DNA of 64,000 nucleotides from Selenomonas timonae (GTDB lineage: Bacteria > Bacillota > Negativicutes > Selenomonadales > Selenomonadaceae). Where the stretch lies: contig NZ_CP060204.1 in the NCBI RefSeq assembly GCF_014250475.1, positions 943,001 to 1,007,000 of the forward strand. The letters run 5' to 3'. Made by a program: the position numbers and the translations under genes. Each line of letters begins with the position of its first letter. The stretch's first letter is position 1. A model generated the notes under the pieces. It was not told the origin of the DNA, did not search any database, and was given only the letters and a program-made list of their open reading frames with translations. This document shows positions 1-64,000 of this stretch, piece after piece.

Positions 1-1
1 C

Positions 2-91
2 TGTGTTGTGCTCGGCTGCGGCAAGGCTCTTGATATCTTCGATAAATTTGACGGCAAGGCGACAAATACAAGTTTTGGGCGAAAAAAATAA
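2..91 (+). CDS. MreB/Mbl-like cell-shape protein, C-terminal end only (partial)
   Basis: An open frame enters from the left edge and stops at TAA 89-91. The visible 29 residues begin CVVLGCGKALDIFDKF. This resembles the last helix of MreB/Mbl actin homologues, where a C-V-(A/V)-(L/I)-G-x-G-(R/K)-A-L-E motif precedes a short basic tail. The flgF/flgG pair that follows supports the call, because Bacillus has mbl-flhO-flhP in the same order. Only the tail is visible, so mreB and mbl cannot be told apart. Confidence 0.6.
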   Translation, partial: CVVLGCGKALDIFDKFDGKATNTSFGRKK

Positions 92-158
92 AGGGAATTT
101 CTATTTTACAGCGAAATTATAAACATTGGACAACTTTCGTGAAAAAGAGGGATGAACT

Positions 159-962
159 ATGTGGAGAGGACTCTATATTGCAGCCTCGGGCATGATTACG
201 GAGACCAAGCACACGGACATGATCGCGAACAACCTCGCGAATGCGTCGACCACGGGCTACAAGCGCGACGACATGGCGATCCGCGAGTTCGAGCCGATGC
301 TGCTTCGCCGCATCAATGACAACTCTGCGGATACCAAGGTGACGAGCTTCAAGGGCTTTCGCGTCGAGGGGAATCGTGCGCCGATCGTCGGTACGCTCGG
401 GCTCGGGTCTGCCGTGGATGAGATTGCGACGGAGCATCTGCAGGGCGCGATGCAGACGACGGGCAACACCTATGACTTTGCGATCTCGGGACAAGGCTAC
501 TTCGTCGTCAATACGATTGATGGACCGCGCTATACACGTGATGGCGGCTTCTACCGCTCGACGAACGGAACTCTGCTCAATATGCGCGGGCAGGAGGTGC
601 TCTCCTCACGCGGGCGCTCAATCAGGATTCCGGAGAATGCGCAGCGTGTGAATGTCTCGAGCGACGGACGCATCTACGCGGACGGTGCAGAGGTTGCGCA
701 GCTCGGCTTTGTGCAGTTTGCTGGGAAGAATGCGGTCATCAAGCAGGGAGACAATCTCTACCGCCCCCAGGAAGGCGCGCGTCCACAGCAGGCGACGGGC
801 ACGATCGAGCAGGGGATGCTTGAGATGTCGAATACGAGCATTGTCACGGAGATGGTCGAGCTCATCAACAACTACCGTGTCTACGAGGCAGGCTCGAAGG
901 CCGTGCAGACACAGGACACGCTGCTCGACAAGGCGGTCAATGATGTCGGCCGCACGAGTTAA
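159..962 (+). CDS. flgF: Flagellar basal-body rod protein FlgF (FlhO-like)
   Basis: A 267-residue FlgF/FlgG-family rod protein that would form part of the axial rod crossing the periplasm. The N-terminus MWRGLYIAASGM, followed by ANNLANASTTGYKR at about residues 24-37, is the flagellar rod/hook signature. The C-terminal EMVELINNYRVYEAG matches the FlgF/G/E C-terminal coiled-coil segment, which packs with the N-terminus. There is no signal peptide, as expected for a type III flagellar export substrate. ATG 159 follows a purine-rich AAAGAGGG. It is first in a tight flagellar run and lies next to an mreB/mbl tail, as in Bacillus (mbl-flhO-flhP). FlgF is preferred over FlgG because the next gene is the better FlgG match. 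Confidence 0.88.
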   Translation: MWRGLYIAASGMITETKHTDMIANNLANASTTGYKRDDMAIREFEPMLLRRINDNSADTKVTSFKGFRVEGNRAPIVGTLGLGSAVDEIATEHLQGAMQTTGNTYDFAISGQGYFVVNTIDGPRYTRDGGFYRSTNGTLLNMRGQEVLSSRGRSIRIPENAQRVNVSSDGRIYADGAEVAQLGFVQFAGKNAVIKQGDNLYRPQEGARPQQATGTIEQGMLEMSNTSIVTEMVELINNYRVYEAGSKAVQTQDTLLDKAVNDVGRTS

Positions 963-1043
963 AATTATTTAAGGAACGACCCCTTTTATTCGATATAAAA
1001 ATGTGAATGACTTATCATCTTTCCTTGGAGGGGGATATCGACT

Positions 1044-1838
1044 ATGATGCGAGCACTTTGGTCTGCGGCGTCCGGCATGAAGGCGCAGCAGGTGCATATG
1101 GACATCGTTGCGCACAATATTGCGAACGTCAACACTTACGGCGGAAAAAAGGTGCGTGCGGAGTTCCAGGATCTCGTCTATCAGACGCTGCGTGAGGCGG
1201 GCGCACAGAACGGCGCGGATTCGCAGTATCCGACGGCGCTCCAGATCGGTCTCGGTACGCGTGTGGCTGCGACGCAGCGCGTCTTTACACAGGGACCGCT
1301 CCAGACGACGGACAACCCCACGGACATCGGCATTCAGGGCGAGGGCTTTTTCCGCGTCACGATGCCCGATGGTACGACGGCATACACGCGTGACGGCACG
1401 TGGAAGCTCGACAGCGATCGCCGCATGGTGACGACGGACGGCTATCTGCTTGCCGACGGCATCACGATCGGTCAGAATGCGCCGCTCGACTCCATCACGA
1501 TCTCGGGTGACGGGCGTGTGTCCTACCGCGAGGCAGGACAGAATCAGCAGCAGGAGGCAGGGCAGATCACACTTGCTCGCTTTGTCAATCCGGCAGGACT
1601 TACCTCCATTGGCAAGAATCTCTTCGTTGTGTCCGATGCTTCGGGCGAGGCGATCGAGTCGAATCCCGGCGTGGATGGTGCGGGTACGCTCACACAGGGA
1701 ACCCTTGAGATGAGCAATGTGCAGATCGTTGAGGAAATGGTTGAGATGATCGTCTCCCAGCGTGCCTACGAGTCCAACTCGAAGGCGATCACGACATCGG
1801 ATTCGATGCTCGAGATTGCGAATTCACTCAAGCGTTGA
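1044..1838 (+). CDS. flgG: Flagellar distal rod protein FlgG
   Basis: A 264-residue distal rod subunit. The N-terminal MMRALWSAASGMKAQQ and the motif VAHNIANVNTYGGKK (about residues 25-39) are typical of FlgG. The C-terminal VEEMVEMIVSQRAYESNSKAI is the conserved FlgG terminal helix. The start is ATG 1044, after the ribosome-binding stretch GGAGGGGG at 1026-1033. It is paralogous to the flgF product upstream, so the two probably arose by tandem duplication. The stop overlaps the TTG start of flgA (TTGA), which implies translational coupling. Confidence 0.93.
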   Translation: MMRALWSAASGMKAQQVHMDIVAHNIANVNTYGGKKVRAEFQDLVYQTLREAGAQNGADSQYPTALQIGLGTRVAATQRVFTQGPLQTTDNPTDIGIQGEGFFRVTMPDGTTAYTRDGTWKLDSDRRMVTTDGYLLADGITIGQNAPLDSITISGDGRVSYREAGQNQQQEAGQITLARFVNPAGLTSIGKNLFVVSDASGEAIESNPGVDGAGTLTQGTLEMSNVQIVEEMVEMIVSQRAYESNSKAITTSDSMLEIANSLKR

Positions 1839-2602
1839 GCTTTCAAAGACGTACGATTACAGCCATTCTATGCCTATGGAGTGGCTTATTCGCTTTTCTG
1901 TGGGTGGGTACAGCAGAGGCCTCTGCCTACAATCCTGCCCAGGGCGATCACTTCCCCACCATTCTGTCCTCGGCGCAGCTCTCTGCACTCGCAGAGCAGA
2001 AGATCGAGGAGAAGCTTGCCGGGATCGGCGAGACGCGGCGGCATGAGCTGCGCCTGCAGCGTGTGGCGTCGACGATGCACCTCCCTGCGGGCGAGGTGAC
2101 AGCGGTTGTCGAGTTTCCCCGCGGGCTGCCCTATGGACGGGAGTTCCCGGCGGTATTTGCCATCTACATCGATGGCGTCATGCATCGGAAGGCGACGAGC
2201 TACTATCAGCTGACCGTCTATGACCGCGTGCTCGTGGCGATGACGGATATTCGTGCGGAGGAGGCAATCTCTCCCGCAAATGCGCGCGTCGAGGAACGGG
2301 CGGTGGATACCCTGCCCGAATTGACGCTCACTGATTTTGCACGTGTGGATGGTCGTGTTGCGGGGCGTTACATTCGCAAGGATGTGACGATCACACCCTC
2401 GCTGCTTGCGATGCCGCTCGTCATACGTGCAGGCAATCCCGTGGAGCTCGTTCTGGATGCAAATGGCATCGTGATTCGCGCTGAGGGCGTGGCGCTCGAG
2501 CCGGGACGCATCGACTACACGATCCGCGTACGCAATGTGAGCTCTGGTAAAATCCTGCGCGGCAAGGTGATTGATGCGCACACGGTTCAGGTCATCGGAT
2601 GA
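1835..2602 (+). CDS. flgA: FlgA, periplasmic P-ring assembly chaperone
   Basis: A 255-residue exported protein with the SAF-domain layout of FlgA. The start is TTG 1835 inside the flgG stop. This start is chosen because the encoded N-terminus (RRTITAILCLW... ending TAEA at about residues 26-29) is a complete signal peptide, and no in-frame ATG occurs before the mature region. The C-terminal half has the FlgA pattern 'GR-YIRKDVTIT... VIRAGNPVELV... GKVIDAHTVQVIG' (residues about 175-255). FlgA acts in the periplasm to guide FlgI polymerisation, and flgI lies two genes downstream. No strong Shine-Dalgarno precedes the TTG, so translation probably depends on coupling to flgG. Confidence 0.85.
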   Translation: MSFQRRTITAILCLWSGLFAFLWVGTAEASAYNPAQGDHFPTILSSAQLSALAEQKIEEKLAGIGETRRHELRLQRVASTMHLPAGEVTAVVEFPRGLPYGREFPAVFAIYIDGVMHRKATSYYQLTVYDRVLVAMTDIRAEEAISPANARVEERAVDTLPELTLTDFARVDGRVAGRYIRKDVTITPSLLAMPLVIRAGNPVELVLDANGIVIRAEGVALEPGRIDYTIRVRNVSSGKILRGKVIDAHTVQVIG

Positions 2603-2635
2603 AATTTTCCCTCAATTTTCCATAAGGAGTTCGAT

Positions 2636-3235
2636 ATGAGTAAACAAAAATGGCTCGCAGGCGTGCTCGCCGCTGCACTCTGCACGGCAAGTCTCGCTCC
2701 CACTGTCTCGGCAGAATCCCTGTGGAATAATCCGAGCGGACATCCAACGAAGAGTCCGTTTTCCGATCATCGGGCGACGGGCATCGGGGACATCGTCACC
2801 ATCGTCATCAGTGAGACAACAACGACTTCGGCAACGCGGAACTCCTCGAATGAGAAGAGCGGGTCGGTCAGTATTGGTGCAGGGCTTGGTATTTTCGACT
2901 TCCTGCAGGCCGCATCTGCAAACGGCTCGGACAAGTTCAGCGCCAAGGGCTCTGCCTCCTCCTCGAACCGCGTTGCGGGCAATGTCACCGTGACCGTGGT
3001 GGATGTCATGCCGAATGGCAATTTCGTCCTCGAGGGCACACAGTCCATTTGGCAGAACCGCAACGAGCACAAGATTGTCTTCCGCGGCACCTGTCGTCCC
3101 GAGGACATCTCGAGCTCGAATACGATCCTCTCGACGCGTGTGGCTGATGCGACGGTGCGCTTTGACGGAAAGGGGCCTCTGAACGCAAAGCAGCGGCAGG
3201 GCATCCTGACCCAGATCTTCAACATTTTGTTCTGA
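2636..3235 (+). CDS. flgH: Flagellar L-ring protein FlgH
   Basis: A 199-residue FlgH, the subunit of the outer-membrane L ring. Motifs visible are GDIVTIVISET (about residues 50-60), GNVTVTVVDVMPNGNFVLEG (the hallmark of the family) and a VADATVRFDGKGPL stretch near the C-terminus. A signal peptide covers about residues 1-26 (ending VSA). The residues before its only cysteine are A-A-L-C, which do not fit a lipobox, so it looks like a signal-peptidase-I substrate and not the lipoprotein seen in enterics. Presence of FlgH argues for a true outer membrane. The start is ATG 2636 after AAGGAG. Confidence 0.93.
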   Translation: MSKQKWLAGVLAAALCTASLAPTVSAESLWNNPSGHPTKSPFSDHRATGIGDIVTIVISETTTTSATRNSSNEKSGSVSIGAGLGIFDFLQAASANGSDKFSAKGSASSSNRVAGNVTVTVVDVMPNGNFVLEGTQSIWQNRNEHKIVFRGTCRPEDISSSNTILSTRVADATVRFDGKGPLNAKQRQGILTQIFNILF

Positions 3236-3250
3236 CGGGAGGCGCTTTTT

Positions 3251-4366
3251 ATGAAGAAATTGGGCATCCTTCTGCTCCTCCTTGGACTTGTGGTCGGAAC
3301 ACTGCCGGGAATTGCTTCGGCGGATTCCGCTGTGACGCGAATCAAGGATATCTCCAAGGTGCAGGGTGTGCGCTCCAACCAGCTCATGGGCTACGGTCTC
3401 GTCGTCGGTCTGGACGGCACGGGCGACGGCTCAAGCTCGGGGGAGACGGTACAGTCCATTGCAAATATGCTGACCACCTATGGCATCACGGTCAACAGCA
3501 GCTCGATCAAGCTGAAGAACGTCGCGGCGGTCATGGTGACGGCGACTCTGCCGCCGTTCGTGCGCGAGGGCGATACGCTCGATGTGACGGTCTCCTCGAT
3601 TGGTGATGCGAAGAGCCTGCGCGGCGGTACGCTGCTCCAGACACCGCTGCGTGCGGGTAACGGTGAGGTCTATGTCGTTGCGCAGGGCAGTGTCTCGACG
3701 GGCGGCTTTGCCGCGGCGGGCGGCGGTAGCAGCATGACGAAGGCGTTCCCGACGGTCGGCATTGCTGTGAACGGCGGCATTGTCGAGCGTACGGTGGAGG
3801 ACGATGGGATTGGTGCGAACGGGCAGCTTTCCCTTTCGCTTGCACGCCCTGACTTTACGACAGCGACACGGGTCGCGGGGGCGATCAACGCGCAGTATGG
3901 CAGTATCGCGCAGGCAAGCAATCCCGGACGCGTGGATGTGGCGATTCCGTCCTATTTCCGCGGGAACGTGGTCGGCTTTGTTGCCTCAATCGAAGAGCTG
4001 CCCGTCCGCCCCGACAATATGGCGCGTGTCATTGTGAACGAGCGCACGGGGACGATCATCACGGGCGGCGATGTCTCCGTCGATACGGTTGCAATCACGC
4101 AGGGCGGGCTGACGATCCGCATTCAGGGGGCGACAGATGTCTCGCAGCCGGGACCGTTCAGCTATGGAAATACGGTCGTCACGCAGGATGCCGATGTCGA
4201 AGTGAACGATATGAAGGGAAATACGATCATCCTGCCCGCAACGACCAATATCAGCGACATTGTGGGCGCACTCAACACCGTGGGAGCGAATCCACGTGAG
4301 ATCATCTCCATCTTGCAGGCGATGAAGGCGGCAGGGGCACTGCACGCCGAACTCGATATAGTTTAA
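3251..4366 (+). CDS. flgI: Flagellar P-ring protein FlgI
   Basis: A 371-residue FlgI, the periplasmic ring around the rod at the peptidoglycan layer. A signal peptide covers residues 1 to about 24 (ending IASA). The mature start has the family motif RIKDISKVQGVRSNQLMGYG, followed by LVVGLDGTGDG. Other hallmarks are MLTTYGITV, VAAVMVTATLPPF and the C-terminal VGALNTVGANPREIISILQA. The length matches the usual 360-375. It sits 15 nt after flgH and 11 nt before the flgJ-like gene, within one operon. Confidence 0.96.
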   Translation: MKKLGILLLLLGLVVGTLPGIASADSAVTRIKDISKVQGVRSNQLMGYGLVVGLDGTGDGSSSGETVQSIANMLTTYGITVNSSSIKLKNVAAVMVTATLPPFVREGDTLDVTVSSIGDAKSLRGGTLLQTPLRAGNGEVYVVAQGSVSTGGFAAAGGGSSMTKAFPTVGIAVNGGIVERTVEDDGIGANGQLSLSLARPDFTTATRVAGAINAQYGSIAQASNPGRVDVAIPSYFRGNVVGFVASIEELPVRPDNMARVIVNERTGTIITGGDVSVDTVAITQGGLTIRIQGATDVSQPGPFSYGNTVVTQDADVEVNDMKGNTIILPATTNISDIVGALNTVGANPREIISILQAMKAAGALHAELDIV

Positions 4367-4377
4367 GGAGGTAGCCT

Positions 4378-4806
4378 ATGACGATTCAGCCAATTGGCGA
4401 CAACGCACTTTTGGGCGGTGCCGCACAGCCCTCCTACGATGCGGCGCGCATGAGCGCTGAGAGCAAATCCTTTCAGGCGACGCTTGACGAGCTGCAGCGC
4501 AAGGCTGCGGCAGCACCTGAGACAGAGGAGACGGGTTACGTCCCGAAGAATCCAATGAGCGCCGAGGAGCGTGAGGCGAAGAAGTTACGTGAGGCGTGCG
4601 AGGGCTTCGAGGCAATGTTTCTCAGCATGATGTATAAGCAAATGCGGGCGACCGTGCCGGAGGGAGGCCTCTTTGGAAAAAAGTCCAACGCGCTTGAGAT
4701 CTTCGAGGATATGCGCGATACGGAGATGATGAATGCGGCGGCAAAGAGCGGCGGCATCGGCATCGCAGATATGATGTATAAGCAGTTGACCATCAAGACC
4801 AGATGA
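4378..4806 (+). CDS. flgJ: FlgJ-type rod-binding protein, no muramidase domain
   Basis: A 142-residue protein whose C-terminal half is the rod-binding domain: LREACEGFEAMFLSMMYKQM at about residues 62-82 and a DMRDTEMMNAAAKSGGIGIADMMY tail (two segments read continuously at about 104-130). Proteobacterial FlgJ carries a second, peptidoglycan-hydrolysing domain; it is absent here. The enzyme that opens the wall for the rod must therefore be encoded elsewhere. ATG 4378 follows TTAAGGAGG. It is last in the flagellar operon and is followed by a terminator. Confidence 0.88.
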   Translation: MTIQPIGDNALLGGAAQPSYDAARMSAESKSFQATLDELQRKAAAAPETEETGYVPKNPMSAEEREAKKLREACEGFEAMFLSMMYKQMRATVPEGGLFGKKSNALEIFEDMRDTEMMNAAAKSGGIGIADMMYKQLTIKTR

Positions 4807-4824
4807 GATATAATGTAGACTTAT

Positions 4825-4858
4825 AAGGGGATGCTGCCAGCGCAGCTTCCCCTTTTCT
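4825..4858 (+). terminator. Intrinsic terminator after the flagellar operon
   Basis: AAGGGGA pairs with TCCCCTT and GCTG with CAGC across one mismatch, followed by TTTTCT. It lies 18 nt after the flgJ-like stop. Confidence 0.8.
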
Positions 4859-4892
4859 ATTGCGGATATTATGTCCTTAGTTTGGAGTGTTT

Positions 4893-6383
4893 ATGCGTAT
4901 CTTGAAGAAAATCCTTGTGCTTCTGGCGGCGCTGCTCTTGACGGCGTCCTCCTATGCGTGGGCGGCGGAGCTGAACGATCTGCGCACGTCGAGTACGGCG
5001 GAGCGCGATCGGCTCGTCTTTGACTTTTCAGAGATGCCCATCTATCATGTCAGCCTTTCCGAGGATGGGCGCGAGTTGACCTTTGATTTTGCGGATGCGG
5101 ATGTGGCGGCGTTCAAACGAGCTTCTGTGCACACAAAGCGCATTGACTCCGTCTCCTATGCGTCGCGCAGCGGGCATTTTTATGTGACGGTCACGATGGC
5201 GAAGGGCATGAAGTATGCACTTGGCAATCTGATGAATCCTGCGCGTGTTTTTCTCGATGTGTCGCCTGCGGGAGCGAATCCGTCGAAGACGACGCCCGCC
5301 GAACCTCCCGTAAAGCTGTCGACGCAGCCAAAGCCCGGAAAAGCTGCGGAAGAGGAGCCGAAGAAGCCCACGCTCCCAATTCTGAAGGAAGAAACGATTG
5401 CGCCGGGGCTTATGCAGCGCACGTACATTTACGAAGATGAGGACGGGCAGGTGACTTCGTACTTCGTTGAGGCAGATCCCGTGCAGTACAGCGTTCGCTC
5501 CGCGCTTGCGCGCGGCATCATCCCGGGGCGGCAGACTGTAACGGGGATTGCGCGCGATACGAATGCAGTAGCGGCGATCAATGCCTCCTACTTTGCGGTA
5601 AACGGCGTGATTCTCGGCGTGACGAAGATCGACGGTACGATTGTCGGGACGACCTACTACGATCGCAGCGCATTCGGCGTGATGCCCGACGGCTCCTTTG
5701 TATTCGGCACGGTTTCCTACAACGGCACGGTGAAGATCGATCAGGTGACGCTGCCCGTTTCGGGGGTCAACGCCGAGCGCGGTGAGAACGGACTCATCAT
5801 TTACAACCGCGCTTACGGCAGAACGACGGGGACAAATCCGTACGGGCTCGAATATGTGATTCGGGGGGGCCGCGTGGCAGAGATCAATACGAATGATTCC
5901 GTGATTCCCTCGGACGGCTACGTTGTCTCCGTGCACGGCTCCTCGATGGATGCCTTTGCCGCAGCGGGAACGCGCGTCGGTGACCCGACAGTGCTGAGAG
6001 AAGAGACGGGGGCGATGTGGGATCGTGCCGTGCAGATCGTCGGCGCAGGACCGCGTCTGGTCGAGAATGGCGTCGTTCATGTGACGGCGGGCGAGGAGCA
6101 GTTCCCCGGAGACATTCGTTACGGACGCGCGCCGCGCAGTGCTGTTGGGGTGACGAAGAGTGGAAAAGTGGTCTTTGCTGTGGTCGACGGGCGGCAGTCG
6201 CACAGCCACGGACTGACGCTGACGGAGTTCGCCGAGCTGCTCGTGAAATTCGGCGTCCAGAATGCAATCAATCTCGACGGCGGAGGCTCCTCTGCGCTCT
6301 ATGTGAACGGCGGTGTTGTCAACTCTCCCTCGGACGGGTCGGAGCGGGCGGTCGGCAGTGCGCTGATTTTGCAGAAAAAATGA
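4893..6383 (+). CDS. Exported AMIN-like plus phosphodiester glycosidase (NAGPA family) protein
   Basis: A 496-residue exported protein. A signal peptide occupies residues 1 to about 24 (ending AWA). Residues about 40-130 resemble an AMIN domain (RLVFDFSEMPIYHVSLS... and MNPARVFLDVSP), a module that targets proteins to the periplasm or peptidoglycan. A Pro/Lys-rich linker follows. The C-terminal ~300 residues are a phosphodiester glycosidase (DUF2233/NAGPA) domain with AAINASYFAVNG, GAGPRLVENG, GYVVSVHG and NAINLDGGGSSALYVNG. The start is ATG 4893, preceded by GGAG; a GTG two codons earlier overlaps that Shine-Dalgarno and is rejected. It is transcribed after the flagellar terminator. The substrate is unknown; a cell-envelope glycan phosphodiester is the family-based guess. 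Confidence 0.8.
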   Translation: MRILKKILVLLAALLLTASSYAWAAELNDLRTSSTAERDRLVFDFSEMPIYHVSLSEDGRELTFDFADADVAAFKRASVHTKRIDSVSYASRSGHFYVTVTMAKGMKYALGNLMNPARVFLDVSPAGANPSKTTPAEPPVKLSTQPKPGKAAEEEPKKPTLPILKEETIAPGLMQRTYIYEDEDGQVTSYFVEADPVQYSVRSALARGIIPGRQTVTGIARDTNAVAAINASYFAVNGVILGVTKIDGTIVGTTYYDRSAFGVMPDGSFVFGTVSYNGTVKIDQVTLPVSGVNAERGENGLIIYNRAYGRTTGTNPYGLEYVIRGGRVAEINTNDSVIPSDGYVVSVHGSSMDAFAAAGTRVGDPTVLREETGAMWDRAVQIVGAGPRLVENGVVHVTAGEEQFPGDIRYGRAPRSAVGVTKSGKVVFAVVDGRQSHSHGLTLTEFAELLVKFGVQNAINLDGGGSSALYVNGGVVNSPSDGSERAVGSALILQKK

Positions 6384-6416
6384 TTTTCCCGCAGATGAGA
6401 GAGTCATGAAATAATT

Positions 6417-6445
6417 TTGACGGTCTGGGCGCAATATGATAGAAT
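6417..6445 (+). promoter_or_regulatory. Sigma-70 type promoter for the polyprenyl synthase gene
   Basis: The -35 is TTGACG (6417-6422), then a 17-nt spacer and a -10 TAGAAT (6440-6445). Transcription would start near 6452, which rules out the TTG at 6417 as a start codon for the gene that follows. Confidence 0.7.
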
Positions 6446-6515
6446 GTGTAAAGGTTTACACTCGATGGAAGAATGTTGGCGGAGCGCTCCTGCGCCCGAT
6501 GTAGGTGATACGACG

Positions 6516-7493
6516 TTGAAGAACGACATGTTTGATGTCATACAGGCGGATCTTGAGGAATTTGAACCTGCGCTTGCAGAATCCATTATCTCCGAGACCG
6601 CTCTCATAACAGATGTGGGAGCACATCTTGTCTCCTCGGGGGGGAAGCGCTTGCGTCCCGCCCTTTTCCTGCTTGCGGCACGCGGCGGTGCGGCGTTTGA
6701 TCGTGCGCGTGCGATGCCTGTTGCCGTTGCGCTCGAGCTGATTCACACGGCATCCCTAGTGCACGATGATGTCATCGACGAGGCGGATACGCGGCGGGGA
6801 TCGGCGACGACGAATGCAAAATGGGGCAATCAGGTCGCCATTCTGAGCGGCGATTATCTTTTTGCGCGTGCGTTCAAACTCGTTGCGGAGGCGGGCTATG
6901 ATTCCTCGGTCTACGTCAAGCTCGCGCAGCTCGTCTGTACGCTGAGCGAGGGTGAGATTCTCCAAGATCACACAGCCTATCAGGTGCCCGCGAGCGAGGA
7001 TGCGTACTATGAGCGCATCCGCAAGAAGACGGCGGACTTCCTTGAGATCTGCTGCGAACTCGGCGGCGTGATCGGCGGCATGAGTGCGGCAGATACAGAG
7101 CGCATGGCGCTCTATGGGCACGCCATCGGCATGGCGTTCCAGATCACGGATGACTTGCTTGACTATCGGCAGACCTCGGAGCACATCGGAAAGCCTGCAG
7201 GGCATGACCTCGCGCAGGGCTTTGTGACGCTGCCTGTCATCCGCGCGCTCGAAGTGCTGGATGAGGCAGGGCGTAGGGAACTCACGGCACTCATTACGAA
7301 CCCGAAGATGTCGGAAGCGGAGGTCGCGCGTGCGCTCGAAATCGTCTGCACGACGGACGGCCTCGACTATGCGCAGGAGAAGGCGGATGCCTATCTCGCG
7401 CGTGCAAAGGCGGCACTGCCGGAGCCGCTTGACGAGCGCATCCGTGAGACCTGCCTGATGGCGGCGGACTTTATCGGACGCAGAGAGTTTTAG
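6516..7493 (+). CDS. Trans polyprenyl diphosphate synthase
   Basis: A roughly 325-residue long-chain polyprenyl diphosphate synthase. It would condense isopentenyl diphosphate onto an allylic primer to make the quinone side chain (or a similar lipid). Both aspartate-rich motifs are present: HDDVIDEADTRRG (first, DDxxD) and FQITDDLLDY (second). GGKRLRPALFLL near the N-terminus is the substrate-binding KRxRP-type motif. The start is uncertain. TTG 6516 has AGGTGA seven bases upstream; ATG 6465 and ATG 6528 are alternatives; anything before 6452 lies in the promoter. A UbiA prenyltransferase gene 3 kb downstream would use its product. Confidence 0.88.
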   Translation: MKNDMFDVIQADLEEFEPALAESIISETALITDVGAHLVSSGGKRLRPALFLLAARGGAAFDRARAMPVAVALELIHTASLVHDDVIDEADTRRGSATTNAKWGNQVAILSGDYLFARAFKLVAEAGYDSSVYVKLAQLVCTLSEGEILQDHTAYQVPASEDAYYERIRKKTADFLEICCELGGVIGGMSAADTERMALYGHAIGMAFQITDDLLDYRQTSEHIGKPAGHDLAQGFVTLPVIRALEVLDEAGRRELTALITNPKMSEAEVARALEIVCTTDGLDYAQEKADAYLARAKAALPEPLDERIRETCLMAADFIGRREF

Positions 7494-7537
7494 ACCTTTT
7501 AGGAGAGAACATGGCATAGCCATAAGAAGGAGTCAGC

Positions 7538-7876
7538 ATGTTTGGCATTGGCGTACCCGAACTGATTTTGATACTGGTCGTGGGACTCATCGTCTTTGGT
7601 CCCGGCAAGCTCCCCGAGATGGGGCGCTCGCTCGGCAAGGGCATCCGTGAGTTCCGCAAGGCGTCGAATGCGCTGACGGCGGCAATCAACGCACCCGAGC
7701 CGCCGCCCGCCGCCCCCGCACCGGTACAGCCCGCTGCACAGCCGGCTGCCGCACCGACAGAGGCGCAGGCAGCACCCGCCGCACCCACGGCAACGCCGAC
7801 GGCAGAGACCGCTGCGGCAGCAGTCGCGGCGCATGCAGCGGAGCAGAGTGGAACAGAAAGCAAGTCTCAATCATAA
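7538..7876 (+). CDS. tatA: TatA-family twin-arginine translocase subunit with Pro/Ala-rich tail
   Basis: A 112-residue protein with the TatA/B/E N-terminus: [29 protein letters not shown], read as a short membrane helix (residues about 4-20), the hinge FGP, then the amphipathic helix (about 24-45, [12 protein letters not shown]). The rest is a low-complexity Ala/Pro/Thr tail of about 60 residues. TatA oligomers line the export channel for folded proteins. ATG 7538 follows AAGAAGGAG. It precedes a second tatA and tatC. The tail, absent from the second copy, suggests the two are not fully redundant; this one could play the TatB role, but the sequence alone cannot decide. Confidence 0.88.
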
Positions 7877-7933
7877 TGTGTAAGATTTGCACAAGTATCA
7901 TAAATGAGTGAATTATCATTTTAGGAGGTTCTT

Positions 7934-8155
7934 ATGTTTGGTCTGGGAGTTCCCGAACTCGTACTCATCCTCATCATCGGCCTTGTGATCTTCGGCCCCG
8001 GCCGCCTGCCCGACATTGGCAAGGCGCTCGGGAAGAGTATCAAGGAATTCAAATCGGCAAACAACGAGTCGCCGCAGGATTCCCGTACGGAGATCAATGT
8101 CACCGAGGAGGCGAAGCAGCTCGAGAGCGGCGAGAAAAAAGAGGCGAAGAGTTGA
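7934..8155 (+). CDS. tatA: TatA-family twin-arginine translocase subunit, short form
   Basis: A 73-residue TatA with the same layout as its neighbour: MFGLGVPELVLILIIGLVIF membrane helix, FGPGRLPDIG hinge and an amphipathic helix ALGKSIKEFKSA, then a short charged tail. ATG 7934 follows TTAGGAGG. It ends 3 nt before tatC, so the two are translated together. Confidence 0.92.
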   Translation: MFGLGVPELVLILIIGLVIFGPGRLPDIGKALGKSIKEFKSANNESPQDSRTEINVTEEAKQLESGEKKEAKS

Positions 8156-8158
8156 TCC

Positions 8159-8995
8159 ATGGCGGAGGAATCGAAACCCCTTGCGACTGAGCAAGGCGAC
8201 AGCGTAAGCGGGGAGCAGTCCGCGCACGCAGAGCACCCGCCCATCACGCCGCCCGCCCCACAGACGGAAACACAGCGCGAGGATACCGCAAACCCGGAGG
8301 ACGACGGCAGCATGACGCTGATTGCGCATCTGACGGAGCTGCGTTCGCGCCTCATCAAATGTCTGCTGGCAGTCGCCGTCGGCTCGTGCGTCGGCTACTA
8401 CTTCATCGACGACATCATGCACTATCTGACCGTTCCGGTCGGAAAGCTCTACTATATGCAGCCCGCGGAGGCGTTCTTCACCTATATCAAGATCGCCGTC
8501 GTCGTGGGCTTTCTTCTCGCGCTGCCCGTGATCTTCTATCACGTCTGGCGCTTCTTCCTGCCTGCACTCACGCGTGCGGAGCGACTCGTGCTTGGGATCG
8601 TCGTGCCCGTCTCGGTTGTCCTCTTCTTCCTCGGGCTGGCGTTCTCGTTCTTCCTTGTCTTCCCCGCAGCAATCGTGTTCTTCAAGGGATTCGGCAACGA
8701 GGAACTCGAGGCGCTCTTTTCCGTGAACCGCTACTTCGAGTTCGTCATCATGTTCGTCCTGCCGTTCGGCTTCGTCTTCGAGCTGCCGCTCGTCATTACG
8801 ATTCTCGGCAAGCTGGGCTTCATCTCGTCGGACTTCCTGCGGAAATACGCCCGTATCGTCATCTTCCTCTCGTTCGTCATCGCTGCCATCATCTCGCCGA
8901 CACCGGATGTGTTCACGCAGTCGATGATCGCCCTGCCCATGATTGCACTCTACGGCGTGGGATATCTGATCGTGAGATTTATACTGAGAAAATAA
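8159..8995 (+). CDS. tatC: TatC twin-arginine translocase receptor
   Basis: A 278-residue TatC, the six-helix membrane protein that recognises twin-arginine signal peptides. After a hydrophilic Pro/Glu-rich extension of about 50 residues comes the family start MTLIAHLTELRSRLIKCLLA. The loop motif MQPAEAFFTYIKIA, the FELPLVITILGKLG stretch and the ISPTPDVFTQSMIALPMIALY helix are typical. The extension is longer than usual; the Met at about residue 52 could be an internal start, but the ATG at 8159 sits directly behind tatA. Confidence 0.92.
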   Translation: MAEESKPLATEQGDSVSGEQSAHAEHPPITPPAPQTETQREDTANPEDDGSMTLIAHLTELRSRLIKCLLAVAVGSCVGYYFIDDIMHYLTVPVGKLYYMQPAEAFFTYIKIAVVVGFLLALPVIFYHVWRFFLPALTRAERLVLGIVVPVSVVLFFLGLAFSFFLVFPAAIVFFKGFGNEELEALFSVNRYFEFVIMFVLPFGFVFELPLVITILGKLGFISSDFLRKYARIVIFLSFVIAAIISPTPDVFTQSMIALPMIALYGVGYLIVRFILRK

Positions 8996-9011
8996 TCTAG
9001 GAGGGAAAATC

Positions 9012-10472
9012 TTGGCATATAAGGATCTGCGCGAGTACATCGCCGCGCTCGAGGAGCGCGGGCTTTTGAAACGCATCACCGCAGAGGTCGATCCAGAGCT
9101 TGAGATCACCGAAATCACCGACCGCATCTCGAAACAGGAGGGGGAGAAGAACGTCGCCCTCCTCTTTGAGAACGTCAAGGGATCGAAGATGCCCGTGCTC
9201 ATGAACGCATTCGGCAGCTACGAGCGCATGGCACTCGCCTTCGGCGTGGAGAAGCTCGACGATGTGGCGGACGAGCTGACGGAGATCCTGAAGATCCCAC
9301 ACATCTCCCTGCAAAACAAAATGAACCTCATGACGCTGATCCCCATGGCGCGTAAGGCGATCAACTTCCCGAAATACGTGAAGAACGCGCCATGTCAGGA
9401 GGTCATCGAGACGGAGCATCCGAACCTCGACGAGATCCCCATCCTCAAATGCTGGCCGGACGATGGCGGCCCGTTCGTGACCCTGCCGCTCGTCTTTACG
9501 AAGAACCCTGCGACGGGCAAGCGCAACGTCGGCATGTATCGTCTGCAAAAGTACGACAGCCTCACGACGGGCATGCACTGGCACATCCACAAGAACGGCG
9601 CGGAGAACTTCCGCGACATGAAAGCGCGCGGCGGACAGCGCATCGAGGCGGCGGTCGCCATCGGCACCGACCCCGTCGTCACCTATGCAGCGACGGCGCC
9701 GCTCCCGCGCGACATCGATGAGATGGTCTTTGCGGGCTTCCTGCGGCACAAATCCGTCGAGATGGTCAAGTGCATCACGGTCGATCTCGAGGTGCCCGCG
9801 ACGGCGGAGATCATCCTCGAGGGCTACGTCGATACGAACGAGATGCGCCGCGAGGGGCCGTTCGGCGACCACACGGGCTACTACTCGCTCGCGGACGATT
9901 ATCCCGTCTTTCACATTACGGCGATCACGCATCGCAAGGATGCAATCTACTCTGCGACGGTTGTCGGCAAGCCACCGATGGAGGACTGCTTCCTCGCGAA
10001 GGCGACGGAGCGCATCTTCCTGCCGCTCCTCAAGCAGATGCTCCCCGAGGTCATCGACGTGAATATGCCGCTCGAGGGCGTATTCCACGACTGCATTGTC
10101 GTCTCCATCAAGAAGCAGTTCCCGATGCACGCGCGCAAGGTCATGCATGCGCTCTGGGGCATGGGGCAGATGATGAACGTGAAGATGATTATCGTCGTGG
10201 ATGCGCACGTCAATGTGCAGGACATGAAGGAAGTCTGGTGGCGCGTCTTCAACAACATCGACGCGAAATACGACCTCGAGATCGTGCAGGGACCTCTCGA
10301 TGTGCTCGATCACTCCTCGCCGATGGCGAAGTGGGGCTCGAAGCTCGGCATCGACGCGACCAAGACTTGGCCGGAGGAAGGTCATACGCGTGAGTGGCCC
10401 GATGAGATCGAGATGTCCGAGGAGATTGTAAAGCGCGTTGACGCGCGGTGGAAGGAGTTCGGTCTGGATTGA
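9012..10472 (+). CDS. UbiD-family decarboxylase, probably for menaquinone
   Basis: A 486-residue UbiD-type (prenyl-FMN dependent) aromatic acid decarboxylase. The conserved motif REGPFGDHTGYYS at about residues 280-292 supplies the catalytic Glu and Asp and metal ligands. MYRLQKYDSLTTGMHWHIHK and AVAIGTDPVVTYAATAPLP are also typical. The start is TTG 9012, chosen for the TAGGAGGG six bases upstream. The gene overlaps the next by 4 nt; that gene is a UbiA prenyltransferase. The pair resembles the MqnL/MqnP-type pair of the futalosine menaquinone route, though 4-hydroxybenzoate chemistry is not excluded. The UbiX partner that makes the cofactor is not in the window. Confidence 0.83.
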   Translation: MAYKDLREYIAALEERGLLKRITAEVDPELEITEITDRISKQEGEKNVALLFENVKGSKMPVLMNAFGSYERMALAFGVEKLDDVADELTEILKIPHISLQNKMNLMTLIPMARKAINFPKYVKNAPCQEVIETEHPNLDEIPILKCWPDDGGPFVTLPLVFTKNPATGKRNVGMYRLQKYDSLTTGMHWHIHKNGAENFRDMKARGGQRIEAAVAIGTDPVVTYAATAPLPRDIDEMVFAGFLRHKSVEMVKCITVDLEVPATAEIILEGYVDTNEMRREGPFGDHTGYYSLADDYPVFHITAITHRKDAIYSATVVGKPPMEDCFLAKATERIFLPLLKQMLPEVIDVNMPLEGVFHDCIVVSIKKQFPMHARKVMHALWGMGQMMNVKMIIVVDAHVNVQDMKEVWWRVFNNIDAKYDLEIVQGPLDVLDHSSPMAKWGSKLGIDATKTWPEEGHTREWPDEIEMSEEIVKRVDARWKEFGLD

Positions 10473-11329
10473 GCTGGTGGATGGAGCGCCTGCGGGCGCA
10501 CATGAACAATACCGCCTTTCACCATACGGTGTTCTCCCTGCCGTTTGCCCTAATGGGGGCGCTGCTCGCGGCAGGGGGCAATCCCCCGCTCGGCGAGCTC
10601 GGTTGGATCGTGCTCGCCATCACGGCGGCGCGCTCGGCGGCGCTTGCCCTCGACAATCTCGCCGATCTGAAATACGATAAGCAGCAGCCCCGCCTCGCCT
10701 ATCGTGCGATGGTGCAGGGGCGCGTGACAAAGAAGGAGGCGCTCGTCTTTATAGGCGTGTGCCTCCTTGTGCTTGTATTTGCGGTTTTGCAGCTGAATCC
10801 CGTCTGCATCCGACTTTTGCCGTTTGCGGCTGTGCCCTTCCTCATCTATCCGTATATGAAGCGTGTGACGGGGTGGGTGCATCTCTTCCTCGGCATCGCC
10901 ATCGGCATGGCACCGGCGGGCGGTTGGGTGGCGATCAGCGGCAAAGTTGAGCTGCCGACGGTCGTGCTCTTCATCGCAGTTGCACTCTGGATTGCGGCGT
11001 TCGACGCGATGTATGGTGCACAGGATGAGGAGTTCGACCGCAGTCAGGGACTCCACTCCCTCGCGGTCACATTCGGTGCGCATGGTGCATTCCAACTTGC
11101 GCGCGCCATGCATATTTTTTCGATCCTCCTCTTTATTGCGCTCGGCATGATGATGCACCTCGCATTTCCCTACTACATCGGCGTCGGCATTGCGGCGGGG
11201 ACGCTCGTCTATCAGCACCGCATTGCGAGCCCGACGAATTTTTCGCGCGTGACGCAGATGTATTTCATGCGAAACGGGATTGTGTCGATTGCGATTTTTG
11301 TCTTTACGTGGATCAGCTATTTGGTATAA
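10469..11329 (+). CDS. UbiA-family prenyltransferase (menaquinone type)
   Basis: A roughly 286-residue multi-pass membrane prenyltransferase that attaches the polyprenyl chain to an aromatic ring. The first Asp motif is DNLADLKYDK (N-x-x-D-x-x-x-D) and the second is DAMYGAQDEEFDRSQG. The N-terminal AFHHTVFSLPFALMGALLA is a UbiA family signature. About eight hydrophobic segments can be counted. The start is put at TTG 10469, which overlaps the ubiD stop and has GGAG upstream; ATG 10481 is the alternative, and the GTG at 10448 lies inside the upstream gene's Shine-Dalgarno region. Confidence 0.83.
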   Translation: MSWWMERLRAHMNNTAFHHTVFSLPFALMGALLAAGGNPPLGELGWIVLAITAARSAALALDNLADLKYDKQQPRLAYRAMVQGRVTKKEALVFIGVCLLVLVFAVLQLNPVCIRLLPFAAVPFLIYPYMKRVTGWVHLFLGIAIGMAPAGGWVAISGKVELPTVVLFIAVALWIAAFDAMYGAQDEEFDRSQGLHSLAVTFGAHGAFQLARAMHIFSILLFIALGMMMHLAFPYYIGVGIAAGTLVYQHRIASPTNFSRVTQMYFMRNGIVSIAIFVFTWISYLV

Positions 11330-11339
11330 AGGAGAGCAT

Positions 11340-12194
11340 ATGGCACGCATTTTATACGGGAAAGAATTCGCGGCGCGCATCAAGGCGAGCGCGGAGCACG
11401 GGGCTCTTCTCCTGCGTGAACGCGGCATCCATCCGCGCCTTGCCGTCATCATTGTGGGCAATGACCCTGCATCCGAGGTCTATGTCCGCAACAAGCAGAA
11501 GACCTGTGCGGAGCTGGATATTCTCTCAGATCATATTGCCCTGCCCGCAGAGACAACGCGGGAGGATCTGCTTGCCCGCATCGATGCACTGAACGCGGAT
11601 GCATCAGTGCACGGCATTCTCGTGCAGCTGCCGTTGCCCGCCGCGCTCGCAGCGCACGAGGATGAGATCCTCAGCCGCATCGATCCCCGCAAGGATGTGG
11701 ACGGATTCCATCCCATGAACGTCGGGCATCTCTCGATCGGTGCACCGGGGCTGCGTCCCTGCACGCCTGCAGGCTGCATCCGTATGCTCGAGTATGCGGG
11801 CATCCCCATTGAGGGGAAGCATGCCGTCATCATCGGGCGCAGCAATATCGTCGGCAAGCCGATGGGGATGCTTCTTTTGGAGCGCCACGCCACCGTCACG
11901 CTTTGCCACTCGCGGACGGAGAACCTCGCCGAGATCGCGCGCGAGGCGGACATCCTCGTTGCGGCGGTCGGACAGCCGCACTTCGTCACAGCGGATATGG
12001 TGAAGCCCGGCGCGACGGTGATCGACGTCGGCATCAATCGCATTGCGCCGAAGAAGCTGGTCGGGGACGTCGACTTCGAGGCGGTCGAGAAGGTCGCGGG
12101 TGCGATCACACCCGTGCCGGGTGGTGTGGGACTTCTGACGGTTGCAATGCTGATGGAGAACGTCGTGCAGGCGGCAGCGGCGCAGACGGCATAG
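11340..12194 (+). CDS. folD: FolD, methylene-THF dehydrogenase / methenyl-THF cyclohydrolase
   Basis: A 284-residue bifunctional enzyme interconverting 5,10-methylene- and 10-formyl-tetrahydrofolate in the cytosol. The signatures are YVRNKQKTC (with the catalytic Lys), [44 protein letters not shown] (NADP site) and the C-terminal [15 protein letters not shown]. The length is standard. ATG 11340 follows AAAGGAGAG. It sits 14 nt before fhs, so the two one-carbon enzymes are made together. Confidence 0.97.
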
Positions 12195-12208
12195 GGGAGG
12201 AGCAGAGC

Positions 12209-13873
12209 ATGATGAAATCGGATGTAGAGATTGCACGCGCGGCGCAGCTGCGCCCCATCGCGGAGATTGCAAAGACGCTCGGCATTGCCGAGGAACATAT
12301 CGAACCCTATGGACGCTATAAGGCGAAGCTGACGCCCGAGGCACTTGCGGGTGCAGAGAAGAACGGGAAGCTTATCCTCGTCACGGCGATCAACCCGACC
12401 CCTGCGGGTGAGGGCAAGACAACGACGAGTGTCGGGCTTGCCGACGCACTTCATCAGCAGGGCAAAAAAACCGTCGTCGCCCTGCGCGAACCGTCGCTCG
12501 GCCCGTGCTTCGGCATGAAGGGCGGCGCGGCGGGCGGCGGCTATGCGCAGGTCGTGCCGATGGAGGACATCAACCTCCACTTCACGGGGGACTTCCACGC
12601 GATTACAACGGCGCACAACCTCCTCGCCGCGCTCATAGACAACCACATTTTTCAGGGCAACGCGCTCGACCTTGACGTGAACCGCATTGTGTGGAAGCGC
12701 GTCCTCGACATCAACGACCGCGCCTTGCGCCACGTTGTCACGGGGCTTGGCGGACGCGTCCATGGCATCCCGCGCGAGTCGGGCTTTGACATCACGGTCG
12801 CCTCGGAGATGATGGCGATTCTCTGCCTTGCGGACGGGCTGGCGGATATGAAGCGCCGTCTTGGACGCATCCTCATCGGCTGGACACGCGGCGGTCGCCC
12901 CGTTCATGCGGACGAATTGGGCGCAACGGGCGCACTGACCCTGCTCTTCAAGGACGCAATCAAGCCGAACCTCGTGCAGACCATCGAGGGTACTCCCGCG
13001 CTCATCCACGGCGGTCCGTTTGCGAACATCGCGCACGGCTGCAGCAGCGTCATGGGGACGAAGTACGCACTGAAATGCGCGGACTACGTCGTCACCGAGG
13101 CGGGCTTTGGCGCGGATCTCGGTGCGGAGAAATTCTTTGACATCAAGTGCCGCCTTGCGGGCCTCGCGCCCGATGCCGTCGTCATCGTCGCCACCGTGCG
13201 TGCGCTCAAGATGAACGGCGGCGTGCCGAAGGACGTACTCGGCACGGAGAATCTGGATGCCCTCAAAAAGGGCGCAGCAAATCTCGAAAAGCACATCGAG
13301 AACATCGGCAAGTTCGGGTTGCCCGCCGTCGTTGCGGTCAATGTGTTCCCGACCGATACCGAGGCGGAGCTTTCTCTCCTCGAAGAACTCTGCGTGCGTC
13401 TTGGCGCGAAATGCGTGCGCTCCGAGGTCTGGGCGAAGGGCGGCGCGGGCGGTCTCGCACTCGCGGATGCGGTGGAGGAGGCGATTGCAAAGCCCTCGAA
13501 CTTCCACCCGATCTACGATGAGAAGAAGAGCATTGCAGAGAAGATCGAGACGATTGCACGCGAGATCTACGGCGCGGACGGCGCGGACTTCACACCCGAG
13601 GCGAAAAAACAACTGGCGGAGATGGAGACGCTCGGCATGACGGAGACGCCCGTCTGCATGGCAAAGACGCAGTACTCCTTCTCGGATAATCCCGCCCTCC
13701 TCGGCCGTCCGACGGGATTTCGCATCACCGTGCGCGAACTGCGCGCCTCCTGCGGGGCAGGCTTTGTCGTTGCACTCACGGGCAGCGTCCTCACCATGCC
13801 GGGACTGCCAAAGCAGCCAGCGGCGATGGGCATGGACATTACAGAGGACGGCGTAGTTATGGGATTGTTCTGA
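12209..13873 (+). CDS. fhs: Formate-tetrahydrofolate ligase
   Basis: A 554-residue Fhs, which makes 10-formyl-THF from formate, THF and ATP. Signatures are [22 protein letters not shown] (nucleotide site, about residues 61-82), [20 protein letters not shown] and the C-terminal [22 protein letters not shown] 12209 follows AGGGGAGGAGC. With folD directly upstream it forms a formate-assimilation pair; a monofunctional Fhs is common in fermenting anaerobes. Confidence 0.97.
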
Positions 13874-13905
13874 CTTAAAAAGCGCCGGCAGAAGGGGGGG
13901 GAGGA

Positions 13906-16479
13906 GTGTTGGACGTGGATGTAGAGGAACGCTTTCAGCTCCTGTGCGCACAGGGATTTCATGAAGAAGCCTGTGTCTTAGCTCGGGGCTACATTGCCTG
14001 TGATGAGAAAAAACAGGATCTTGATACAGCATATAGAATGCGCATTCTGCTCGGTGAAACTTTGCTGAGCCTGTCTGTCGACTCCTGTGATGTAAATGCT
14101 TATGTAGAAGCGATTCATCTTTTGATGCAGGCCTACAACGAGCGAGGCAACGAAGATCTGTATCATTTCTTATACACGATTTCCTGTGCGCCAAACGAAG
14201 AGTTGATGCGTACGACCTATGCTTCAAATCGATCCGCTTTTTCGTCAATTGAGCATTTCCCTCCGCTGTCCGACTATGAACAGTTGCCGATCAGATTCTT
14301 TCGCCTGACAGATGATTACAGTGTGATTTTTGATAAAGACCAGAAACGTTTTCTTCTCAATGTGGAGGAAAGCAGTCTGCAGATTTTGTACCGTGATCTG
14401 GTTTTAAATGATGCTTTGCATGAGAACATTGCACTTTGCGAGGAGCGGCTTTCTCGTGCTGATCAAGACAGCAAGATACAAGAACTTGGCAGGCAGCTCA
14501 TGGAGGCGGTTCATAACAGCAATTTTTGTGCAGAGATGGGGGCATGCGCTGAGACCTACAAGCGTATATGCCCCTATGGAGAGATGTACGAAGTTTTTCG
14601 TGCGGAGGAAGCTCTTGCACATGGAGATGCAGAGGCTGCTATTCGATATGGTGAAGCGGCCTATGAAAAACGTAAGATGAGCCGGGTCGTGTATGACCTG
14701 TTGTATCGTATATATAAGCAGTCAGGGCAGATGGATCGTGCATTGCTGTTTATGATTCTTCCGCAAGGAAACGCCCACATATCTTTTACGAATGACCCGG
14801 AGGAAATGGCGAAATGGCTGCGTGCAATCAAAATTGCAATAACAGGCGCTCAATTTGCTCCTTTTATCACAGATACAAGGCAGACAGACCATGGAATGAA
14901 ATCGGTGCTCTGTATAGATTTGTGCGAGGAGTTGCCGCGGTTTTCTGAGTCAATGCCGCGTTACAGGACAGGAATCTATAATCCATATGGGCAAATGTAC
15001 ATCAAGAGTAAAGTAATTGAACTCATGAATACTGCCACAGAGCAGGACAACTTATTAATTTTTAACGATTTTGTTTTTGATGTTGTGAAAGCGGAAGAGG
15101 CATCTGAGTTTCGTGCAGCGCCGGCAGCATCTGCTCCTGTACTTATTCCTATTGCGGCTAAGCAGTCGCATCAGATGATACGTTTCCGTACTGCAGCTTT
15201 GGATCGCACTCGAATGTTCAGTAAGGGGGAGCTCAATTTTTACCGTGTTGAGGAGGCGGTGGCCTTTCAGTCGGCCACTCCGTTTATTGTAGGAGAACCG
15301 ATCATACTCCAACATAGACCTCAGTGCAGAAAGCTTGTATTGAGCATCCTTGCGGATGGTCTCAGCTGGAAGGGGATAGATAGGGGAGCGCCAACACTTG
15401 TCCCCAACATCCTGAAATTCTTTTCCAAGGGGATCATTTTTGACCATCATTTTTCTACTGCAGAGTATACGTATCCAGCACTGGCGACGATCGAGACAGG
15501 GCTGTATCAGCATAAGACCCAGATTGCAAAGCCGGGCATTCCGCTTGCTCTCGATCCATCCTATGTGACGATATCTGAACAAATGAAGACCCTTGGATAC
15601 TACTGCACGAACATTCAAGGAGATGGGGAAGGCATCTATAATGGCGTGACACGAGGCTATGACCGGCTCATCGTGAACCATTGGATGCTGCGGGCAACGG
15701 ATGGGGTTGAGCGCACGATTCGTCATCTCGAAACCTTTGACGAATGCGATAACTTCCTTTTCATGCACTTTGCGGATACACATCCGTACAATGCGGATGT
15801 CAGCACTCCGGCCTATGCGTCAACCCATCTTCCCTTATCGGATGTATTACAGAACCAGGATAGGAGCGCCTCTGTATTTTTGAAGCCGAATCCGTTGAGC
15901 AAGTATGTGAATCACAGTGAAATTGCAGCTGTGGACCGGCAGCTTGGCTATCTCTTTGACTATCTCACCTCACACTACGACGACGATGAGTACATTGTTA
16001 TGCTCTATTCCGACCACGGAACATCGGTGCATGCACGCAGTCCGTATCTGCTGAGCGAGGAGCAGACGGGAGCGGCACTGATGGCGCGCGGAGCGGGTGT
16101 TCCTGCGCTTGGGCGCGTGGATGAGCTGACGAGCTCCGTGGACATCTACAAGATCCTCGGAAAGCTCGCGGGCTATCCGATCGATGCGGCGCATCTGGAC
16201 GGAAACCTGCCCGAGGCATTTGGCGGACAGCGGCGGGAATACACCGTCAGCAACTCCATCTATCCGGGGCAGACGTACAAGATCTGCGTGCGCACAGAGC
16301 AATATGCGTTCCATCTCGAGACTGCAGAGTTCACGCGCGAGGATGGAACGATCTCACTTGATCGGTATACGTACCATATTCACGAGCGCAATGAAGGTTA
16401 TCGCGAGGTGTTTGACGACGCGCTTGCACGGTATTTCCTCGATATTGTGTGGCAGTATACGGAGAGCTTCCGTCGGTGA
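13906..16479 (+). CDS. Large alkaline-phosphatase-superfamily (sulfatase-like) protein with N-terminal helical region
   Basis: An 857-residue protein with no signal peptide or membrane segment. The first ~300 residues are helical, TPR-like in appearance, and not assigned to a family. From about residue 475 the alkaline-phosphatase fold is recognisable: LSILADGLSWKG (first metal Asp), EYTYPALATIETGLY with Thr522 as the likely nucleophile, FMHFADTHPYN, and MLYSDHG (Asp703-His704). These fit the sulfatase / phosphodiesterase / phosphoglycan transferase superfamily; the classical CxPxR sulfatase motif is absent. A cytosolic location is odd for the family. The start is GTG 13906 behind a run of G. 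Base composition is clearly more AT-rich from the start to about 16,000, then switches to the GC-rich style of the neighbours. The substrate is unknown; a surface-glycan role is only a guess. Confidence 0.6.
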   Translation: MLDVDVEERFQLLCAQGFHEEACVLARGYIACDEKKQDLDTAYRMRILLGETLLSLSVDSCDVNAYVEAIHLLMQAYNERGNEDLYHFLYTISCAPNEELMRTTYASNRSAFSSIEHFPPLSDYEQLPIRFFRLTDDYSVIFDKDQKRFLLNVEESSLQILYRDLVLNDALHENIALCEERLSRADQDSKIQELGRQLMEAVHNSNFCAEMGACAETYKRICPYGEMYEVFRAEEALAHGDAEAAIRYGEAAYEKRKMSRVVYDLLYRIYKQSGQMDRALLFMILPQGNAHISFTNDPEEMAKWLRAIKIAITGAQFAPFITDTRQTDHGMKSVLCIDLCEELPRFSESMPRYRTGIYNPYGQMYIKSKVIELMNTATEQDNLLIFNDFVFDVVKAEEASEFRAAPAASAPVLIPIAAKQSHQMIRFRTAALDRTRMFSKGELNFYRVEEAVAFQSATPFIVGEPIILQHRPQCRKLVLSILADGLSWKGIDRGAPTLVPNILKFFSKGIIFDHHFSTAEYTYPALATIETGLYQHKTQIAKPGIPLALDPSYVTISEQMKTLGYYCTNIQGDGEGIYNGVTRGYDRLIVNHWMLRATDGVERTIRHLETFDECDNFLFMHFADTHPYNADVSTPAYASTHLPLSDVLQNQDRSASVFLKPNPLSKYVNHSEIAAVDRQLGYLFDYLTSHYDDDEYIVMLYSDHGTSVHARSPYLLSEEQTGAALMARGAGVPALGRVDELTSSVDIYKILGKLAGYPIDAAHLDGNLPEAFGGQRREYTVSNSIYPGQTYKICVRTEQYAFHLETAEFTREDGTISLDRYTYHIHERNEGYREVFDDALARYFLDIVWQYTESFRR

Positions 16480-16494
16480 GTGTGTACGTAATTC

Positions 16495-16523
16495 TTGCAA
16501 AATACGTCGATTTATGCTAATCT
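16495..16523 (+). promoter_or_regulatory. Promoter upstream of valS
   Basis: The -35 is TTGCAA (16495-16500), a 17-nt spacer follows, and the -10 is TAATCT (16518-16523) preceded by TGC, an extended -10. It would give a leader of about 87 nt before valS. Confidence 0.55.
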
Positions 16524-16565
16524 TATCGTTGCAATTATAGAAGCAACAGCATTGACGACGTGCGG

Positions 16566-16600
16566 ACGCCCTCGTCCCCTCGGGACGGGGGCGTTTCTTT
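16566..16600 (+). terminator. Strong hairpin with T-rich tail immediately before the valS ribosome-binding site
   Basis: A 12-13 bp stem (ACGCCCTCGTCC pairing with GGACGGGGGCGT, one wobble) with a 3-5 nt loop, followed by TTTCTTT. It ends just before GGGAGGAAC, the valS Shine-Dalgarno. It may terminate the upstream gene, or act as an attenuator in the valS leader; see findings. Confidence 0.7.
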
Positions 16601-16616
16601 CGGGAGGAACAGATAT

Positions 16617-19280
16617 ATGTGTCAGGAATCCGGTGCGAACATTCCAAAGACCTATGACCCTGCATCGTTTGAGCGCAAATGGTACAGTTATTGGGAAGAA
16701 CATAAACTCTTTCACGACGAGGCGGACGAGAGCCGTGAACCATACAGTGTCGTGATCCCACCGCCGAATGTGACGGGGCAGCTGCACATGGGGCACGCGC
16801 TCGACAATACGCTTCAGGATATCCTCGTGCGCTATCAGCGGATGCGCGGCAAGAACGCCGTCTGGGTACCGGGCTGCGACCATGCGGGTATTGCGACACA
16901 GGCAAAGGTTGAGGAGAGCCTGCGCGTGGAAGGTACGAACCGCTTCGAGCTCGGGCGCGAGAAGTTCCTGGAGCGCGTATGGGACTGGAAGCAGCAATAT
17001 GGCGACCGCATCATGTACCAGCTGCGCATGCTCGGCGCATCCTGTGACTGGGACCGCGAGCGCTTCACGATGGACGAGGGTTGCTCGCGCGCCGTGCGCG
17101 AGGTCTTCGTGAGTCTCTACGAGCAGGGGCTCATCTATCAGGGGACGCGCATTACGAATTGGTGCCCGCACTGCACGACGGCAATCTCGGATATCGAGGT
17201 CGAGCACGAGACGGAGGCGGGGCATCTCTGGCATCTCCGCTATCAGATTGAGGGGACGGACGAGTACGTCGAGATTGCAACGACGCGCCCTGAGACGATG
17301 TTCGGCGATACGGGTGTCGCCGTGCACCCCGACGATGCGCGCTACAAGGCACTCGTCGGCAAGACGCTGATCCTGCCCGTTGTGGGGCGGCGCATTCCGC
17401 TCTTTGCGGATTCCTATGTCGATCCCGCATTCGGCACGGGCGCAGTGAAGGTAACGCCTGCACACGATCCAAATGACTTCGAGATGGGGCAGCGCCACAA
17501 CCTCGAGCAGGTTGTCGTCATCAATGCAGACGGCACAATGGGCGAGGGCGCGGGCAAATACGCGGGGCTCGACCGCTACGAATGCCGCAAGCAGCTCGTC
17601 AAGAAGCTTGAGGAGATCGGCGCGCTCGTCAGCACGGAGAAGCACGAGCACGCTGTCGGGCACTGCTCGCGCTGCAAGACGACGATTGAGCCGCTTGTGT
17701 CGAAGCAGTGGTTTGTCCGCATGGAGGATCTCGCGAAACCCGCGATTGCAGCGGTGAAGGACGGACGCATCCGCTTCGTCCCTGAACGCTTTACAAAGAT
17801 ATACGAAAACTGGCTCGAGAATATCCGCGACTGGTGTATCTCGCGTCAGCTCTGGTGGGGGCACCGTATTCCCGCGTGGCACTGCGCAGACTGCGGCGAG
17901 ACCTCTGTTTCGCGTGAGGACATTACGGCGTGTATGCACTGCGGCAGCACGCACATCCATCAGGACGAGGACGTGCTCGATACGTGGTTCAGCTCCGCGC
18001 TCTGGCCGTTCGAGACGCTGGGCTGGCCGGAGGATACGAAAGACCTGCGCCATTTCTACCCGACGGCGACCCTCGTCACGGGCTACGATATCATCTTCTT
18101 CTGGGTTGCACGCATGGTTATGATGGGGCTGCGCTTCGGAGGCGACGTGCCGTTCCGCGATGTCTTTATCCACGGGCTCGTGCGCGACAGTGAGGGGCGC
18201 AAGATGTCGAAGTCTCTCGGCAACGGCATCGACCCCGTGGAAGTCATTGAGAAATACGGTGCGGATACGCTGCGCTTCATGCTCATCACGGGCAATACGC
18301 CGGGCAACGACATGCGCTTCTACTGGGAGCGCGTCGAGGCAGCGCGCAATTTCGCAAATAAAATCTGGAATGCGTCGCGCTATATGCTGATGAATCTCGA
18401 AGGCGCGGACGACAGCTTTGTGCCCGAGGAGAGCGACTATACGCTTGCGGATCGCTGGATTCTCTCGCGTGCGGCGGAGACGGCGCGCGATGTGACGGCG
18501 AATCTCGAGCGCTACGAGCTCGGCGAAGCCGGCCGCATGATCTACGAGTTCCTGTGGAGCGAGTTCTGCGATTGGTACATCGAGTTGACGAAGGCGCGCC
18601 TCTACGACAAGGAAAATATACGCGCAAAGAACACGGCGCTCTACGTCCTGCGCACGGTGCTCGAGCGCACGATGCGCCTCCTGCATCCCTTCATGCCCTT
18701 CCTCACGGAGGAGATCTGGCAGAAACTCTCGCATGAGGGCGAGAGCATTATGCGCGCGCCGTGGCCCGAGGTCAGTGACAATGACATCGATGCAGAGGCT
18801 GAGACGGCGATGATCGCTATCATGGAGGTCATCAAGGTGACGCGCAATCTGCGCGCGGAGCTCGGCACGCCGCCGGGCAAAAAGAGCGCGCTCATCCTGC
18901 GCGTGCGCGACGCGGCGCTTGCGGACACATTTGCATCGCACGTCGATTATTTCCATGCGCTTGCGTCCGCGTCCGCGGTCACATTCCTCGCGGCGGATGC
19001 GCCCGATCCGGAGAATGTCGTGACGGGGGCACTGGCAGGAGCGGCGGTCTATCTGCCGCTCGCGGGGCTCATCGACGTAGAGAAGGAGACGGCGCGCCTG
19101 ACGAAGGAGCGCGATAATCTCGAGAAGGAGATTGGGCGCCTCACGGGCAAGCTCGCGAACGAGGGCTTTACATCGAAGGCGCCTGCCGCCGTCGTGGCGG
19201 CGGAACGCGAGAAGTTGGCGGGCTATGAGGAGAAGGTCGCCCTCATCCGGACGCGTCTTGCGGATCTGGCGAAGCTCTGA
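16617..19280 (+). CDS. valS: Valyl-tRNA synthetase
   Basis: An 887-residue class I aminoacyl-tRNA synthetase that charges tRNA-Val in the cytosol. The HIGH-type motif is [15 protein letters not shown] (about residues 44-58) and the KMSKS motif is [14 protein letters not shown]. The N-terminal [20 protein letters not shown] is a typical ValS opening. The editing domain lies between, and a C-terminal coiled coil ([20 protein letters not shown]) is the tRNA-binding arm. ATG 16617 has GGGAGGAAC upstream; the leader carries a terminator-like hairpin. folC follows 9 nt later. Confidence 0.97.
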
Positions 19281-19289
19281 GGTGCTCCG

Positions 19290-20591
19290 ATGAACTATGT
19301 GGAGTCGCTTCACTATCTTGAGGAATTGAATACCTTCGGCATTCGATTGGGGCTTGCGCGCATGGAGGAGCTGTGCGCGCGCCTCGGAAACCCTGAGTGC
19401 GCCTATGCGGTGATCCACATCGCGGGGACAAACGGCAAGGGCTCTGTCACGCAGATGATGGACGCTGTTTTCCATGCGGCGGGCATCCGATCGGGGCGTT
19501 ATCTCTCGCCGCATCTCATCTCCTATACGGAGCGCATGAGTGTGGACGGGCACGATATCCCTGAGGAGCGCTTTGCAGAGCTCCTCACGCGCGTGCGCTC
19601 GGCTACGGATGAGATGGTCGCGGCGGGACACGAGCACCCGACGCAGTTCGAGGCGCTGACGGCGCTCGCCTTTCTCTACTTTGCAGAGGAGCAGGTCGAA
19701 GTCGCCGTCATCGAGACGGGGCTCGGCGGCCTCCTCGACTCGACGAATGTCGTCGAGCCGATCCTTACGATCATTACAAATGTGGCGATGGATCACGCCG
19801 ACCGCTGCGGCGGGACGCTCGCGGGCATCGCAGAGCACAAGGCGGGCATCATCAAGGAGGGCGTGCCTGTCATCACGGCGGCGACGGGAGAACCGCTCGA
19901 GATCATCGAGCGGCGTGCTGAGGAACTGGGCGCGGATGTCTTCGTCTGCGGTGAGGATTTCTCTGCACAGCTTTTCTTTCCAAACGGCGGCGGACAGCGC
20001 GTCGTCTTCCACTCCGTCGTCTGCCGTGAACCGGAGCCGTTCGAACTCGCGCTTGCGGGCGTCTATCAGGCGGAGAATGCGGCGCTCGTCATCATGGCGG
20101 CAAAACTGCTCGAGCGCGAGGACGCGCGCGTGACGGAGAACGCCGTGCGCGCGGGGCTGCGCAGCGTGCGTCATCCCGCACGCTTTGAGATCCTCTCGTA
20201 TGAGGGCGTGCCCGTCGTCGTGGATGGCGCGCACAATCCCGCGGGCATGAAGGCACTGCGCGCGGGACTCGACCGTTACTTTCCCGATGCGCCGCGCGTC
20301 TTTTTGCTCGGTATTCTCAAGGATAAAGATATTGATGGTATGCTCGCCGCGCTTCTGCGCCCCTCTGATCAGGTCGTCACCGTGCGTCCGAACTCCGAGC
20401 GCGCGGCGGCGGCGGATGTTGTGGCGGGCATTGCTGCGGGGCTAGGGCTCTCCACCCATGCGTGCAACGATGCGGAGACGGCGCTCGCCGAGGCTGTCGC
20501 ACGCGCACGCGCAGGTAATGCGCTCCTCGTCGCCGCCGGCTCGCTCTATCTCGTGGGCGGCATCCGTGCGCTCCTCACGGCGGGGAGGTGA
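19290..20591 (+). CDS. folC: FolC, folylpolyglutamate / dihydrofolate synthase
   Basis: A 433-residue Mur-ligase-superfamily enzyme adding glutamate to folates. The P-loop is IAGTNGKGSVTQM (about residues 45-57). YLSPHLISYTERM, VIETGLGGLLDSTNVV, EHKAGIIKEGVPV and VVDGAHNPAGMKAL complete the family pattern. It follows valS directly, the usual valS-folC order in Firmicutes. Polyglutamylation would support the FolD/Fhs system upstream. Confidence 0.96.
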   Translation: MNYVESLHYLEELNTFGIRLGLARMEELCARLGNPECAYAVIHIAGTNGKGSVTQMMDAVFHAAGIRSGRYLSPHLISYTERMSVDGHDIPEERFAELLTRVRSATDEMVAAGHEHPTQFEALTALAFLYFAEEQVEVAVIETGLGGLLDSTNVVEPILTIITNVAMDHADRCGGTLAGIAEHKAGIIKEGVPVITAATGEPLEIIERRAEELGADVFVCGEDFSAQLFFPNGGGQRVVFHSVVCREPEPFELALAGVYQAENAALVIMAAKLLEREDARVTENAVRAGLRSVRHPARFEILSYEGVPVVVDGAHNPAGMKALRAGLDRYFPDAPRVFLLGILKDKDIDGMLAALLRPSDQVVTVRPNSERAAAADVVAGIAAGLGLSTHACNDAETALAEAVARARAGNALLVAAGSLYLVGGIRALLTAGR

Positions 20592-20595
20592 CGGC

Positions 20596-21942
20596 GTGGC
20601 AGAGGACTACTTTCAGGAGCGGCGGCGCGTGCTGCGCCGCCGTCGCTGGGGCGCGCGTATGGCGCGCATGATGATGTATGCCGTTGTCGCTGAGGCGTTT
20701 CTCATCCCGCTCGCACCGCTGGCGGCGATGGTTGTGCTGCTCCTCGGCTGTGGGGCGATGCTCCTGCGGCTGCGGATCGATCGGAACTTTCATCTGCGCC
20801 GTCTGCCGTATGATGCGCCGGCGCTGCTCTTTGTCGTCATCGGACTCCTGTCCGTGGCGGTTGCGCCGGACAAGGTGTTCAGCTTTTACAATTTCTACCA
20901 TCTCGTGCCGATCTACGCCATGACCTATCTGCTCGTTGGGCAGACCCTGCGCACGGCGCATGAACTGCGGCGCGTTGTCATTGCGATGGCAGTGTCGGCG
21001 GCGCTCGTCATCCTTTACGGCTTCTATCAGTTCATCTTTGGCATCGACATCTCCGCGATGAAATGGGTGGACGGGGCGTCGTTCCCCGAACTCTCGAAGC
21101 GCGTCTTCTCGACGTGGGAGAATCCAAACATCCTTGCGGGCTATCTCGATATCGTCGTCTGCATTTTCGTTGGATTGCTGAGCGCGCTCACGCGCTCATG
21201 GCGCATCCTCGCACTCGTGCTCCTTGTGGCGGCACTTGCCTGCCTCGGCATGACCTATGCGCGCGGTGCATGCCTTGTCGTCGCCCTCGTACTTGCGGGC
21301 TACGGCGCGCTGCGCGACTGGCGCGTCCTCCTCGGGATCGTCGTCGTCGGTGCGGGAGCGCTCCTCGTTGATCCCGTGCTCGCAGATCGTCTGCTCTCCG
21401 TCTTCACGCGTGTGGATACGTCGTCGGAGATGCGGCTTGCGTTCTGGGAGAGCACGATTGCGATGGTGATGGATCATCCCTTCCTCGGCATCGGCTGGGG
21501 CATGTACTTCATGGTCTACCCCGAGTACGACTTCTACTTGCAGGGCGCGCCCGTGCAGATCGTGCACGCCCACAATATGTATCTGAACTATGCAGCGGAG
21601 ATTGGTGTGCCGGGTGCACTCTCCTTCCTCTGGTTCTTCTTCGGCTCGCTCGTGCTCGCCTTTCGTCTGCCGAAGCGCACGCCGCCGTGGGAGGCGGTGC
21701 TCGCCGCGCATGAGCACGAGTGGAAGACCGTTGCCGATGTGCGTGCCGCGCTCGCACGCTGGCGCAGACGCCGCTTCGTCGAGGGACTTTCGCTCGGGCT
21801 TGGACTCGCGTTCATCTCCGTTGCTCTCAACGGCATCACAGATCATCTGCTCTTTAATATACCGTCCTCCATGCTGCTCTGGATGCTCGCCGCTATGACG
21901 GCGGCGGTGCATGCGATTGCGGGGGAGATGAGGGAAGGATGA
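20596..21942 (+). CDS. O-antigen ligase / Wzy-like polymerase family membrane protein
   Basis: A 448-residue multi-pass membrane protein with about ten hydrophobic segments. The Wzy_C/WaaL-type signature is in the second half: LAFWESTIAMVMDHPFLGIG, then a periplasmic loop ending VHAHNMYLNYAAEIGVPG, where the conserved His-Asn lies. Family members join or polymerise lipid-linked glycans on the outer face of the inner membrane. The start is GTG 20596, with GGAGG seven bases upstream. Ligase and polymerase cannot be separated by sequence alone. It lies between folC and rex with a 4-nt overlap into rex. Confidence 0.75.
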   Translation: MAEDYFQERRRVLRRRRWGARMARMMMYAVVAEAFLIPLAPLAAMVVLLLGCGAMLLRLRIDRNFHLRRLPYDAPALLFVVIGLLSVAVAPDKVFSFYNFYHLVPIYAMTYLLVGQTLRTAHELRRVVIAMAVSAALVILYGFYQFIFGIDISAMKWVDGASFPELSKRVFSTWENPNILAGYLDIVVCIFVGLLSALTRSWRILALVLLVAALACLGMTYARGACLVVALVLAGYGALRDWRVLLGIVVVGAGALLVDPVLADRLLSVFTRVDTSSEMRLAFWESTIAMVMDHPFLGIGWGMYFMVYPEYDFYLQGAPVQIVHAHNMYLNYAAEIGVPGALSFLWFFFGSLVLAFRLPKRTPPWEAVLAAHEHEWKTVADVRAALARWRRRRFVEGLSLGLGLAFISVALNGITDHLLFNIPSSMLLWMLAAMTAAVHAIAGEMREG

Positions 21943-22616
21943 CTATGCAGGAACATCTATCGATATCCAAGGCGACGGTCGACCGTCTGCCGCGCTACTA
22001 CCGCTGTCTGCGTCAGCTGACAGACGAGGGCGTGGAGATTGCCTCCTCGGAGGAGCTTGGCCGCCGCCTTGCCATCAACCCCGAACAGATTCGTAAAGAT
22101 TTGGCGTTCTTCGGACAATTTGGCAAGAAGGGCGTCGGCTACTATGTCGCAGAGCTCAAGGAGAGCATCGGCGGCATATTGGGACTCGATCAGCATTGGA
22201 ATGTCGCGATCATCGGAATGGGGCATCTCGGTGCGGCGCTCGCAAACTATCAGGGAATTGCGCGACTCGGCTTCCGACTTGCCGCGATTTTCGACGCGAA
22301 TCCCGTCGTGATCGGCACGCGCGTCGGAGAGCGCCGCGTGGAGGACATTGCCTATCTCGCGGAGATCATCGCCGAGCGTGACATTCAGATCGGCGTCATC
22401 GCCGTGCCCGCAGCGCATGCGCAGGGTGTCGCCGATCAGCTTGTAGCGGCGGGCATTCGCGGGATCTGGAACTTCGCGCCCGTGAAGCTGAGAGTGCCGC
22501 CGAGCATACCGTTTGTCAGCGAAGATCTGTCTGTCGGACTCAGCGCACTCTCGTATTATCTGACGCACACGAGTGCGGAAGACGGGGAGTTATCAGACAA
22601 AAATTTAACGAATTAA
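21939..22616 (+). CDS. rex: Rex, redox-sensing transcriptional repressor
   Basis: A 225-residue Rex. The N-terminal winged helix has the family opening ISKATVDRLPRYYRCLRQL and the recognition segment ASSEELGRRLAINPEQIRKDLAFFGQFGKKGVGY. The Rossmann fold starts at NVAIIGMGHLGAAL, and FAPVKLRVP near the C-terminus is typical. Rex releases DNA when the NADH/NAD+ ratio rises. ATG 21939 overlaps the upstream stop (ATGA); ATG 21945 is equally possible. The propionate locus lies directly downstream behind a terminator and possible Rex half-sites. Confidence 0.95.
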   Translation: MTMQEHLSISKATVDRLPRYYRCLRQLTDEGVEIASSEELGRRLAINPEQIRKDLAFFGQFGKKGVGYYVAELKESIGGILGLDQHWNVAIIGMGHLGAALANYQGIARLGFRLAAIFDANPVVIGTRVGERRVEDIAYLAEIIAERDIQIGVIAVPAAHAQGVADQLVAAGIRGIWNFAPVKLRVPPSIPFVSEDLSVGLSALSYYLTHTSAEDGELSDKNLTN

Positions 22617-22650
22617 AACTTCTTTGCCCTTTTTTTCACAAATCACAGAA

Positions 22651-22686
22651 AATGCCGTCAATGTAATCTTGACGGCATTTTTTTTT
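22651..22686 (+). terminator. Intrinsic terminator after rex
   Basis: AATGCCGTCAA pairs perfectly with TTGACGGCATT over a 7-nt loop, followed by a run of T. Confidence 0.92.
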
Positions 22687-22731
22687 CGTGATATCCTATG
22701 GACAGATATAATTGACTTATGCAGCTACGAT

Positions 22732-22808
22732 AACTTGCAGTTATTCTGAACATTCCTACCATGAATAATTCACAAGATGAAACAAGATGTTCCGAATGCC
22801 TGCAAGTT
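22732..22808 (+). repeat. Long imperfect inverted repeat upstream of the CoA transferase
   Basis: The left arm AACTTGCAGTTATTCTGAACA (22732-22752) and the right arm (22788-22808) match at about 17 of 21 positions as inverted repeats around a ~35-nt loop. It could form a hairpin or be an operator. The loop contains TGAATAATTCACAA (22762-22775), partly like a Rex site. A TATAAT lies at 22705-22710, with only a weak -35 in front of it. Confidence 0.5.
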
Positions 22809-22826
22809 GTTTCCTGCGTGAGTCAT

Positions 22827-22987
22827 AGGAATCGCTGATAAAATAGACCCTCAGATTGGCGTAGATTTTTCGTCCGAACTAGGAGGCAAACCGGACGCAT
22901 AGCAAAGAGCTATGTGGAGGATTTGCAGGCGTTGTGCGGGCAAAAAAGATGCGCTAAGATGATGGCGCTGAATTTATCAGTGCTTCC
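22827..22987 (+). repeat. MITE-like intergenic element, copy 1
   Basis: A 161-bp element bounded by 16-bp terminal inverted repeats (AGGAATCGCTGATAAA at the left; the right end reads AGGAAGCACTGATAAA on the other strand, 14/16 identical). It has no coding potential. A near-identical copy lies inverted at 57416-57577. Two internal hairpins (CGTCCG/CGGACG and CATAGC/GCTATG) are kept in both copies. It sits in the leader of the CoA transferase gene. Confidence 0.85.
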
Positions 22988-23047
22988 TACAGGAGCAATG
23001 GACGACGGCGGCGTTTGCTGTCCGGCGTATCAGAGGGAGGTTTTTCT

Positions 23048-24544
23048 ATGATCGATATTTCCGATCGCATACCCAAGTCCCTGATGGACAGGATTGTGAG
23101 CGCGGAGACGGCGGCAGAATACTTTGCCGACGGCATGACCATCGGTGCGAGCGGCTTCACCCCGTCCGGCTATCCGAAGGCAGTCACGCTTGCCATCGCC
23201 GAGCGCATGAAGAAGAATCCGTTCAAGGTGAACATCTGGACGGGTGCTTCGACAGGGCCCGAGCTGGACGGTGCTCTGGCTGAAGCGGGTGGCATCAAGC
23301 AGCGTCTTCCCTATCAGACGAATACGCCGCTGCGCAATGCGATCAACTCCGGTCTCGTGAACTACATCGATATGCACCTTTCCGAGGTGGCACAGCAGTC
23401 GCGCGAGGGCTTCCTCGGCAAGATCGACGTCGCACTCGTCGAGGCGGTTGCCATCACTGAGGAGGGCATCATCCCCTCGACCTCGGTCGGCAATACGCCG
23501 TCGTTCATTCAGAGTGCAGACGTGGTCATCGTCGAGGTGAACACGAGCCAGCCGATGGAGCTTGTCGGCATGCACGATATTTACATTCCTCTCGATCCAC
23601 CGAATCGTCTGCCGATTCCCATTACGAAGGCGGGAGACCGGATCGGAACGACGTTCATACCCTGCCCGCTCGAGAAGATCAAGTACATCGTCCCCTGCGA
23701 CATCACGGACAAGACGCGTCCGCTCGCTCCGCTCGATGATGCGGCGCGCAAGATGGGCGCATTCACGGTCGAACTCCTCAAGAAGGAGATCGCCGAGGGT
23801 CGTATGCCGAAGGGACTCCTGCCCCTGCAGTCGGGCGTCGGCAACGTCGCAAACGCGGTTATCGCGGGCTTTGTGAACTCCGACTTCACGGATCTTGAGG
23901 TCTACACCGAGGTCATCCAGGACGGCATGTTCGACCTTGCGGATGCGGGCAAGCTGAAGTTCGCGTCGGGCACGGCGTTCTCGCCCTCGCCGGACGGTCT
24001 CCAGCGCTTCTACAAGGACATCGACAAGTACAAGAAGATCATGATGCTCCGCCCGCAGGAGATCTCGAATAACCCCGAGGTTGTCCGCCGTCTCGGCGTC
24101 ATCGCGATGAACACGGCGATCGAGGTCGACATCTACGGCAACGTCAACTCAACGCACGTCACGGGCACGAAGATGATGAACGGCATCGGCGGCAGCGGCG
24201 ACTTCGCACGCAACGCCTACCTCACGATCTTCTACACGCAGTCCGAGGCAAAGGGCGGCAAGATCTCCTCGATCGTTCCGTTCTGCTCGCACATCGATCA
24301 CGGTGCGCATGATGTCGATATCGTCATCACGGAGCAGGGCGTTGCGGATCTGCGCGGCAAATCCCCGCGTGAGCGCGCACTCGAGATCATCAACAACTGC
24401 GCGCATCCGGACTTCCGTCCGATCCTGCTCGACTACTACGAGCGTGCACTTGCAGCGACCAAGGGCGCACAGACGCCGCACCTGCTCGATGAGGCGCTTT
24501 CCTTCCATCAGCGCTTCCTCGCGACGGGGTCGATGCAGAAATAA
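23048..24544 (+). CDS. Acetyl-CoA hydrolase/transferase family: succinate/propionate CoA transferase
   Basis: A 498-residue Cat1/ScpC-family class I CoA transferase. In this setting it would swap CoA between succinate and propionyl-CoA (or acetyl-CoA). The catalytic glutamate is predicted to be Glu288 in EVYTEVIQDGMFDL. The glycine-rich CoA site is NGIGGSGDFARNAY near residue 380, and IVTEQGVADLRG follows. ATG 23048 has GAGGGAGG upstream. It heads the propionate locus; a MITE-like element lies in its leader. Exact acceptor specificity cannot be read from sequence. Confidence 0.88.
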   Translation: MIDISDRIPKSLMDRIVSAETAAEYFADGMTIGASGFTPSGYPKAVTLAIAERMKKNPFKVNIWTGASTGPELDGALAEAGGIKQRLPYQTNTPLRNAINSGLVNYIDMHLSEVAQQSREGFLGKIDVALVEAVAITEEGIIPSTSVGNTPSFIQSADVVIVEVNTSQPMELVGMHDIYIPLDPPNRLPIPITKAGDRIGTTFIPCPLEKIKYIVPCDITDKTRPLAPLDDAARKMGAFTVELLKKEIAEGRMPKGLLPLQSGVGNVANAVIAGFVNSDFTDLEVYTEVIQDGMFDLADAGKLKFASGTAFSPSPDGLQRFYKDIDKYKKIMMLRPQEISNNPEVVRRLGVIAMNTAIEVDIYGNVNSTHVTGTKMMNGIGGSGDFARNAYLTIFYTQSEAKGGKISSIVPFCSHIDHGAHDVDIVITEQGVADLRGKSPRERALEIINNCAHPDFRPILLDYYERALAATKGAQTPHLLDEALSFHQRFLATGSMQK

Positions 24545-24551
24545 ATTATAA

Positions 24552-24587
24552 AAAAGGGCACAAAGCCCTTTAGGGGGATATACCCCC
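24552..24587 (+). other. Two adjacent hairpins between the CoA transferase and mutase genes
   Basis: AAAGGGC/GCCCTTT with a 5-nt loop, then GGGGG/CCCCC around ATATA. There is no clear U-tract, so these look like processing or stability elements and not strong terminators. Confidence 0.6.
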
Positions 24588-24623
24588 AACAAAAGAACTG
24601 TAAAGGTAAAGGAGAATACTTTC

Positions 24624-26270
24624 ATGAGCAATGAAAAGATCCAGGCGGGGCTTGACAAGTACAATGCTACCGTAGAAAAAGCAACGGCGAAGTTCCCGGC
24701 GCGTCCCCACATCCCCGAGCAGGGACTCTACACCCCGCTCGATATCAAGGAGACGGACTACGCAGAGGACATCGGCTTCCCCGGTGTCTACCCCTATACC
24801 CGTGGCGTTCAGCCGACCATGTATCGCGGGCGCTTCTGGACGATGCGTATGTACGCAGGTTTCTCCACGGCGGAGGAGTCCAACAAGCGTTACCGTTACC
24901 TCATCGAGAGCGGCGCAACGGGACTTTCCTGTGCATTTGACCTCCCGACGCAGATTGGCTACGACTCCACGGATGCCATTGCTGAGGGCGAGGTCGGCAA
25001 GGTCGGCGTAGCGATCGACTCGCTCGCTGACATGGAGATCCTCTTCGATCAGATCGACCTCGGCAAGGTCTCCACGTCCATGACGATCAACGCTCCCGCG
25101 TCCGTCCTCCTCGCGATGTATATCGCAGTGGCGGAGAAGCAGGGCGTCTCGGCGGACAAGCTCAAGGGCACGATCCAGAACGACATCCTGAAGGAGTATG
25201 CGGCGCGCGGCACGTACATCTTCCCGCCGCGCCCGTCCATGCGCCTCATCACAAACATCTTTGAATATTGCTCCAAGAACGTCCCGAACTGGAACACGAT
25301 TTCCATCTCGGGCTACCACATCCGCGAGGCCGGTTCCACGGCATCGCAGGAGATTGCATTCACCATTGCGGACGGCATTGCCTACGTTGAGGCCGCCATC
25401 AAGGCAGGTCTCAGCGTCGACGATTTCGCAGGACGCCTCTCCTTCTTCTGGAACGCACACAACAACGTGCTCGAAGAGGTTGCGAAGTTCCGCGCGTCCC
25501 GCCGCATCTGGGCAAAGGTCATGAAGGACCGCTTCAAGGCGGAGAAGCCGAAGTCCATGATGCTCCGCGTCCACACGCAGACGGCAGGCTCCATGCTGAC
25601 CGCACAGCAGCCGAACAACAACATCGTGCGCGTTGCCCTCCAGACCGCAGCAGCGGTCATGGGCGGCACGCAGTCCCTCCACACGAACTCCCGCGACGAG
25701 GCGCTTGCGCTTCCGACCGAGGACTCGGTCATGGTCGCCCTCCGCACGCAGCAGATCGTTGCGTACGAGAGCGGACTTGCCGATGTGATTGACCCGCTCG
25801 CAGGCTCCTACTACGTCGAAGCGATGACGAACCGCATCGAGGCAGAGGCTTGGGAGTACATCAAGAAGATTGACGATCTCGGCGGCGCTGTTGCGGCGAT
25901 CGAGAAGGGCTACATCCAGAAGGAGATTCAGGACAGCGCCTACAAGTGGCAGATGGACGTCGAGTCCGGTGCCCGCGTCATCGTCGGTGTCAACAAGTTC
26001 CAGGTGGAGGAAGAGGCACCGAAGAACCTGCTCCGCGTCGACGCATCCGTCGGCGAGAAGCAGAAGGCGAAGGTCGAGGCGATGAAGGCGAAGCGCGACA
26101 ATGCAGCAGTGCAGGCGGCGCTCGCAGACCTCAAGGCGGCGTGTGGCGACGAGAACGAGAACCTCATGCCCCACATCCTCGCAGCGGTCAAGACCTATGC
26201 AACGCTCGGAGAGATCTGCGGCGTCATGCGCGAGGTCTTCGGCGAGTACGAGGCACACGTCAACCTGTAA
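24624..26270 (+). CDS. Methylmalonyl-CoA mutase, large catalytic subunit
   Basis: A 548-residue TIM-barrel subunit that, with the B12-binding subunit, interconverts succinyl-CoA and (R)-methylmalonyl-CoA. Signatures are [58 protein letters not shown] and [20 protein letters not shown]. It lacks the C-terminal cobalamin domain found in the fused ~700-residue enzymes; that domain is encoded by the next gene. ATG 24624 follows AAAGGAG. The long-range stem GAACGGGG/CCCCGTTC (26271-26343) lies between the two subunit genes. Confidence 0.96.
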
Positions 26271-26357
26271 GAACGGGGTTCGGAAACGATTAGGTGAATG
26301 CAATGGGGGCGCGCCGCAGCGCAGGCTGCGGCAGCCCCGTTCAGGAGGAATATCAAA

Positions 26358-26750
26358 ATGGCAGAGAAAATCAGAGTGCTCGTTGCAAAGCCGGGTCTGG
26401 ATGGTCATGATCGCGGCGCAAAGGTTGTTGCCCGCGCCCTGCGCGATGCAGGCTTCGAGGTTGTCTACACGGGGCTGCGTCAGACCCCTGAGGAGATCGC
26501 TGAGGCGGCTCTGCAGGAGGACGTGAACGTCGTTGCGATGAGCATTCTTTCGGGTGCGCATCCGCATCTCTTCCCGAAGGTTGTGAATCTCCTGCGTGAG
26601 AAGGGCATGAACGACGTGCTCGTCATCGGCGGCGGCGTCATCCCCGAGGGCGACATACCCGCACTCAAGGATGCGGGCGTTGCCGCAGTCTTCACGCCCG
26701 GCACACCGACCGGCGAAGTAGTTGACTTCATCAAGGAACATGTGGCGTAA
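26358..26750 (+). CDS. Methylmalonyl-CoA mutase, cobalamin-binding small subunit
   Basis: A 130-residue B12-binding flavodoxin-like domain. The cobalt ligand motif D-x-H-x-x-G is Asp15, His17, Gly20 in [19 protein letters not shown] and [13 protein letters not shown] complete the nucleotide-tail pocket. ATG 26358 follows AGGAGG. The short length and position after the catalytic gene show a split mutase. Confidence 0.95.
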
Positions 26751-26768
26751 AACGCTGCTTTGAAAGTA

Positions 26769-26802
26769 TGGATGACAGGCAGAGGGACTTCCGTCTGTCG
26801 TC
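26769..26802 (+). other. Stem-loop between the mutase small subunit and meaB
   Basis: GGATGACAGGC pairs with GTCTGTCGTCC (two G-U pairs) around a 12-nt loop. There is no following U-tract. Confidence 0.5.
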
Positions 26803-26848
26803 CATTCGTTTGTTTCCTATGGAGCGACTGCGCGAAGGAGGTGGGCGC

Positions 26849-27787
26849 ATGGATATTGCAGCCGAAGTGCTGAAAGGGAACCGCCTCGCACTCTCGCGTG
26901 CCATTACGGCGATCGAGAATGAGCGTGCATCGGCGACCGACATCATGAAAGCGCTCTATCCGCATACGGGACATGCCTACGTTCTCGGCATTACCGGCCC
27001 TCCGGGTGCGGGCAAAAGCACCATGACGGACAAGATTGCCAAGGAATACCGCAAGCGCGGGAAAACCGTCGGCATCATCGCCGTCGACCCTACGAGCCCT
27101 TTTTCCGGCGGTGCGATCCTCGGCGATCGCATTCGTATGAATGACCTGACCCTCGACGAGGGCGTCTTTATCCGCAGCATGGGAACGCGTGGCAGCCTCG
27201 GCGGCCTCTCGCACAAGACTGCGGACGCAGTAAAGGTCATGGATGCGTTCGGCAAGGACATCATCTTTGTCGAGACCGTCGGCGTCGGGCAATCCGAGGT
27301 GGATATCGTGCGGGCGGCGGACACTACCATGGTTGTACTGATTCCGGGCATGGGCGACGACATCCAGGCAATCAAGGCGGGCATCCTTGAGATTGGCGAC
27401 GTGTTCGCGATCAACAAGTCCGATCTTGACGGCGCGGATAAGCTCGTCCGTGAGATCAATATGATGCTGGATCTGGACGATCATATGTCGGACTGGCGTC
27501 CGCCGATCCGTAAGGTCGTCGCGAATCGCGGCGAAGGGATCGCGGAGCTGGTTGACACCATCGAGGAACACCGTGCCCACATTGAAGGCAACGGTGTCCT
27601 CACAGAGCGGCGCACACGCCGCACACGCGATGAGATGCTGGATATCCTGCACGCAGGCGTCCGCCGTCACATCGAGCACCGCATTGTCGACACGGGAAGA
27701 CTCGACGACTATGTGGCGAAAATCAAGGCGCATGAGACCGACCCCTACACCGTGGTGGGCGATGTCATGGCCGAAATGTTATCTTAA
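26849..27787 (+). CDS. meaB: MeaB, methylmalonyl-CoA mutase-associated GTPase chaperone
   Basis: A 312-residue G3E-family GTPase (ArgK/MeaB) that loads and protects the mutase B12 cofactor. The Walker A motif is GPPGAGKST at residues 50-58. IIAVDPTSPFSGGAILGDRIRM, the switch FVETVGVGQSE and the NKSD base motif are all present. ATG 26849 is chosen because AAGGAGGT lies just upstream; upstream in-frame codons run into the hairpin. It sits between the mutase and the epimerase, as expected for the pathway. Confidence 0.95.
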   Translation: MDIAAEVLKGNRLALSRAITAIENERASATDIMKALYPHTGHAYVLGITGPPGAGKSTMTDKIAKEYRKRGKTVGIIAVDPTSPFSGGAILGDRIRMNDLTLDEGVFIRSMGTRGSLGGLSHKTADAVKVMDAFGKDIIFVETVGVGQSEVDIVRAADTTMVVLIPGMGDDIQAIKAGILEIGDVFAINKSDLDGADKLVREINMMLDLDDHMSDWRPPIRKVVANRGEGIAELVDTIEEHRAHIEGNGVLTERRTRRTRDEMLDILHAGVRRHIEHRIVDTGRLDDYVAKIKAHETDPYTVVGDVMAEMLS

Positions 27788-27791
27788 AAGT

Positions 27792-27811
27792 GGAAATTGA
27801 TAGCAATTTCC
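27792..27811 (+). other. Stem-loop between meaB and the epimerase gene
   Basis: GGAAATTG/CAATTTCC with a 4-nt loop ATAG, directly before the AAGGAGG ribosome-binding site. Confidence 0.6.
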
Positions 27812-27827
27812 CAAGGAGGAAGCACCT

Positions 27828-28244
27828 ATGTTCAAGGTTCTGGCAGTAGATCACATCGGCATTGCCGTGAAGGATCTCGAAGAGGGGAAGAATTTCTGGT
27901 CGGACGTGATCGGCATTCCCTGCACGGCTGAGGAGACGGTTGCCGAGCAGAAGGTTACGACGACCTTCCACCCGACCCCGAACAAGAGCGAGATCGAGCT
28001 GCTGATCGGCACGGCTGACGACAGCCCGATCACGAAATATATTGAGAAGAAGGGCGAGGGCATCCAGCACATCGCTCTGCGCGTTGACAACATCGAGAAC
28101 GCAATCGCCGACCTCATGGCGAAGGGCGTCAAGATGATCGACGAGAAGCCGCGTATCGGTGCGGGCGGCGCGAAGATCGCGTTCCTCCATCCGAAATCGA
28201 CGAAGGGCGTTCTCCTCGAGATTTGTGAGCACGAGGATCGCTGA
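27828..28244 (+). CDS. Methylmalonyl-CoA epimerase
   Basis: A 138-residue vicinal-oxygen-chelate enzyme that converts (R)- to (S)-methylmalonyl-CoA. Metal ligands are visible in VDHIGIAVKDLE (His9), IQHIALRVDNIE and the terminal GVLLEICEHE (Glu). The length is typical. It links the mutase to the decarboxylase encoded next. Confidence 0.95.
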   Translation: MFKVLAVDHIGIAVKDLEEGKNFWSDVIGIPCTAEETVAEQKVTTTFHPTPNKSEIELLIGTADDSPITKYIEKKGEGIQHIALRVDNIENAIADLMAKGVKMIDEKPRIGAGGAKIAFLHPKSTKGVLLEICEHEDR

Positions 28245-28269
28245 GCGAACTCTTCTTTAACACAAAGCC

Positions 28270-28296
28270 GCAGGGCGCTTCATTCCGGCGCCCTGC
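28270..28296 (+). other. Stem-loop between the epimerase gene and mmdA
   Basis: GCAGGGCGC/GCGCCCTGC, nine perfect pairs with a 9-nt loop. There is no U-tract. Confidence 0.6.
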
Positions 28297-28317
28297 AGGT
28301 AAATATACAGGAGGGAT

Positions 28318-29850
28318 ATGATGTCCACAGTCCAGGAAAAAATTGAGCTCATGCTTGAGAAGAAAGAACATCTCATGCAGGGCGGCGGTGCCAAGAGCAT
28401 CGAGAAGCAGCACAGCAAGGGCAAGCTCACCGCGCGTGAGCGCCTGAACCTGCTCTTCGATGAGGACACCTTCGTCGAGCTGGATATGTTCGTTCGCCAT
28501 CGCTGCACGAACTTCGGTCAGGACAAGAAGGAGCTGCCGGGCGAGGGCGTTGTGACGGGCTACGGCACGGTCAACGGTCGTCTTGTCTACGCATTCGCGC
28601 AGGACTTCACGGTCGAGGGCGGCTCGCTCGGTGAGAAGCATGCACACAAGATCTGGAAGGTCATGGATCTTGCGATGAAGATGGGCGCACCCTGCATCGG
28701 CATCAACGATTCGGGCGGCGCGCGTATCCAGGAGGCGGTCGACGCTCTCTCGGGCTACGGCGGCATCTTCTACCGCAACACGAAGTCCTCGGGTGTCATC
28801 CCGCAGATCTCCGTCATCATGGGACCCTGCGCTGGCGGCGCGGTCTACAGCCCGGCGCTCACGGACTTCATCTTCATGGTGAAGAACACGAGCCAGATGT
28901 TCATCACGGGTCCGGCCGTCATCAAGTCCGTTACGGCGGAGGAGGTTACGGCGGAGGAGCTCGGCGGTGCGATGACGCACAACAGCCGCTCCGGTGTTGC
29001 ACATTTTGCAGCGGAGAACGATGAGGACTGCATTGATCAGATCCGCTATCTGCTCTCCTTCCTCCCGAGCAACAACATGGAGGAAACACCGCGCGTGGAG
29101 ACGGGCGATGACCCGAACCGTCAGGACGAGAGCCTCAATACGCTCATCCCTGACAATCCGAATGCGCCGTACGACATGAAGGATGTCATCCGCAGCCTCG
29201 TCGACAACGGCGAGTTCTACGAGGTGCACCAGCATTTCGCGACAAATATCATCTGCTGCTTCGCACGCTTTGACGGCCGCACGGTTGGCATCATTGCGAA
29301 CGAGCCGAACGTCATGGCAGGCTGCCTTGATGTCGATGCGTCCAACAAGTCGGCGCGCTTCATCCGCTTCTGCGATGCGTTCAACATTCCGCTCGTCAAC
29401 CTCGTCGACGTGCCGGGCTTCCTGCCGGGTGTCGATCAGGAGTACAGCGGCATCATCCGCCACGGTGCAAAGATGCTGTATGCATACAGCGAGGCGACAG
29501 TGCCGAAGGTCACGGTCATCACGCGCAAGGCGTACGGCGGCTCCTACATCGCAATGTGCAACCGCGAGCTCGGCGCAGATCAGGTCATGGCATGGCCGAC
29601 GTCTGAGATCGCCGTCATGGGACCTGCGGGTGCTGCCAACATCATCTTCCGCAAGGATCCGGACAAGGATGCGCGCACGGCAGAGTACATCGAGGAGTTC
29701 GCGACCCCGTACAAGGCGGCAGAGCGCGGCTACATCGACATGGTTATCACGCCGAGCGAGACGCGCCCGTACATCATCACGGCGCTCAACGCACTCTCGA
29801 GCAAGCGTGAGGACAATCCCGCGAAGAAGCACGGGAACATTCCTCTCTAA
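28318..29850 (+). CDS. mmdA: Methylmalonyl-CoA decarboxylase alpha subunit (carboxyltransferase)
   Basis: A 510-residue biotin-dependent carboxyltransferase that moves CO2 from (S)-methylmalonyl-CoA to the biotin carrier, giving propionyl-CoA. It has the acyl-CoA carboxylase beta-family layout: GKLTARERLNLLFDEDTF, a first oxyanion loop at INDSGGARIQE, PCAGGAVYSPALTDF, VDVPGFLPGVDQEY and the second oxyanion region TRKAYGGSYIAM. Two consecutive ATGs (28318 and 28321) follow AGGAGGG. Propionyl-CoA carboxylase beta subunits look alike; the small subunits downstream favour the decarboxylase. Confidence 0.9.
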   Translation: MMSTVQEKIELMLEKKEHLMQGGGAKSIEKQHSKGKLTARERLNLLFDEDTFVELDMFVRHRCTNFGQDKKELPGEGVVTGYGTVNGRLVYAFAQDFTVEGGSLGEKHAHKIWKVMDLAMKMGAPCIGINDSGGARIQEAVDALSGYGGIFYRNTKSSGVIPQISVIMGPCAGGAVYSPALTDFIFMVKNTSQMFITGPAVIKSVTAEEVTAEELGGAMTHNSRSGVAHFAAENDEDCIDQIRYLLSFLPSNNMEETPRVETGDDPNRQDESLNTLIPDNPNAPYDMKDVIRSLVDNGEFYEVHQHFATNIICCFARFDGRTVGIIANEPNVMAGCLDVDASNKSARFIRFCDAFNIPLVNLVDVPGFLPGVDQEYSGIIRHGAKMLYAYSEATVPKVTVITRKAYGGSYIAMCNRELGADQVMAWPTSEIAVMGPAGAANIIFRKDPDKDARTAEYIEEFATPYKAAERGYIDMVITPSETRPYIITALNALSSKREDNPAKKHGNIPL

Positions 29851-29865
29851 AGCAGGAGGCAAAAT

Positions 29866-30003
29866 ATGGCTACAAATACCGTGGCGCCGGAGATCGTCGC
29901 CGCCATCACCGCTGCCGTTCAGTCGGCAATGGGGGGCAAGGTCGTCGCTGTGCGCATCAAGCCCGCAGAGGTCTGGACGCTTGCCAACCGTAGCAACCTT
30001 TGA
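29866..30003 (+). CDS. mmdE: Very small decarboxylase subunit, MmdE/delta-tail like (45 aa)
   Basis: A 45-residue ORF beginning MATNTVAPEIVAAITAAV and ending KPAEVWTLANRSNL. ATG 29866 follows AGCAGGAGG at an ideal spacing and starts 16 nt after the mmdA stop. The tail pattern W-x-x-A/G-(N/G)-R is the one that ends the delta subunit of Na+-pumping decarboxylases. In Veillonella, MmdE is a ~55-residue protein resembling that tail. Such subunits help hold the complex together. Its short length makes it easy to miss. The call rests on position, ribosome-binding site and the tail motif. Confidence 0.72.
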   Translation: MATNTVAPEIVAAITAAVQSAMGGKVVAVRIKPAEVWTLANRSNL

Positions 30004-30035
30004 GAATTCCTGCGCACGCAGGTAGTCTGTCGCCG

Positions 30036-30073
30036 AGAGGGGGCATAAGCGGATGTTGTCCGCGCTCCCCTTG
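30036..30073 (+). other. Nested stem-loop between the mmdE-like gene and mmdC
   Basis: An inner GCGGA/TCCGC hairpin lies inside an outer AGGGGGC / GCTCCCCT pairing. There is no U-tract. Confidence 0.45.
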
Positions 30074-30100
30074 GGAATATAAATGTTGGAGGAATAACAC

Positions 30101-30502
30101 ATGAAGAAGTTCAACATCACTGTCAACGGCACTGCTTACGAGGTTGAGGTCGAGGAGGTACGCGCAGGCGGCGCTGCTGCTCCTGCTGCTGCACCGCGCG
30201 CTGCGGCTCCCGCTCCCGCACCTGCTGCTGCACCGGCTCCGGCTGCTCCCGCAGCACCGGCAGCTCCCGCTGCTACGGCTGGAGCTGGCGAGCAGTCCGT
30301 GGACGCTCCGATGCCCGGCAAGATCATCGAGGTCAAGGTTTCGGTCGGTCAGGCTGTCAAGGCTGGCGACACGCTCCTCATCCTCGAGGCGATGAAGATG
30401 CAGAACGAGATCGCTGCGCCCGCTGATGGCACGGTCAAGGCGGTCAACGTCTCCGCAGGCCAGTCGGTCAAGGTGCGCGAGTCCATGGTCATCCTCGGCT
30501 AA
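30101..30502 (+). CDS. mmdC: Biotin carboxyl carrier subunit of methylmalonyl-CoA decarboxylase
   Basis: A 133-residue biotin carrier. Residues 1-20 form a short conserved N-terminal strand region, then comes a ~45-residue Ala/Pro linker, then the biotinyl domain. The biotinylated lysine is Lys99 in the EAMKM motif, with APMPGKIIEV before it and APADGTVK after. The Ala/Pro swinging linker is typical of MmdC and the oxaloacetate decarboxylase alpha tail. The gene closes the locus ahead of a terminator; a membrane beta subunit (MmdB) does not follow. Confidence 0.94.
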   Translation: MKKFNITVNGTAYEVEVEEVRAGGAAAPAAAPRAAAPAPAPAAAPAPAAPAAPAAPAATAGAGEQSVDAPMPGKIIEVKVSVGQAVKAGDTLLILEAMKMQNEIAAPADGTVKAVNVSAGQSVKVRESMVILG

Positions 30503-30529
30503 TCGCCGCATAGCGATAAAGCTCGATCG

Positions 30530-30555
30530 GGAGCCCCGCAAGGGGCTCCTTTTTG
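30530..30555 (+). terminator. Intrinsic terminator of the propionate operon
   Basis: GGAGCCCC/GGGGCTCC with a 3-4 nt loop, followed by TTTTTG. Confidence 0.92.
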
Positions 30556-30561
30556 TTATCC

Positions 30562-30590
30562 TTGTCAAGGAGAGGCGAAAATGATAAAAT
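30562..30590 (+). promoter_or_regulatory. Promoter for the LptF/LptG operon
   Basis: The -35 is TTGTCA, the spacer 17 nt and the -10 TAAAAT (30585-30590). It starts directly after the preceding terminator and 44 nt before the ATG. Confidence 0.7.
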
Positions 30591-30633
30591 AGAGCGATAC
30601 CACTCATGACAGAAACGATCAGAGGAGGGCTCT

Positions 30634-31734
30634 ATGCGCCTGAACATCCGAATCCTCGACAAATACATCTTTCGGGAGGTCTTTCAGTCCTTCCTCTTTG
30701 CAATCTGTGCGTTCTCAGCGGTCTTCATCGGCTCGGGCACGCTCTTTCGCATTGCGCAATACATTACGGACTACGGCGCATCACTGCCGTCGATCATCAA
30801 AATTTTCGTGTTCAGCCTGCCCGGGGTCGTCATGTGGACGTTCCCAATGTCGATGCTGCTTGCGAGCCTCCTGACGTTCGGGCGTCTCTCGTCCGCGAGC
30901 GAGATCACGGCGATGAAGTCCTGCGGCATCGGTTTCGGGCGGATTGCCGCGCCCGCGATCCTGCTCGGCTTTCTCGTGAGCGTCGGCGCGATCCTCTTCA
31001 ACGAGCACATTGTGCCGCGTGCGAACACGGCGTACCGCAACGTCATTTACTATGAGATTGAAGGCAATTCGGGCATGAAGTCGCAGGAGCATCTCATCAT
31101 CAAGGAGATCGAGGATGGCGCGATCCAGCGGCTCGTGTATGCGCGTTCCTACGATGCGGAGCAGCAGCGCCTCACGGGCGTGAGTCTGCAGGTGTTCGGC
31201 GCGGACGGCAAGGTCACGTACGTCGAGAATGCGGAGTACGCGGAGTGGACGGGTTCGGAGTGGATCATGCACAAGGGCGATGTCTATGAGATCGCGGACG
31301 AACATCTCGAGCGTCGCATGCGCTTTGAGACGCAGGTGCTGCCCATTCAGAAAGACCCGCGTCAAATCATAAGCGAACAGAAAAAACCAGAGGAGATGAC
31401 GATGCGTGAGCTGCGTGAGCAGATTGCACTCATGCAGACGCAGTATGTCAATACCTCGAAGCTCGAGACGGAGCTCTATCAGCGCGTCTCGATCCCGATG
31501 GCGAGCCTCATCTTCACGCTGATTGGCGTGCCGCTCGGCCTCCAGCCGACGCGCAACTCCTCGTCGGCGGGCTTTGCTATGAGCGTCATCATCATCTTTA
31601 TCTACTATGCACTCATGACGATGGGCAATGCATTTGCACGTGGTGAAGTACTGCCGGCGATGCTTGCCGTCTGGCTGCCGAATATCGTCGGCATCATCGC
31701 GGGGGCGGTTCTGCTGAAGCGTGCCTCACAGTAA
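30634..31734 (+). CDS. LptF/LptG family lipopolysaccharide-export permease
   Basis: A 366-residue inner-membrane permease of the Lpt system that, with LptB, extracts lipopolysaccharide for transport to the outer membrane. The N-terminal LDKYIFREVFQSFLFAICAF opening, three N-terminal helices, a periplasmic beta-jellyroll region (about 130-260) and three C-terminal helices with FTLIGVPLGLQP match YjgP/YjgQ proteins. A single copy is seen here; whether it pairs with itself or a partner elsewhere is unknown. It is strong evidence for a diderm envelope. Confidence 0.9.
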   Translation: MRLNIRILDKYIFREVFQSFLFAICAFSAVFIGSGTLFRIAQYITDYGASLPSIIKIFVFSLPGVVMWTFPMSMLLASLLTFGRLSSASEITAMKSCGIGFGRIAAPAILLGFLVSVGAILFNEHIVPRANTAYRNVIYYEIEGNSGMKSQEHLIIKEIEDGAIQRLVYARSYDAEQQRLTGVSLQVFGADGKVTYVENAEYAEWTGSEWIMHKGDVYEIADEHLERRMRFETQVLPIQKDPRQIISEQKKPEEMTMRELREQIALMQTQYVNTSKLETELYQRVSIPMASLIFTLIGVPLGLQPTRNSSSAGFAMSVIIIFIYYALMTMGNAFARGEVLPAMLAVWLPNIVGIIAGAVLLKRASQ

Positions 31735-31766
31735 AATTTGGAACACGATAGAAAGGGGTGACGCTC

Positions 31767-32942
31767 ATGTACGGTATCACGCTCATCCTCGTTCTCGCGG
31801 TTGTCGGCGGCGTCATCGCCTTCATTGGTGATCGCCTCGGGACGCGCATCGGAAAGAAGAAGCTATCTATTTTTGGGCTGCGCCCACGCCATACGGCAGT
31901 GATTGTGACGATTTTTACGGGGATCTGCATCACGACGGTGACGTTCGGCATTCTCGCGGCGGCGTCAGAGAATGTGCGCACGGCGCTCTTCGGCATGGAT
32001 CGGCTGAATGCGATGATTGCCGATACACGCGCGGCGCTTGACTTCACATCTGGGGAGCTGCAGCAGGCGCAGGAGGCGCAGGCAAAGGCAAGCAGCGATC
32101 TCAAGAAGTCCGAGGAGGAGATCGCGCGGCTTGAGGGTGAGCAGTCGGATCTGCGCGCGGAGTCGGATCGGCTGTCGGCAGGCAACCGCGCGCTCATGAT
32201 GGAGAAAGAGGGGCTCATTTCCATCAACGGGCGGCTCTCGGGCGAAAATGAAACGCTGCTCGCCGACATTCAGGCGCTTGGCGTGCGTGCAAATGAGCTG
32301 CGCGAGAACATCCTGAATCTGCGCGAGGGGAACATCACCTATCAGGCGGGTGAGATCATCGCGAGCGGCATCATTCCCGCAGGACTCAGCCACGATGAGG
32401 TTGAGCGCGGACTAGCGGGGATTGCGCAGCTCGGCACACGCAACATCTCCGCGCGCCTCGGGGAGAACCATACGGATCAGGACATCTGGATCTATGGGCC
32501 GGAGTACGATGCCGCCGTGAAAGCAATCGAGGCGAGTTCCGTCGATATGATCGTGCGCATCGTTGCGGCGGGGAATCTCGTGCGCGGGGATGAGATCCGC
32601 GCGTCCTTCGAGCTGTACCCGAACCGTGTCATCTATCACGACGGCGAGCTCATCATTGCCCGTGTCTATGCGCCCGAGGGCATGGGGGCGGCTGCGGAGC
32701 AGTCGGTCATGTCATTCCTGCGCGAGGTCAATGCTGCGGCATCGGCAAAGGGCATCCTGCCCGATCCGATTCGCGGAACGGTTGGCGTGATCGAAGGCGC
32801 GGAGTTCTACACTCTTGTGCAGGATCTCGCGGGGCAGTCGGGCGCGGTTGTCATCTCCGCCTATGCGGACGGCGATACGGACGCAATGGGGCCTCTGCGG
32901 CTGAAATTCAAGATTGAAAGTGAAAACGGGGGCGGCGCATGA
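31767..32942 (+). CDS. DUF3084 membrane-anchored coiled-coil protein
   Basis: A 391-residue protein. Two N-terminal hydrophobic segments (about residues 2-22 and 47-67) flank the basic motif GTRIGKKKLSIFGLRPRHTA, typical of DUF3084. A long coiled coil (about 75-180, rich in E/A/Q/L) follows, then a globular C-terminal domain. ATG 31767 is chosen because the GTG nine bases earlier overlaps the AAAGGGG ribosome-binding site. The function of the family is not established. Its place after LptF/G, and 4-nt overlap with the next gene, suggest an envelope role. Confidence 0.78.
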   Translation: MYGITLILVLAVVGGVIAFIGDRLGTRIGKKKLSIFGLRPRHTAVIVTIFTGICITTVTFGILAAASENVRTALFGMDRLNAMIADTRAALDFTSGELQQAQEAQAKASSDLKKSEEEIARLEGEQSDLRAESDRLSAGNRALMMEKEGLISINGRLSGENETLLADIQALGVRANELRENILNLREGNITYQAGEIIASGIIPAGLSHDEVERGLAGIAQLGTRNISARLGENHTDQDIWIYGPEYDAAVKAIEASSVDMIVRIVAAGNLVRGDEIRASFELYPNRVIYHDGELIIARVYAPEGMGAAAEQSVMSFLREVNAAASAKGILPDPIRGTVGVIEGAEFYTLVQDLAGQSGAVVISAYADGDTDAMGPLRLKFKIESENGGGA

Positions 32943-33337
32943 GCTGCCCCGTCCTTGCGATTGACCCCGGACGCGAGAAATGCGGCGTCGCCGTGCTTGC
33001 GGCAGATGGGCACATTCTTGTGCAGGAAATTGTGCAGACAGAGGCGCTGACGGATGTGGTCGGTGCACTTGCTGCGGCATATGAGCCGACCATTATCATG
33101 GGAAACGGGACGACGAGTGCAGAGGCGCGTACCCGTATAGAGGCATTGGGCGCCACGGTGACGCTGGTCGATGAGTACCGCACGACAGATGGGGCGAAGC
33201 AGCTCTATTGGGAGGTACACCCTCCGTGCGGATGGCGGCGGTTCGTGCCGCGCGGCATGCTCGTGCCGCCCGTGCCTGTAGATGATTTCGTCGCTGTGAT
33301 CCTCGCACGGCGGTTTTTGCAGATACAAATTGTTTGA
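32939..33337 (+). CDS. RNase H-fold (YqgF/RuvX-like) protein
   Basis: A 132-residue protein opening with VLAIDPGREKCGVAVL. This is the first strand of an RNase H-like fold, with an acidic residue where YqgF and Holliday resolvases keep theirs. GNGTTSAEARTRIEALG and VDEYRTTD supply further parts of the fold, and the near-terminal DDFVAVILA provides the last acidic pair. It overlaps the DUF3084 gene by 4 nt. It is shorter and more divergent than the usual housekeeping YqgF, so a true pre-16S nuclease role is doubtful. Confidence 0.6.
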   Translation: MSCPVLAIDPGREKCGVAVLAADGHILVQEIVQTEALTDVVGALAAAYEPTIIMGNGTTSAEARTRIEALGATVTLVDEYRTTDGAKQLYWEVHPPCGWRRFVPRGMLVPPVPVDDFVAVILARRFLQIQIV

Positions 33338-33366
33338 TTGACAGAGCACCTATCCTGCGGTAAGAT
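33338..33366 (+). promoter_or_regulatory. Promoter for the wecA/tagO-like gene
   Basis: A consensus -35 TTGACA (33338-33343), 17-nt spacer and -10 TAAGAT (33361-33366). The -35 begins immediately after the preceding stop codon. Confidence 0.78.
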
Positions 33367-33415
33367 TACTAGAAGTATGCTTGCAGAGAACCTCAATGAA
33401 GGAGAGCTATAATTC

Positions 33416-34462
33416 ATGCCCGATAATGTCTTAGCATTTATGATCGCGCTTGGCATGGCGCTCGTGCTCACCCCCGGCGTCATTGCCTTTGCGCGCCGCA
33501 CGGGGGCGCTCGACAAGCCCGACGCGCGCAAGGTGCACGCGCGCCCGATCCCGCGCATCGGCGGCATCGGGATCTACGCCGCATTCATGGTGTCGATCCT
33601 CGTACAGCTCATCTTTGTCGATCTTAGCCCTGAGTTCATGATGAGCCTCATTGGACTCATGGTCGGCGGCACGATCGTCGTCGCAATCGGCATCATCGAC
33701 GACTACTGCGACCTGCCGGCTAAGGTGAAGCTGCTCGGGCAGATCGTTGCCGCCGCTGTGCTTGTCATCGCGTTTGATGTGCGCATCGACTTTATCACCG
33801 ACCCACTTGGCGACTTTATCTATCTGGAATGGTTCGCAATTCCCGCGACAATTTTCTGGGTTGTTGGTCTGACGAATACCGTGAATCTGATCGACGGGCT
33901 GGACGGTCTTGCGGCAGGGGTCTCCTCGATTGCCGCGATTACAATTTTTCTTGTCGCAATGGAGGAGGGCATCCCCTTCGTCGCGATGATGACGGCGGCG
34001 CTCGCGGGCGCGGCGGTTGGCTTCCTCTATTACAACTTCAACCCCGCGCGCATCTTCATGGGCGACACGGGGAGCATGTTCCTCGGCTTCATGCTCGCGG
34101 GCATCTCCGTCGTCGGCGCAGTCAAGAGCGCTGCGACCATTGCGCTCATCGTTCCGATTCTCGCGCTCGGGCTGCCGATCCTCGACACGACGTTTGCCAT
34201 CGTGCGGCGCGCGCGCAATCATCGCCCGATCTTCAAGCCGGACAAGGGGCATCTTCACCATCGCCTCCTCGCGCACGGCTTCACGCAGAAACAGGCGGTG
34301 CTGCTCATGTACGTTGTGAGCGGCCTCTTTGGGCTGTGTGCGCTTGCCCTCACGGCAGTCAGCCCCCAGGCGGCAGCACTCATCATCCTGATTGTCGCGG
34401 CGGCGGTTTTTATCGGCGCGCGCAAGTTGGGCATTTTCCGCATGGATGTGCCGCAGAAATAG
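33416..34462 (+). CDS. Undecaprenyl-phosphate GlcNAc-1-phosphate transferase (WecA/TagO family)
   Basis: A 348-residue polytopic membrane enzyme that starts glycan assembly on undecaprenyl phosphate. Family motifs are RKVHARPIPRIGGIGIY, GIIDDYCDLPAKVKLLGQ (the DD catalytic pair), TNTVNLIDGLDGLAAG, NFNPARIFMGDTGSMFLGF and the cytoplasmic KPDKGHLHHRLL His motif. About ten membrane helices are visible. WecB follows, making a coherent surface-polysaccharide initiation pair. MraY is excluded by the HLHHRL form of the His motif. Confidence 0.94.
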   Translation: MPDNVLAFMIALGMALVLTPGVIAFARRTGALDKPDARKVHARPIPRIGGIGIYAAFMVSILVQLIFVDLSPEFMMSLIGLMVGGTIVVAIGIIDDYCDLPAKVKLLGQIVAAAVLVIAFDVRIDFITDPLGDFIYLEWFAIPATIFWVVGLTNTVNLIDGLDGLAAGVSSIAAITIFLVAMEEGIPFVAMMTAALAGAAVGFLYYNFNPARIFMGDTGSMFLGFMLAGISVVGAVKSAATIALIVPILALGLPILDTTFAIVRRARNHRPIFKPDKGHLHHRLLAHGFTQKQAVLLMYVVSGLFGLCALALTAVSPQAAALIILIVAAAVFIGARKLGIFRMDVPQK

Positions 34463-34582
34463 AACTGAAAAGAAACTTTTCCGAAGCGCACCCCCGCAAG
34501 GGACTTCAACCGCAGGATTCAAAATATTTGAGCTAGAAATATAAATTTGGGGATTCCATATCCAGAGAGGAGCAAAGGCAGA

Positions 34583-35737
34583 ATGACCGGCAAAATCAAA
34601 GTCATGTCGATCTTTGGCACGCGTCCCGAGGCAATCAAGATGGCACCTGTCGTCAGGGCGCTCATGCAGCACACGGACGAGATCGAGATGCGGACGCTCG
34701 TCACGGCGCAGCACCGCGAGATGCTCGATCAGGTGCTGCACCTCTTCCACATCGTCCCCGACTATGACCTCAACATCATGGCGGCAGGGCAGACCCTCTT
34801 CGACATCACCACGCGTGCGATGATGGGCATCAACGAGGTCTTTCAAAAGGAGAGACCCGACCTCGTGCTCGTCCACGGCGACACGACGACGACATTTGCG
34901 GGCGCGCTTGCCGCATACTACCATCAGATCCCCGTCGGTCACGTCGAGGCGGGGCTCAGGACGCATGACATCTATTCGCCGTTCCCCGAGGAGATGAACC
35001 GCCGCCTGACGGGTGGGATCGCAACCCTACATTTCGCACCGACGCCGACCGCACACGCGAACCTCGTCGCCGAGGGCGTGCCCGAGCGGCGCATCTTCGT
35101 CACGGGCAATACGGTCATCGACGCACTGCATCACACCGTACGCCCCGACTATGTCCTTCCCGCAGAGTTGGCGGGTGTGGACTTTGCAAATCACCGCGTC
35201 CTCCTCGTCACGACACATCGGCGGGAGAACCTCGGTGAGCCGATGCGTCACGTCTACCGTGCGATTCGCAGCATCATCGAGCAGATGGACGATGTGGAGG
35301 TCATCTTCCCCGTCCACCGCAACCCAAAGGTGCGCGAGATCGTGCGCGAGGAGCTCGGCGGAATTTCGCGCGTGCACCTCATCGATCCGCTCGACTATGA
35401 GCCGTTTGCAAATCTTATGGCGCGTGTTGACATCGTGCTCACGGACTCGGGCGGCATTCAGGAGGAGGCTCCCTCGCTTGGCAAGCCCGTACTCGTGCTG
35501 CGTGATACCACAGAGCGCCCCGAGGCAGTCACGGCGGGGACCGTGCGGCTCATCGGTACGGATGAGCAGCGCGTCTATGACGAGACTATGCGCCTCCTGA
35601 CCGAGCCGACCGCCTATACGCACATGGCGGAGGCGGTCAATCCCTACGGTGACGGAGAGGCATCGCGCCGCATCATCGAGGCGATCCTCTATCATGCGGG
35701 ACACGCACAGACACCGCCGGAACCGTTCGGGGCATAG
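34583..35737 (+). CDS. wecB: UDP-N-acetylglucosamine 2-epimerase (non-hydrolysing)
   Basis: A 384-residue WecB that interconverts UDP-GlcNAc and UDP-ManNAc in the cytosol. Signatures are MSIFGTRPEAIKMAPVV, LVHGDTTTTFAGALAAYY, HVEAGLRTHD, PFPEEMNRRLT, FVTGNTVIDAL, VTTHRRENLG and LTDSGGIQEEAPSLGKPVLVLR. ATG 34583 has GAGAGGAG and AAAGG upstream. ManNAc donors commonly feed linkage units or O-antigen synthesis, which fits the adjacent WecA/TagO homologue. Confidence 0.96.
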   Translation: MTGKIKVMSIFGTRPEAIKMAPVVRALMQHTDEIEMRTLVTAQHREMLDQVLHLFHIVPDYDLNIMAAGQTLFDITTRAMMGINEVFQKERPDLVLVHGDTTTTFAGALAAYYHQIPVGHVEAGLRTHDIYSPFPEEMNRRLTGGIATLHFAPTPTAHANLVAEGVPERRIFVTGNTVIDALHHTVRPDYVLPAELAGVDFANHRVLLVTTHRRENLGEPMRHVYRAIRSIIEQMDDVEVIFPVHRNPKVREIVREELGGISRVHLIDPLDYEPFANLMARVDIVLTDSGGIQEEAPSLGKPVLVLRDTTERPEAVTAGTVRLIGTDEQRVYDETMRLLTEPTAYTHMAEAVNPYGDGEASRRIIEAILYHAGHAQTPPEPFGA

Positions 35738-35770
35738 GGATTCTTTCGCGTGCGCAGGGAGGGAGAACCG

Positions 35771-36007
35771 ATGGAGCAGAAAAATACGCCGCCATCCGCA
35801 GGCGTTGAGGCTCTGCGTGCATGCGGTCTCCTCTCGGGTGTCGGCATCTACTTTGTCGTCTTTCTTGGCGTATTCATCTTTCTCGGCAAATGTGCCGACG
35901 ACTTCCTCGGCACGGGGCATGTCTGCACCATCGTGGGCATTCTCCTCGGCTTTCCTGCCGCGATCTACAGCCTGTATCGGCAGCTGAAACACTATAAGCT
36001 TGTATAA
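35771..36007 (+). CDS. AtpZ/AtpI-like small membrane protein
   Basis: A 78-residue protein with two membrane helices, GLLSGVGIYFVVFLGVFIF and VCTIVGILLGFPAAIYSLY, separated by GKCADDFLGTG. This is the layout of the AtpZ (F0F1-ATPase subunit / AtpI-like) family. ATG 35771 is preceded directly by AGGGAGGGA. In related genomes such a gene often links wecB to the ATP synthase operon. Here a hairpin and an unrelated gene follow, so the synthase must be elsewhere. Assignment rests on topology and context. Confidence 0.65.
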   Translation: MEQKNTPPSAGVEALRACGLLSGVGIYFVVFLGVFIFLGKCADDFLGTGHVCTIVGILLGFPAAIYSLYRQLKHYKLV

Positions 36008-36009
36008 AT

Positions 36010-36038
36010 CCCTGCAAAGCTCAATGTGCTTTGCAGGG
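36010..36038 (+). terminator. Hairpin after the AtpZ-like gene
   Basis: An 11-bp perfect stem CCCTGCAAAGC/GCTTTGCAGGG with a 7-nt loop. The tail CATATTTA is only weakly T-rich, so termination may be partial. Confidence 0.6.
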
Positions 36039-36062
36039 CATATTTACAGAAGGAGAGGCAGT

Positions 36063-36575
36063 ATGGAAAATTTATTTGAGCAGATTCGCGCTTTTCTTTC
36101 GGCTCCGACTGAGAACGCGGACGAATTTGACGCGAGCGATGCGCTGATCTGGGTGGATTGGGGAGAGGAGGACGATGCCGTTCTTGGCTATCTGAACGAT
36201 GTTCTCCCCGAGGCGGCGCAGATTGATTACGAATGTACGGATTCGGCGGAGGAGCGCGGCTTTGATATTCTCCTAAAGGTGGATGGAGCAGCGCACGCCA
36301 TTCCCTACGCGGCGGATGCGGCGGACAGGGACACCACGCTGAAGGCAGCGCAGGAGTATCTTGCGCCCATGTATGAGATTCGCTGGTATATGGGCTCGCT
36401 CGGCAGCGATACGCTTGCGTTCTGTGTGTTGCAGGCGGAGCAGTGGAGGCGGCTCGCGCAGGAGTTCGGTGCGGAGACTCTGGACTACTATTTCGCACCG
36501 ATTGATGCGGACAGCAAGATGTTCGAGATGGACGCGGACGAGGTCTTCGATCTGCTGGAGCAGAGAAAACAATAG
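36063..36575 (+). CDS. Hypothetical acidic protein (170 aa)
   Basis: A 170-residue, strongly acidic soluble protein opening MENLFEQIRAFLSAPTEN, with no signal peptide, membrane segment or motif I recognise. ATG 36063 follows AAGGAGAGG. It stands alone between a hairpin and a bidirectional terminator. Composition matches the neighbours, so recent transfer is not suggested. Function unknown. Confidence 0.7.
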   Translation: MENLFEQIRAFLSAPTENADEFDASDALIWVDWGEEDDAVLGYLNDVLPEAAQIDYECTDSAEERGFDILLKVDGAAHAIPYAADAADRDTTLKAAQEYLAPMYEIRWYMGSLGSDTLAFCVLQAEQWRRLAQEFGAETLDYYFAPIDADSKMFEMDADEVFDLLEQRKQ

Positions 36576-36592
36576 TACAGATAAACGAACAC

Positions 36593-36628
36593 AACCGCCC
36601 CGCAGGGTTGAACCTTGCGGGGCGGTTT
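36593..36628. terminator. Bidirectional terminator between convergent genes
   Basis: AACCGCCCCGCA pairs with TGCGGGGCGGTT around a ~12-nt loop. It separates the plus-strand hypothetical gene from the minus-strand hexokinase gene. The T-rich side is weak on the plus strand. Confidence 0.8.
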
Positions 36629-36639
36629 CGTGTGTATCT

Positions 36640-37929
36640 TTATTTTCTCTCCGTCATCGCGGCGGCAAGCGCTGCGCCGAGGGCGGAGCCGGCGTTTTCG
36701 AGGATGATCTTGACGTTGACCGCCTCGTCTAAGAGGAGGGTGTCGAGCGCACCACGTAGGTGATGTGCGACGAGCGGTACTTTCTCATAGACGGAGCCGT
36801 CGACGGCGACGAACTGGTTCTCGAGCTCGTTCTCACCCATGCGGTGCTGGATGATGGCGACGTACGTTGCTGCAACAATGCGTGCGGAGCGGACGATGAC
36901 GGCAGTCGCGAGTTCCTGCAGCAGGGCGCGCTCGGCGGCGGTGAAGGTCATGCCTGTCTTGGCTTCGATGACCGCACCTGCCGCATGGCGGTCGAGGTAG
37001 GCATCGGTGATGATCTCGGAGAGCTCGATGCTCGAAAACGGATAGACCCCGTCCGCACCGAGGAGATCTGCAAGTGCCGTACCGTAGAGTGTGCCGAGGT
37101 AGCGCCCGGACACCATCTTTTCGAGCCGCTGTGCGCCGGGCTGCTCGGACTCCTTGTCAAGGAGTTCGTCGTATTTGGAGAAGGGCAGCCGCCCAAAGCC
37201 GCCCGACTCCATGTTGATGACGGTCGGCGTCTCGCTGCCGTCCGCGAACTCCTCATAGTAGCAGGTGTTCTGCCCCGTGGCGTAGATCGATCCGATGTAG
37301 GTGTGCTCGTGCTTGTACGCCGCTGCGAGCAGCACTGCGACCGTATCGTTGATGACGGCGACGGGTTCAACGTTCGTCATGCCGCGCCGTGCGAGTGCCT
37401 CTTTGAGCAGGTCGTTGACAACCTTGCCCTCGACCCCCTGCGTGGCGAACTCCTTCGTCCAGACGATGAGCCGTGCGTTGTAGAGGTCGGTCTGTGTGGA
37501 GGGAAAGGAGAAGGTATGTCCAAGGAGGTATTTTGTCTCCCGATTTCCGTCGATTGCTTCGTCGATGATCTCCGCGAGGAAGTCAAACATCTCCTCTGCC
37601 GTCGCATCTGCGCTGACGTAGTCGTAGACACCGGGGAGGGTGAGCGGCTTTGCAACCTTGCTCAGCACCTCGTATTCGCCGCCGCCTTTGAGGAGGATGC
37701 GCAGGGCGCGGACGTTCGTGCCGCCAAAGTCGAGCGCAAGGAAGGAGCCGAGCTCCTTGCCGCTTGGAAGCCCTGCATAGGAGCGGAGCATACGGAGTGT
37801 TGCACCCTCTTTGCCCGCGAGCCCCGCGCACATATCGGCGCGGAAATCATCGGCGATCTTGCGGAGCGCATCGTCGTCTATGGTGAAGGCTGCCTTTATC
37901 TCGTCAAATTTTTCACGATCAAATCCCAT
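36640..37929 (-). CDS. Hexokinase of the eukaryotic-type family
   Basis: A 429-residue hexokinase (hexokinase_1/2 family, not ROK or Glk). The phosphate-1 motif is LALDFGGTNVRAL (Asp67-Thr71). GHTFSFPSTQ and VEPVAVINDTVAVLLAAAY carry the sugar-binding and catalytic Asp residues, and FVAVDGSVYEKVP lies near the C-terminus. ATG 37929 has GGGAGGAG five bases upstream; the upstream TTG would place that site inside the gene. This type is rare in bacteria but known in some anaerobes. It is last in the minus-strand sugar operon and would phosphorylate the free glucose released by the glucosidase. Confidence 0.9.
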   Translation of the reverse strand: MGFDREKFDEIKAAFTIDDDALRKIADDFRADMCAGLAGKEGATLRMLRSYAGLPSGKELGSFLALDFGGTNVRALRILLKGGGEYEVLSKVAKPLTLPGVYDYVSADATAEEMFDFLAEIIDEAIDGNRETKYLLGHTFSFPSTQTDLYNARLIVWTKEFATQGVEGKVVNDLLKEALARRGMTNVEPVAVINDTVAVLLAAAYKHEHTYIGSIYATGQNTCYYEEFADGSETPTVINMESGGFGRLPFSKYDELLDKESEQPGAQRLEKMVSGRYLGTLYGTALADLLGADGVYPFSSIELSEIITDAYLDRHAAGAVIEAKTGMTFTAAERALLQELATAVIVRSARIVAATYVAIIQHRMGENELENQFVAVDGSVYEKVPLVAHHLRGALDTLLLDEAVNVKIILENAGSALGAALAAAMTERK

Positions 37930-37975
37930 GGTAACTCCTCCCAACCAAAGTAGTTTTTGTGTGATGAACTTGGAT

Positions 37976-38020
37976 CGTACGAACCTGTTTGCGCAACGAG
38001 GTGTTCGCGTGGGGCTTGTA
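37976..38020 (-). repeat. Partial copy of the PTS-flanking repeat
   Basis: The segment GTTTGCGCAACGAGGTGTT followed by CGCGTGGGGCTT resembles the left end of the 40535-40687 element (GTTTGCGTAACTAAGCGTTT then GCGTGGAGTT). It lies between the HAD and hexokinase genes; the hairpin part is missing. Confidence 0.5.
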
Positions 38021-38035
38021 CTGACCTAAATCTGT

Positions 38036-38809
38036 TTAACAAAAGTGATCGAGCATCGCGCCGACGCTCGGGAATACCTGCTTTGCCTGTGCCTGTATCT
38101 CGGGGCGTGCCGTGGTGAGCGAGTAGCCGTCCCATGCCTTGAGCATGGGCAGATCGTTCGTCTCGTCGCCGATGGCGAACACCTCCGCGCCGTCCCATCC
38201 CATGACGGAGAGGAGAGTACGGATGCCCTGATCCTTGCTGATGCCGGCGGGCGTGATGTCAAGGCTGCACGCGTTCGGGAATGCGTGAATCTTATCCCCC
38301 AGTTTTGCGTTCAGCACGGCGGCACATTCATCGGACAGGGTAGGCTCATGAAAGCCGAGCGAGAACTGCTGAATCCCCGTCAGTCCTCCGATGTCGGCTT
38401 CCGTGATATAGACGATGGGGAAGTCCCAGTCCTTTGCCTCGCGTTCGATCCACGAGCCCTCTGAGTGGTGGCAGAGATAGGTCACATCTGCCGCTGAGAA
38501 GGCGAAGTGAAAGGACTTCTGTGCGCTCGGCTCCGACGCAATCGCCGTGAGCGCGCGAGGATCAATCTCCGCCTGAAATCGTACGGATGCATCCGCACCC
38601 CGTATGATGCCGCCGTTGTTGCAGACGGTGTAGTCAAACTCTACGCCGTACGCAATGAGCTGGGGGACGAGCATCCCGTAGTCGCGCCCCGAGATGACGC
38701 CGAACTTGTGCCCTGCCGCACGCCAACGGGCGATGCCCTCCTTCGTCTCCGCGTCGATCTTGCCGCCCCTGAGGAGCGTACCGTCGTAATCGCTTGCCGC
38801 TACCTTCAT
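38036..38809 (-). CDS. Cof-type HAD-superfamily sugar phosphatase
   Basis: A 257-residue HAD phosphatase. Motif I is VAASDYDGTLL (nucleophile Asp7, Asp9), motif II lies in KFGVISGRDY, and motif III/IV is AEVFAIGDETNDLPML. A C2-type cap lies between. The start overlaps the end of the glucosidase gene by 4 nt (ATGA). In this operon a sugar phosphate or a by-product of sugar phosphorylation is a plausible substrate. Confidence 0.88.
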   Translation of the reverse strand: MKVAASDYDGTLLRGGKIDAETKEGIARWRAAGHKFGVISGRDYGMLVPQLIAYGVEFDYTVCNNGGIIRGADASVRFQAEIDPRALTAIASEPSAQKSFHFAFSAADVTYLCHHSEGSWIEREAKDWDFPIVYITEADIGGLTGIQQFSLGFHEPTLSDECAAVLNAKLGDKIHAFPNACSLDITPAGISKDQGIRTLLSVMGWDGAEVFAIGDETNDLPMLKAWDGYSLTTARPEIQAQAKQVFPSVGAMLDHFC

Positions 38810-40470
38810 TTTACTTCCTCCTCATAGACAACCGCCTCAAGCGGGCGGAGCACTGTGCTCGGCGCATCTGTATAGCTGCCGATGAGACGCACGCCCTTTA
38901 GGAATCCTGCGGGCAGTGCCGCCTCCTCCGCGGAAAAGTTGACCGTCGTAACGATGCGGCGATTGCCCGCCGTACGCGAGAATGCGTAGATCTGCTCATT
39001 GTCCGCGAGCAGTTCCTCATAGACACCGCTGAGCAGTACGGGGTTCGTCTTGCGTAGACGAATGATTTGCTTGTAGTAGGAGAGGACGGAATCCGCATCC
39101 TTTTCCTCAGCCGCCGCATTGATTTCGCGGTAGTTTTCGTTCGCGGGCAGCCACGGCGTACCTGTCGTAAATCCTGCGTTTGCCGTATCGTCCCACTGCA
39201 TTGGCGTGCGTGCGTTGTCGCGGCTGTTGAAGTGAACGAAGGACAGCGCCTCTGCGGGGCTGAATCCTTCCTTGAGCGCAAGCTCGTACTGACCGTGGGA
39301 GGAGATGTCGTCGTATGAGTCGATCGTGTCCCATTTGACATTGGTCATGCCGAGCTCCTCGCCCTCGTAGATGAAGGGCGTGCCGCGCAGTGTCATGAGG
39401 ACGGTCGCGAGTGCCTTTGCGGCGAGGCGTGTATCGCCGCCCTTCGGGAAGAAGTAGTTGACGGAGCGTGCGCGGTCATGGTTCTCGAAGTAGATCGGGT
39501 ACCAACCTTCTTTGGCAACGCCCGCCTGACTTGCCGAGAGCGCGCCCTTGAGCTTTGTGAGTTTCCACGGAACCATCTTCGACCAGCATTCGCCGCCCTC
39601 GTATGGAACGAGGACGTGTGCGAACTCGAACAGCATCGAGAACACACCGTTTTCGCCGACCCAGTCGGGGAGCTCTGCGACCGAGACGCCGTTTGCCTCA
39701 CCGACGGTGAAGATGTCGTGCCCGTCAAAGACCTCCCTGCGGAACTCGTGAAGAAAATCGAGGATGCCGGGCGTGTTCGCCGTCATCGTGTGGACGCTCA
39801 CCATGCCATCCGCCGCGTCGGGCGTGCCGTCCTCAAAGACAGCGGGCTTTTTGATGTAGGTGATCGCGTCGATGCGGAAGCCGCCGACGCCCTTGTCGAG
39901 CCAGAAGTTCGCCGCCGCGAAGAGGGCTGCGCGTACCTCCGGGTTCTCCCAGTTGAGATCGGGCTGCGCCTCGGCAAAGGTGTGGAGGTAGTACTGCCCG
40001 CGCTCTTTGCAGTACGTCCACGCAGAGCCGCCGAAGATGCCGCGCCAGTTCGTCGGCGCACTGCCGTCGGGCTTCGCATCACGCCAGATGTACCAATCGC
40101 TCTTTGCGTTATTGCGGCTCGACTTCGACTCGATAAACCACGGATGCTGATCGGAGCTGTGGTTGTAGACGAGATCCATGACGATGCGGATGTCACGGCG
40201 CTTTGCCTCGGCGATCAGTTCCTCCATGTCGGCAAGCGTGCCGAACTGGGGATTGATGCCCGTGTAGTCGCTGATGTCATAGCCGTTGTCGACCATGGGG
40301 GATGGATAGACGGGGGTGAGCCAGAGCGCACCCGCGCCGAGATCCTTCAGATAGTCGAGCTTTTCGGTGATGCCGCGCAGATCGCCCGTGCCGTTTCCCG
40401 TCGTGTCATTGAAGCTCTTCGGGTAGATCTGGTAAACGGCGGTGTTCTGCCACCATTTTGTTGCTTTCAT
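38806..40470 (-). CDS. GH13 alpha-glucosidase (trehalose-6-phosphate hydrolase / oligo-1,6-glucosidase type)
   Basis: A 554-residue glycoside hydrolase family 13 enzyme with the (beta/alpha)8 catalytic core. Family regions are MDLVYNHSSDQHPWF, GGFRIDAI (nucleophile Asp201), FTVGEAN (acid/base Glu258) and FENHDRARS (His331-Asp332). The opening WWQNTAVYQIYPKSF is that of TreC, DexB and oligo-1,6-glucosidases. Next to an alpha-glucoside PTS it probably splits a phosphorylated disaccharide to glucose and glucose-6-phosphate, which would explain the hexokinase downstream. Trehalose-6-phosphate and maltose-type phosphates cannot be separated from sequence. Confidence 0.88.
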   Translation of the reverse strand: MKATKWWQNTAVYQIYPKSFNDTTGNGTGDLRGITEKLDYLKDLGAGALWLTPVYPSPMVDNGYDISDYTGINPQFGTLADMEELIAEAKRRDIRIVMDLVYNHSSDQHPWFIESKSSRNNAKSDWYIWRDAKPDGSAPTNWRGIFGGSAWTYCKERGQYYLHTFAEAQPDLNWENPEVRAALFAAANFWLDKGVGGFRIDAITYIKKPAVFEDGTPDAADGMVSVHTMTANTPGILDFLHEFRREVFDGHDIFTVGEANGVSVAELPDWVGENGVFSMLFEFAHVLVPYEGGECWSKMVPWKLTKLKGALSASQAGVAKEGWYPIYFENHDRARSVNYFFPKGGDTRLAAKALATVLMTLRGTPFIYEGEELGMTNVKWDTIDSYDDISSHGQYELALKEGFSPAEALSFVHFNSRDNARTPMQWDDTANAGFTTGTPWLPANENYREINAAAEEKDADSVLSYYKQIIRLRKTNPVLLSGVYEELLADNEQIYAFSRTAGNRRIVTTVNFSAEEAALPAGFLKGVRLIGSYTDAPSTVLRPLEAVVYEEEVK

Positions 40471-40534
40471 TGGTGTTGCCTTTCGTATATTGATGTGCTT
40501 GTATGCCTAGATGGAGGTTGTGCATCATGCGATG

Positions 40535-40687
40535 CTCCTAAGCAAACCCTAGTGGAGCAAGCGGGGAAAAGTGCGCGTTCTGCCCTCTGCGGATTTCTTT
40601 CGTTCAAGCGAAGCGCGTTTAAGAAGTCCGCAGGTATTTAGGCAGATAAGCGCACGACCGTTTGCGTAACTAAGCGTTTGCGTGGAG
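40535..40687 (-). repeat. Hairpin repeat downstream of the PTS gene (copy A)
   Basis: About 150 bp, nearly identical to the inverse of 43054-43204. The core is a 13-bp stem, CTGCGGATTTCTT pairing with AAGAAGTCCGCAG around about 23 nt. It fills most of the gap between the PTS and glucosidase genes and is non-coding. Confidence 0.85.
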
Positions 40688-40713
40688 TTCGCACACGCAC
40701 GATCAAATCACAT

Positions 40714-42825
40714 TTAGAACGTCAGCACAAAGGTCTCGCCCGCTTTTGCATCCATACCCGTCGTCTTCTTCATAAGTGGGTACTCAGCGGAGTTCGTCAC
40801 TGCCATGATGACCGTGTCCTGATAGCCCGCCGCATGAATCACATCGCGGTCGAACTTCACGAGCGGTGCACCCGCCTTTACGCGGTCACCCATCTTGACG
40901 AGGAGGTCGAAGCCCTTGCCTTCGAGTTTCACCGTGTCCACGCCGATGTGGATGAGGAGTTCCGCGCCGTTGTCCATACGGAGACCCACTGCATGACGGC
41001 TGTCCTCCATGACCATCGTGACCTCGGCGTCAGCAGGAGCGACAACGATGCCCTCGGTTGGCTCGACTGCAACGCCGTCGCCCATCATCTTCTGCGAGAA
41101 CATCTCGTCCTTGACCTCGCTCATGTCGATTACATGACCCGTCGTGACTGCCGTGACGGCAAAGGATTTCTCCGTGCCGACCGCGACCTCGTTCACATCG
41201 GAGGCAGGAGCGCTCATGAGCGCCTCGAAGCGCTCGCGGATCTGCGGGACGGAGAGACCGACGATGACTTGGAATGCGTGACCGTTGCGGACAAGCCCGT
41301 GTGCGCCTGCCTCGGTGAATGCACCCGTCGGAGCGACGAGTTCGGGATCGTTGACCGTGACGCGCAGCCGCGTTGCGCAATTCGTCACGTCCTTGATGTT
41401 TGCCGCGCCGCCGAGACCGTCGAGGAAGGCGCGTGCCTTGACATCACGCTCATCGAGCTTCATGCCGGGAGCGGCAGCCGCAGCACCTGCAGCACCCGCC
41501 TGTTTTGCCTTGTAGTCCGCCTTGGTAAAGAGCTTGTCCTCCACATCGTCGTCCGTGCGTCCCGGTGTCTTGTAGTCCTTGAGCAGGATGACCCAGCGGA
41601 AGACGAAGAAGTAGATGGCGGTGAAGCAGAGACCGACGCCGATCTGCGTGAGGTATGTCGCATAGTGATACGGGAAGAGGGGAATCCAGTTCTGAACGAA
41701 GCAGTCGATGAGACCGCCGCCGAAGTTGCCCGAGAGTCCGATCGCATAGAGCGTTGCGGAGAGCGTTGCCGAGAGCAGTGCGTGCAGGAGATAGAGAAGC
41801 GGTGCGACAAAGAGGAAGGTAAACTCGATCGGCTCCGTGATGCCGCAGAGAACCGCCGTGATCGTCGCGGGGATGAGAAGGGCGGCAGTCTTCTTGCGCT
41901 TCTCAGGCTTCGCACACATGTAGATCGCGAGTGCCGCGCCGGGCAGACCAAAGACCTTGCCGCTGCCGTGGAGGGCGAAGCCGCCCTCGGGAAAGAGTTC
42001 GCGCAGGGACTGACCGCTGACCATGAAGTCATTGATGTGTCCGAGCCAGTATGCCTGGATGCCGCCGTCGACAACCGCAGGACCGAACATGAACGGGAGA
42101 TAGATGAAGTGATGCAGACCTGCCGGCAGGAGCATTTTCTCCGAGAAGGTGTATGCCCAGACGCCGAGGATGCCGCTGGTCTTGAGGAAGAACTGGAACT
42201 GCTCGATGGCGTGCTGTACGGCCGGCCAGACAATGCAGAAGAGGAGCGCCATCGGAATCATGACGACGAAGCCGATTGCCACGACGAACGCGGGACCCTT
42301 GAAGATGCCGAGCCAGTCGGGGATGTTCGTGTCATAGAAGTGGTTGTGCAGGAACGCCGTGCAGCAGGCGATGAAGATCGCGCCGAGCATGCCCATGTCG
42401 AGCGTCTTGATGTTTGCGATCATCGCAAGGCCTGTGCCCGGCCCCGCCGGCTGGCTGTAGTCCACGCCGAATGCGCTGCCATGGAGCGTGAGGAACGCGG
42501 AGATGAAGTAGTTGAACAGCATATAGATGACGAATGATTCCATCGCACAGCGTGCAGGTTCTTTTTTCGCAAAGCCGATGGGAACGGCAATCGCGAAAAG
42601 AATGGGCATCTGCGCGAACACCGTCCACGCGCCCTGTTCGACGACAAACCAGAAATCATACCAGAGTGTGCCCTGTGCGGCGAGACTGCCGAGCAGTCCC
42701 TCGTTCTTGCAGACAATGGACACCGCCACCGTCAGACCGAAGAATGCAAACAGGATGACGGGCGTATACATCGCGCCGCCGAACCTCTGCATGTTCTGCA
42801 TGATGACATCCTTACTGAGTGCCAT
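40714..42825 (-). CDS. Alpha-glucoside PTS permease, fused EIICBA
   Basis: A 703-residue phosphotransferase permease with domains in the order C-B-A. The EIIC part (about residues 1-435) opens MQNMQRFGGAMYTPVILFAF, the hallmark of the alpha-glucoside (GlvC/MalP/AglA) branch, and contains GITEPIEFTFLFVAPLLY. The EIIB phospho-cysteine is Cys483 in NCATRLRV. The EIIA domain has its phospho-histidine at His626 in LLIHIGVDTV. An Ala-rich linker separates EIIC and EIIB. A fused EIIA means no separate glucose-type EIIA is needed. ATG 42825 follows AAGGAGG. Its partner glucosidase lies downstream and an RpiR regulator upstream. Confidence 0.93.
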   Translation of the reverse strand: MALSKDVIMQNMQRFGGAMYTPVILFAFFGLTVAVSIVCKNEGLLGSLAAQGTLWYDFWFVVEQGAWTVFAQMPILFAIAVPIGFAKKEPARCAMESFVIYMLFNYFISAFLTLHGSAFGVDYSQPAGPGTGLAMIANIKTLDMGMLGAIFIACCTAFLHNHFYDTNIPDWLGIFKGPAFVVAIGFVVMIPMALLFCIVWPAVQHAIEQFQFFLKTSGILGVWAYTFSEKMLLPAGLHHFIYLPFMFGPAVVDGGIQAYWLGHINDFMVSGQSLRELFPEGGFALHGSGKVFGLPGAALAIYMCAKPEKRKKTAALLIPATITAVLCGITEPIEFTFLFVAPLLYLLHALLSATLSATLYAIGLSGNFGGGLIDCFVQNWIPLFPYHYATYLTQIGVGLCFTAIYFFVFRWVILLKDYKTPGRTDDDVEDKLFTKADYKAKQAGAAGAAAAAPGMKLDERDVKARAFLDGLGGAANIKDVTNCATRLRVTVNDPELVAPTGAFTEAGAHGLVRNGHAFQVIVGLSVPQIRERFEALMSAPASDVNEVAVGTEKSFAVTAVTTGHVIDMSEVKDEMFSQKMMGDGVAVEPTEGIVVAPADAEVTMVMEDSRHAVGLRMDNGAELLIHIGVDTVKLEGKGFDLLVKMGDRVKAGAPLVKFDRDVIHAAGYQDTVIMAVTNSAEYPLMKKTTGMDAKAGETFVLTF

Positions 42826-42898
42826 GTGCGTTCCTCCTTAACCACTGAAAACTCCCAAATCCTAAATAACGGCGGGGAAGGTTCGTGCCTCCCGAGAA

Positions 42899-42921
42899 TG
42901 AAACTGAAACTAATATGAAAT
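42899..42921. promoter_or_regulatory. TGAAA direct repeats upstream of the PTS gene (candidate operator)
   Basis: TGAAAC (42899), TGAAAC (42905) and TGAAAT (42916) lie in a cluster between the RpiR-side terminator and the PTS start. TGAAA-type half-sites fit binding by RpiR-family regulators in general, but no site for this protein is known. Confidence 0.35.
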
Positions 42922-42942
42922 CCACTGTCCCAAAGATAGCGC

Positions 42943-42976
42943 AAAAATGCCGCGAACGCAATAGGTTCGCGGCATT
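42943..42976 (-). terminator. Terminator on the minus strand between rpiR and the PTS gene
   Basis: AATGCCGCGAAC pairs perfectly with GTTCGCGGCATT (12 bp, 7-nt loop); read on the minus strand it is followed by TTT. It separates the regulator's transcript from the PTS operon. Confidence 0.82.
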
Positions 42977-43053
42977 CGGGCAGAATGTACGGGGATGGTA
43001 TCAAAGTACACAGGATGAAATTTGTTACACGGCGTCAATGTGTCAGAGATACC

Positions 43054-43204
43054 CCACGCGAACGCTTAGTTACGCAAACGGTCGTGTGCTCGTCCGCCTA
43101 AATACCTGCGGACTTCTTAAACGCGCTTCGCTTGAACGAAAGAAATCCGCAGGGGGCGGGTCGCACGCTTTGCTCCGTTTGCTCCACTAGGGTTCGCTTA
43201 GGGG
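43054..43204 (+). repeat. Hairpin repeat upstream of the PTS gene (copy B)
   Basis: About 150 bp in the opposite orientation to copy A, with the same 13-bp hairpin core. It begins near CCACGCGAACGCTTAGTT and ends near CACTAGGGTTCGCTTAGG. It lies between rpiR and its terminator. Confidence 0.85.
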
Positions 43205-43218
43205 GATCCTCCTCCACA

Positions 43219-43983
43219 CTACTCCTCCCGCTCCTGCACATAGAGTCTGTAGTTCACATACCAGATCTCGAGGAGGAGGAAGTAGGCGAGCATGGACTTG
43301 AACTGCAGGCGCGCCTCGTTCTCGGGCAGTCCGAACTCGGCGGGCGTGACGTAGAGGTTTTCCGTCGAGCGGCTCGCGAGTGCGTTGTGCCACATCTGGG
43401 TGATCGAGAGGATGGGGACGCCCTTGAGGTTCAGCTTTTCGGCGAACTCCACGACGCGCTCAGATTCGCCCGAGAGCGAAACGAAGATGAAGAGATCGTC
43501 GGGACCCGCCGCCTGATAGACAGAGTAGAACTCCTCGCGCCCCGCAATCTCGTAGATGAAGATATTGTCGTAGACAAAGAGTCGTTTCATCTCCTGCATG
43601 ACATTCGTCTGCACATAGCCCGAGGCATAGGCAAAGACGCGGTGCGCCTCGCGGATGAGGCGGCTCGCCCCCGTGTAGTCACGCCGCATGAGCTCGCGCC
43701 ATGTCTGGTCGTAGAAGCTGCCGAGCGCGGCTCTCACATCGTGCGCGGGCATGGCACTCTCCGAGCTCTCCATGCGCATGATCGCCTTCATCTCGCCGAA
43801 ACCGTCGAAGCCGAGCTTCTGCGCGAAGCGCACGACGGACGCGCTTGAGACGGCGCACGCGCGCGCCAGCTCGTGAATGGAGGCACGGCTCGCCGCTGTG
43901 CGGTTGCCCTCGATATAGCGCCAGATGCAGCGATCCGCCTCGCTGAGCTCGCGCAGATGTGCGTTGATTCGTTCCGTGAGCAT
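43219..43983 (-). CDS. MurR/RpiR-family transcriptional regulator
   Basis: A 254-residue regulator. The N-terminal HTH_6 domain has IHELARACAVSSASVVRFAQKLGFDGFGEMK, read at about residues 36-66. The C-terminal SIS domain has the sugar-phosphate loop FIFVSLSGESERVVEFAEKL. ATG 43983 has GGAGGGGAAG upstream, and a TATAAT -10 (minus strand, 44011-44016) lies just before it, so in-frame codons further up are rejected. It is transcribed in the same direction as the PTS operon, separated by a terminator, and is the likely local regulator, sensing a phosphosugar. Confidence 0.9.
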   Translation of the reverse strand: MLTERINAHLRELSEADRCIWRYIEGNRTAASRASIHELARACAVSSASVVRFAQKLGFDGFGEMKAIMRMESSESAMPAHDVRAALGSFYDQTWRELMRRDYTGASRLIREAHRVFAYASGYVQTNVMQEMKRLFVYDNIFIYEIAGREEFYSVYQAAGPDDLFIFVSLSGESERVVEFAEKLNLKGVPILSITQMWHNALASRSTENLYVTPAEFGLPENEARLQFKSMLAYFLLLEIWYVNYRLYVQEREE

Positions 43984-44100
43984 GATCTTCCCCTCCGACC
44001 TTTTTTCCCTATTATAGCACATATTCGGAGGATTGAAATGCGTCGCACATAACAGGAAAAAACCTCTTCATGTCGAATGAATCGGCAAGGAGGGGATTTT

Positions 44101-45081
44101 ATGTCAAACGTCAGATATCGTTGGGCATCGCTTGGCTGCGGTGTAATTGGGCATCAGCTCGCAGAGGCGCTCCAAAAGCTCGGGGGCGGGCTGTACGCCG
44201 TGGGCAATCGGACGCACGCGAAGGCGGTGGAATTTGCCGCGCAGTACGGCATTCCGAAGGTGTATGAGCGGATGGAGGCCGTGTTCGCGGATGAGGATGT
44301 GGACATCATCTACATCTCGACGCCGCACAATACGCATATCGACTATCTGATCCCCGCGCTCTCTGCGGGCAAGCACGTCCTCTGCGAGAAGTCCATCACG
44401 CTGAATGCGGAGGAACTGGGGCGTGCAGTCGCCTGTGCGCGCGAGCACGGCGTTGTACTCGCGGAGGCGATGACGATCTATCATATGCCGATCTATCGGC
44501 GTCTGCGCGAGATCATCGCGGGCGGTTCGCTCGGGCCGCTGCGCATGATACAGATGAACTTCGGCAGCTTCAAAGAATACGATATGAAGAATCGCTTCTT
44601 CAGCCGCAGCCTTGCGGGCGGAGCGCTGCTCGACATCGGTGTGTACGCGCTCTCCTTCGTCCGATACTTCCTCTCGTCACAGCCGACGGAGGTGCTCTCT
44701 CAGGTGAAGTTTGCGCCGACGGGTGTCGATGAGCAGGCATCCATCCTACTGAAAAATAAAGAAGAGGAGATGGCGGCGATCACGCTCTCCCTGCATGCCA
44801 AGCAACCCAAGCGCGGGACGATTGCGTTTGAAAACGGCTATGTGGAGATGTTCGAGTACCCGCGTGGGGAGAGTGCACGCATCACATGGACGGTGGACGG
44901 GCGCACGGAGGAGATCAGTGAGGGCAGCACGGCAGATGCACTCGTCTATGAGGTACGCGATATGGAGGCGGCGGTCGCGGGCGAGCACGACGATATGCAG
45001 CTCGGCTATACAATCGACGTGATGGATCTGATGACGGAGATTCGCCAGTCGTGGGGCATGAAATATCCCGAGGAGGAGTAG
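44101..45081 (+). CDS. Gfo/Idh/MocA-family oxidoreductase
   Basis: A 326-residue NAD(P)-dependent oxidoreductase. The Rossmann start is RWASLGCGVIGHQLAEAL. The dinucleotide/active-site motif is GKHVLCEKSITLN (catalytic Lys), and the C-terminal alpha/beta domain has AGGALLDIGVYALSFVRYF. It is of the trans-1,2-dihydrobenzene-1,2-diol dehydrogenase-like branch. ATG 44101 follows AAGGAGGGG. It diverges from rpiR and could be co-controlled. The substrate is unknown, probably a sugar or polyol. Confidence 0.88.
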   Translation: MSNVRYRWASLGCGVIGHQLAEALQKLGGGLYAVGNRTHAKAVEFAAQYGIPKVYERMEAVFADEDVDIIYISTPHNTHIDYLIPALSAGKHVLCEKSITLNAEELGRAVACAREHGVVLAEAMTIYHMPIYRRLREIIAGGSLGPLRMIQMNFGSFKEYDMKNRFFSRSLAGGALLDIGVYALSFVRYFLSSQPTEVLSQVKFAPTGVDEQASILLKNKEEEMAAITLSLHAKQPKRGTIAFENGYVEMFEYPRGESARITWTVDGRTEEISEGSTADALVYEVRDMEAAVAGEHDDMQLGYTIDVMDLMTEIRQSWGMKYPEEE

Positions 45082-45151
45082 AGGGGGAGGGCAGAGAGTC
45101 GTTGTTGGGCATATGCGTCCGATGACGGCTCTTTTTGCAGGCGTCTTTTGA

Positions 45152-45180
45152 TTGCGGGGAAAATGATTCTTTGTTATAAT
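45152..45180 (+). promoter_or_regulatory. Promoter for the Cof phosphatase-hisJ operon
   Basis: The -35 is TTGCGG (45152-45157), the spacer 17 nt, and the -10 a perfect TATAAT (45175-45180). Confidence 0.72.
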
Positions 45181-45212
45181 GAAAGCGTTGTATACAAAGA
45201 AAAGGTGACGAG

Positions 45213-46016
45213 ATGATACGGCTGATTTTTTCGGATATGGACGGGACGCTGCTCGATGAAAACGGAAAGCTGCCCGCAGGCTTCGGCGCCATGTATGAGC
45301 GGCTGAAGGAGCGCGGCATCCGCTTTGCGCCAGCGTCGGGTCGGCAATACGCCTCCCTCATGCAGACCTTTGCCGCATGGCGGGATGAGCTGATCTTCGT
45401 GGCGGAGAATGGAACGATGGTGATGGAGCATGACCGCGAGCTCTTCTCGAGCCCCGTGGATCGCGCGCTTGCGCTCGATGTCATGCGTACGGGTGAGCAG
45501 ATCGGGGGCGTGCGCTCCGTGCTCTGTGGGAAGAAGCAGGGCTATCTCCACAGTGCCGATGATGCGCCGGAGTTTCGCGCGGAGCTGGCGAAATATGTGT
45601 CGCAGTCGGCGGTGGTGGAGGACTTTGCCTCTGTGGACGATCTGCCGATCAAGATGTCGTTCTGTGATTTCACGGGGCATGCGCAGGAGAAGATTCTTCC
45701 CGTCATGCAGGCATACGCGGATCGACTGCAGGTCTCGCTCTCGAGTACAGAGTGGGTCGATCTCTACAATCTCGGCGTGAGCAAGGGCGTCGCCGCGCGG
45801 CAGATTCAGGCGCGCCTCGGCATTGCGCCCGATGAGTGCGCCGCGTTCGGTGACTATGAGAACGATCTCGATCTGATGGATGCGGTGACGCACAGCTTTG
45901 CGATGGAGAACGCCATTCCCGCGGTGAAGGAACGCGCGCGTCACATGGCGCCGAGCAACAGTGCAGACGGTGTGATGGCGGTCTGCGAACGCATTCTCGC
46001 GGGCGAATTTGACTGA
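45213..46016 (+). CDS. Cof-type HAD-superfamily phosphatase
   Basis: A 267-residue HAD phosphatase. Motif I is IFSDMDGTLLDENGK (Asp8 and Asp10 by count), motif II lies in RFAPASGRQY, the Lys is in LGVSKGVAARQI, and motif IV is CAAFGDYENDLDLMDAV. It has a C2B cap and standard length. It is only distantly similar to the phosphatase in the sugar operon and has its own promoter. The substrate is undetermined. Confidence 0.92.
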   Translation: MIRLIFSDMDGTLLDENGKLPAGFGAMYERLKERGIRFAPASGRQYASLMQTFAAWRDELIFVAENGTMVMEHDRELFSSPVDRALALDVMRTGEQIGGVRSVLCGKKQGYLHSADDAPEFRAELAKYVSQSAVVEDFASVDDLPIKMSFCDFTGHAQEKILPVMQAYADRLQVSLSSTEWVDLYNLGVSKGVAARQIQARLGIAPDECAAFGDYENDLDLMDAVTHSFAMENAIPAVKERARHMAPSNSADGVMAVCERILAGEFD

Positions 46017-46024
46017 GGTATATC

Positions 46025-46876
46025 ATGCGCTTTGACTATCATATGCATCTGGAGTACGGCTCCTATGACGAGGACTATGCGGAGGGCTTCTTCCGCGCGG
46101 CGGCGGAGCGCGGCGTCTATGAGATCGGCTTCTCGGAACACTCGCACACATTCCCGGAGTTCGAGCAGCTCTACTACGACGATCTCATCTTGGACGATTC
46201 GTTCGTGGGCAGTTTTCAGCGTAAATGGCTGAAGTCGAACAAGTTCAAGTACACGCTCGACGAATATTTTGCGTTTATTGAAAAGCTGCGTAGGAAGCAC
46301 AAGGTGCTCGCAGGCATCGAGGTCTGCAACTTTCATGATCAGGAGGCAGTAGCGAAGATCCTCCGCGCCTATCCGTTTGACTACGTCATCGGCTCTGTGC
46401 ATTTCCTGCGCGGATGGGCATATGATACGGGGGCAATCAAAGCGGAGTGGGACAATCATCCGCTCGAAGAAATCTACGAATGGTATACGGAGGAAGTGGA
46501 AAAACTCGCGGCGTCCGGGCTCTACGATGCGCTCGGGCACCCGTTCAACATCAGGCTCTACCGCCACTTCCCCAATTTCGACGTGACACCGTATCTGGAA
46601 CGCGTCGCAGCGGCGATGAAGGGTGCCAATATGATTGTCGACCTCAACACGGGGACGTACTACCGCTATCCCGTGGAGGAGTTCTCGCCGTACCCGGACT
46701 TTATGCGCACGGCGAAGGAATACGATCTGCCGATCATCACAACCTCGGACGCGCATAAGCCCGAGGACTGTGCGCGCTACAACGAGGAGGCAGTGCAGTA
46801 CGCACGCTCCTTCGGCTACGCCGAGCAAATACGGTTCACGGGCGGACGCGCGCGGGAGAGCGTCGCGCTCGCATGA
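46025..46876 (+). CDS. hisJ: PHP-domain histidinol-phosphatase (HisJ/HisK type)
   Basis: A 283-residue PHP-superfamily phosphoesterase. Metal ligands are visible in FDYHMHLEYGSY, IGFSEHSHTFPEFEQ, VLAGIEVCNFH, YVIGSVHFL, DALGHPFNI and ITTSDAHKPEDCARY, in the HisJ order. It would remove phosphate from histidinol phosphate in histidine synthesis. No other his gene is nearby, so a related phosphoesterase role remains possible. It starts 8 nt after the Cof gene. Confidence 0.85.
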   Translation: MRFDYHMHLEYGSYDEDYAEGFFRAAAERGVYEIGFSEHSHTFPEFEQLYYDDLILDDSFVGSFQRKWLKSNKFKYTLDEYFAFIEKLRRKHKVLAGIEVCNFHDQEAVAKILRAYPFDYVIGSVHFLRGWAYDTGAIKAEWDNHPLEEIYEWYTEEVEKLAASGLYDALGHPFNIRLYRHFPNFDVTPYLERVAAAMKGANMIVDLNTGTYYRYPVEEFSPYPDFMRTAKEYDLPIITTSDAHKPEDCARYNEEAVQYARSFGYAEQIRFTGGRARESVALA

Positions 46877-46892
46877 GAGAGGAGCGTATGAG

Positions 46893-47783
46893 ATGAGCAC
46901 AACGATACGATATGGAACAGGGGTGCTTCTATCCCTGCTCTTTTTGCTGCTGCTGTGCCCTGCGGCGTTCGCCGATGACGGGCGGGCATGGACGTGGCTG
47001 AGCTCGAATGACAAGTATTCGAAATTCTACGCGCCGGCATCTGTTCGTGTGACGCAGAGCGTCATGCCTGCGGGGAAAAAGCAGACGGTGGCGACGGAGA
47101 TCACGGCGGACATCCGGACATCGTTCAGCTACGAGGGTGCAGAGGAGACGATTCGCAACTATAAGATCGGACATGTGATCACGAGTCCGAGTCAGCTTTC
47201 CTATGCGATCGCGCAGGTGCGTGTCGTACCGCAAACGCGTCTCCTGCAATACGTCGGTGAGACATTCTACGATGCGGCGGGCAACGTCCTCTGGTCGAAG
47301 GGAATGGGAACCGAGAAGGAGATGAACTCACAGCAGTTCGATGAGGAGTTCTATGCCGCGATTATCGACATCGTTTTCCGTCAGGGCGAGATGGCTCGTC
47401 TGCGCGCCGATGACCGCTGGATTCTCCTGTGGACAGATGAGACGGCCTCCGGGATCAAGACGCAGGTGACGGCAGACACCTCGACGATGCGCCGCACGGG
47501 GGACAATCTCGTCTTCTGGGCATGGACGGAGGTGCGCGATGCCAACGGCAAGGCTGTCGAGATCAAGTTCGACAAGCGTGCGGTGAACCTGCCGCAGGGC
47601 ACGGAGCGCATCGTCACGGGGCGCTACTGGTCGCCATCGGATGGCTGGCAGCCCCTTGATGACGGCTATGAGGGTGCCTACCGCATGATTGTGCGCGAGG
47701 CGCCCGAGGGGCGTGGTCTCATTCGCCTGCGCGCCTATGCAGACGGCTACAGTACATGGGTCAACCGCTATCAGGTGCGTTGA
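46893..47783 (+). CDS. Exported protein of unknown function (296 aa)
   Basis: A 296-residue protein with a clear signal peptide (hydrophobic LLSLLFLLLLCPAAFA, cleavage near residue 27). The mature part is beta-rich and opens DDGRAWTWLSSNDKYSKFYAP. Regularly spaced Trp residues and the phrase VGETFYDAAGNVLWSK recall small periplasmic proteins of Negativicutes, but I recognise no domain. ATG 46893 has GGAG eight bases upstream. It follows hisJ closely and may share its transcript. Confidence 0.75.
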   Translation: MSTTIRYGTGVLLSLLFLLLLCPAAFADDGRAWTWLSSNDKYSKFYAPASVRVTQSVMPAGKKQTVATEITADIRTSFSYEGAEETIRNYKIGHVITSPSQLSYAIAQVRVVPQTRLLQYVGETFYDAAGNVLWSKGMGTEKEMNSQQFDEEFYAAIIDIVFRQGEMARLRADDRWILLWTDETASGIKTQVTADTSTMRRTGDNLVFWAWTEVRDANGKAVEIKFDKRAVNLPQGTERIVTGRYWSPSDGWQPLDDGYEGAYRMIVREAPEGRGLIRLRAYADGYSTWVNRYQVR

Positions 47784-47837
47784 TTTTGGAAATGCGGAAT
47801 AGCTCCGCGCTTTCATAGGGAAGGGAAACGGGAAACA

Positions 47838-48785
47838 ATGCCGATTAAGATACCAAACAATCTGCCTGCGACGAACGTGCTCGAGGGGGAGAACGTCTTC
47901 GTCATGAATGCGGCACGCGCGTATGGTCAGGATATCCGTCCGCTGCGCATCCTCATTCTGAACCTCATGCCGATCAAGGACGTGACTGAGACGCAGCTCC
48001 TGCGACTCCTCGGCAATACACCGCTACAGGTGGAGGTGGATTTTATCTACACGGAGTCCTACGTCCCGTCGCATACCTCGCGCGAATATCTCACGGAGTT
48101 CTACGGCACCTTTGCAGAGGTGCGGCATAAGAAATACGACGGCTTTATCATCACGGGCGCGCCGATTGAGCAGCTGCCGTTCGAGCGCGTCGCATACTGG
48201 GACGAGGTCGCCGAGATCATGCAGTGGAGCCGTAAACACGCCTACTCCACATTCCATATCTGCTGGGGTGCGCAGGCGGGGCTCTACTATCACTACAACA
48301 TCCCCAAGCACTGGACGGAGAAGAAGATCTTCGGTGTCTTCGAGCATCGTCTCTGCGTGCAGCATGAGCCGCTCCTGCGCGGCTTTGACGATCTGTTCTA
48401 TGTGCCGCATTCGCGCCATACGGAGACCCTGCGTGCGGACATTGAGCGCGTGCCCGAGCTTACGATCCTCTCCGAGGGCGATGCGGGTGTCTACATCATT
48501 GCGAATCTGCGCCGCCGTCAGTTCTTCATCACGGGACACGCCGAGTACGATCCTATGACGCTCAAGGCGGAGTACGACCGCGATCTCGCGGCGGGAATCG
48601 ATCCCGACATCCCGTGCAACTACTACCCAGAGGATGACCCCAACCGCGCGCCCGTCGTGCGTTGGCGCAGCGTCGCGCACCTCCTCTTTGCAAACTGGCT
48701 GAACTACTACGTCTATCAGGGCACGCCATATGAGCTCGACAGCCTCGACAACGCGGATGACTGGGAGTACCACTCGGGGCTTTAA
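47838..48785 (+). CDS. metAA: MetA-family homoserine O-acyltransferase, probably O-acetyltransferase
   Basis: A 315-residue MetA that activates homoserine for methionine synthesis. The catalytic Cys is Cys142 in [13 protein letters not shown]; His234 and Glu236 lie in FITGHAEYD. The family opening [11 protein letters not shown] and [20 protein letters not shown] are typical. Residue 111 is Glu ([12 protein letters not shown]). In studied MetA enzymes Glu at this position goes with acetyl-CoA and Gly with succinyl-CoA, so O-acetylation is predicted despite the usual 'succinyltransferase' label. ATG 47838 follows AGGGAAGGG. Confidence 0.93.
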
Positions 48786-48870
48786 GCGGGCTTCATGTTC
48801 AGCAAAAATTCAGTTTTTTGGACTAGCATAGGGAGTTGTTGAAAACAGTTTTTGATGGGAGCGATGATAC

Positions 48871-49518
48871 GTGCAAAAAAAATGGGGAGCGGCACTCCTC
48901 GTCTGTGCCGCCCTGTTCATGGGCACCCGTCCCGCGTCTGCAGCGGAGGAAATACCGAAGCACATCTATGAATGGGTGCAGTCGACGGCGCGGCAAGGCT
49001 ATTACTTTAACAAAGAGCAGATTCAATACGCCTCGGATGCGCATGGCTACATCGACCTCACGAAGATTGTGGTGCCAACGCTTCGCATCTATGACAACAT
49101 CCAGATTCAGGACGTGGTGTCCAAGCGCCGCTGGCGCATGCTGCCGCTGAACGGCTACAGCGACCTTACAGGTGCGGCAGAGTACCTTCTGATCGACCTG
49201 CGCGCGGGCGTTGTGCACGTGACGTCGCATGAGGATCTGGACAGCCATTGGGGGACGCTTTCCCGCGAGGAGAATACGAAAGAGATTACGCTCTCGTCCC
49301 TCTCGAATAAGGATGTCGAGAAGAAATTCTTTGACGCCATCATCAACTACGCCGTCGGGCATCAGGAGGAGATGATCCGACGCTCGCGCGGCATTCTAAG
49401 CGATGCGGATCGTGCAGCGCTGGAGAAAAAGAAGGAAAAGCTCGCGGAACCCGCCGACAATACCCCTGAAAAGCCCGCGAAGAAGGATAAGAAAGAAAAA
49501 AAGAAGAATAAAAAATAG
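48871..49518 (+). CDS. Exported protein of unknown function with Lys-rich tail (215 aa)
   Basis: A 215-residue protein with a signal peptide (KKWGAALLVCAALFMGTRPASA). The mature region opens AEEIPKHIYEWVQSTARQGY, with a YFNKEQI motif. The last ~35 residues are a highly charged Lys/Glu tail. The start is GTG 48871, with GGAGCG upstream. Like the gene before metA it encodes a small exported protein of no recognised family. The Lys-rich end may bind acidic cell-wall or nucleic-acid polymers; that is a guess. Confidence 0.7.
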   Translation: MQKKWGAALLVCAALFMGTRPASAAEEIPKHIYEWVQSTARQGYYFNKEQIQYASDAHGYIDLTKIVVPTLRIYDNIQIQDVVSKRRWRMLPLNGYSDLTGAAEYLLIDLRAGVVHVTSHEDLDSHWGTLSREENTKEITLSSLSNKDVEKKFFDAIINYAVGHQEEMIRRSRGILSDADRAALEKKKEKLAEPADNTPEKPAKKDKKEKKKNKK

Positions 49519-49523
49519 CAAAG

Positions 49524-49565
49524 GGACTGCCGTCCTGCAATACGCGCGACGGCAGTTCTTTTTTG
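49524..49565 (+). terminator. Intrinsic terminator
   Basis: ACTGCCGTC/GACGGCAGT with a ~13-nt loop, followed by TCTTTTTT. A TATAAT at 49589-49594 marks a likely new promoter just behind it. Confidence 0.85.
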
Positions 49566-49630
49566 TAGCTTTTTCCCAAAAAACAAGGTATAATAGTACC
49601 AGGAACTACCAGCAAAGGAAGGGACACCGC

Positions 49631-50536
49631 ATGACAGATAAGGAATGGATGCAGCTTGAACTGAACCGCATGGTAAAGGCTGAAGGTGGCAAGGTCAGTG
49701 TCGAACGCATGACTGAGATCGTATCGGAACTCAGCCAGCGACTGCGTGAGAATCCGAATCTGCCGCGTGAGGTGAAGACGCTCACCGCGGACGAGCTGAT
49801 TGCACGCGCGCGCAAGAAGACGGGGGAGGAACGCTACCGCATCATCAAGCGCGCCCTGCGGGAGGAACCGGACAACATCACCGCTGCCTGCATGGAGATC
49901 GAGTACCTCGCCAAGAACGCCGACGACCGGGTTCACCACTACGAGGATCTGACGCGCAAGGCGACTGAGCGCCTAAAGGAGCAGGGGCTTTTCGCCGAGG
50001 AGAACATCGGAAAATTCTGGTCGATGCCAGCGACAAAGCCCTATATGTTCCTGCGGCTCTCCTATCTCGAGGCGCTCCTCGCGGCGCGCAAGCTCCGTCT
50101 TGCAGCGAAGGAGTGCGAGGAGATGCTCCGCCTCTCGGAGCACGATGCGCTCGGACGCCGTTACCAGCTCATGTTCATCTATGCGGCGATCGAGGAGGGC
50201 GATGCCGCGATCAAGCTGTATCAGCGCTACGAAGAGGGCGTGGCGATGATGTATCTGCCGCTTGCGATGCTCTTCTACCGCCTCGGTAAAATGAAGATGG
50301 CGCGCAACTTCTTGAACGAACTTGTCGCTGTCAACAACGACACAAAGGCGTTCTTCGAGCGTGGGGCGCGGGGGGATCTCCCCACACGCGCACCGGGGAG
50401 ATATGCCGGCTCCTTTGCCATCGGTACGATGGAGGAGTTCGGCGAGGCGGTGACAGACAACAAATTCGCCTTCCTCGGCATGGAGGCGTTCTTCGCTTGG
50501 GGACTCAGCGAGCTCAGCGGGGAGCAGGGTGCCTGA
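49631..50536 (+). CDS. TPR-like helical protein of unknown function
   Basis: A 301-residue, all-helical soluble protein. LTADELIARARKKTGEERYRIIKRALREEPDNITAACMEIEYLA (two segments at about residues 51-94) has the spacing of tetratricopeptide repeats, and later helices (FLRLSYLEALLAARKLRLAAKECEEML) fit further repeats. There is no signal peptide. ATG 49631 follows AAAGGAAGG. It overlaps the next gene by 8 nt. Probably a scaffold or adaptor; the specific role is unknown. Confidence 0.7.
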   Translation: MTDKEWMQLELNRMVKAEGGKVSVERMTEIVSELSQRLRENPNLPREVKTLTADELIARARKKTGEERYRIIKRALREEPDNITAACMEIEYLAKNADDRVHHYEDLTRKATERLKEQGLFAEENIGKFWSMPATKPYMFLRLSYLEALLAARKLRLAAKECEEMLRLSEHDALGRRYQLMFIYAAIEEGDAAIKLYQRYEEGVAMMYLPLAMLFYRLGKMKMARNFLNELVAVNNDTKAFFERGARGDLPTRAPGRYAGSFAIGTMEEFGEAVTDNKFAFLGMEAFFAWGLSELSGEQGA

Positions 50537-51836
50537 ATACGCTCTGCGGGGACGCCTGTGGGCAGGCGTTCTCGGTGCAGTTCTGATCCTCCTCTTGATG
50601 GTGGTTCCGGCACATGCGGCGCTGCCCGTTCAGGGAGCGGCAGCAACTGCTGACTACTGGCTGCGTGCGGATGGCGATGCACCGCTTCTCCGTGGGGAGG
50701 AGAGAGAGGCGTATGCGCGTCGTCTTGCGGCGAAGGATTTGGTGCATGACCTCATCAACACGTCGGAGACGCGCGCGGGAGAAACGGTACGTGCACAGAT
50801 TCATGAGGCTGCACAGGGAACAGATCGTGCTCTGTCGGATCTCTACGCAGAGGGGCAACTCCTCTGCACAGAACAGTGGCAGGCAGTATGCGACAATCGT
50901 GCTATTGAGGGCATTGGCGCGACTGTGACTGCACGTCCTGCCGTCGCTGTACGTCGTGCCGATGTGCGCCTCCTGCCGACGGAGGATGGATGGTTTGAGT
51001 CCCCCGATGATCTGCGTTATGACGAGCTACAGGGGACGGTGCTCGATCCCGGGGAGGCAGTCCTCGTGCTCCACCGCTCGCAGGATACGCGCTTTGCCTT
51101 TGTCGAGACGCGCGATTATCGCGGCTGGGTTGATGTGCACGCGCTTGCTGCGACAGATTGGAAGACATGGCGCGACTTTGCTACACCGGAGGAGTTCTTC
51201 ACCGTGACGGCAGCGCAGCTCTCGATTGATGGGCGGCTCTATCAGCTCGGGGCAAAGATCCCAAGGCGACGGGCGGTGGATGGGACAGATCGTCTCCTCC
51301 TGCCCGTGCGGGATGCTGGGGGGCAGCTCGCCCTGCGGGAGGTACGCGTACCCGAGGACGGACGCCTCGTTGTAGGGCGTCTGCCGCTCACCCGCAACAA
51401 TCTCATGCGCCTCGCATTTGCACCCCTCTATACAGAGTATGGCTGGGGCGGGGCAAACGGGGGGATGGACTGCTCATCCTACGTACAGAACATCTATCGC
51501 GCGATGGGACTGGATCTCCCGCGCGATGCGGATATGCAGGAGCGTGCCTGTTCGCTTCTGCCTCTTGCCGGATTATCTGCGGCAGAGCGCTATGCACTGC
51601 TTGCAGATGTGCCGCCGGGCGCACTCCTCTTTTGTCCCGGCCACGTCATGCTCTATCTCGGACGGGATGCGGGGGGCAGACCGCTCGTGATTCATGACAT
51701 CAGCAGCTACTACGAAGACGGCGAAAAGAAATATATCAGACAGGTCGTCGTCTCAACGCTTGATTTTCAAAATGCACGCGGCACTGCTGCAATCGATACG
51801 CTTGACGCGGTCGGTTTCATTGCTCCGGCGCCATAA
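50529..51836 (+). CDS. Exported NlpC/P60 cysteine peptidase with SH3-like region
   Basis: A 435-residue exported cell-wall hydrolase. A signal peptide covers about residues 8-30 (ending AHA). A bacterial SH3-like region is seen around residues 140-210, and the NlpC/P60 domain at the C-terminus. The catalytic triad is predicted as Cys315 in GGMDCSSYVQ, His372 in CPGHVMLYLG and His389 in VIHDIS. The start is GTG 50529, inside the preceding gene. It would cut peptide stems of peptidoglycan. The central region is longer than in most members. Confidence 0.85.
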   Translation: MPEYALRGRLWAGVLGAVLILLLMVVPAHAALPVQGAAATADYWLRADGDAPLLRGEEREAYARRLAAKDLVHDLINTSETRAGETVRAQIHEAAQGTDRALSDLYAEGQLLCTEQWQAVCDNRAIEGIGATVTARPAVAVRRADVRLLPTEDGWFESPDDLRYDELQGTVLDPGEAVLVLHRSQDTRFAFVETRDYRGWVDVHALAATDWKTWRDFATPEEFFTVTAAQLSIDGRLYQLGAKIPRRRAVDGTDRLLLPVRDAGGQLALREVRVPEDGRLVVGRLPLTRNNLMRLAFAPLYTEYGWGGANGGMDCSSYVQNIYRAMGLDLPRDADMQERACSLLPLAGLSAAERYALLADVPPGALLFCPGHVMLYLGRDAGGRPLVIHDISSYYEDGEKKYIRQVVVSTLDFQNARGTAAIDTLDAVGFIAPAP

Positions 51837-51882
51837 ACATGGGGACATTGCCCTCAGAAGAGGGCAGATATGGAGGGGACAA

Positions 51883-52410
51883 ATGGGACTTTTTGATGGA
51901 TTCAAAGGCGGTGAAAAGACCGCCGTAATGGGAATCAAGGATGCGATTAAGGAAGAACTGGATCGCAACGACTGGAACTACGAGATCAGTGATGAGAGTG
52001 AGGAAGATCGCCAGGAAACATATTTCTACATGAGGAATGAACTCGAGAACGACGAGGCCATCACGGCAGTCATCGTCGTGCGCGAGTTGTACGATCAGGT
52101 GGATGATGCGGACGGCTTCATCAAGATCAAACTCTATGACATCGCCTATCTGGAGAAGTCTGACCTGCGCGCTGAGCTCCTTGCAAAGATCAACGCGTGG
52201 AATGGTGAGTTCCGCTATGTGAAGCTCTGCCTTGACCGCGATCAGGATGTCGTCGTGGATATCGACCTGCCGCTCGACCTTCACAAGGGGAAGTTCCAGC
52301 CGGATAGCGTCATGGCGATGATGGGCGTCGGCATGCGTATCGTGGAGAAGGTCTATGATGATTTGATGGAGCTCTGCACGCGCGGACACAAGCCGCGTCC
52401 GCAGGAATAA
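51883..52410 (+). CDS. YbjN-like protein, paralogue 1
   Basis: A 175-residue soluble protein of the YbjN / type III secretion chaperone-like fold. It opens MGLFDGFKGGEKTAVMGIKDA, and later has DVVVDIDLPLDL and MGVGMRIVEKVYDD. It is clearly paralogous to the next gene. ATG 51883 follows GGAGGGG. A small hairpin (TGCCCTC/GAGGGCA, 51849-51866) lies just upstream. Family members are poorly characterised. Confidence 0.75.
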   Translation: MGLFDGFKGGEKTAVMGIKDAIKEELDRNDWNYEISDESEEDRQETYFYMRNELENDEAITAVIVVRELYDQVDDADGFIKIKLYDIAYLEKSDLRAELLAKINAWNGEFRYVKLCLDRDQDVVVDIDLPLDLHKGKFQPDSVMAMMGVGMRIVEKVYDDLMELCTRGHKPRPQE

Positions 52411-52439
52411 AGGAATCACTGAATTTATCAGGAAATCCT
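52411..52439. repeat. Short palindrome resembling joined ends of the MITE-like element
   Basis: AGGAATCACTGA followed by ATTTATCAGGAAATCCT looks like both terminal repeats with the interior lost. It lies between the two YbjN-like genes. The match is short, so this may be chance. Confidence 0.35.
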
Positions 52440-52468
52440 AAAATACGCAAGTTGAACGGAGGAACTGT

Positions 52469-52954
52469 ATGGGACTTTTTGACGGCTTCAGCGGAAGCGA
52501 AGAAGGGCTCAAGAACAGCGCATTTGAAGCGATCAAGGCGGAACTTGACAAGCAGGATATGAAATATGGCGAGGATGTGACCGAGGACGGCGAGGATCAC
52601 ATCATCCGCATGCGTCAGCAGCTCGACAACGGCAGTGTTGTGAGCATCGCGATCGTCGTCACGGAGAACGGCGACACGAACGATTTTATCAAGATCAAGT
52701 ACTTCGGGCTCGTGCGCTTGGAGGAGGGAGCCGATCCAAAGGCATTCCATGAGAAGCTCAACGATTGGAACAGTCAGTATCGCTACGTAAAATTTGTGGT
52801 CGATGATGAGCGGGATGTCGTCGTGGACATCGATCTGCCGCTCGATCTGCACGTCGGCGTATTTCAGGCGGACAGCTTCATGGCGATGGTCGGTGTCGGC
52901 CTGCAGGTGCTCGAGGAGGTCTATCCGGAGATGATGAAGCTGCGCTGGGCATAA
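52469..52954 (+). CDS. YbjN-like protein, paralogue 2
   Basis: A 161-residue paralogue of the upstream protein. It shares MGLFDGFSGSEE, DVVVDIDLPLDLHVGVFQ and MAMVGVGLQVLEEVYPE. ATG 52469 follows ACGGAGG. Conservation is strongest in the C-terminal half, and the N-terminal ~60 residues have diverged. Confidence 0.75.
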   Translation: MGLFDGFSGSEEGLKNSAFEAIKAELDKQDMKYGEDVTEDGEDHIIRMRQQLDNGSVVSIAIVVTENGDTNDFIKIKYFGLVRLEEGADPKAFHEKLNDWNSQYRYVKFVVDDERDVVVDIDLPLDLHVGVFQADSFMAMVGVGLQVLEEVYPEMMKLRWA

Positions 52955-52958
52955 AAAG

Positions 52959-52999
52959 CCTCCCCCGTGCGACACGGGGGAGGGGAACCGCGCAAGCGG
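52959..52999 (+). terminator. Paired hairpins after the YbjN-like genes
   Basis: CCTCCCCCGTG/CACGGGGGAGG with a 3-nt loop, then CCGC/GCGG. The T-rich stretch CTCTCTTTCTTT comes only after a further 14 nt. Confidence 0.6.
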
Positions 53000-53028
53000 T
53001 GGAAGGGGGCTCTCTTTCTTTGAAACTC

Positions 53029-53060
53029 AAAGGGGCTGCACGACAGGTGTAGCCCCTTTC
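53029..53060. terminator. Bidirectional terminator before the convergent PilZ gene
   Basis: AAAGGGGCTGCAC/TGTAGCCCCTTT (one or two mismatches) with a ~6-nt loop. A T-run follows on the plus strand and an A-run precedes it, so both directions could stop here. Confidence 0.75.
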
Positions 53061-53066
53061 GCATAT

Positions 53067-53792
53067 TCAGCTTCTCTTTGTATGGTCGATTTGCGGGATC
53101 TTCAGTCCCTTGCGCAGGTAACTCTGCTGGAGCTGATAGATACTCTGGACAAGGCGCTCGCGCTCGCGCGTCCCGAGCGTGTCGCCGAACATGACGCCGA
53201 TGTGATACGTCATGCCGAGATTCGTCTCAATGGGAGTTGCCCGGCGGATCGTGCCCTCCGTTTCGAGCGTGCCGATGCGTGGCAGCTCGGGTACGCGTAC
53301 GGAGATCGGTGCGTCCATAATCAGCGGCTCGTCGTGCACGAAACAAAGCCCCCCGCCGCTGATGTCGATCAGGGCGACCTCGCGGTAGTCCTTGAGGCTG
53401 CCGTGATTGCCGGGCAGCTTCGCCTCGATGGACATTGGAATCGGTACGCGGACGAAATCGCGCAGCTGAATGCGCTCGGCGCTCTCCGGCAGTGCCATGT
53501 ACCAGATCGTATCGGGCAGCGGCGAGGCAGAGCGATAGGGAACGTCGAAGTGATAGACGCAGCCGGAGCCTGTGAGATGGCATTGAAAAACACGGCCGGG
53601 CTCGGGTGTGTTGACAAATTTTCCCACGGGGACATCCAAGCGCACGGCGAGTGCTCCTGCAGGCCTTCCCGCTGCCTGCTCCTCATCGCTGAGCTCGAGG
53701 GCACCGTAGTAGTCAATCTCGGTATCTGGTTCGATGATGTGAATCGCAGCCCCGTGCTTCAGCAGTGCAGCGAGTTTTTCGCCCTCAATCAT
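53067..53792 (-). CDS. PilZ-domain c-di-GMP receptor (YcgR-like)
   Basis: A 241-residue protein. Residues about 1-105 resemble the N-terminal YcgR-type flagellar brake domain. The PilZ domain follows with the two c-di-GMP signatures: R111-x-x-x-R115 in QLRDFVRVPI and D143-x-S145-x-x-G148 in IDISGGGLCF. Such proteins act on flagellar or surface functions when c-di-GMP rises, which fits a flagellated cell. ATG 53792 is preferred over a TTG three codons upstream because of AAAGGG spacing. It diverges from yaaR across a symmetric promoter region. Confidence 0.9.
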   Translation of the reverse strand: MIEGEKLAALLKHGAAIHIIEPDTEIDYYGALELSDEEQAAGRPAGALAVRLDVPVGKFVNTPEPGRVFQCHLTGSGCVYHFDVPYRSASPLPDTIWYMALPESAERIQLRDFVRVPIPMSIEAKLPGNHGSLKDYREVALIDISGGGLCFVHDEPLIMDAPISVRVPELPRIGTLETEGTIRRATPIETNLGMTYHIGVMFGDTLGTRERERLVQSIYQLQQSYLRKGLKIPQIDHTKRS

Positions 53793-53852
53793 AGTCTTCA
53801 AACCCTTTCCACAATTAATTCTTTTTGTTAGATAAGGATAACAAAGTATGGC

Positions 53853-53901
53853 GGCAAAGTCAATTTACCTCTTTGACTTTGCCCTTTGTTCGGGCTATAA
53901 T
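53853..53901. promoter_or_regulatory. Divergent pilZ/yaaR promoters overlapping a perfect inverted repeat
   Basis: GGCAAAGTCAA (53853-53863) and TTGACTTTGCC (53873-53883) are perfect inverted repeats nine bases apart. The right arm holds the plus-strand -35 TTGACT (53873), with TATAAT at 53896-53901 after a 17-nt spacer. The left arm, read on the minus strand, holds TTGACT with TATCCT 17 nt later. One bound dimer could block both promoters. Confidence 0.72.
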
Positions 53902-53948
53902 GAACAATGGGTAAATTGACTCATCTTGAAAAGGGATTGGTGGACGCA

Positions 53949-54404
53949 ATGGCGATGAAGATAGACAGCAGCATTGCGCGGAGTACATCGCTCACAATGC
54001 CGCGTGCAGAGACGGATGTGGGCGTGCGCGGCGCAGCGACGGACTTTAGTACGGAACTGGCGGATCAGGAGTCCGCCATGTCGCGCGAGGCGATGGATCG
54101 CCTTCTTGAGCAGATCGATGAGCAGGGCGCACGCCTCTCAAAGTCGCCGACGTTTGACGAGCTGCGCTCCTATCGCTCTCTCATCCAGAATTTCATCGGT
54201 GAGGCAGTTGGCAGTATGTATGAACTGCATACGCAGGCAGGCTGGGATCGCCTTGGGCGGCAGAAGGTATACACCTCCGTGCGCAAGATCGATAAGAAGC
54301 TGGAGGAGATGGCAGAGAAAATCCGCCTCGGACAGGCAGATCAGCTCGATATCATCGCGAGTCATGATGCCATCAGAGGCCTCCTCGTCGATCTCTATAT
54401 GTGA
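53949..54404 (+). CDS. yaaR: YaaR-like DUF327 protein
   Basis: A 151-residue helical protein with the YaaR motifs ARLSKSPTFDELRSYRSLIQNFIGEAV and DIIASHDAIRGLLVDLYM. ATG 53949 is chosen because the promoter -10 ends at 53901, too close for the ATG at 53907, and GGTGG lies five bases upstream of 53949. Gene order yaaR-holB-ricT-trmN is that of Bacillus. Function is unknown in most organisms. Confidence 0.85.
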   Translation: MAMKIDSSIARSTSLTMPRAETDVGVRGAATDFSTELADQESAMSREAMDRLLEQIDEQGARLSKSPTFDELRSYRSLIQNFIGEAVGSMYELHTQAGWDRLGRQKVYTSVRKIDKKLEEMAEKIRLGQADQLDIIASHDAIRGLLVDLYM

Positions 54405-55459
54405 TGGCGCGGACGAAGACGACTGCGTCTGCGGCGCCCGCAAGTGAAGAGGTACACGAGGCGTTCCCTGCGGACTGGACAGACATCCGCGGTCATGCGG
54501 AGATCATCTCCCGTCTGCGCGCGCTTGCGGCTGCAAAGCGCCTGCCCCATGCACTTCTTTTTTGCGGCATCGAGGGAGTTGGCAAGCGACGCACGGCGCA
54601 CGTGCTTGTGCGAACGCTGCTCTGTGAGACTGCGGGTGATGCGCCATGCGGGCACTGCGAGGCATGCCGTACGATGGCGGCGGGTGTCCATCCCGACTAC
54701 TTCGAGGTTGCACCCGAAGCGCGCGGCAAGAGTGCAGCGATGATCCGCACGGACGCCGTACGAGACATCCTCATCGCGGCGTCAGGCGCGCCGGTCAGCG
54801 CAGATCGGCGGATCATCCTCATTGACGGCGCTGATCGCATGAATGAGGCGGCGGCAAATCGGCTCCTCAAGACACTTGAGGAGCCGGCGGGTGCGGTGCT
54901 CTTCATTCTCATAACGAATGCATATGATGCCATCCTGCCGACCATCCGCTCGCGTGCCGTGCGCATTGCGTTCGGCGCATTGCCGCGCGGCGAGATCGAG
55001 GCAGAGCTCAGGGCACGCGGGACAGAGCATGCAGCGGCGATTGCCGCCCTCGCAGACGGCAGCCTCGGGCGGGCGTATGCACTCGCCGAGGAGGGGCTCT
55101 CCCTGCGGGACGATGCCATCGACCTCCTTACACATCTGCCCGACCTCGGTGTCGAGGACATCTGGGCGCGTGCGGAGGCGCTCGGTGCACGCTCACATGT
55201 AGAGCGTACGTCGTGGCTCTCCTATATGCAGATGGCACTGCGCGACCTCCTCATCCTGCATGAGGACGGCGGGAGCGATGCACTCTGTCACGTGGATCGA
55301 CGGGAGGAGCTCGCTGCACTCCTTACCCACATGACGAATGCCGACATCTTTGCACTGATAGACGGGACGCGGCAGCTATCACGGCGCTTTGCTGCGAACG
55401 TGAACCCTGCACTGCAGGCAGAGGCATTTTTATTACGTGCACGAAAACAATTCACATGA
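54404..55459 (+). CDS. holB: DNA polymerase III delta-prime subunit
   Basis: A 351-residue clamp-loader subunit. The region HALLFCGIEGVGKRRTAHVL is a Walker A-type loop (GIEGVGKR). The zinc module has four Cys in CETAGDAPCGHCEAC. The Walker B-like strand is RIILIDGADRM, followed by LLKTLEEPAGAVLFILIT (sensor 1 region). ATG 54404 shares a base with the yaaR stop (TGATG), and the GTG at 54401 is the alternative. The neighbours match the Bacillus order. Confidence 0.92.
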   Translation: MARTKTTASAAPASEEVHEAFPADWTDIRGHAEIISRLRALAAAKRLPHALLFCGIEGVGKRRTAHVLVRTLLCETAGDAPCGHCEACRTMAAGVHPDYFEVAPEARGKSAAMIRTDAVRDILIAASGAPVSADRRIILIDGADRMNEAAANRLLKTLEEPAGAVLFILITNAYDAILPTIRSRAVRIAFGALPRGEIEAELRARGTEHAAAIAALADGSLGRAYALAEEGLSLRDDAIDLLTHLPDLGVEDIWARAEALGARSHVERTSWLSYMQMALRDLLILHEDGGSDALCHVDRREELAALLTHMTNADIFALIDGTRQLSRRFAANVNPALQAEAFLLRARKQFT

Positions 55460-55487
55460 GTTGTTGATATAGATTCCGGAGGAAGTT

Positions 55488-56579
55488 TTGCAAACGATTG
55501 TAGGTGTCCGCTTCAAGGCAGCGGGCAAGATATATTCATTCGGGCAGGGACAGCTGACGATTGCCGAGGGCGATCACGTCATCGTTGAGACGGCACGCGG
55601 CATGGAGTGTGGCAAGGTCGTCATCGCACCGCGTGAGGTGCCGGACGAATCTGTTCCGCCGAATTTGCGCATAGTGCACCGCATCGCGGATGCCTCGGAT
55701 CTCGCCCGCATTGATGAGAACCGCGCGCGCGAGCGTGAGGCACGTACGGTCTGCGAGGAGAAGATACGGGAACTCGGCCTCAAGATGAAGCTCGTCGATG
55801 TCGAGCTCACCTTTGACCTCTCGAAGATGCTCTTCTACTTTACGGCGGATGGGCGCGTTGACTTCCGCCAGCTCGTACGCGAGCTCGCAGGTGTCTTCCG
55901 CACGCGCATTGAGCTGCGCCAGATCGGCGTGCGTGACGAGGCGAAGATGATGGGCGGCATGGGCTGCTGCGGGCGGCCGCTGTGCTGCGCGACCTTCCTC
56001 GGTGATTTCGTGCCCGTTTCCATCCGCATGGCAAAGGAGCAGAACCTCTCGCTCAACCCGACGAAGATCTCGGGCATCTGCGGGCGGCTCATGTGCTGTC
56101 TGAAATACGAGAGCGACGGCTATGGCTGCGGCGGCTGCATGCGTGTGAAAAAGGCGGAGTATACCCCCGCGCAGAACGATCGCGTTATCGCGGAGGACGG
56201 TGAGGGGCGCGTTGTCGCCGTCAGCGAACAGCGGCGTACGGCGACCATCCTCATGGACGACGGGAAAACAGTGATCGCTGCATGGGAGGACATTGCCCGC
56301 GTCGAGGGGGAGGACGGGACACCGCGTACTCATGTGCCGCGCGAGGGACGGCAGCGTCCCCCGCGTGAGGGGCGTATGCCGCGCGAAGGCCGCGAACGTC
56401 GTGAGCGTCCCGCAGGGGCAAAACTGCGCGAGCGCGGGGAACGCAGCGAGCGGAGAGAGCCAGGAGAGCGCACGGAGCGTTCCGCGAAGAATGCAGACGA
56501 GCGCCGCCGTCCGCAGGGCAATCGGCGTCAGCCGCGCCGTGCGCCGCGCGCGCAGCAGGGTGATGAGATCCATGAGTGA
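55488..56579 (+). CDS. ricT: RicT/YaaT-like PSP1-domain protein with Arg-rich tail
   Basis: A 363-residue PSP1-domain protein. The core opens VGVRFKAAGKIYSF. Its Cys-rich signature is MGGMGCCGRPLCCATFLGDF, then GICGRLMCCLKYE and GYGCGGCM. In Bacillus YaaT/RicT works with RicA and RicF on RNase Y. The start is TTG 55488, with GGAGGAAG upstream. The final ~80 residues are an unusual, low-complexity Arg/Pro/Glu/Gly extension containing repeated PREGR, absent from compact RicT; a nucleic-acid-binding tail is likely. It overlaps the next gene by 8 nt. Confidence 0.9.
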   Translation: MQTIVGVRFKAAGKIYSFGQGQLTIAEGDHVIVETARGMECGKVVIAPREVPDESVPPNLRIVHRIADASDLARIDENRAREREARTVCEEKIRELGLKMKLVDVELTFDLSKMLFYFTADGRVDFRQLVRELAGVFRTRIELRQIGVRDEAKMMGGMGCCGRPLCCATFLGDFVPVSIRMAKEQNLSLNPTKISGICGRLMCCLKYESDGYGCGGCMRVKKAEYTPAQNDRVIAEDGEGRVVAVSEQRRTATILMDDGKTVIAAWEDIARVEGEDGTPRTHVPREGRQRPPREGRMPREGRERRERPAGAKLRERGERSERREPGERTERSAKNADERRRPQGNRRQPRRAPRAQQGDEIHE

Positions 56580-57315
56580 GATGGTGCAGCTGCGTCCGAA
56601 CGAGCGGCTTGACGATCTCTGCATGGGCGGACGGCAGATCATCCAGCGCACGGATGAATTCTGTTTCTCCATGGATGCTGTCCTGCTTGCACATTTTCTG
56701 CACATGACGGGGCGTGAGCATGTGCTTGACCTCGGCACGGGGACGGGCGTGATCCCTCTGCTCATTGCGGACAGGGCGCGGGAGATCACGGCAGTGGAAC
56801 TGAATCCCGTGCAGGCGGAACTTGCTGCGCGGAATGTGCGCATGAACAACCTCACAGACAAAATCTCAGTGCGGGAGGGTGACTATCGCGACCCTCCCGC
56901 TCTTTTTGCGTGTGGAGAATATGACCTCGTATTCAGTAATCCGCCGTACCGCCCCGTGACAAGCGGAGCCCTCAGCGTGGGCGCACGCGCAGCGGCGCGT
57001 CACGAGATCACGGCAACCCTCGCCGATACCGTGCGTGCGGCAGCATATGCGCTGAAGCACGGCGGGCGCCTTGCAATGGTGCATCTGCCCGAACGCCTCG
57101 GCGAGATCGTCCTCGCACTTCATGCGGAGGGGCTCGCCGTCAAACGCCTGCGCATGGTACAGCCGCGTGCGGACAAAGCACCGAACCTCATGCTCATCGA
57201 GGCGGTAAAGGGCACTGCGCTCGCGGGAATGCGCCATGAACCTGCACTTATCGTGCGCGACGCGAAGGGGCGGTATACCGAGGAGATCCGCAGCATCTAC
57301 GGGCAGGAGATGTGA
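56572..57315 (+). CDS. tRNA(Val) adenine-N6 methyltransferase (TrmN6/YabB family)
   Basis: A 247-residue class I SAM-dependent methyltransferase. ERLDDLCMGGRQIIQ is the TrmN6/YabB opening, the SAM loop is VLDLGTGTGVIPLLIAD, and the N6-adenine signature is NPPY in VFSNPPYRP. ATG 56572 lies in the end of ricT. It is the last gene of the yaaR cluster, matching Bacillus yabB. Confidence 0.88.
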   Translation: MSEMVQLRPNERLDDLCMGGRQIIQRTDEFCFSMDAVLLAHFLHMTGREHVLDLGTGTGVIPLLIADRAREITAVELNPVQAELAARNVRMNNLTDKISVREGDYRDPPALFACGEYDLVFSNPPYRPVTSGALSVGARAAARHEITATLADTVRAAAYALKHGGRLAMVHLPERLGEIVLALHAEGLAVKRLRMVQPRADKAPNLMLIEAVKGTALAGMRHEPALIVRDAKGRYTEEIRSIYGQEM

Positions 57316-57377
57316 GGAAAACACGGATGAAATCAGCCACATCATCTTGGTGCATCTTTTTCACGCTGTCTGTTCCC
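57315..57377 (-). repeat. Truncated, degenerate copy of the MITE-like element
   Basis: The region from AGGAAAACACGGATGAAATC onwards matches the first ~60 bp of the full copy at 57416, with scattered changes. It starts at the trmN stop codon. It lies in tandem with the full copy. Confidence 0.6.
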
Positions 57378-57415
57378 TAAGGCTTCCATCTGCTAATTTT
57401 TTACCGTTCGACTTA

Positions 57416-57577
57416 AGGAAGCACTGATAAATTCAGCCGCGCCATCTTGACGCATCTTTTTTGCCCGCACTGTGCCCTCGATCCTCCACATAGCCTTGGC
57501 TATGCGTCCGGTTTGCCTCCTTGTTCGGACGAAAAATCTACGCCAATCTGACGGACTTCCTTTTATCAGCGATTCTT
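57416..57577 (-). repeat. MITE-like intergenic element, copy 2
   Basis: A 162-bp element, inverted relative to 22827-22987 and nearly the same throughout. Terminal repeats are AGGAAGCACTGATAAA and, on the other strand, AAGAATCGCTGATAAA. The hairpins CGTCCG/CGGACG and ATAGCC/GGCTAT are preserved. It lies upstream of the autotransporter gene. The remaining intergenic sequence (57578-57741) is AT-rich, with no gene seen. Confidence 0.85.
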
Positions 57578-57741
57578 TAATTATACAATCTACCCCTAAC
57601 GTATTCTCGCAATCCACCATTGTCATTTGAAAAACTTAGATGTATAATTAAAAGATAACGGGGGTTGTTCGATTTTGACTTAAATAAAAGAATGTTTGTT
57701 TTTGTTAAATCGATTGAACTGTATTATGAGGAGGAACTGTG

Positions 57742-60700
57742 ATGACTGGAATGAAGGATCGGCGGCGGCTGGCGCTCTATGTAGCACTCGGTCTCTCTGC
57801 AGGAAGCGGGCTGATGCTCGACGCATCGACGGCGTATGCGCATGATATTGTGCTGGATACAGACCAAACAGGCACATATATTGCCAATGCTGCCGAAGGA
57901 GATGATGTGAAGGTTCGTCAGAATGCTGCGGGGACGACCATTCCGACAATCACCAACGGAGACATCGTTGGCAGTAAAGCGGCAGATGCGAAGAAGATCA
58001 CAGTTACAGTTGACAGCGTCAAAGCGGAGTCTGCGGGCTATGGACGTGTCTACGCAGGCTTTGGGGTAGGGACGGCTTCGAAGAATCATATCACATACAA
58101 CGGGGGTGTAGCAAATGCACTGATCGGCGGTGCAAGCACCTCTACTGTGGCAAATTCGACACATGGTGCAACGGGGAATGTGGTCGCGGTTCATGGCGGA
58201 ACGATCCATAAGCACGTCACCAGCGGCCTTGGCAAAGAATATGCTGCCGTTACTGGGAATGAGGTAACGGTTTCCGGCGGCTCGATGGGGAGTGTGCGCG
58301 GCGGTGTCGGAGGAAATAATGCCTCTGTCACAGACAACGTAGTCACCATTGATGGAGCTTCTACCAACATCAGCAACCAGGTGAGCGGCGGCGTTTCCGG
58401 AAAAAATGCTACGGTCAAGAAAAATACTGTGACCGTTAAAAAGGGGACTCTGGCGAGTGTACGGGGCGGTGTCGGTAAGGAAGGCGCTGCCGTTCGTGAG
58501 AATAAGGTAGTCATTGAGGGTGGTACGGTCAATGACAGGGTTGTTGGTAGTGAGGCAGTACTGCCGACAACGGTTCCTACAGTCGATTCTGCCAGCCTGT
58601 CCAATCACAATACGGTCGTGCTCGGCTCAGATACTGGAGCGTATGCGGCACAACTCTCCAATGCGGAGATCTGGGGCACGCGCTATGGCAATTCCGGCGT
58701 GATTGCAGGCGGTGATGCACGGATTGCAGGCAATACGCTTGAAGTTAACGCGAAGGATGTCTCTGTCAAAAAAGTATGCAACTTCCAGACGTATCAGTTC
58801 AACCTGACGAAGGGTATTGATGAAAATGCCTCCATGCTGACGGTTGTGGATACGCATGGCTTCGGTCCTGGAGCGAATGTGCAGTGGAGTGATATTCAGC
58901 TCGATGCAGCGAAGTGGAATGACGTAAAGAATGCAGACGACAGCAGCACACACTATGGAAAGAGCGGTACGATAACGCTCATCAAGACCTCGGACAGAAA
59001 TCGCCATCTTACCATTCATAATAGTAAGGCTGAGTCGCTGAACAGAACGGGCGTGAGCGGCGATTTTGAGTACAAACTCGCGGCTGACAATACCGATGCT
59101 GTGGCTACGGCAGGCGGATCTATTTCGGTTGCCCGCGTCGAGGCGACGCTGAACCGCATCCAGAATGCAGATGCGGTCTATGCGGGGACTGCGCAGGATG
59201 CAGACAATGCCGTGCGCGGCGGCTATTCCAAATACGGTCATAATGTGACGAAGAACATACTGGAGGTCACCCATCTCCAGACGACGGGACTGAATGCCGC
59301 CTATGGCGGCGAGGTCGCGGGTCTTGTGGGCGCTGTGTTCGGCAATACACTTGACATTACGGGGACGGATGATCAAACGTCACCCACACCCGTAAAACGG
59401 ACACTGGCGAACGCCTATGGCGGTGCGATCACGAACGCAAATAATGCGGGTACGGTCGGCGGAACGGAAGAGCATGCGGGGAATCGTGTAGCTGTCAGCG
59501 GCGGGCAGGTCACGAACGCCTACGGTGGTTATACGGCGGGTGCAGGTAATGTGCAATATAATACTGCTGTAACCGAAGGCAGTGCTGTGGTTGAAAAGTC
59601 CTATGGCGGCGATACTGCAGGGGCGGGGACGGTTCAGAAGAATATCGCATATGTCGCAGGCGGCACGGTGGCGGATGTCTACGGCGGTGCTTCGAGTGGA
59701 AACGGTACAGTTACGGAAAATGTCGTTGCGCTGAATGGTGGCATAACGGGCAATGCTTATGGCGGCTATGCATCGGGCGGCGCGGCAGTCACGGACAACA
59801 GCGTTCGGGTTGAGGGCGGCACAGCGACGGGCACGCTCTACGGCGCACTGTCGATGAACGGAAATGCGGACAATAACAAAGTATTTGTGCGCAGAGGTTC
59901 GGTCGCCAGCGTCACAGGTACGCAGAGTGCAGACGGGAATGTAACGAAGGGGCAGGTCTTCGTTGCGGGCGGTACGGTCACGGGCACGGTCTATGGCGGG
60001 CGCACAACGGGCAGCGGATCGGTTGAGAACAGCCATGTCACGATCACGGGCGGTACGGTTACGGGCACAGTGTATGCCGGTGAAGCGACGGGCAGCGGCA
60101 ATATCAAGAACAATGCCGTGAACCTTGGCGATGAGAGCGTTCATGATCTTACGAATGCGAATCTCAGAGCTGCTGATCTTGTCGGCGGGAGTATCGGTGT
60201 CGCCGGCACCGGCAACATATCGGACAATGCACTGAATGTGTACGCAAAGAACGCCGATGTGAAGTCGGTCGCGAAGTTTGACAAGCATCGCTTCATCCTC
60301 GATCGGGCGATTACCGACGGCGCGACGATGCTGACCATCGATCAGGGCGGTTTCGGTCGGGAGATCGACTGGAATAGCGTTGTGGTCGAAAACGAAGCCG
60401 CGATGATGAAGGACGGCAATCCCGGCGGCAGAGTTACGCTTGCGGCGGGAACTGCAGCAGACGATTTGAAGGTTGCGGGCTATACGAAGCGTGACCATAC
60501 AACTGAAAATACTGAGCACGTGATCGAGTTGGATCCGGATACACTTGCCGAGGCAGCAGGTGCAGGGAATCACGCAACGGCAGAGTCGCTTCTTCTCACC
60601 TACGCGAAGTTCAAGGACAATACATGGACATATGACGGCGCATTGACTAGCCCTACGAGTGAGGATAATGAGGTGTTCGGCGGCATCTCCTACAAGGGAC

Positions 60701-63700
60701 ATACGACCGAGAACAATACGCTCGTGGTGAAGGGCGTCCCAGATGGTGGCCTTGCGGCGGCGTATGGCGGCAAGACAGCGGCGGGGGCGGCGAATTCGAA
60801 GAGCAACCATGTTGTGATTCAGGGAACCATGCCGCAGACGAACGCTGCGGTTGGCGGCATCGACGAGGTCTATGGCGGCTATACGGTGTCCGACTATCAG
60901 GCTGACCGCGAGGGCGTCGCCATCGCGGGCGTTGCCGAGGGCAACGATGCCGTCGTTTACAACGGAGTCGTGGATAATCTTTTCGGCGGCTTGGCAGACG
61001 GGAACAAGGGCAAGGCACAGACGAACAAGGCTATCGTTGGTGGCGGTACGGTAACGAACGTCTATGGCGGTGTAGCGACCCAAACAGACGGCACGGCGAC
61101 CGGAAACAATGTCTTTGTTTACAACGGCACGGCGACAAATGTCTACGGCGGTGCTGTGAACGATGTGACCGGCGCGGCGACAGAGAATCTTGCCGAGATT
61201 CGCGGCGGCACGGTGACGGGGGTGATTGCAGGTGCGCGCGCTGCATACGATACGGCGGCGACAACGCATAAGCTCTCGAACAAGAACACGGTCAGACTCG
61301 GTGAAGCGAATGCGACCCGCGCACTGCCTTTGCAGATCGCCGATACCGCGGTTTATGGTACGCATTATCAAGACGCGACAACAGGTGTGGAGTTGACGTT
61401 TGCCGGCGACAGCGAGGCTATTCGCGGCAACACGCTCAACATCACAACGACGGGCGTATCCATGAAGAAAGTCCGCAACTTTGACAAGTATCAATTCACC
61501 ATTGGCAATAACTTCCAAGACAACGATGAGATGCTGACGCTCTCGGAGGCAGGTGGATTCGGTACGGTTTCCGGCACTCTTCCTGCGGCTCCCGTCAAGA
61601 TCGACTGGACGAAGGTTTCGGCGGATACAAGTCAGCTCCTTGCGGGACGAGGCGAAGGCATTCACGGAAAAAATCAAATGATAATGATGCAGGTGCGTGT
61701 GCCGCACCAGACACCGCCCCCTGCATACACTACACCGAAGGATCTCCATTTTACGGGCTATACAGATACGGCGGGGATTGCAGACATCGACCGTGTTTAC
61801 GAAAAGAAGCTCTCGACGGATGCGGATGCTCCCGCTGTGGGTAGTACGGAAATCAATGCAAGCAAGGTTCTGCTTGCGCTGAACCGTTTCCGTGACGATA
61901 CAGTGACGCACAGTGGTGCGGCAGTCCCGTCCGGCGAGATCTACGGCGGATACTCTGCCTACGACCATACGGAGAAAAATAAAGACGGGCATGACGTCAT
62001 TGTTGGAACGACGACTGAGAACAATGTGCTGAACATCACAGGCGTTGCAAACGGAACCAGTAACCTCAAAGCCTATGGCGGCTACACGGCGGGTGTCCGT
62101 GGTGGCTCGGAAAACAACACGGTCAATGTGGATGTGACGAATCTACCAAACAATGTGGCATCGGGTGAACTTTACTCCATCTACGGCGGCTATGCAAAGG
62201 GTGCGAATGCAGGTGTGGTGCGCGGCAATACGGTGCGCTTCTCGCAGGGGGCAACACTCAAAGACCTTATGGGCGGCTACATCGACACCTCGTCTGTTCC
62301 TGCGGGGACCGACAAGACTGCGTCGGATGTCGTAGAAAACCGCGTGTTTATCACGGGGGGGAAAGTCGGTGGCTCTTATGAGCATGGAGGTGTAACGACC
62401 ACCTACACCGGTAGTGTATATGGCGGACGTACTGACGGCACGGGCAGTGCACGGAAGAATGAGGTCTATGTCAATGCCCCGATCGTAACGGATGCGGCGA
62501 CGCCACCTGCCCGCGTAGCGACTGTGAACGTTGACAAGCTGGTCGGCGGCTACGGTGCGACGGCAGTGGATAATGACGTCACAATCCTTTCAGGTATGGT
62601 CAATGGCACGATCTACGGCGGCTATGCAACCACGGCAGGTATCCCTGAAGTACCGGCAACAGCCACAACTCCTAAGAAGCTGGAAGTCTCCGCACTGCGC
62701 AACAACAAGGTGACGCTCGGTCACGACGTTGTGATCACGGGCGATGTCTACGGCGGCTATGCCGATGCGGATGCGTCGAACATGACCGCAGCGACGGACA
62801 GCAACACGATTGCTCTCTATGCGGCACGGATTGACGGTGTGCTCTACGGTGGCATGGCAAAGAATGCTGCGGGCGATATGATTTTGAGCGGCAGGAACAA
62901 CACTCTTGCCATCTATGAGCGCGGCGCAAAGGCAGCTGACTTTGCCGGCATCCAGAACCTGCATTTCTACCTGCCGGCGGGAACGACGGCAGACCCCGCT
63001 GCAGAGACAATGCTACGTCTGACGAAGGCGACGGATCTGACGGACGGCAAGAAAGACCTCTCGAATGTGAACGTGGGCGTTGCACTCGCAGGCAACCGTC
63101 CGACGCTGCACGTCGGCGATACCGTCAGTCTGATGAAGACGTACAAGGTGGACGGCGGCAACAGCAAGGCGGTCGAGATCGCGAATGCGCCGAGTCTCAC
63201 CAATGCAGAGGGGATGCACGGCATCAGTCTGCGCTACAAGTTCAACCTGCTCACACGTGAAGCTCTCAACGAGGCGGATGCCACGACTACGAACGCAGAT
63301 CACAAGCACAACGAGCTTGTCGCCGAGGTGGCGGGCATTGAGGTGAATGACCAGACGAAGTCCCTTGTGGAGACGCGTGCCGCGACCACGGCGATGATCA
63401 ACAGTGCGGCGGATCTCCTCACGGACAACGGATTCCGTGCGGCAGAGGAGGCCATCTCGGCGCAAAACCTTTCCGCGAAGGCGGCGAGTGTCGCAGCAAA
63501 TGCTGTCGCAAACAATGGATTCCAGATGTGGGCGGCGCAGGGCGGCTCCTCAATGCGCCTCAACTCCGGCTCGTACGTCGACGCGAAGGGCTGGAATCTG
63601 AACCTCGGCTTTGCCAAGCAGAAGGTTGCGGGACGCAACACGCTCACCTACGGCCCGATGATTGAGTACGGCAGGGGCAGCTACGACTCCTATCTCGACG

Positions 63701-64000
63701 ACGGTACACACGGCGACGGCTCGATGGACTACCTCGGTCTGGGCGTGATGGCGAAGTCGAAGAATGAGAGCGGTCTGTATGTCGAGGGAAGTCTGCGCGC
63801 CGGCCGTGTCAAGAGCGACTACAGCGGCAATATCGACAACACCGGCACCACCTACGACAGCAGTAGCACCTACTACGGCATCCATCTCGGTGTCGGACAG
63901 GAAAAGGAACTGAAGGGCGGCGACACGATCGACACCTATGCGAAGTATTTCTACGCGCATCAGGCGAGCGATACGGTGAAGATAAGCACGGGCGAGACGT
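57742..64000 (+). CDS. Giant autotransporter (type Va), C-terminus beyond the window
   Basis: An open frame of at least 2,086 codons runs past the right edge. A signal peptide covers residues 1 to about 34 (ending TAYA). The passenger is a beta-helix built of short repeats (about 20-30 residues) ending in V-Y-G-G or A-Y-G-G, such as GGTVTGTVYGG and GNAYGGYASGG. Three modules opening AKDVSVKKVCNF-type (about residues 334, 834 and 1234) break the helix into blocks. From about residue 1930 (FQMWAAQGGSSMRLNS) the outer-membrane beta-barrel domain starts: alternating strands such as KGWNLNLGFAKQKV and GLYVEGSLRAGRVKSDY. ATG 57742 follows AGGAGGAAC. An adhesin role is usual for such proteins. Confidence 0.88.
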   Translation, partial: MTGMKDRRRLALYVALGLSAGSGLMLDASTAYAHDIVLDTDQTGTYIANAAEGDDVKVRQNAAGTTIPTITNGDIVGSKAADAKKITVTVDSVKAESAGYGRVYAGFGVGTASKNHITYNGGVANALIGGASTSTVANSTHGATGNVVAVHGGTIHKHVTSGLGKEYAAVTGNEVTVSGGSMGSVRGGVGGNNASVTDNVVTIDGASTNISNQVSGGVSGKNATVKKNTVTVKKGTLASVRGGVGKEGAAVRENKVVIEGGTVNDRVVGSEAVLPTTVPTVDSASLSNHNTVVLGSDTGAYAAQLSNAEIWGTRYGNSGVIAGGDARIAGNTLEVNAKDVSVKKVCNFQTYQFNLTKGIDENASMLTVVDTHGFGPGANVQWSDIQLDAAKWNDVKNADDSSTHYGKSGTITLIKTSDRNRHLTIHNSKAESLNRTGVSGDFEYKLAADNTDAVATAGGSISVARVEATLNRIQNADAVYAGTAQDADNAVRGGYSKYGHNVTKNILEVTHLQTTGLNAAYGGEVAGLVGAVFGNTLDITGTDDQTSPTPVKRTLANAYGGAITNANNAGTVGGTEEHAGNRVAVSGGQVTNAYGGYTAGAGNVQYNTAVTEGSAVVEKSYGGDTAGAGTVQKNIAYVAGGTVADVYGGASSGNGTVTENVVALNGGITGNAYGGYASGGAAVTDNSVRVEGGTATGTLYGALSMNGNADNNKVFVRRGSVASVTGTQSADGNVTKGQVFVAGGTVTGTVYGGRTTGSGSVENSHVTITGGTVTGTVYAGEATGSGNIKNNAVNLGDESVHDLTNANLRAADLVGGSIGVAGTGNISDNALNVYAKNADVKSVAKFDKHRFILDRAITDGATMLTIDQGGFGREIDWNSVVVENEAAMMKDGNPGGRVTLAAGTAADDLKVAGYTKRDHTTENTEHVIELDPDTLAEAAGAGNHATAESLLLTYAKFKDNTWTYDGALTSPTSEDNEVFGGISYKGHTTENNTLVVKGVPDGGLAAAYGGKTAAGAANSKSNHVVIQGTMPQTNAAVGGIDEVYGGYTVSDYQADREGVAIAGVAEGNDAVVYNGVVDNLFGGLADGNKGKAQTNKAIVGGGTVTNVYGGVATQTDGTATGNNVFVYNGTATNVYGGAVNDVTGAATENLAEIRGGTVTGVIAGARAAYDTAATTHKLSNKNTVRLGEANATRALPLQIADTAVYGTHYQDATTGVELTFAGDSEAIRGNTLNITTTGVSMKKVRNFDKYQFTIGNNFQDNDEMLTLSEAGGFGTVSGTLPAAPVKIDWTKVSADTSQLLAGRGEGIHGKNQMIMMQVRVPHQTPPPAYTTPKDLHFTGYTDTAGIADIDRVYEKKLSTDADAPAVGSTEINASKVLLALNRFRDDTVTHSGAAVPSGEIYGGYSAYDHTEKNKDGHDVIVGTTTENNVLNITGVANGTSNLKAYGGYTAGVRGGSENNTVNVDVTNLPNNVASGELYSIYGGYAKGANAGVVRGNTVRFSQGATLKDLMGGYIDTSSVPAGTDKTASDVVENRVFITGGKVGGSYEHGGVTTTYTGSVYGGRTDGTGSARKNEVYVNAPIVTDAATPPARVATVNVDKLVGGYGATAVDNDVTILSGMVNGTIYGGYATTAGIPEVPATATTPKKLEVSALRNNKVTLGHDVVITGDVYGGYADADASNMTAATDSNTIALYAARIDGVLYGGMAKNAAGDMILSGRNNTLAIYERGAKAADFAGIQNLHFYLPAGTTADPAAETMLRLTKATDLTDGKKDLSNVNVGVALAGNRPTLHVGDTVSLMKTYKVDGGNSKAVEIANAPSLTNAEGMHGISLRYKFNLLTREALNEADATTTNADHKHNELVAEVAGIEVNDQTKSLVETRAATTAMINSAADLLTDNGFRAAEEAISAQNLSAKAASVAANAVANNGFQMWAAQGGSSMRLNSGSYVDAKGWNLNLGFAKQKVAGRNTLTYGPMIEYGRGSYDSYLDDGTHGDGSMDYLGLGVMAKSKNESGLYVEGSLRAGRVKSDYSGNIDNTGTTYDSSSTYYGIHLGVGQEKELKGGDTIDTYAKYFYAHQASDTVKISTGET

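Follow-up and report, generated by a model that had tools for sequence, protein, structure and literature searches.

The window, which is the whole 64-kb stretch of DNA analysed here, holds a short hairpin-forming sequence in two copies, raising the question of what kind of element it is and whether its fold is maintained by selection. An earlier note on this DNA had placed the copies near 22827-22987 and, inverted, 57416-57577. Genome search and covariance model locate copy 1 at 22828-22987 on the plus strand, and copy 2 is found at 57417-57576, where the forward strand of the element is the minus strand of the window; both are 160 bp long. Global alignment of the two (22828-22987 against 57417-57577) gives 140 identical columns of 163, and they score 172.8 and 172.9 bits (E about 3e-41) with a covariance model whose training sequences include both of them. 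The matching terminal repeats reported earlier were recovered as 15-bp sequences with 0 or 1 mismatch, GGAATCGCTGATAAA on the left of copy 1 (22828-22842, plus strand) and GGAAGCACTGATAAA on its right (22973-22987, minus strand). Copy 2 is flanked by a perfect TTAA duplication, seen in the sequence at 57413-57416 and 57577-57580, and the flanks of copy 1, CATA and TACA, form an imperfect one. The truncated copy said to lie beside copy 2 is also real: this relic at 57319-57378 (minus strand, in the orientation of copy 2) consists of 60 bp from one end and reaches a local score of 56, against a highest score of 36 among 1000 shuffles; it is absent from the covariance-model matches in the window. 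Reading frames inside the element are small and overlapping, the longest being 77 aa. Copy 1 has on its left an ORF for a CoA-binding domain with a putative DNA-binding N-terminus (21939-22616) and on its right one for an acetyl-CoA hydrolase/transferase (23015-24544), and copy 2 comes after a methyltransferase-domain gene (ORF 56293-57315).

The element is not confined to these two places. A search of its own genome (2.35 Mb, one contig) returned 41 matching rows at E up to 0.01 with 72-100% identity, one of them the opposite strand of an adjacent row, which leaves about 40 copies. The rows extend to within two bases of both ends in 33 of 41 cases, and the ends are sharp in an alignment of 30 fetched copies. 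A search of 60 genomes, the own one among them, gave matches in 17: the own genome, the remaining 13 genus members, and G029, G031 and G045. Scanning 14 genus genomes for both ends with 116-146 bases between them gave 560 copies, from 0 to 108 per genome, and the same pattern reversed, used as the control, gave none in these genomes. An exact 25-base pattern from one end occurs in 74 stretches across seven named genomes, six of Selenomonas and that of Centipeda periodontii, all of them oral bacteria. Of 146 distinct copies, 83 lie between exact 4-bp duplications; 200 re-pairings of shuffled flanks gave 15 on average and never more than 24. The target of IS5 is YTAR. The exact duplications include TTAA (26), CTAA/TTAG (17), TATA (13) and TAAA/TTTA (13), the last two deviating from strict YTAR. 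There is also a nested insertion: in genome G011 a copy lies within an insertion sequence (IS) with TTAA doubled (L093), and other copies of the same host IS (L060, L080, L086, L091 and L095) retain the empty site with a single TTAA. The many copies, sharp ends, target duplications and nested insertion with its empty site thus bear out the view of the earlier note that this is a MITE, an assignment we make because the element is short, has terminal repeats and duplications, is dispersed in many copies and has ends matching those of an autonomous element. Shorter forms also occur. The 14 genus genomes hold 33 derivatives of 32-62 bp, and three loci of the own genome (L172, L186 and L178, at G000:C1:77433-77468, 89321-89345 and 1275949-1275983) consist of 25-36 bp that are almost only two facing terminal repeats; derivatives of both size classes may have arisen by deletion at the hairpin base, or may themselves be mobile.

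The autonomous partner was sought with DDE_Tnp_1 and DUF772, which gave 8 and 7 matches in the own genome, including two IS-like loci with ends GGAAACACTGATAAATTC (or a variant of it) and GGAATCACTGATAAATAG and with TTAA/TTAG flanks of the YTAR type. A third IS-like locus, L061, is partial and has one such end. Both of the best own-genome IS copies have an internal stop in the transposase, so that mobility in this genome at present is no more than possible. G002, G005, G006 and G007 hold versions of the IS that keep both ends and a frame open over 343-350 codons, and the uninterrupted 332-aa transposase of L077 matches NF033581 (IS5; NCBIfam) with 304.8 bits against a cut-off of 140. The IS is about 1.24 kb long and has its 15-18-bp ends and its target in common with the MITE. 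By eye, the resemblance is confined to these outermost 15-18 bases at each end, which rules out the MITE interior as an internal deletion of the IS5-family IS. Many known MITEs likewise have an interior that does not derive from an autonomous element. The earlier note had described an element with no transposase inside that would be moved in trans; given the shared ends and target, it is therefore probably a MITE moving in trans, with an IS5-family transposase most likely acting on the Selenomonas copies, although what stands as found is the match of ends and target and the nested insertion with its empty site, and the role of this transposase in the movement is what we infer from it. In two loci, L060 (G000:C1:1730275-1733808) and L182, the IS5-family IS is itself inside another transposase gene (Transposase_mut, PF00872, 269.5 bits) with a further end-like site about 1 kb upstream, a case of nested mobile elements.

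Folding of the strand beginning GGAATCGC turns the whole element into one long irregular hairpin. Of the two small hairpins proposed earlier, the inner one is present, but as the tip of this single structure: it corresponds to the apical stem-loop CGCATAGC / GCTATGTG of copy 1 (22896-22916, plus strand). The innermost hairpin part of copy 1 (22879-22934, plus strand) spans both sides of a conserved internal-loop motif, whose 3' side deviates here from the family consensus. The predicted RNA fold of copy 1 has an energy of -67.9 kcal/mol on the forward strand (z -6.7 relative to shuffles) and -46.0 on the reverse (z -3.5); for copy 2 the values are -63.9 (z -6.1) and -36.1 (z -0.5). The forward strand folds better in all 143 distinct copies, with a mean of -74.4 versus -47.8, this set including at least four copies from outside the genus (L042, L043, L045 and L057). 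RNAalifold on 31 diverse copies yields 45 pairs, 17 of which are altered on both sides. The stem-edge change that had first suggested selection, from CATAGC to CATAGCC, is weak evidence alone, but a double change in the apical stem, from CATAG/CTATG to CAGAG/CTCTG, is carried by 7 of the 31 sequences.

The same fold extends well beyond Selenomonas. The covariance model R1, used in a class survey with up to 9 candidates scored per genome, matches 78 of 300 sampled class genomes (own included) and 29 of 97 genera; in a closer look at 24 positive genomes it matches all 24, with 1 to 117 matches each. A model of the core without the ends, R2, matches 24 of 398 phylum genomes (own included) from 19 of 266 genera, and 18 of these 24 lie outside the class, the E-values of both models being rough. 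Among the distant elements examined, the forward strand folds better in 46 of 47, and the remaining one, L274, has equal energies on both strands as printed for its full length. The terminal repeats change with the lineage. Selenomonas copies have ends of the form GGAA.C.CTGATAA and 4-bp duplications; copies in G015 end in GGGCGTGTTGATTAA and are flanked by TA left and right in 19 of 20 fetched cases, corresponding to a 2-bp TA duplication. The distant elements bring further end types, among them GGTGCTGG, GGCCTTGT and GACCGCAG, with GGGCGTGTCTGA in G627 and GGGACTATCAA in G602, some of them seen in single or few copies. In G637, three of the four copies examined end in AGTACTCTGT, and the fourth has a different end around a core of the same kind, which fits an exchange of ends around a constant core. 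Some ends may have drifted rather than been exchanged, as the common inner half of GGAACCGCTGATTAAATGA and GGGCGTGTTGATTAAATGA suggests. A search for the partner IS of the GGGCGTGTTGA type found ends with no adjoining transposase and many ends near contig starts, and no partner IS was identified for the other terminal-repeat types.

When the core is considered on its own, in an alignment of 43 sequences of which 5 come from the genus, 91.2% of 1501 cells are paired, compared with 70.4 after shuffling, and both partners have changed in 33 of 35 pairs. The covariation score is 0.604, against 0.216 for shuffled alignments, a control that leaves relatedness in place, and 0.101-0.147 for slid ones. 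All 43 of these diverse sequences fold better on the forward strand, with a consensus energy of -33.4 versus -5.3. The strongest sequence conservation lies in the internal-loop motif, C.AGG on the 5' side opposite ACG..G on the 3' side, and unpaired positions in the loops rank with the best conserved of the core. At three internal loops both sides read GA, in 28, 24 and 15 of the 43 sequences respectively, which suggests tandem G-A pairs; in Selenomonas, our reading of the folds would space these loops about one helical turn apart. The proposal that structure is under selection is supported by these double-changed pairs and by the consistent preference for one strand.

The element thus has the hallmarks of DNA transposition, ends in common with IS5-family IS, and a covarying fold that is specific to one strand. 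We consider it probable that it is a non-autonomous DNA transposon, a MITE of about 160 bp mobilised in trans by an IS5-family IS, with a conserved core under selection for its RNA fold. The Selenomonas element, whose terminal inverted repeats are 15-18 bp long and whose target is centred on TA, would be moved by an IS5-family transposase acting in trans, and its interior would be a conserved element of its own rather than an IS remnant. The fold would be kept by paired changes and by tolerance of G-U on one strand across a wide set of Bacillota, with ends that vary by lineage. It would act as RNA when a neighbouring promoter reads through a copy, and would favour survival of the element; the simplest routes would be that insertions into transcribed DNA between genes do less damage, or that the fold binds a host or transposase protein. 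Both the RNA function and the benefit to the element are inferred. More tentatively, and as a possibility to which we do not quite lean, the family could be a phylum-wide selfish element in which the RNA hairpin core is constant, the transposon ends are replaceable, and the core has passed between 4-bp YTAR and 2-bp TA systems.

The position of the copies relative to genes and replication bears on what the fold could do. With crude gene calls, 129 copies comprise 38 sense, 42 antisense, 19 convergent, 20 divergent and 10 undecided cases (17 of 146 copies being omitted for short flanks), and none was called within a gene. The distant set of 44 comprises 12 sense, 17 antisense, 2 convergent, 5 divergent and 8 undecided cases. 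A preference of the forward strand for transcript sense was rejected, as neither set has an orientation bias. Promoter-like and terminator-like sites do not exceed their frequency in shuffles, which gives no support to an own promoter or terminator; the sole terminator-like site inside the element, in copy 2 at 57541-57553 on the forward strand, has 5 pairs, with 0.6 expected in the region. Nor is there a replication-strand bias: 39 of the 41 rows, counted after setting aside the opposite-strand duplicate and a fragment of 38 bases, split 18 to 21 (p 0.75), with origin and terminus placed roughly from GC-skew samples. A role tied to replication is disfavoured by this split, and a host role in cis by the absence of copies within genes and of an orientation preference.

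Could the fold matter as single-stranded DNA, in replication or transposition, in the manner of IS200/IS605 or REP hairpins? DNA folding parameters favour the same strand in 142 of 143 copies, and G-T and tandem G-A pairs are tolerated in DNA too, which counts for this explanation. On the other side, terminal inverted repeats with 2- or 4-bp duplications, as this element has, point to a DDE double-strand mechanism, and the even split with respect to replication is not what this explanation leads one to expect. We regard it as unlikely.

A second alternative is that of an ordinary MITE whose DNA palindrome is decaying, with the paired changes arising from hairpin-templated correction between the arms at replication. 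In agreement with this explanation, the element as a whole is palindromic, if imperfectly, many of its copies are hit by the model on either strand, and the orientation to genes is unbiased. A decaying palindrome should, however, lose its pairing equally on the two strands, yet one strand is favoured by 143 of 143 copies and by 43 of 43 cores, and arm-to-arm correction would not explain the conserved unpaired loop positions. The wobble pairs argue in the same direction. Counted over 61 pairs of the forward folds, there are 7369 Watson-Crick cells, 954 G-U, 81 A-C and 184 other combinations. Choosing pairs in this way favours G-U, and the count was hence repeated with strand-neutral pairing, which over 80 positions gives 7309 Watson-Crick, 892 G-U, 484 A-C and 2603 other. 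For the core, G-U exceeds A-C by 186 to 24 on the 35 forward pairs and by 39 to 29 on the 22 pairs of the reverse fold, so that the asymmetry is smaller when the pairing does not favour the forward strand (892 versus 484, 39 versus 29). It is still 26 to 9 on the 18 pairs found in both folds (binomial p 0.006, with cells that are non-independent), and the decaying palindrome does not account for this excess. In columns of the strand-neutral pairing with a Watson-Crick majority, variants of a single copy are G-U in 9 cases and A-C in 20, and those shared by at least two copies are G-U in 24 and A-C in 14 (Fisher p 0.014, only a guide since the copies are related). We read this contrast as suggesting that new changes have no G-U bias and that propagated changes do. 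On this evidence the decaying palindrome seems quite improbable.

That the element is a domesticated cis-regulatory RNA, serving host genes as a terminator, RNase site or stabiliser like ERIC in Yersinia, is the most doubtful explanation and very unlikely, because despite the absence of copies called inside genes (0 of 129, with crude calls) and the influence of ERIC and NEMIS RNA folds on adjacent mRNAs, as described in PMC2229807, the orientation to genes is inconsistent, terminator-like sites are not above shuffles, and species of the genus differ in pattern copy number (0 to 108).

Returning to the MITE with a selected RNA fold, we compared it with known systems. REP/RAYT uses a Y1 transposase. 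Its elements are palindromes of 20-40 bp with a GTAG or CGTC tag, according to PMC3733652, and this identity is ruled out for a 160-bp element with terminal inverted repeats and target duplications. Among the closest known systems are IS5-family MITEs and IS5 itself (NF033581): the element has the 15-18-bp ends of a local IS5-family IS and a YTAR-type target, but beyond the ends its sequence, compared by eye, differs from that of the IS and so did not arise from it by simple internal deletion. PMC2229807 already describes bacterial MITEs with long RNA stem-loops, as well as an orientation-dependent effect of ERIC on mRNA. ERIC/IRU, Correia/NEMIS and RUP resemble the present element, going by the same text, in their length of 100-200 bp, terminal repeats, TA termini and long stable RNA stem-loops; they have other hosts and are set apart here by published description. 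Unlike ERIC, NEMIS and RUP, the Selenomonas-type element keeps one fold in numerous genera of a phylum, with terminal repeats that differ. The bcr1-bcr3 repeats of the Bacillus cereus group are likewise intergenic, MITE-like and often within transcripts, according to PMC3446304, but their mobility is tied to a TTTAT motif (PMC6542083), a comparison made by description only. Finally, PMC11109978 counts 250 mobile or repeat candidates, a class marked by inconsistent gene orientation. The single candidate of the 250 compared here, MRSC-65-2, is described there as one long covarying stem in dozens of copies per genome, its RNA or DNA form being left open, but it differs in a conserved UYCCGG repeat, which none of the 143 copies of the present group and none of the 43 diverse sequences contains.

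Our literature search met no published description of the element, though one may exist in print. MITEs with RNA stem-loops are thus a known kind, and what is new, as far as could be seen, is the class- and phylum-wide core, the variable ends and the strand bias. Bacterial MITEs are often taken as empty IS shells; here the shell varies and the inside is conserved, so that selection at the RNA level on the hairpins of small bacterial repeats, and the question of who benefits, become open to test. The Rfam search of the window at the gathering score gave no match, and in 14 loci searched at E up to 1 the matches lie solely outside the element, so that it matches no known RNA family there; the family could join Rfam. 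One of the surrounding sequences, L266 at 10-254, resembles a T-box leader, with 86.6 of 93 bits, slightly below the Rfam gathering score.

Two further observations concern the surroundings of copies. In the window, the frame at 57742-63999 is open through all 2086 codons up to the window's end and has no Pfam match at E 0.001; its start resembles a signal peptide by eye, and it perhaps encodes a giant surface protein. Elsewhere in the genome, a 39-bp end-to-end derivative (L176 701-739, G000:C1:697469-697507) lies between tRNA-Asn and tRNA-Gln in a nine-gene tRNA cluster.
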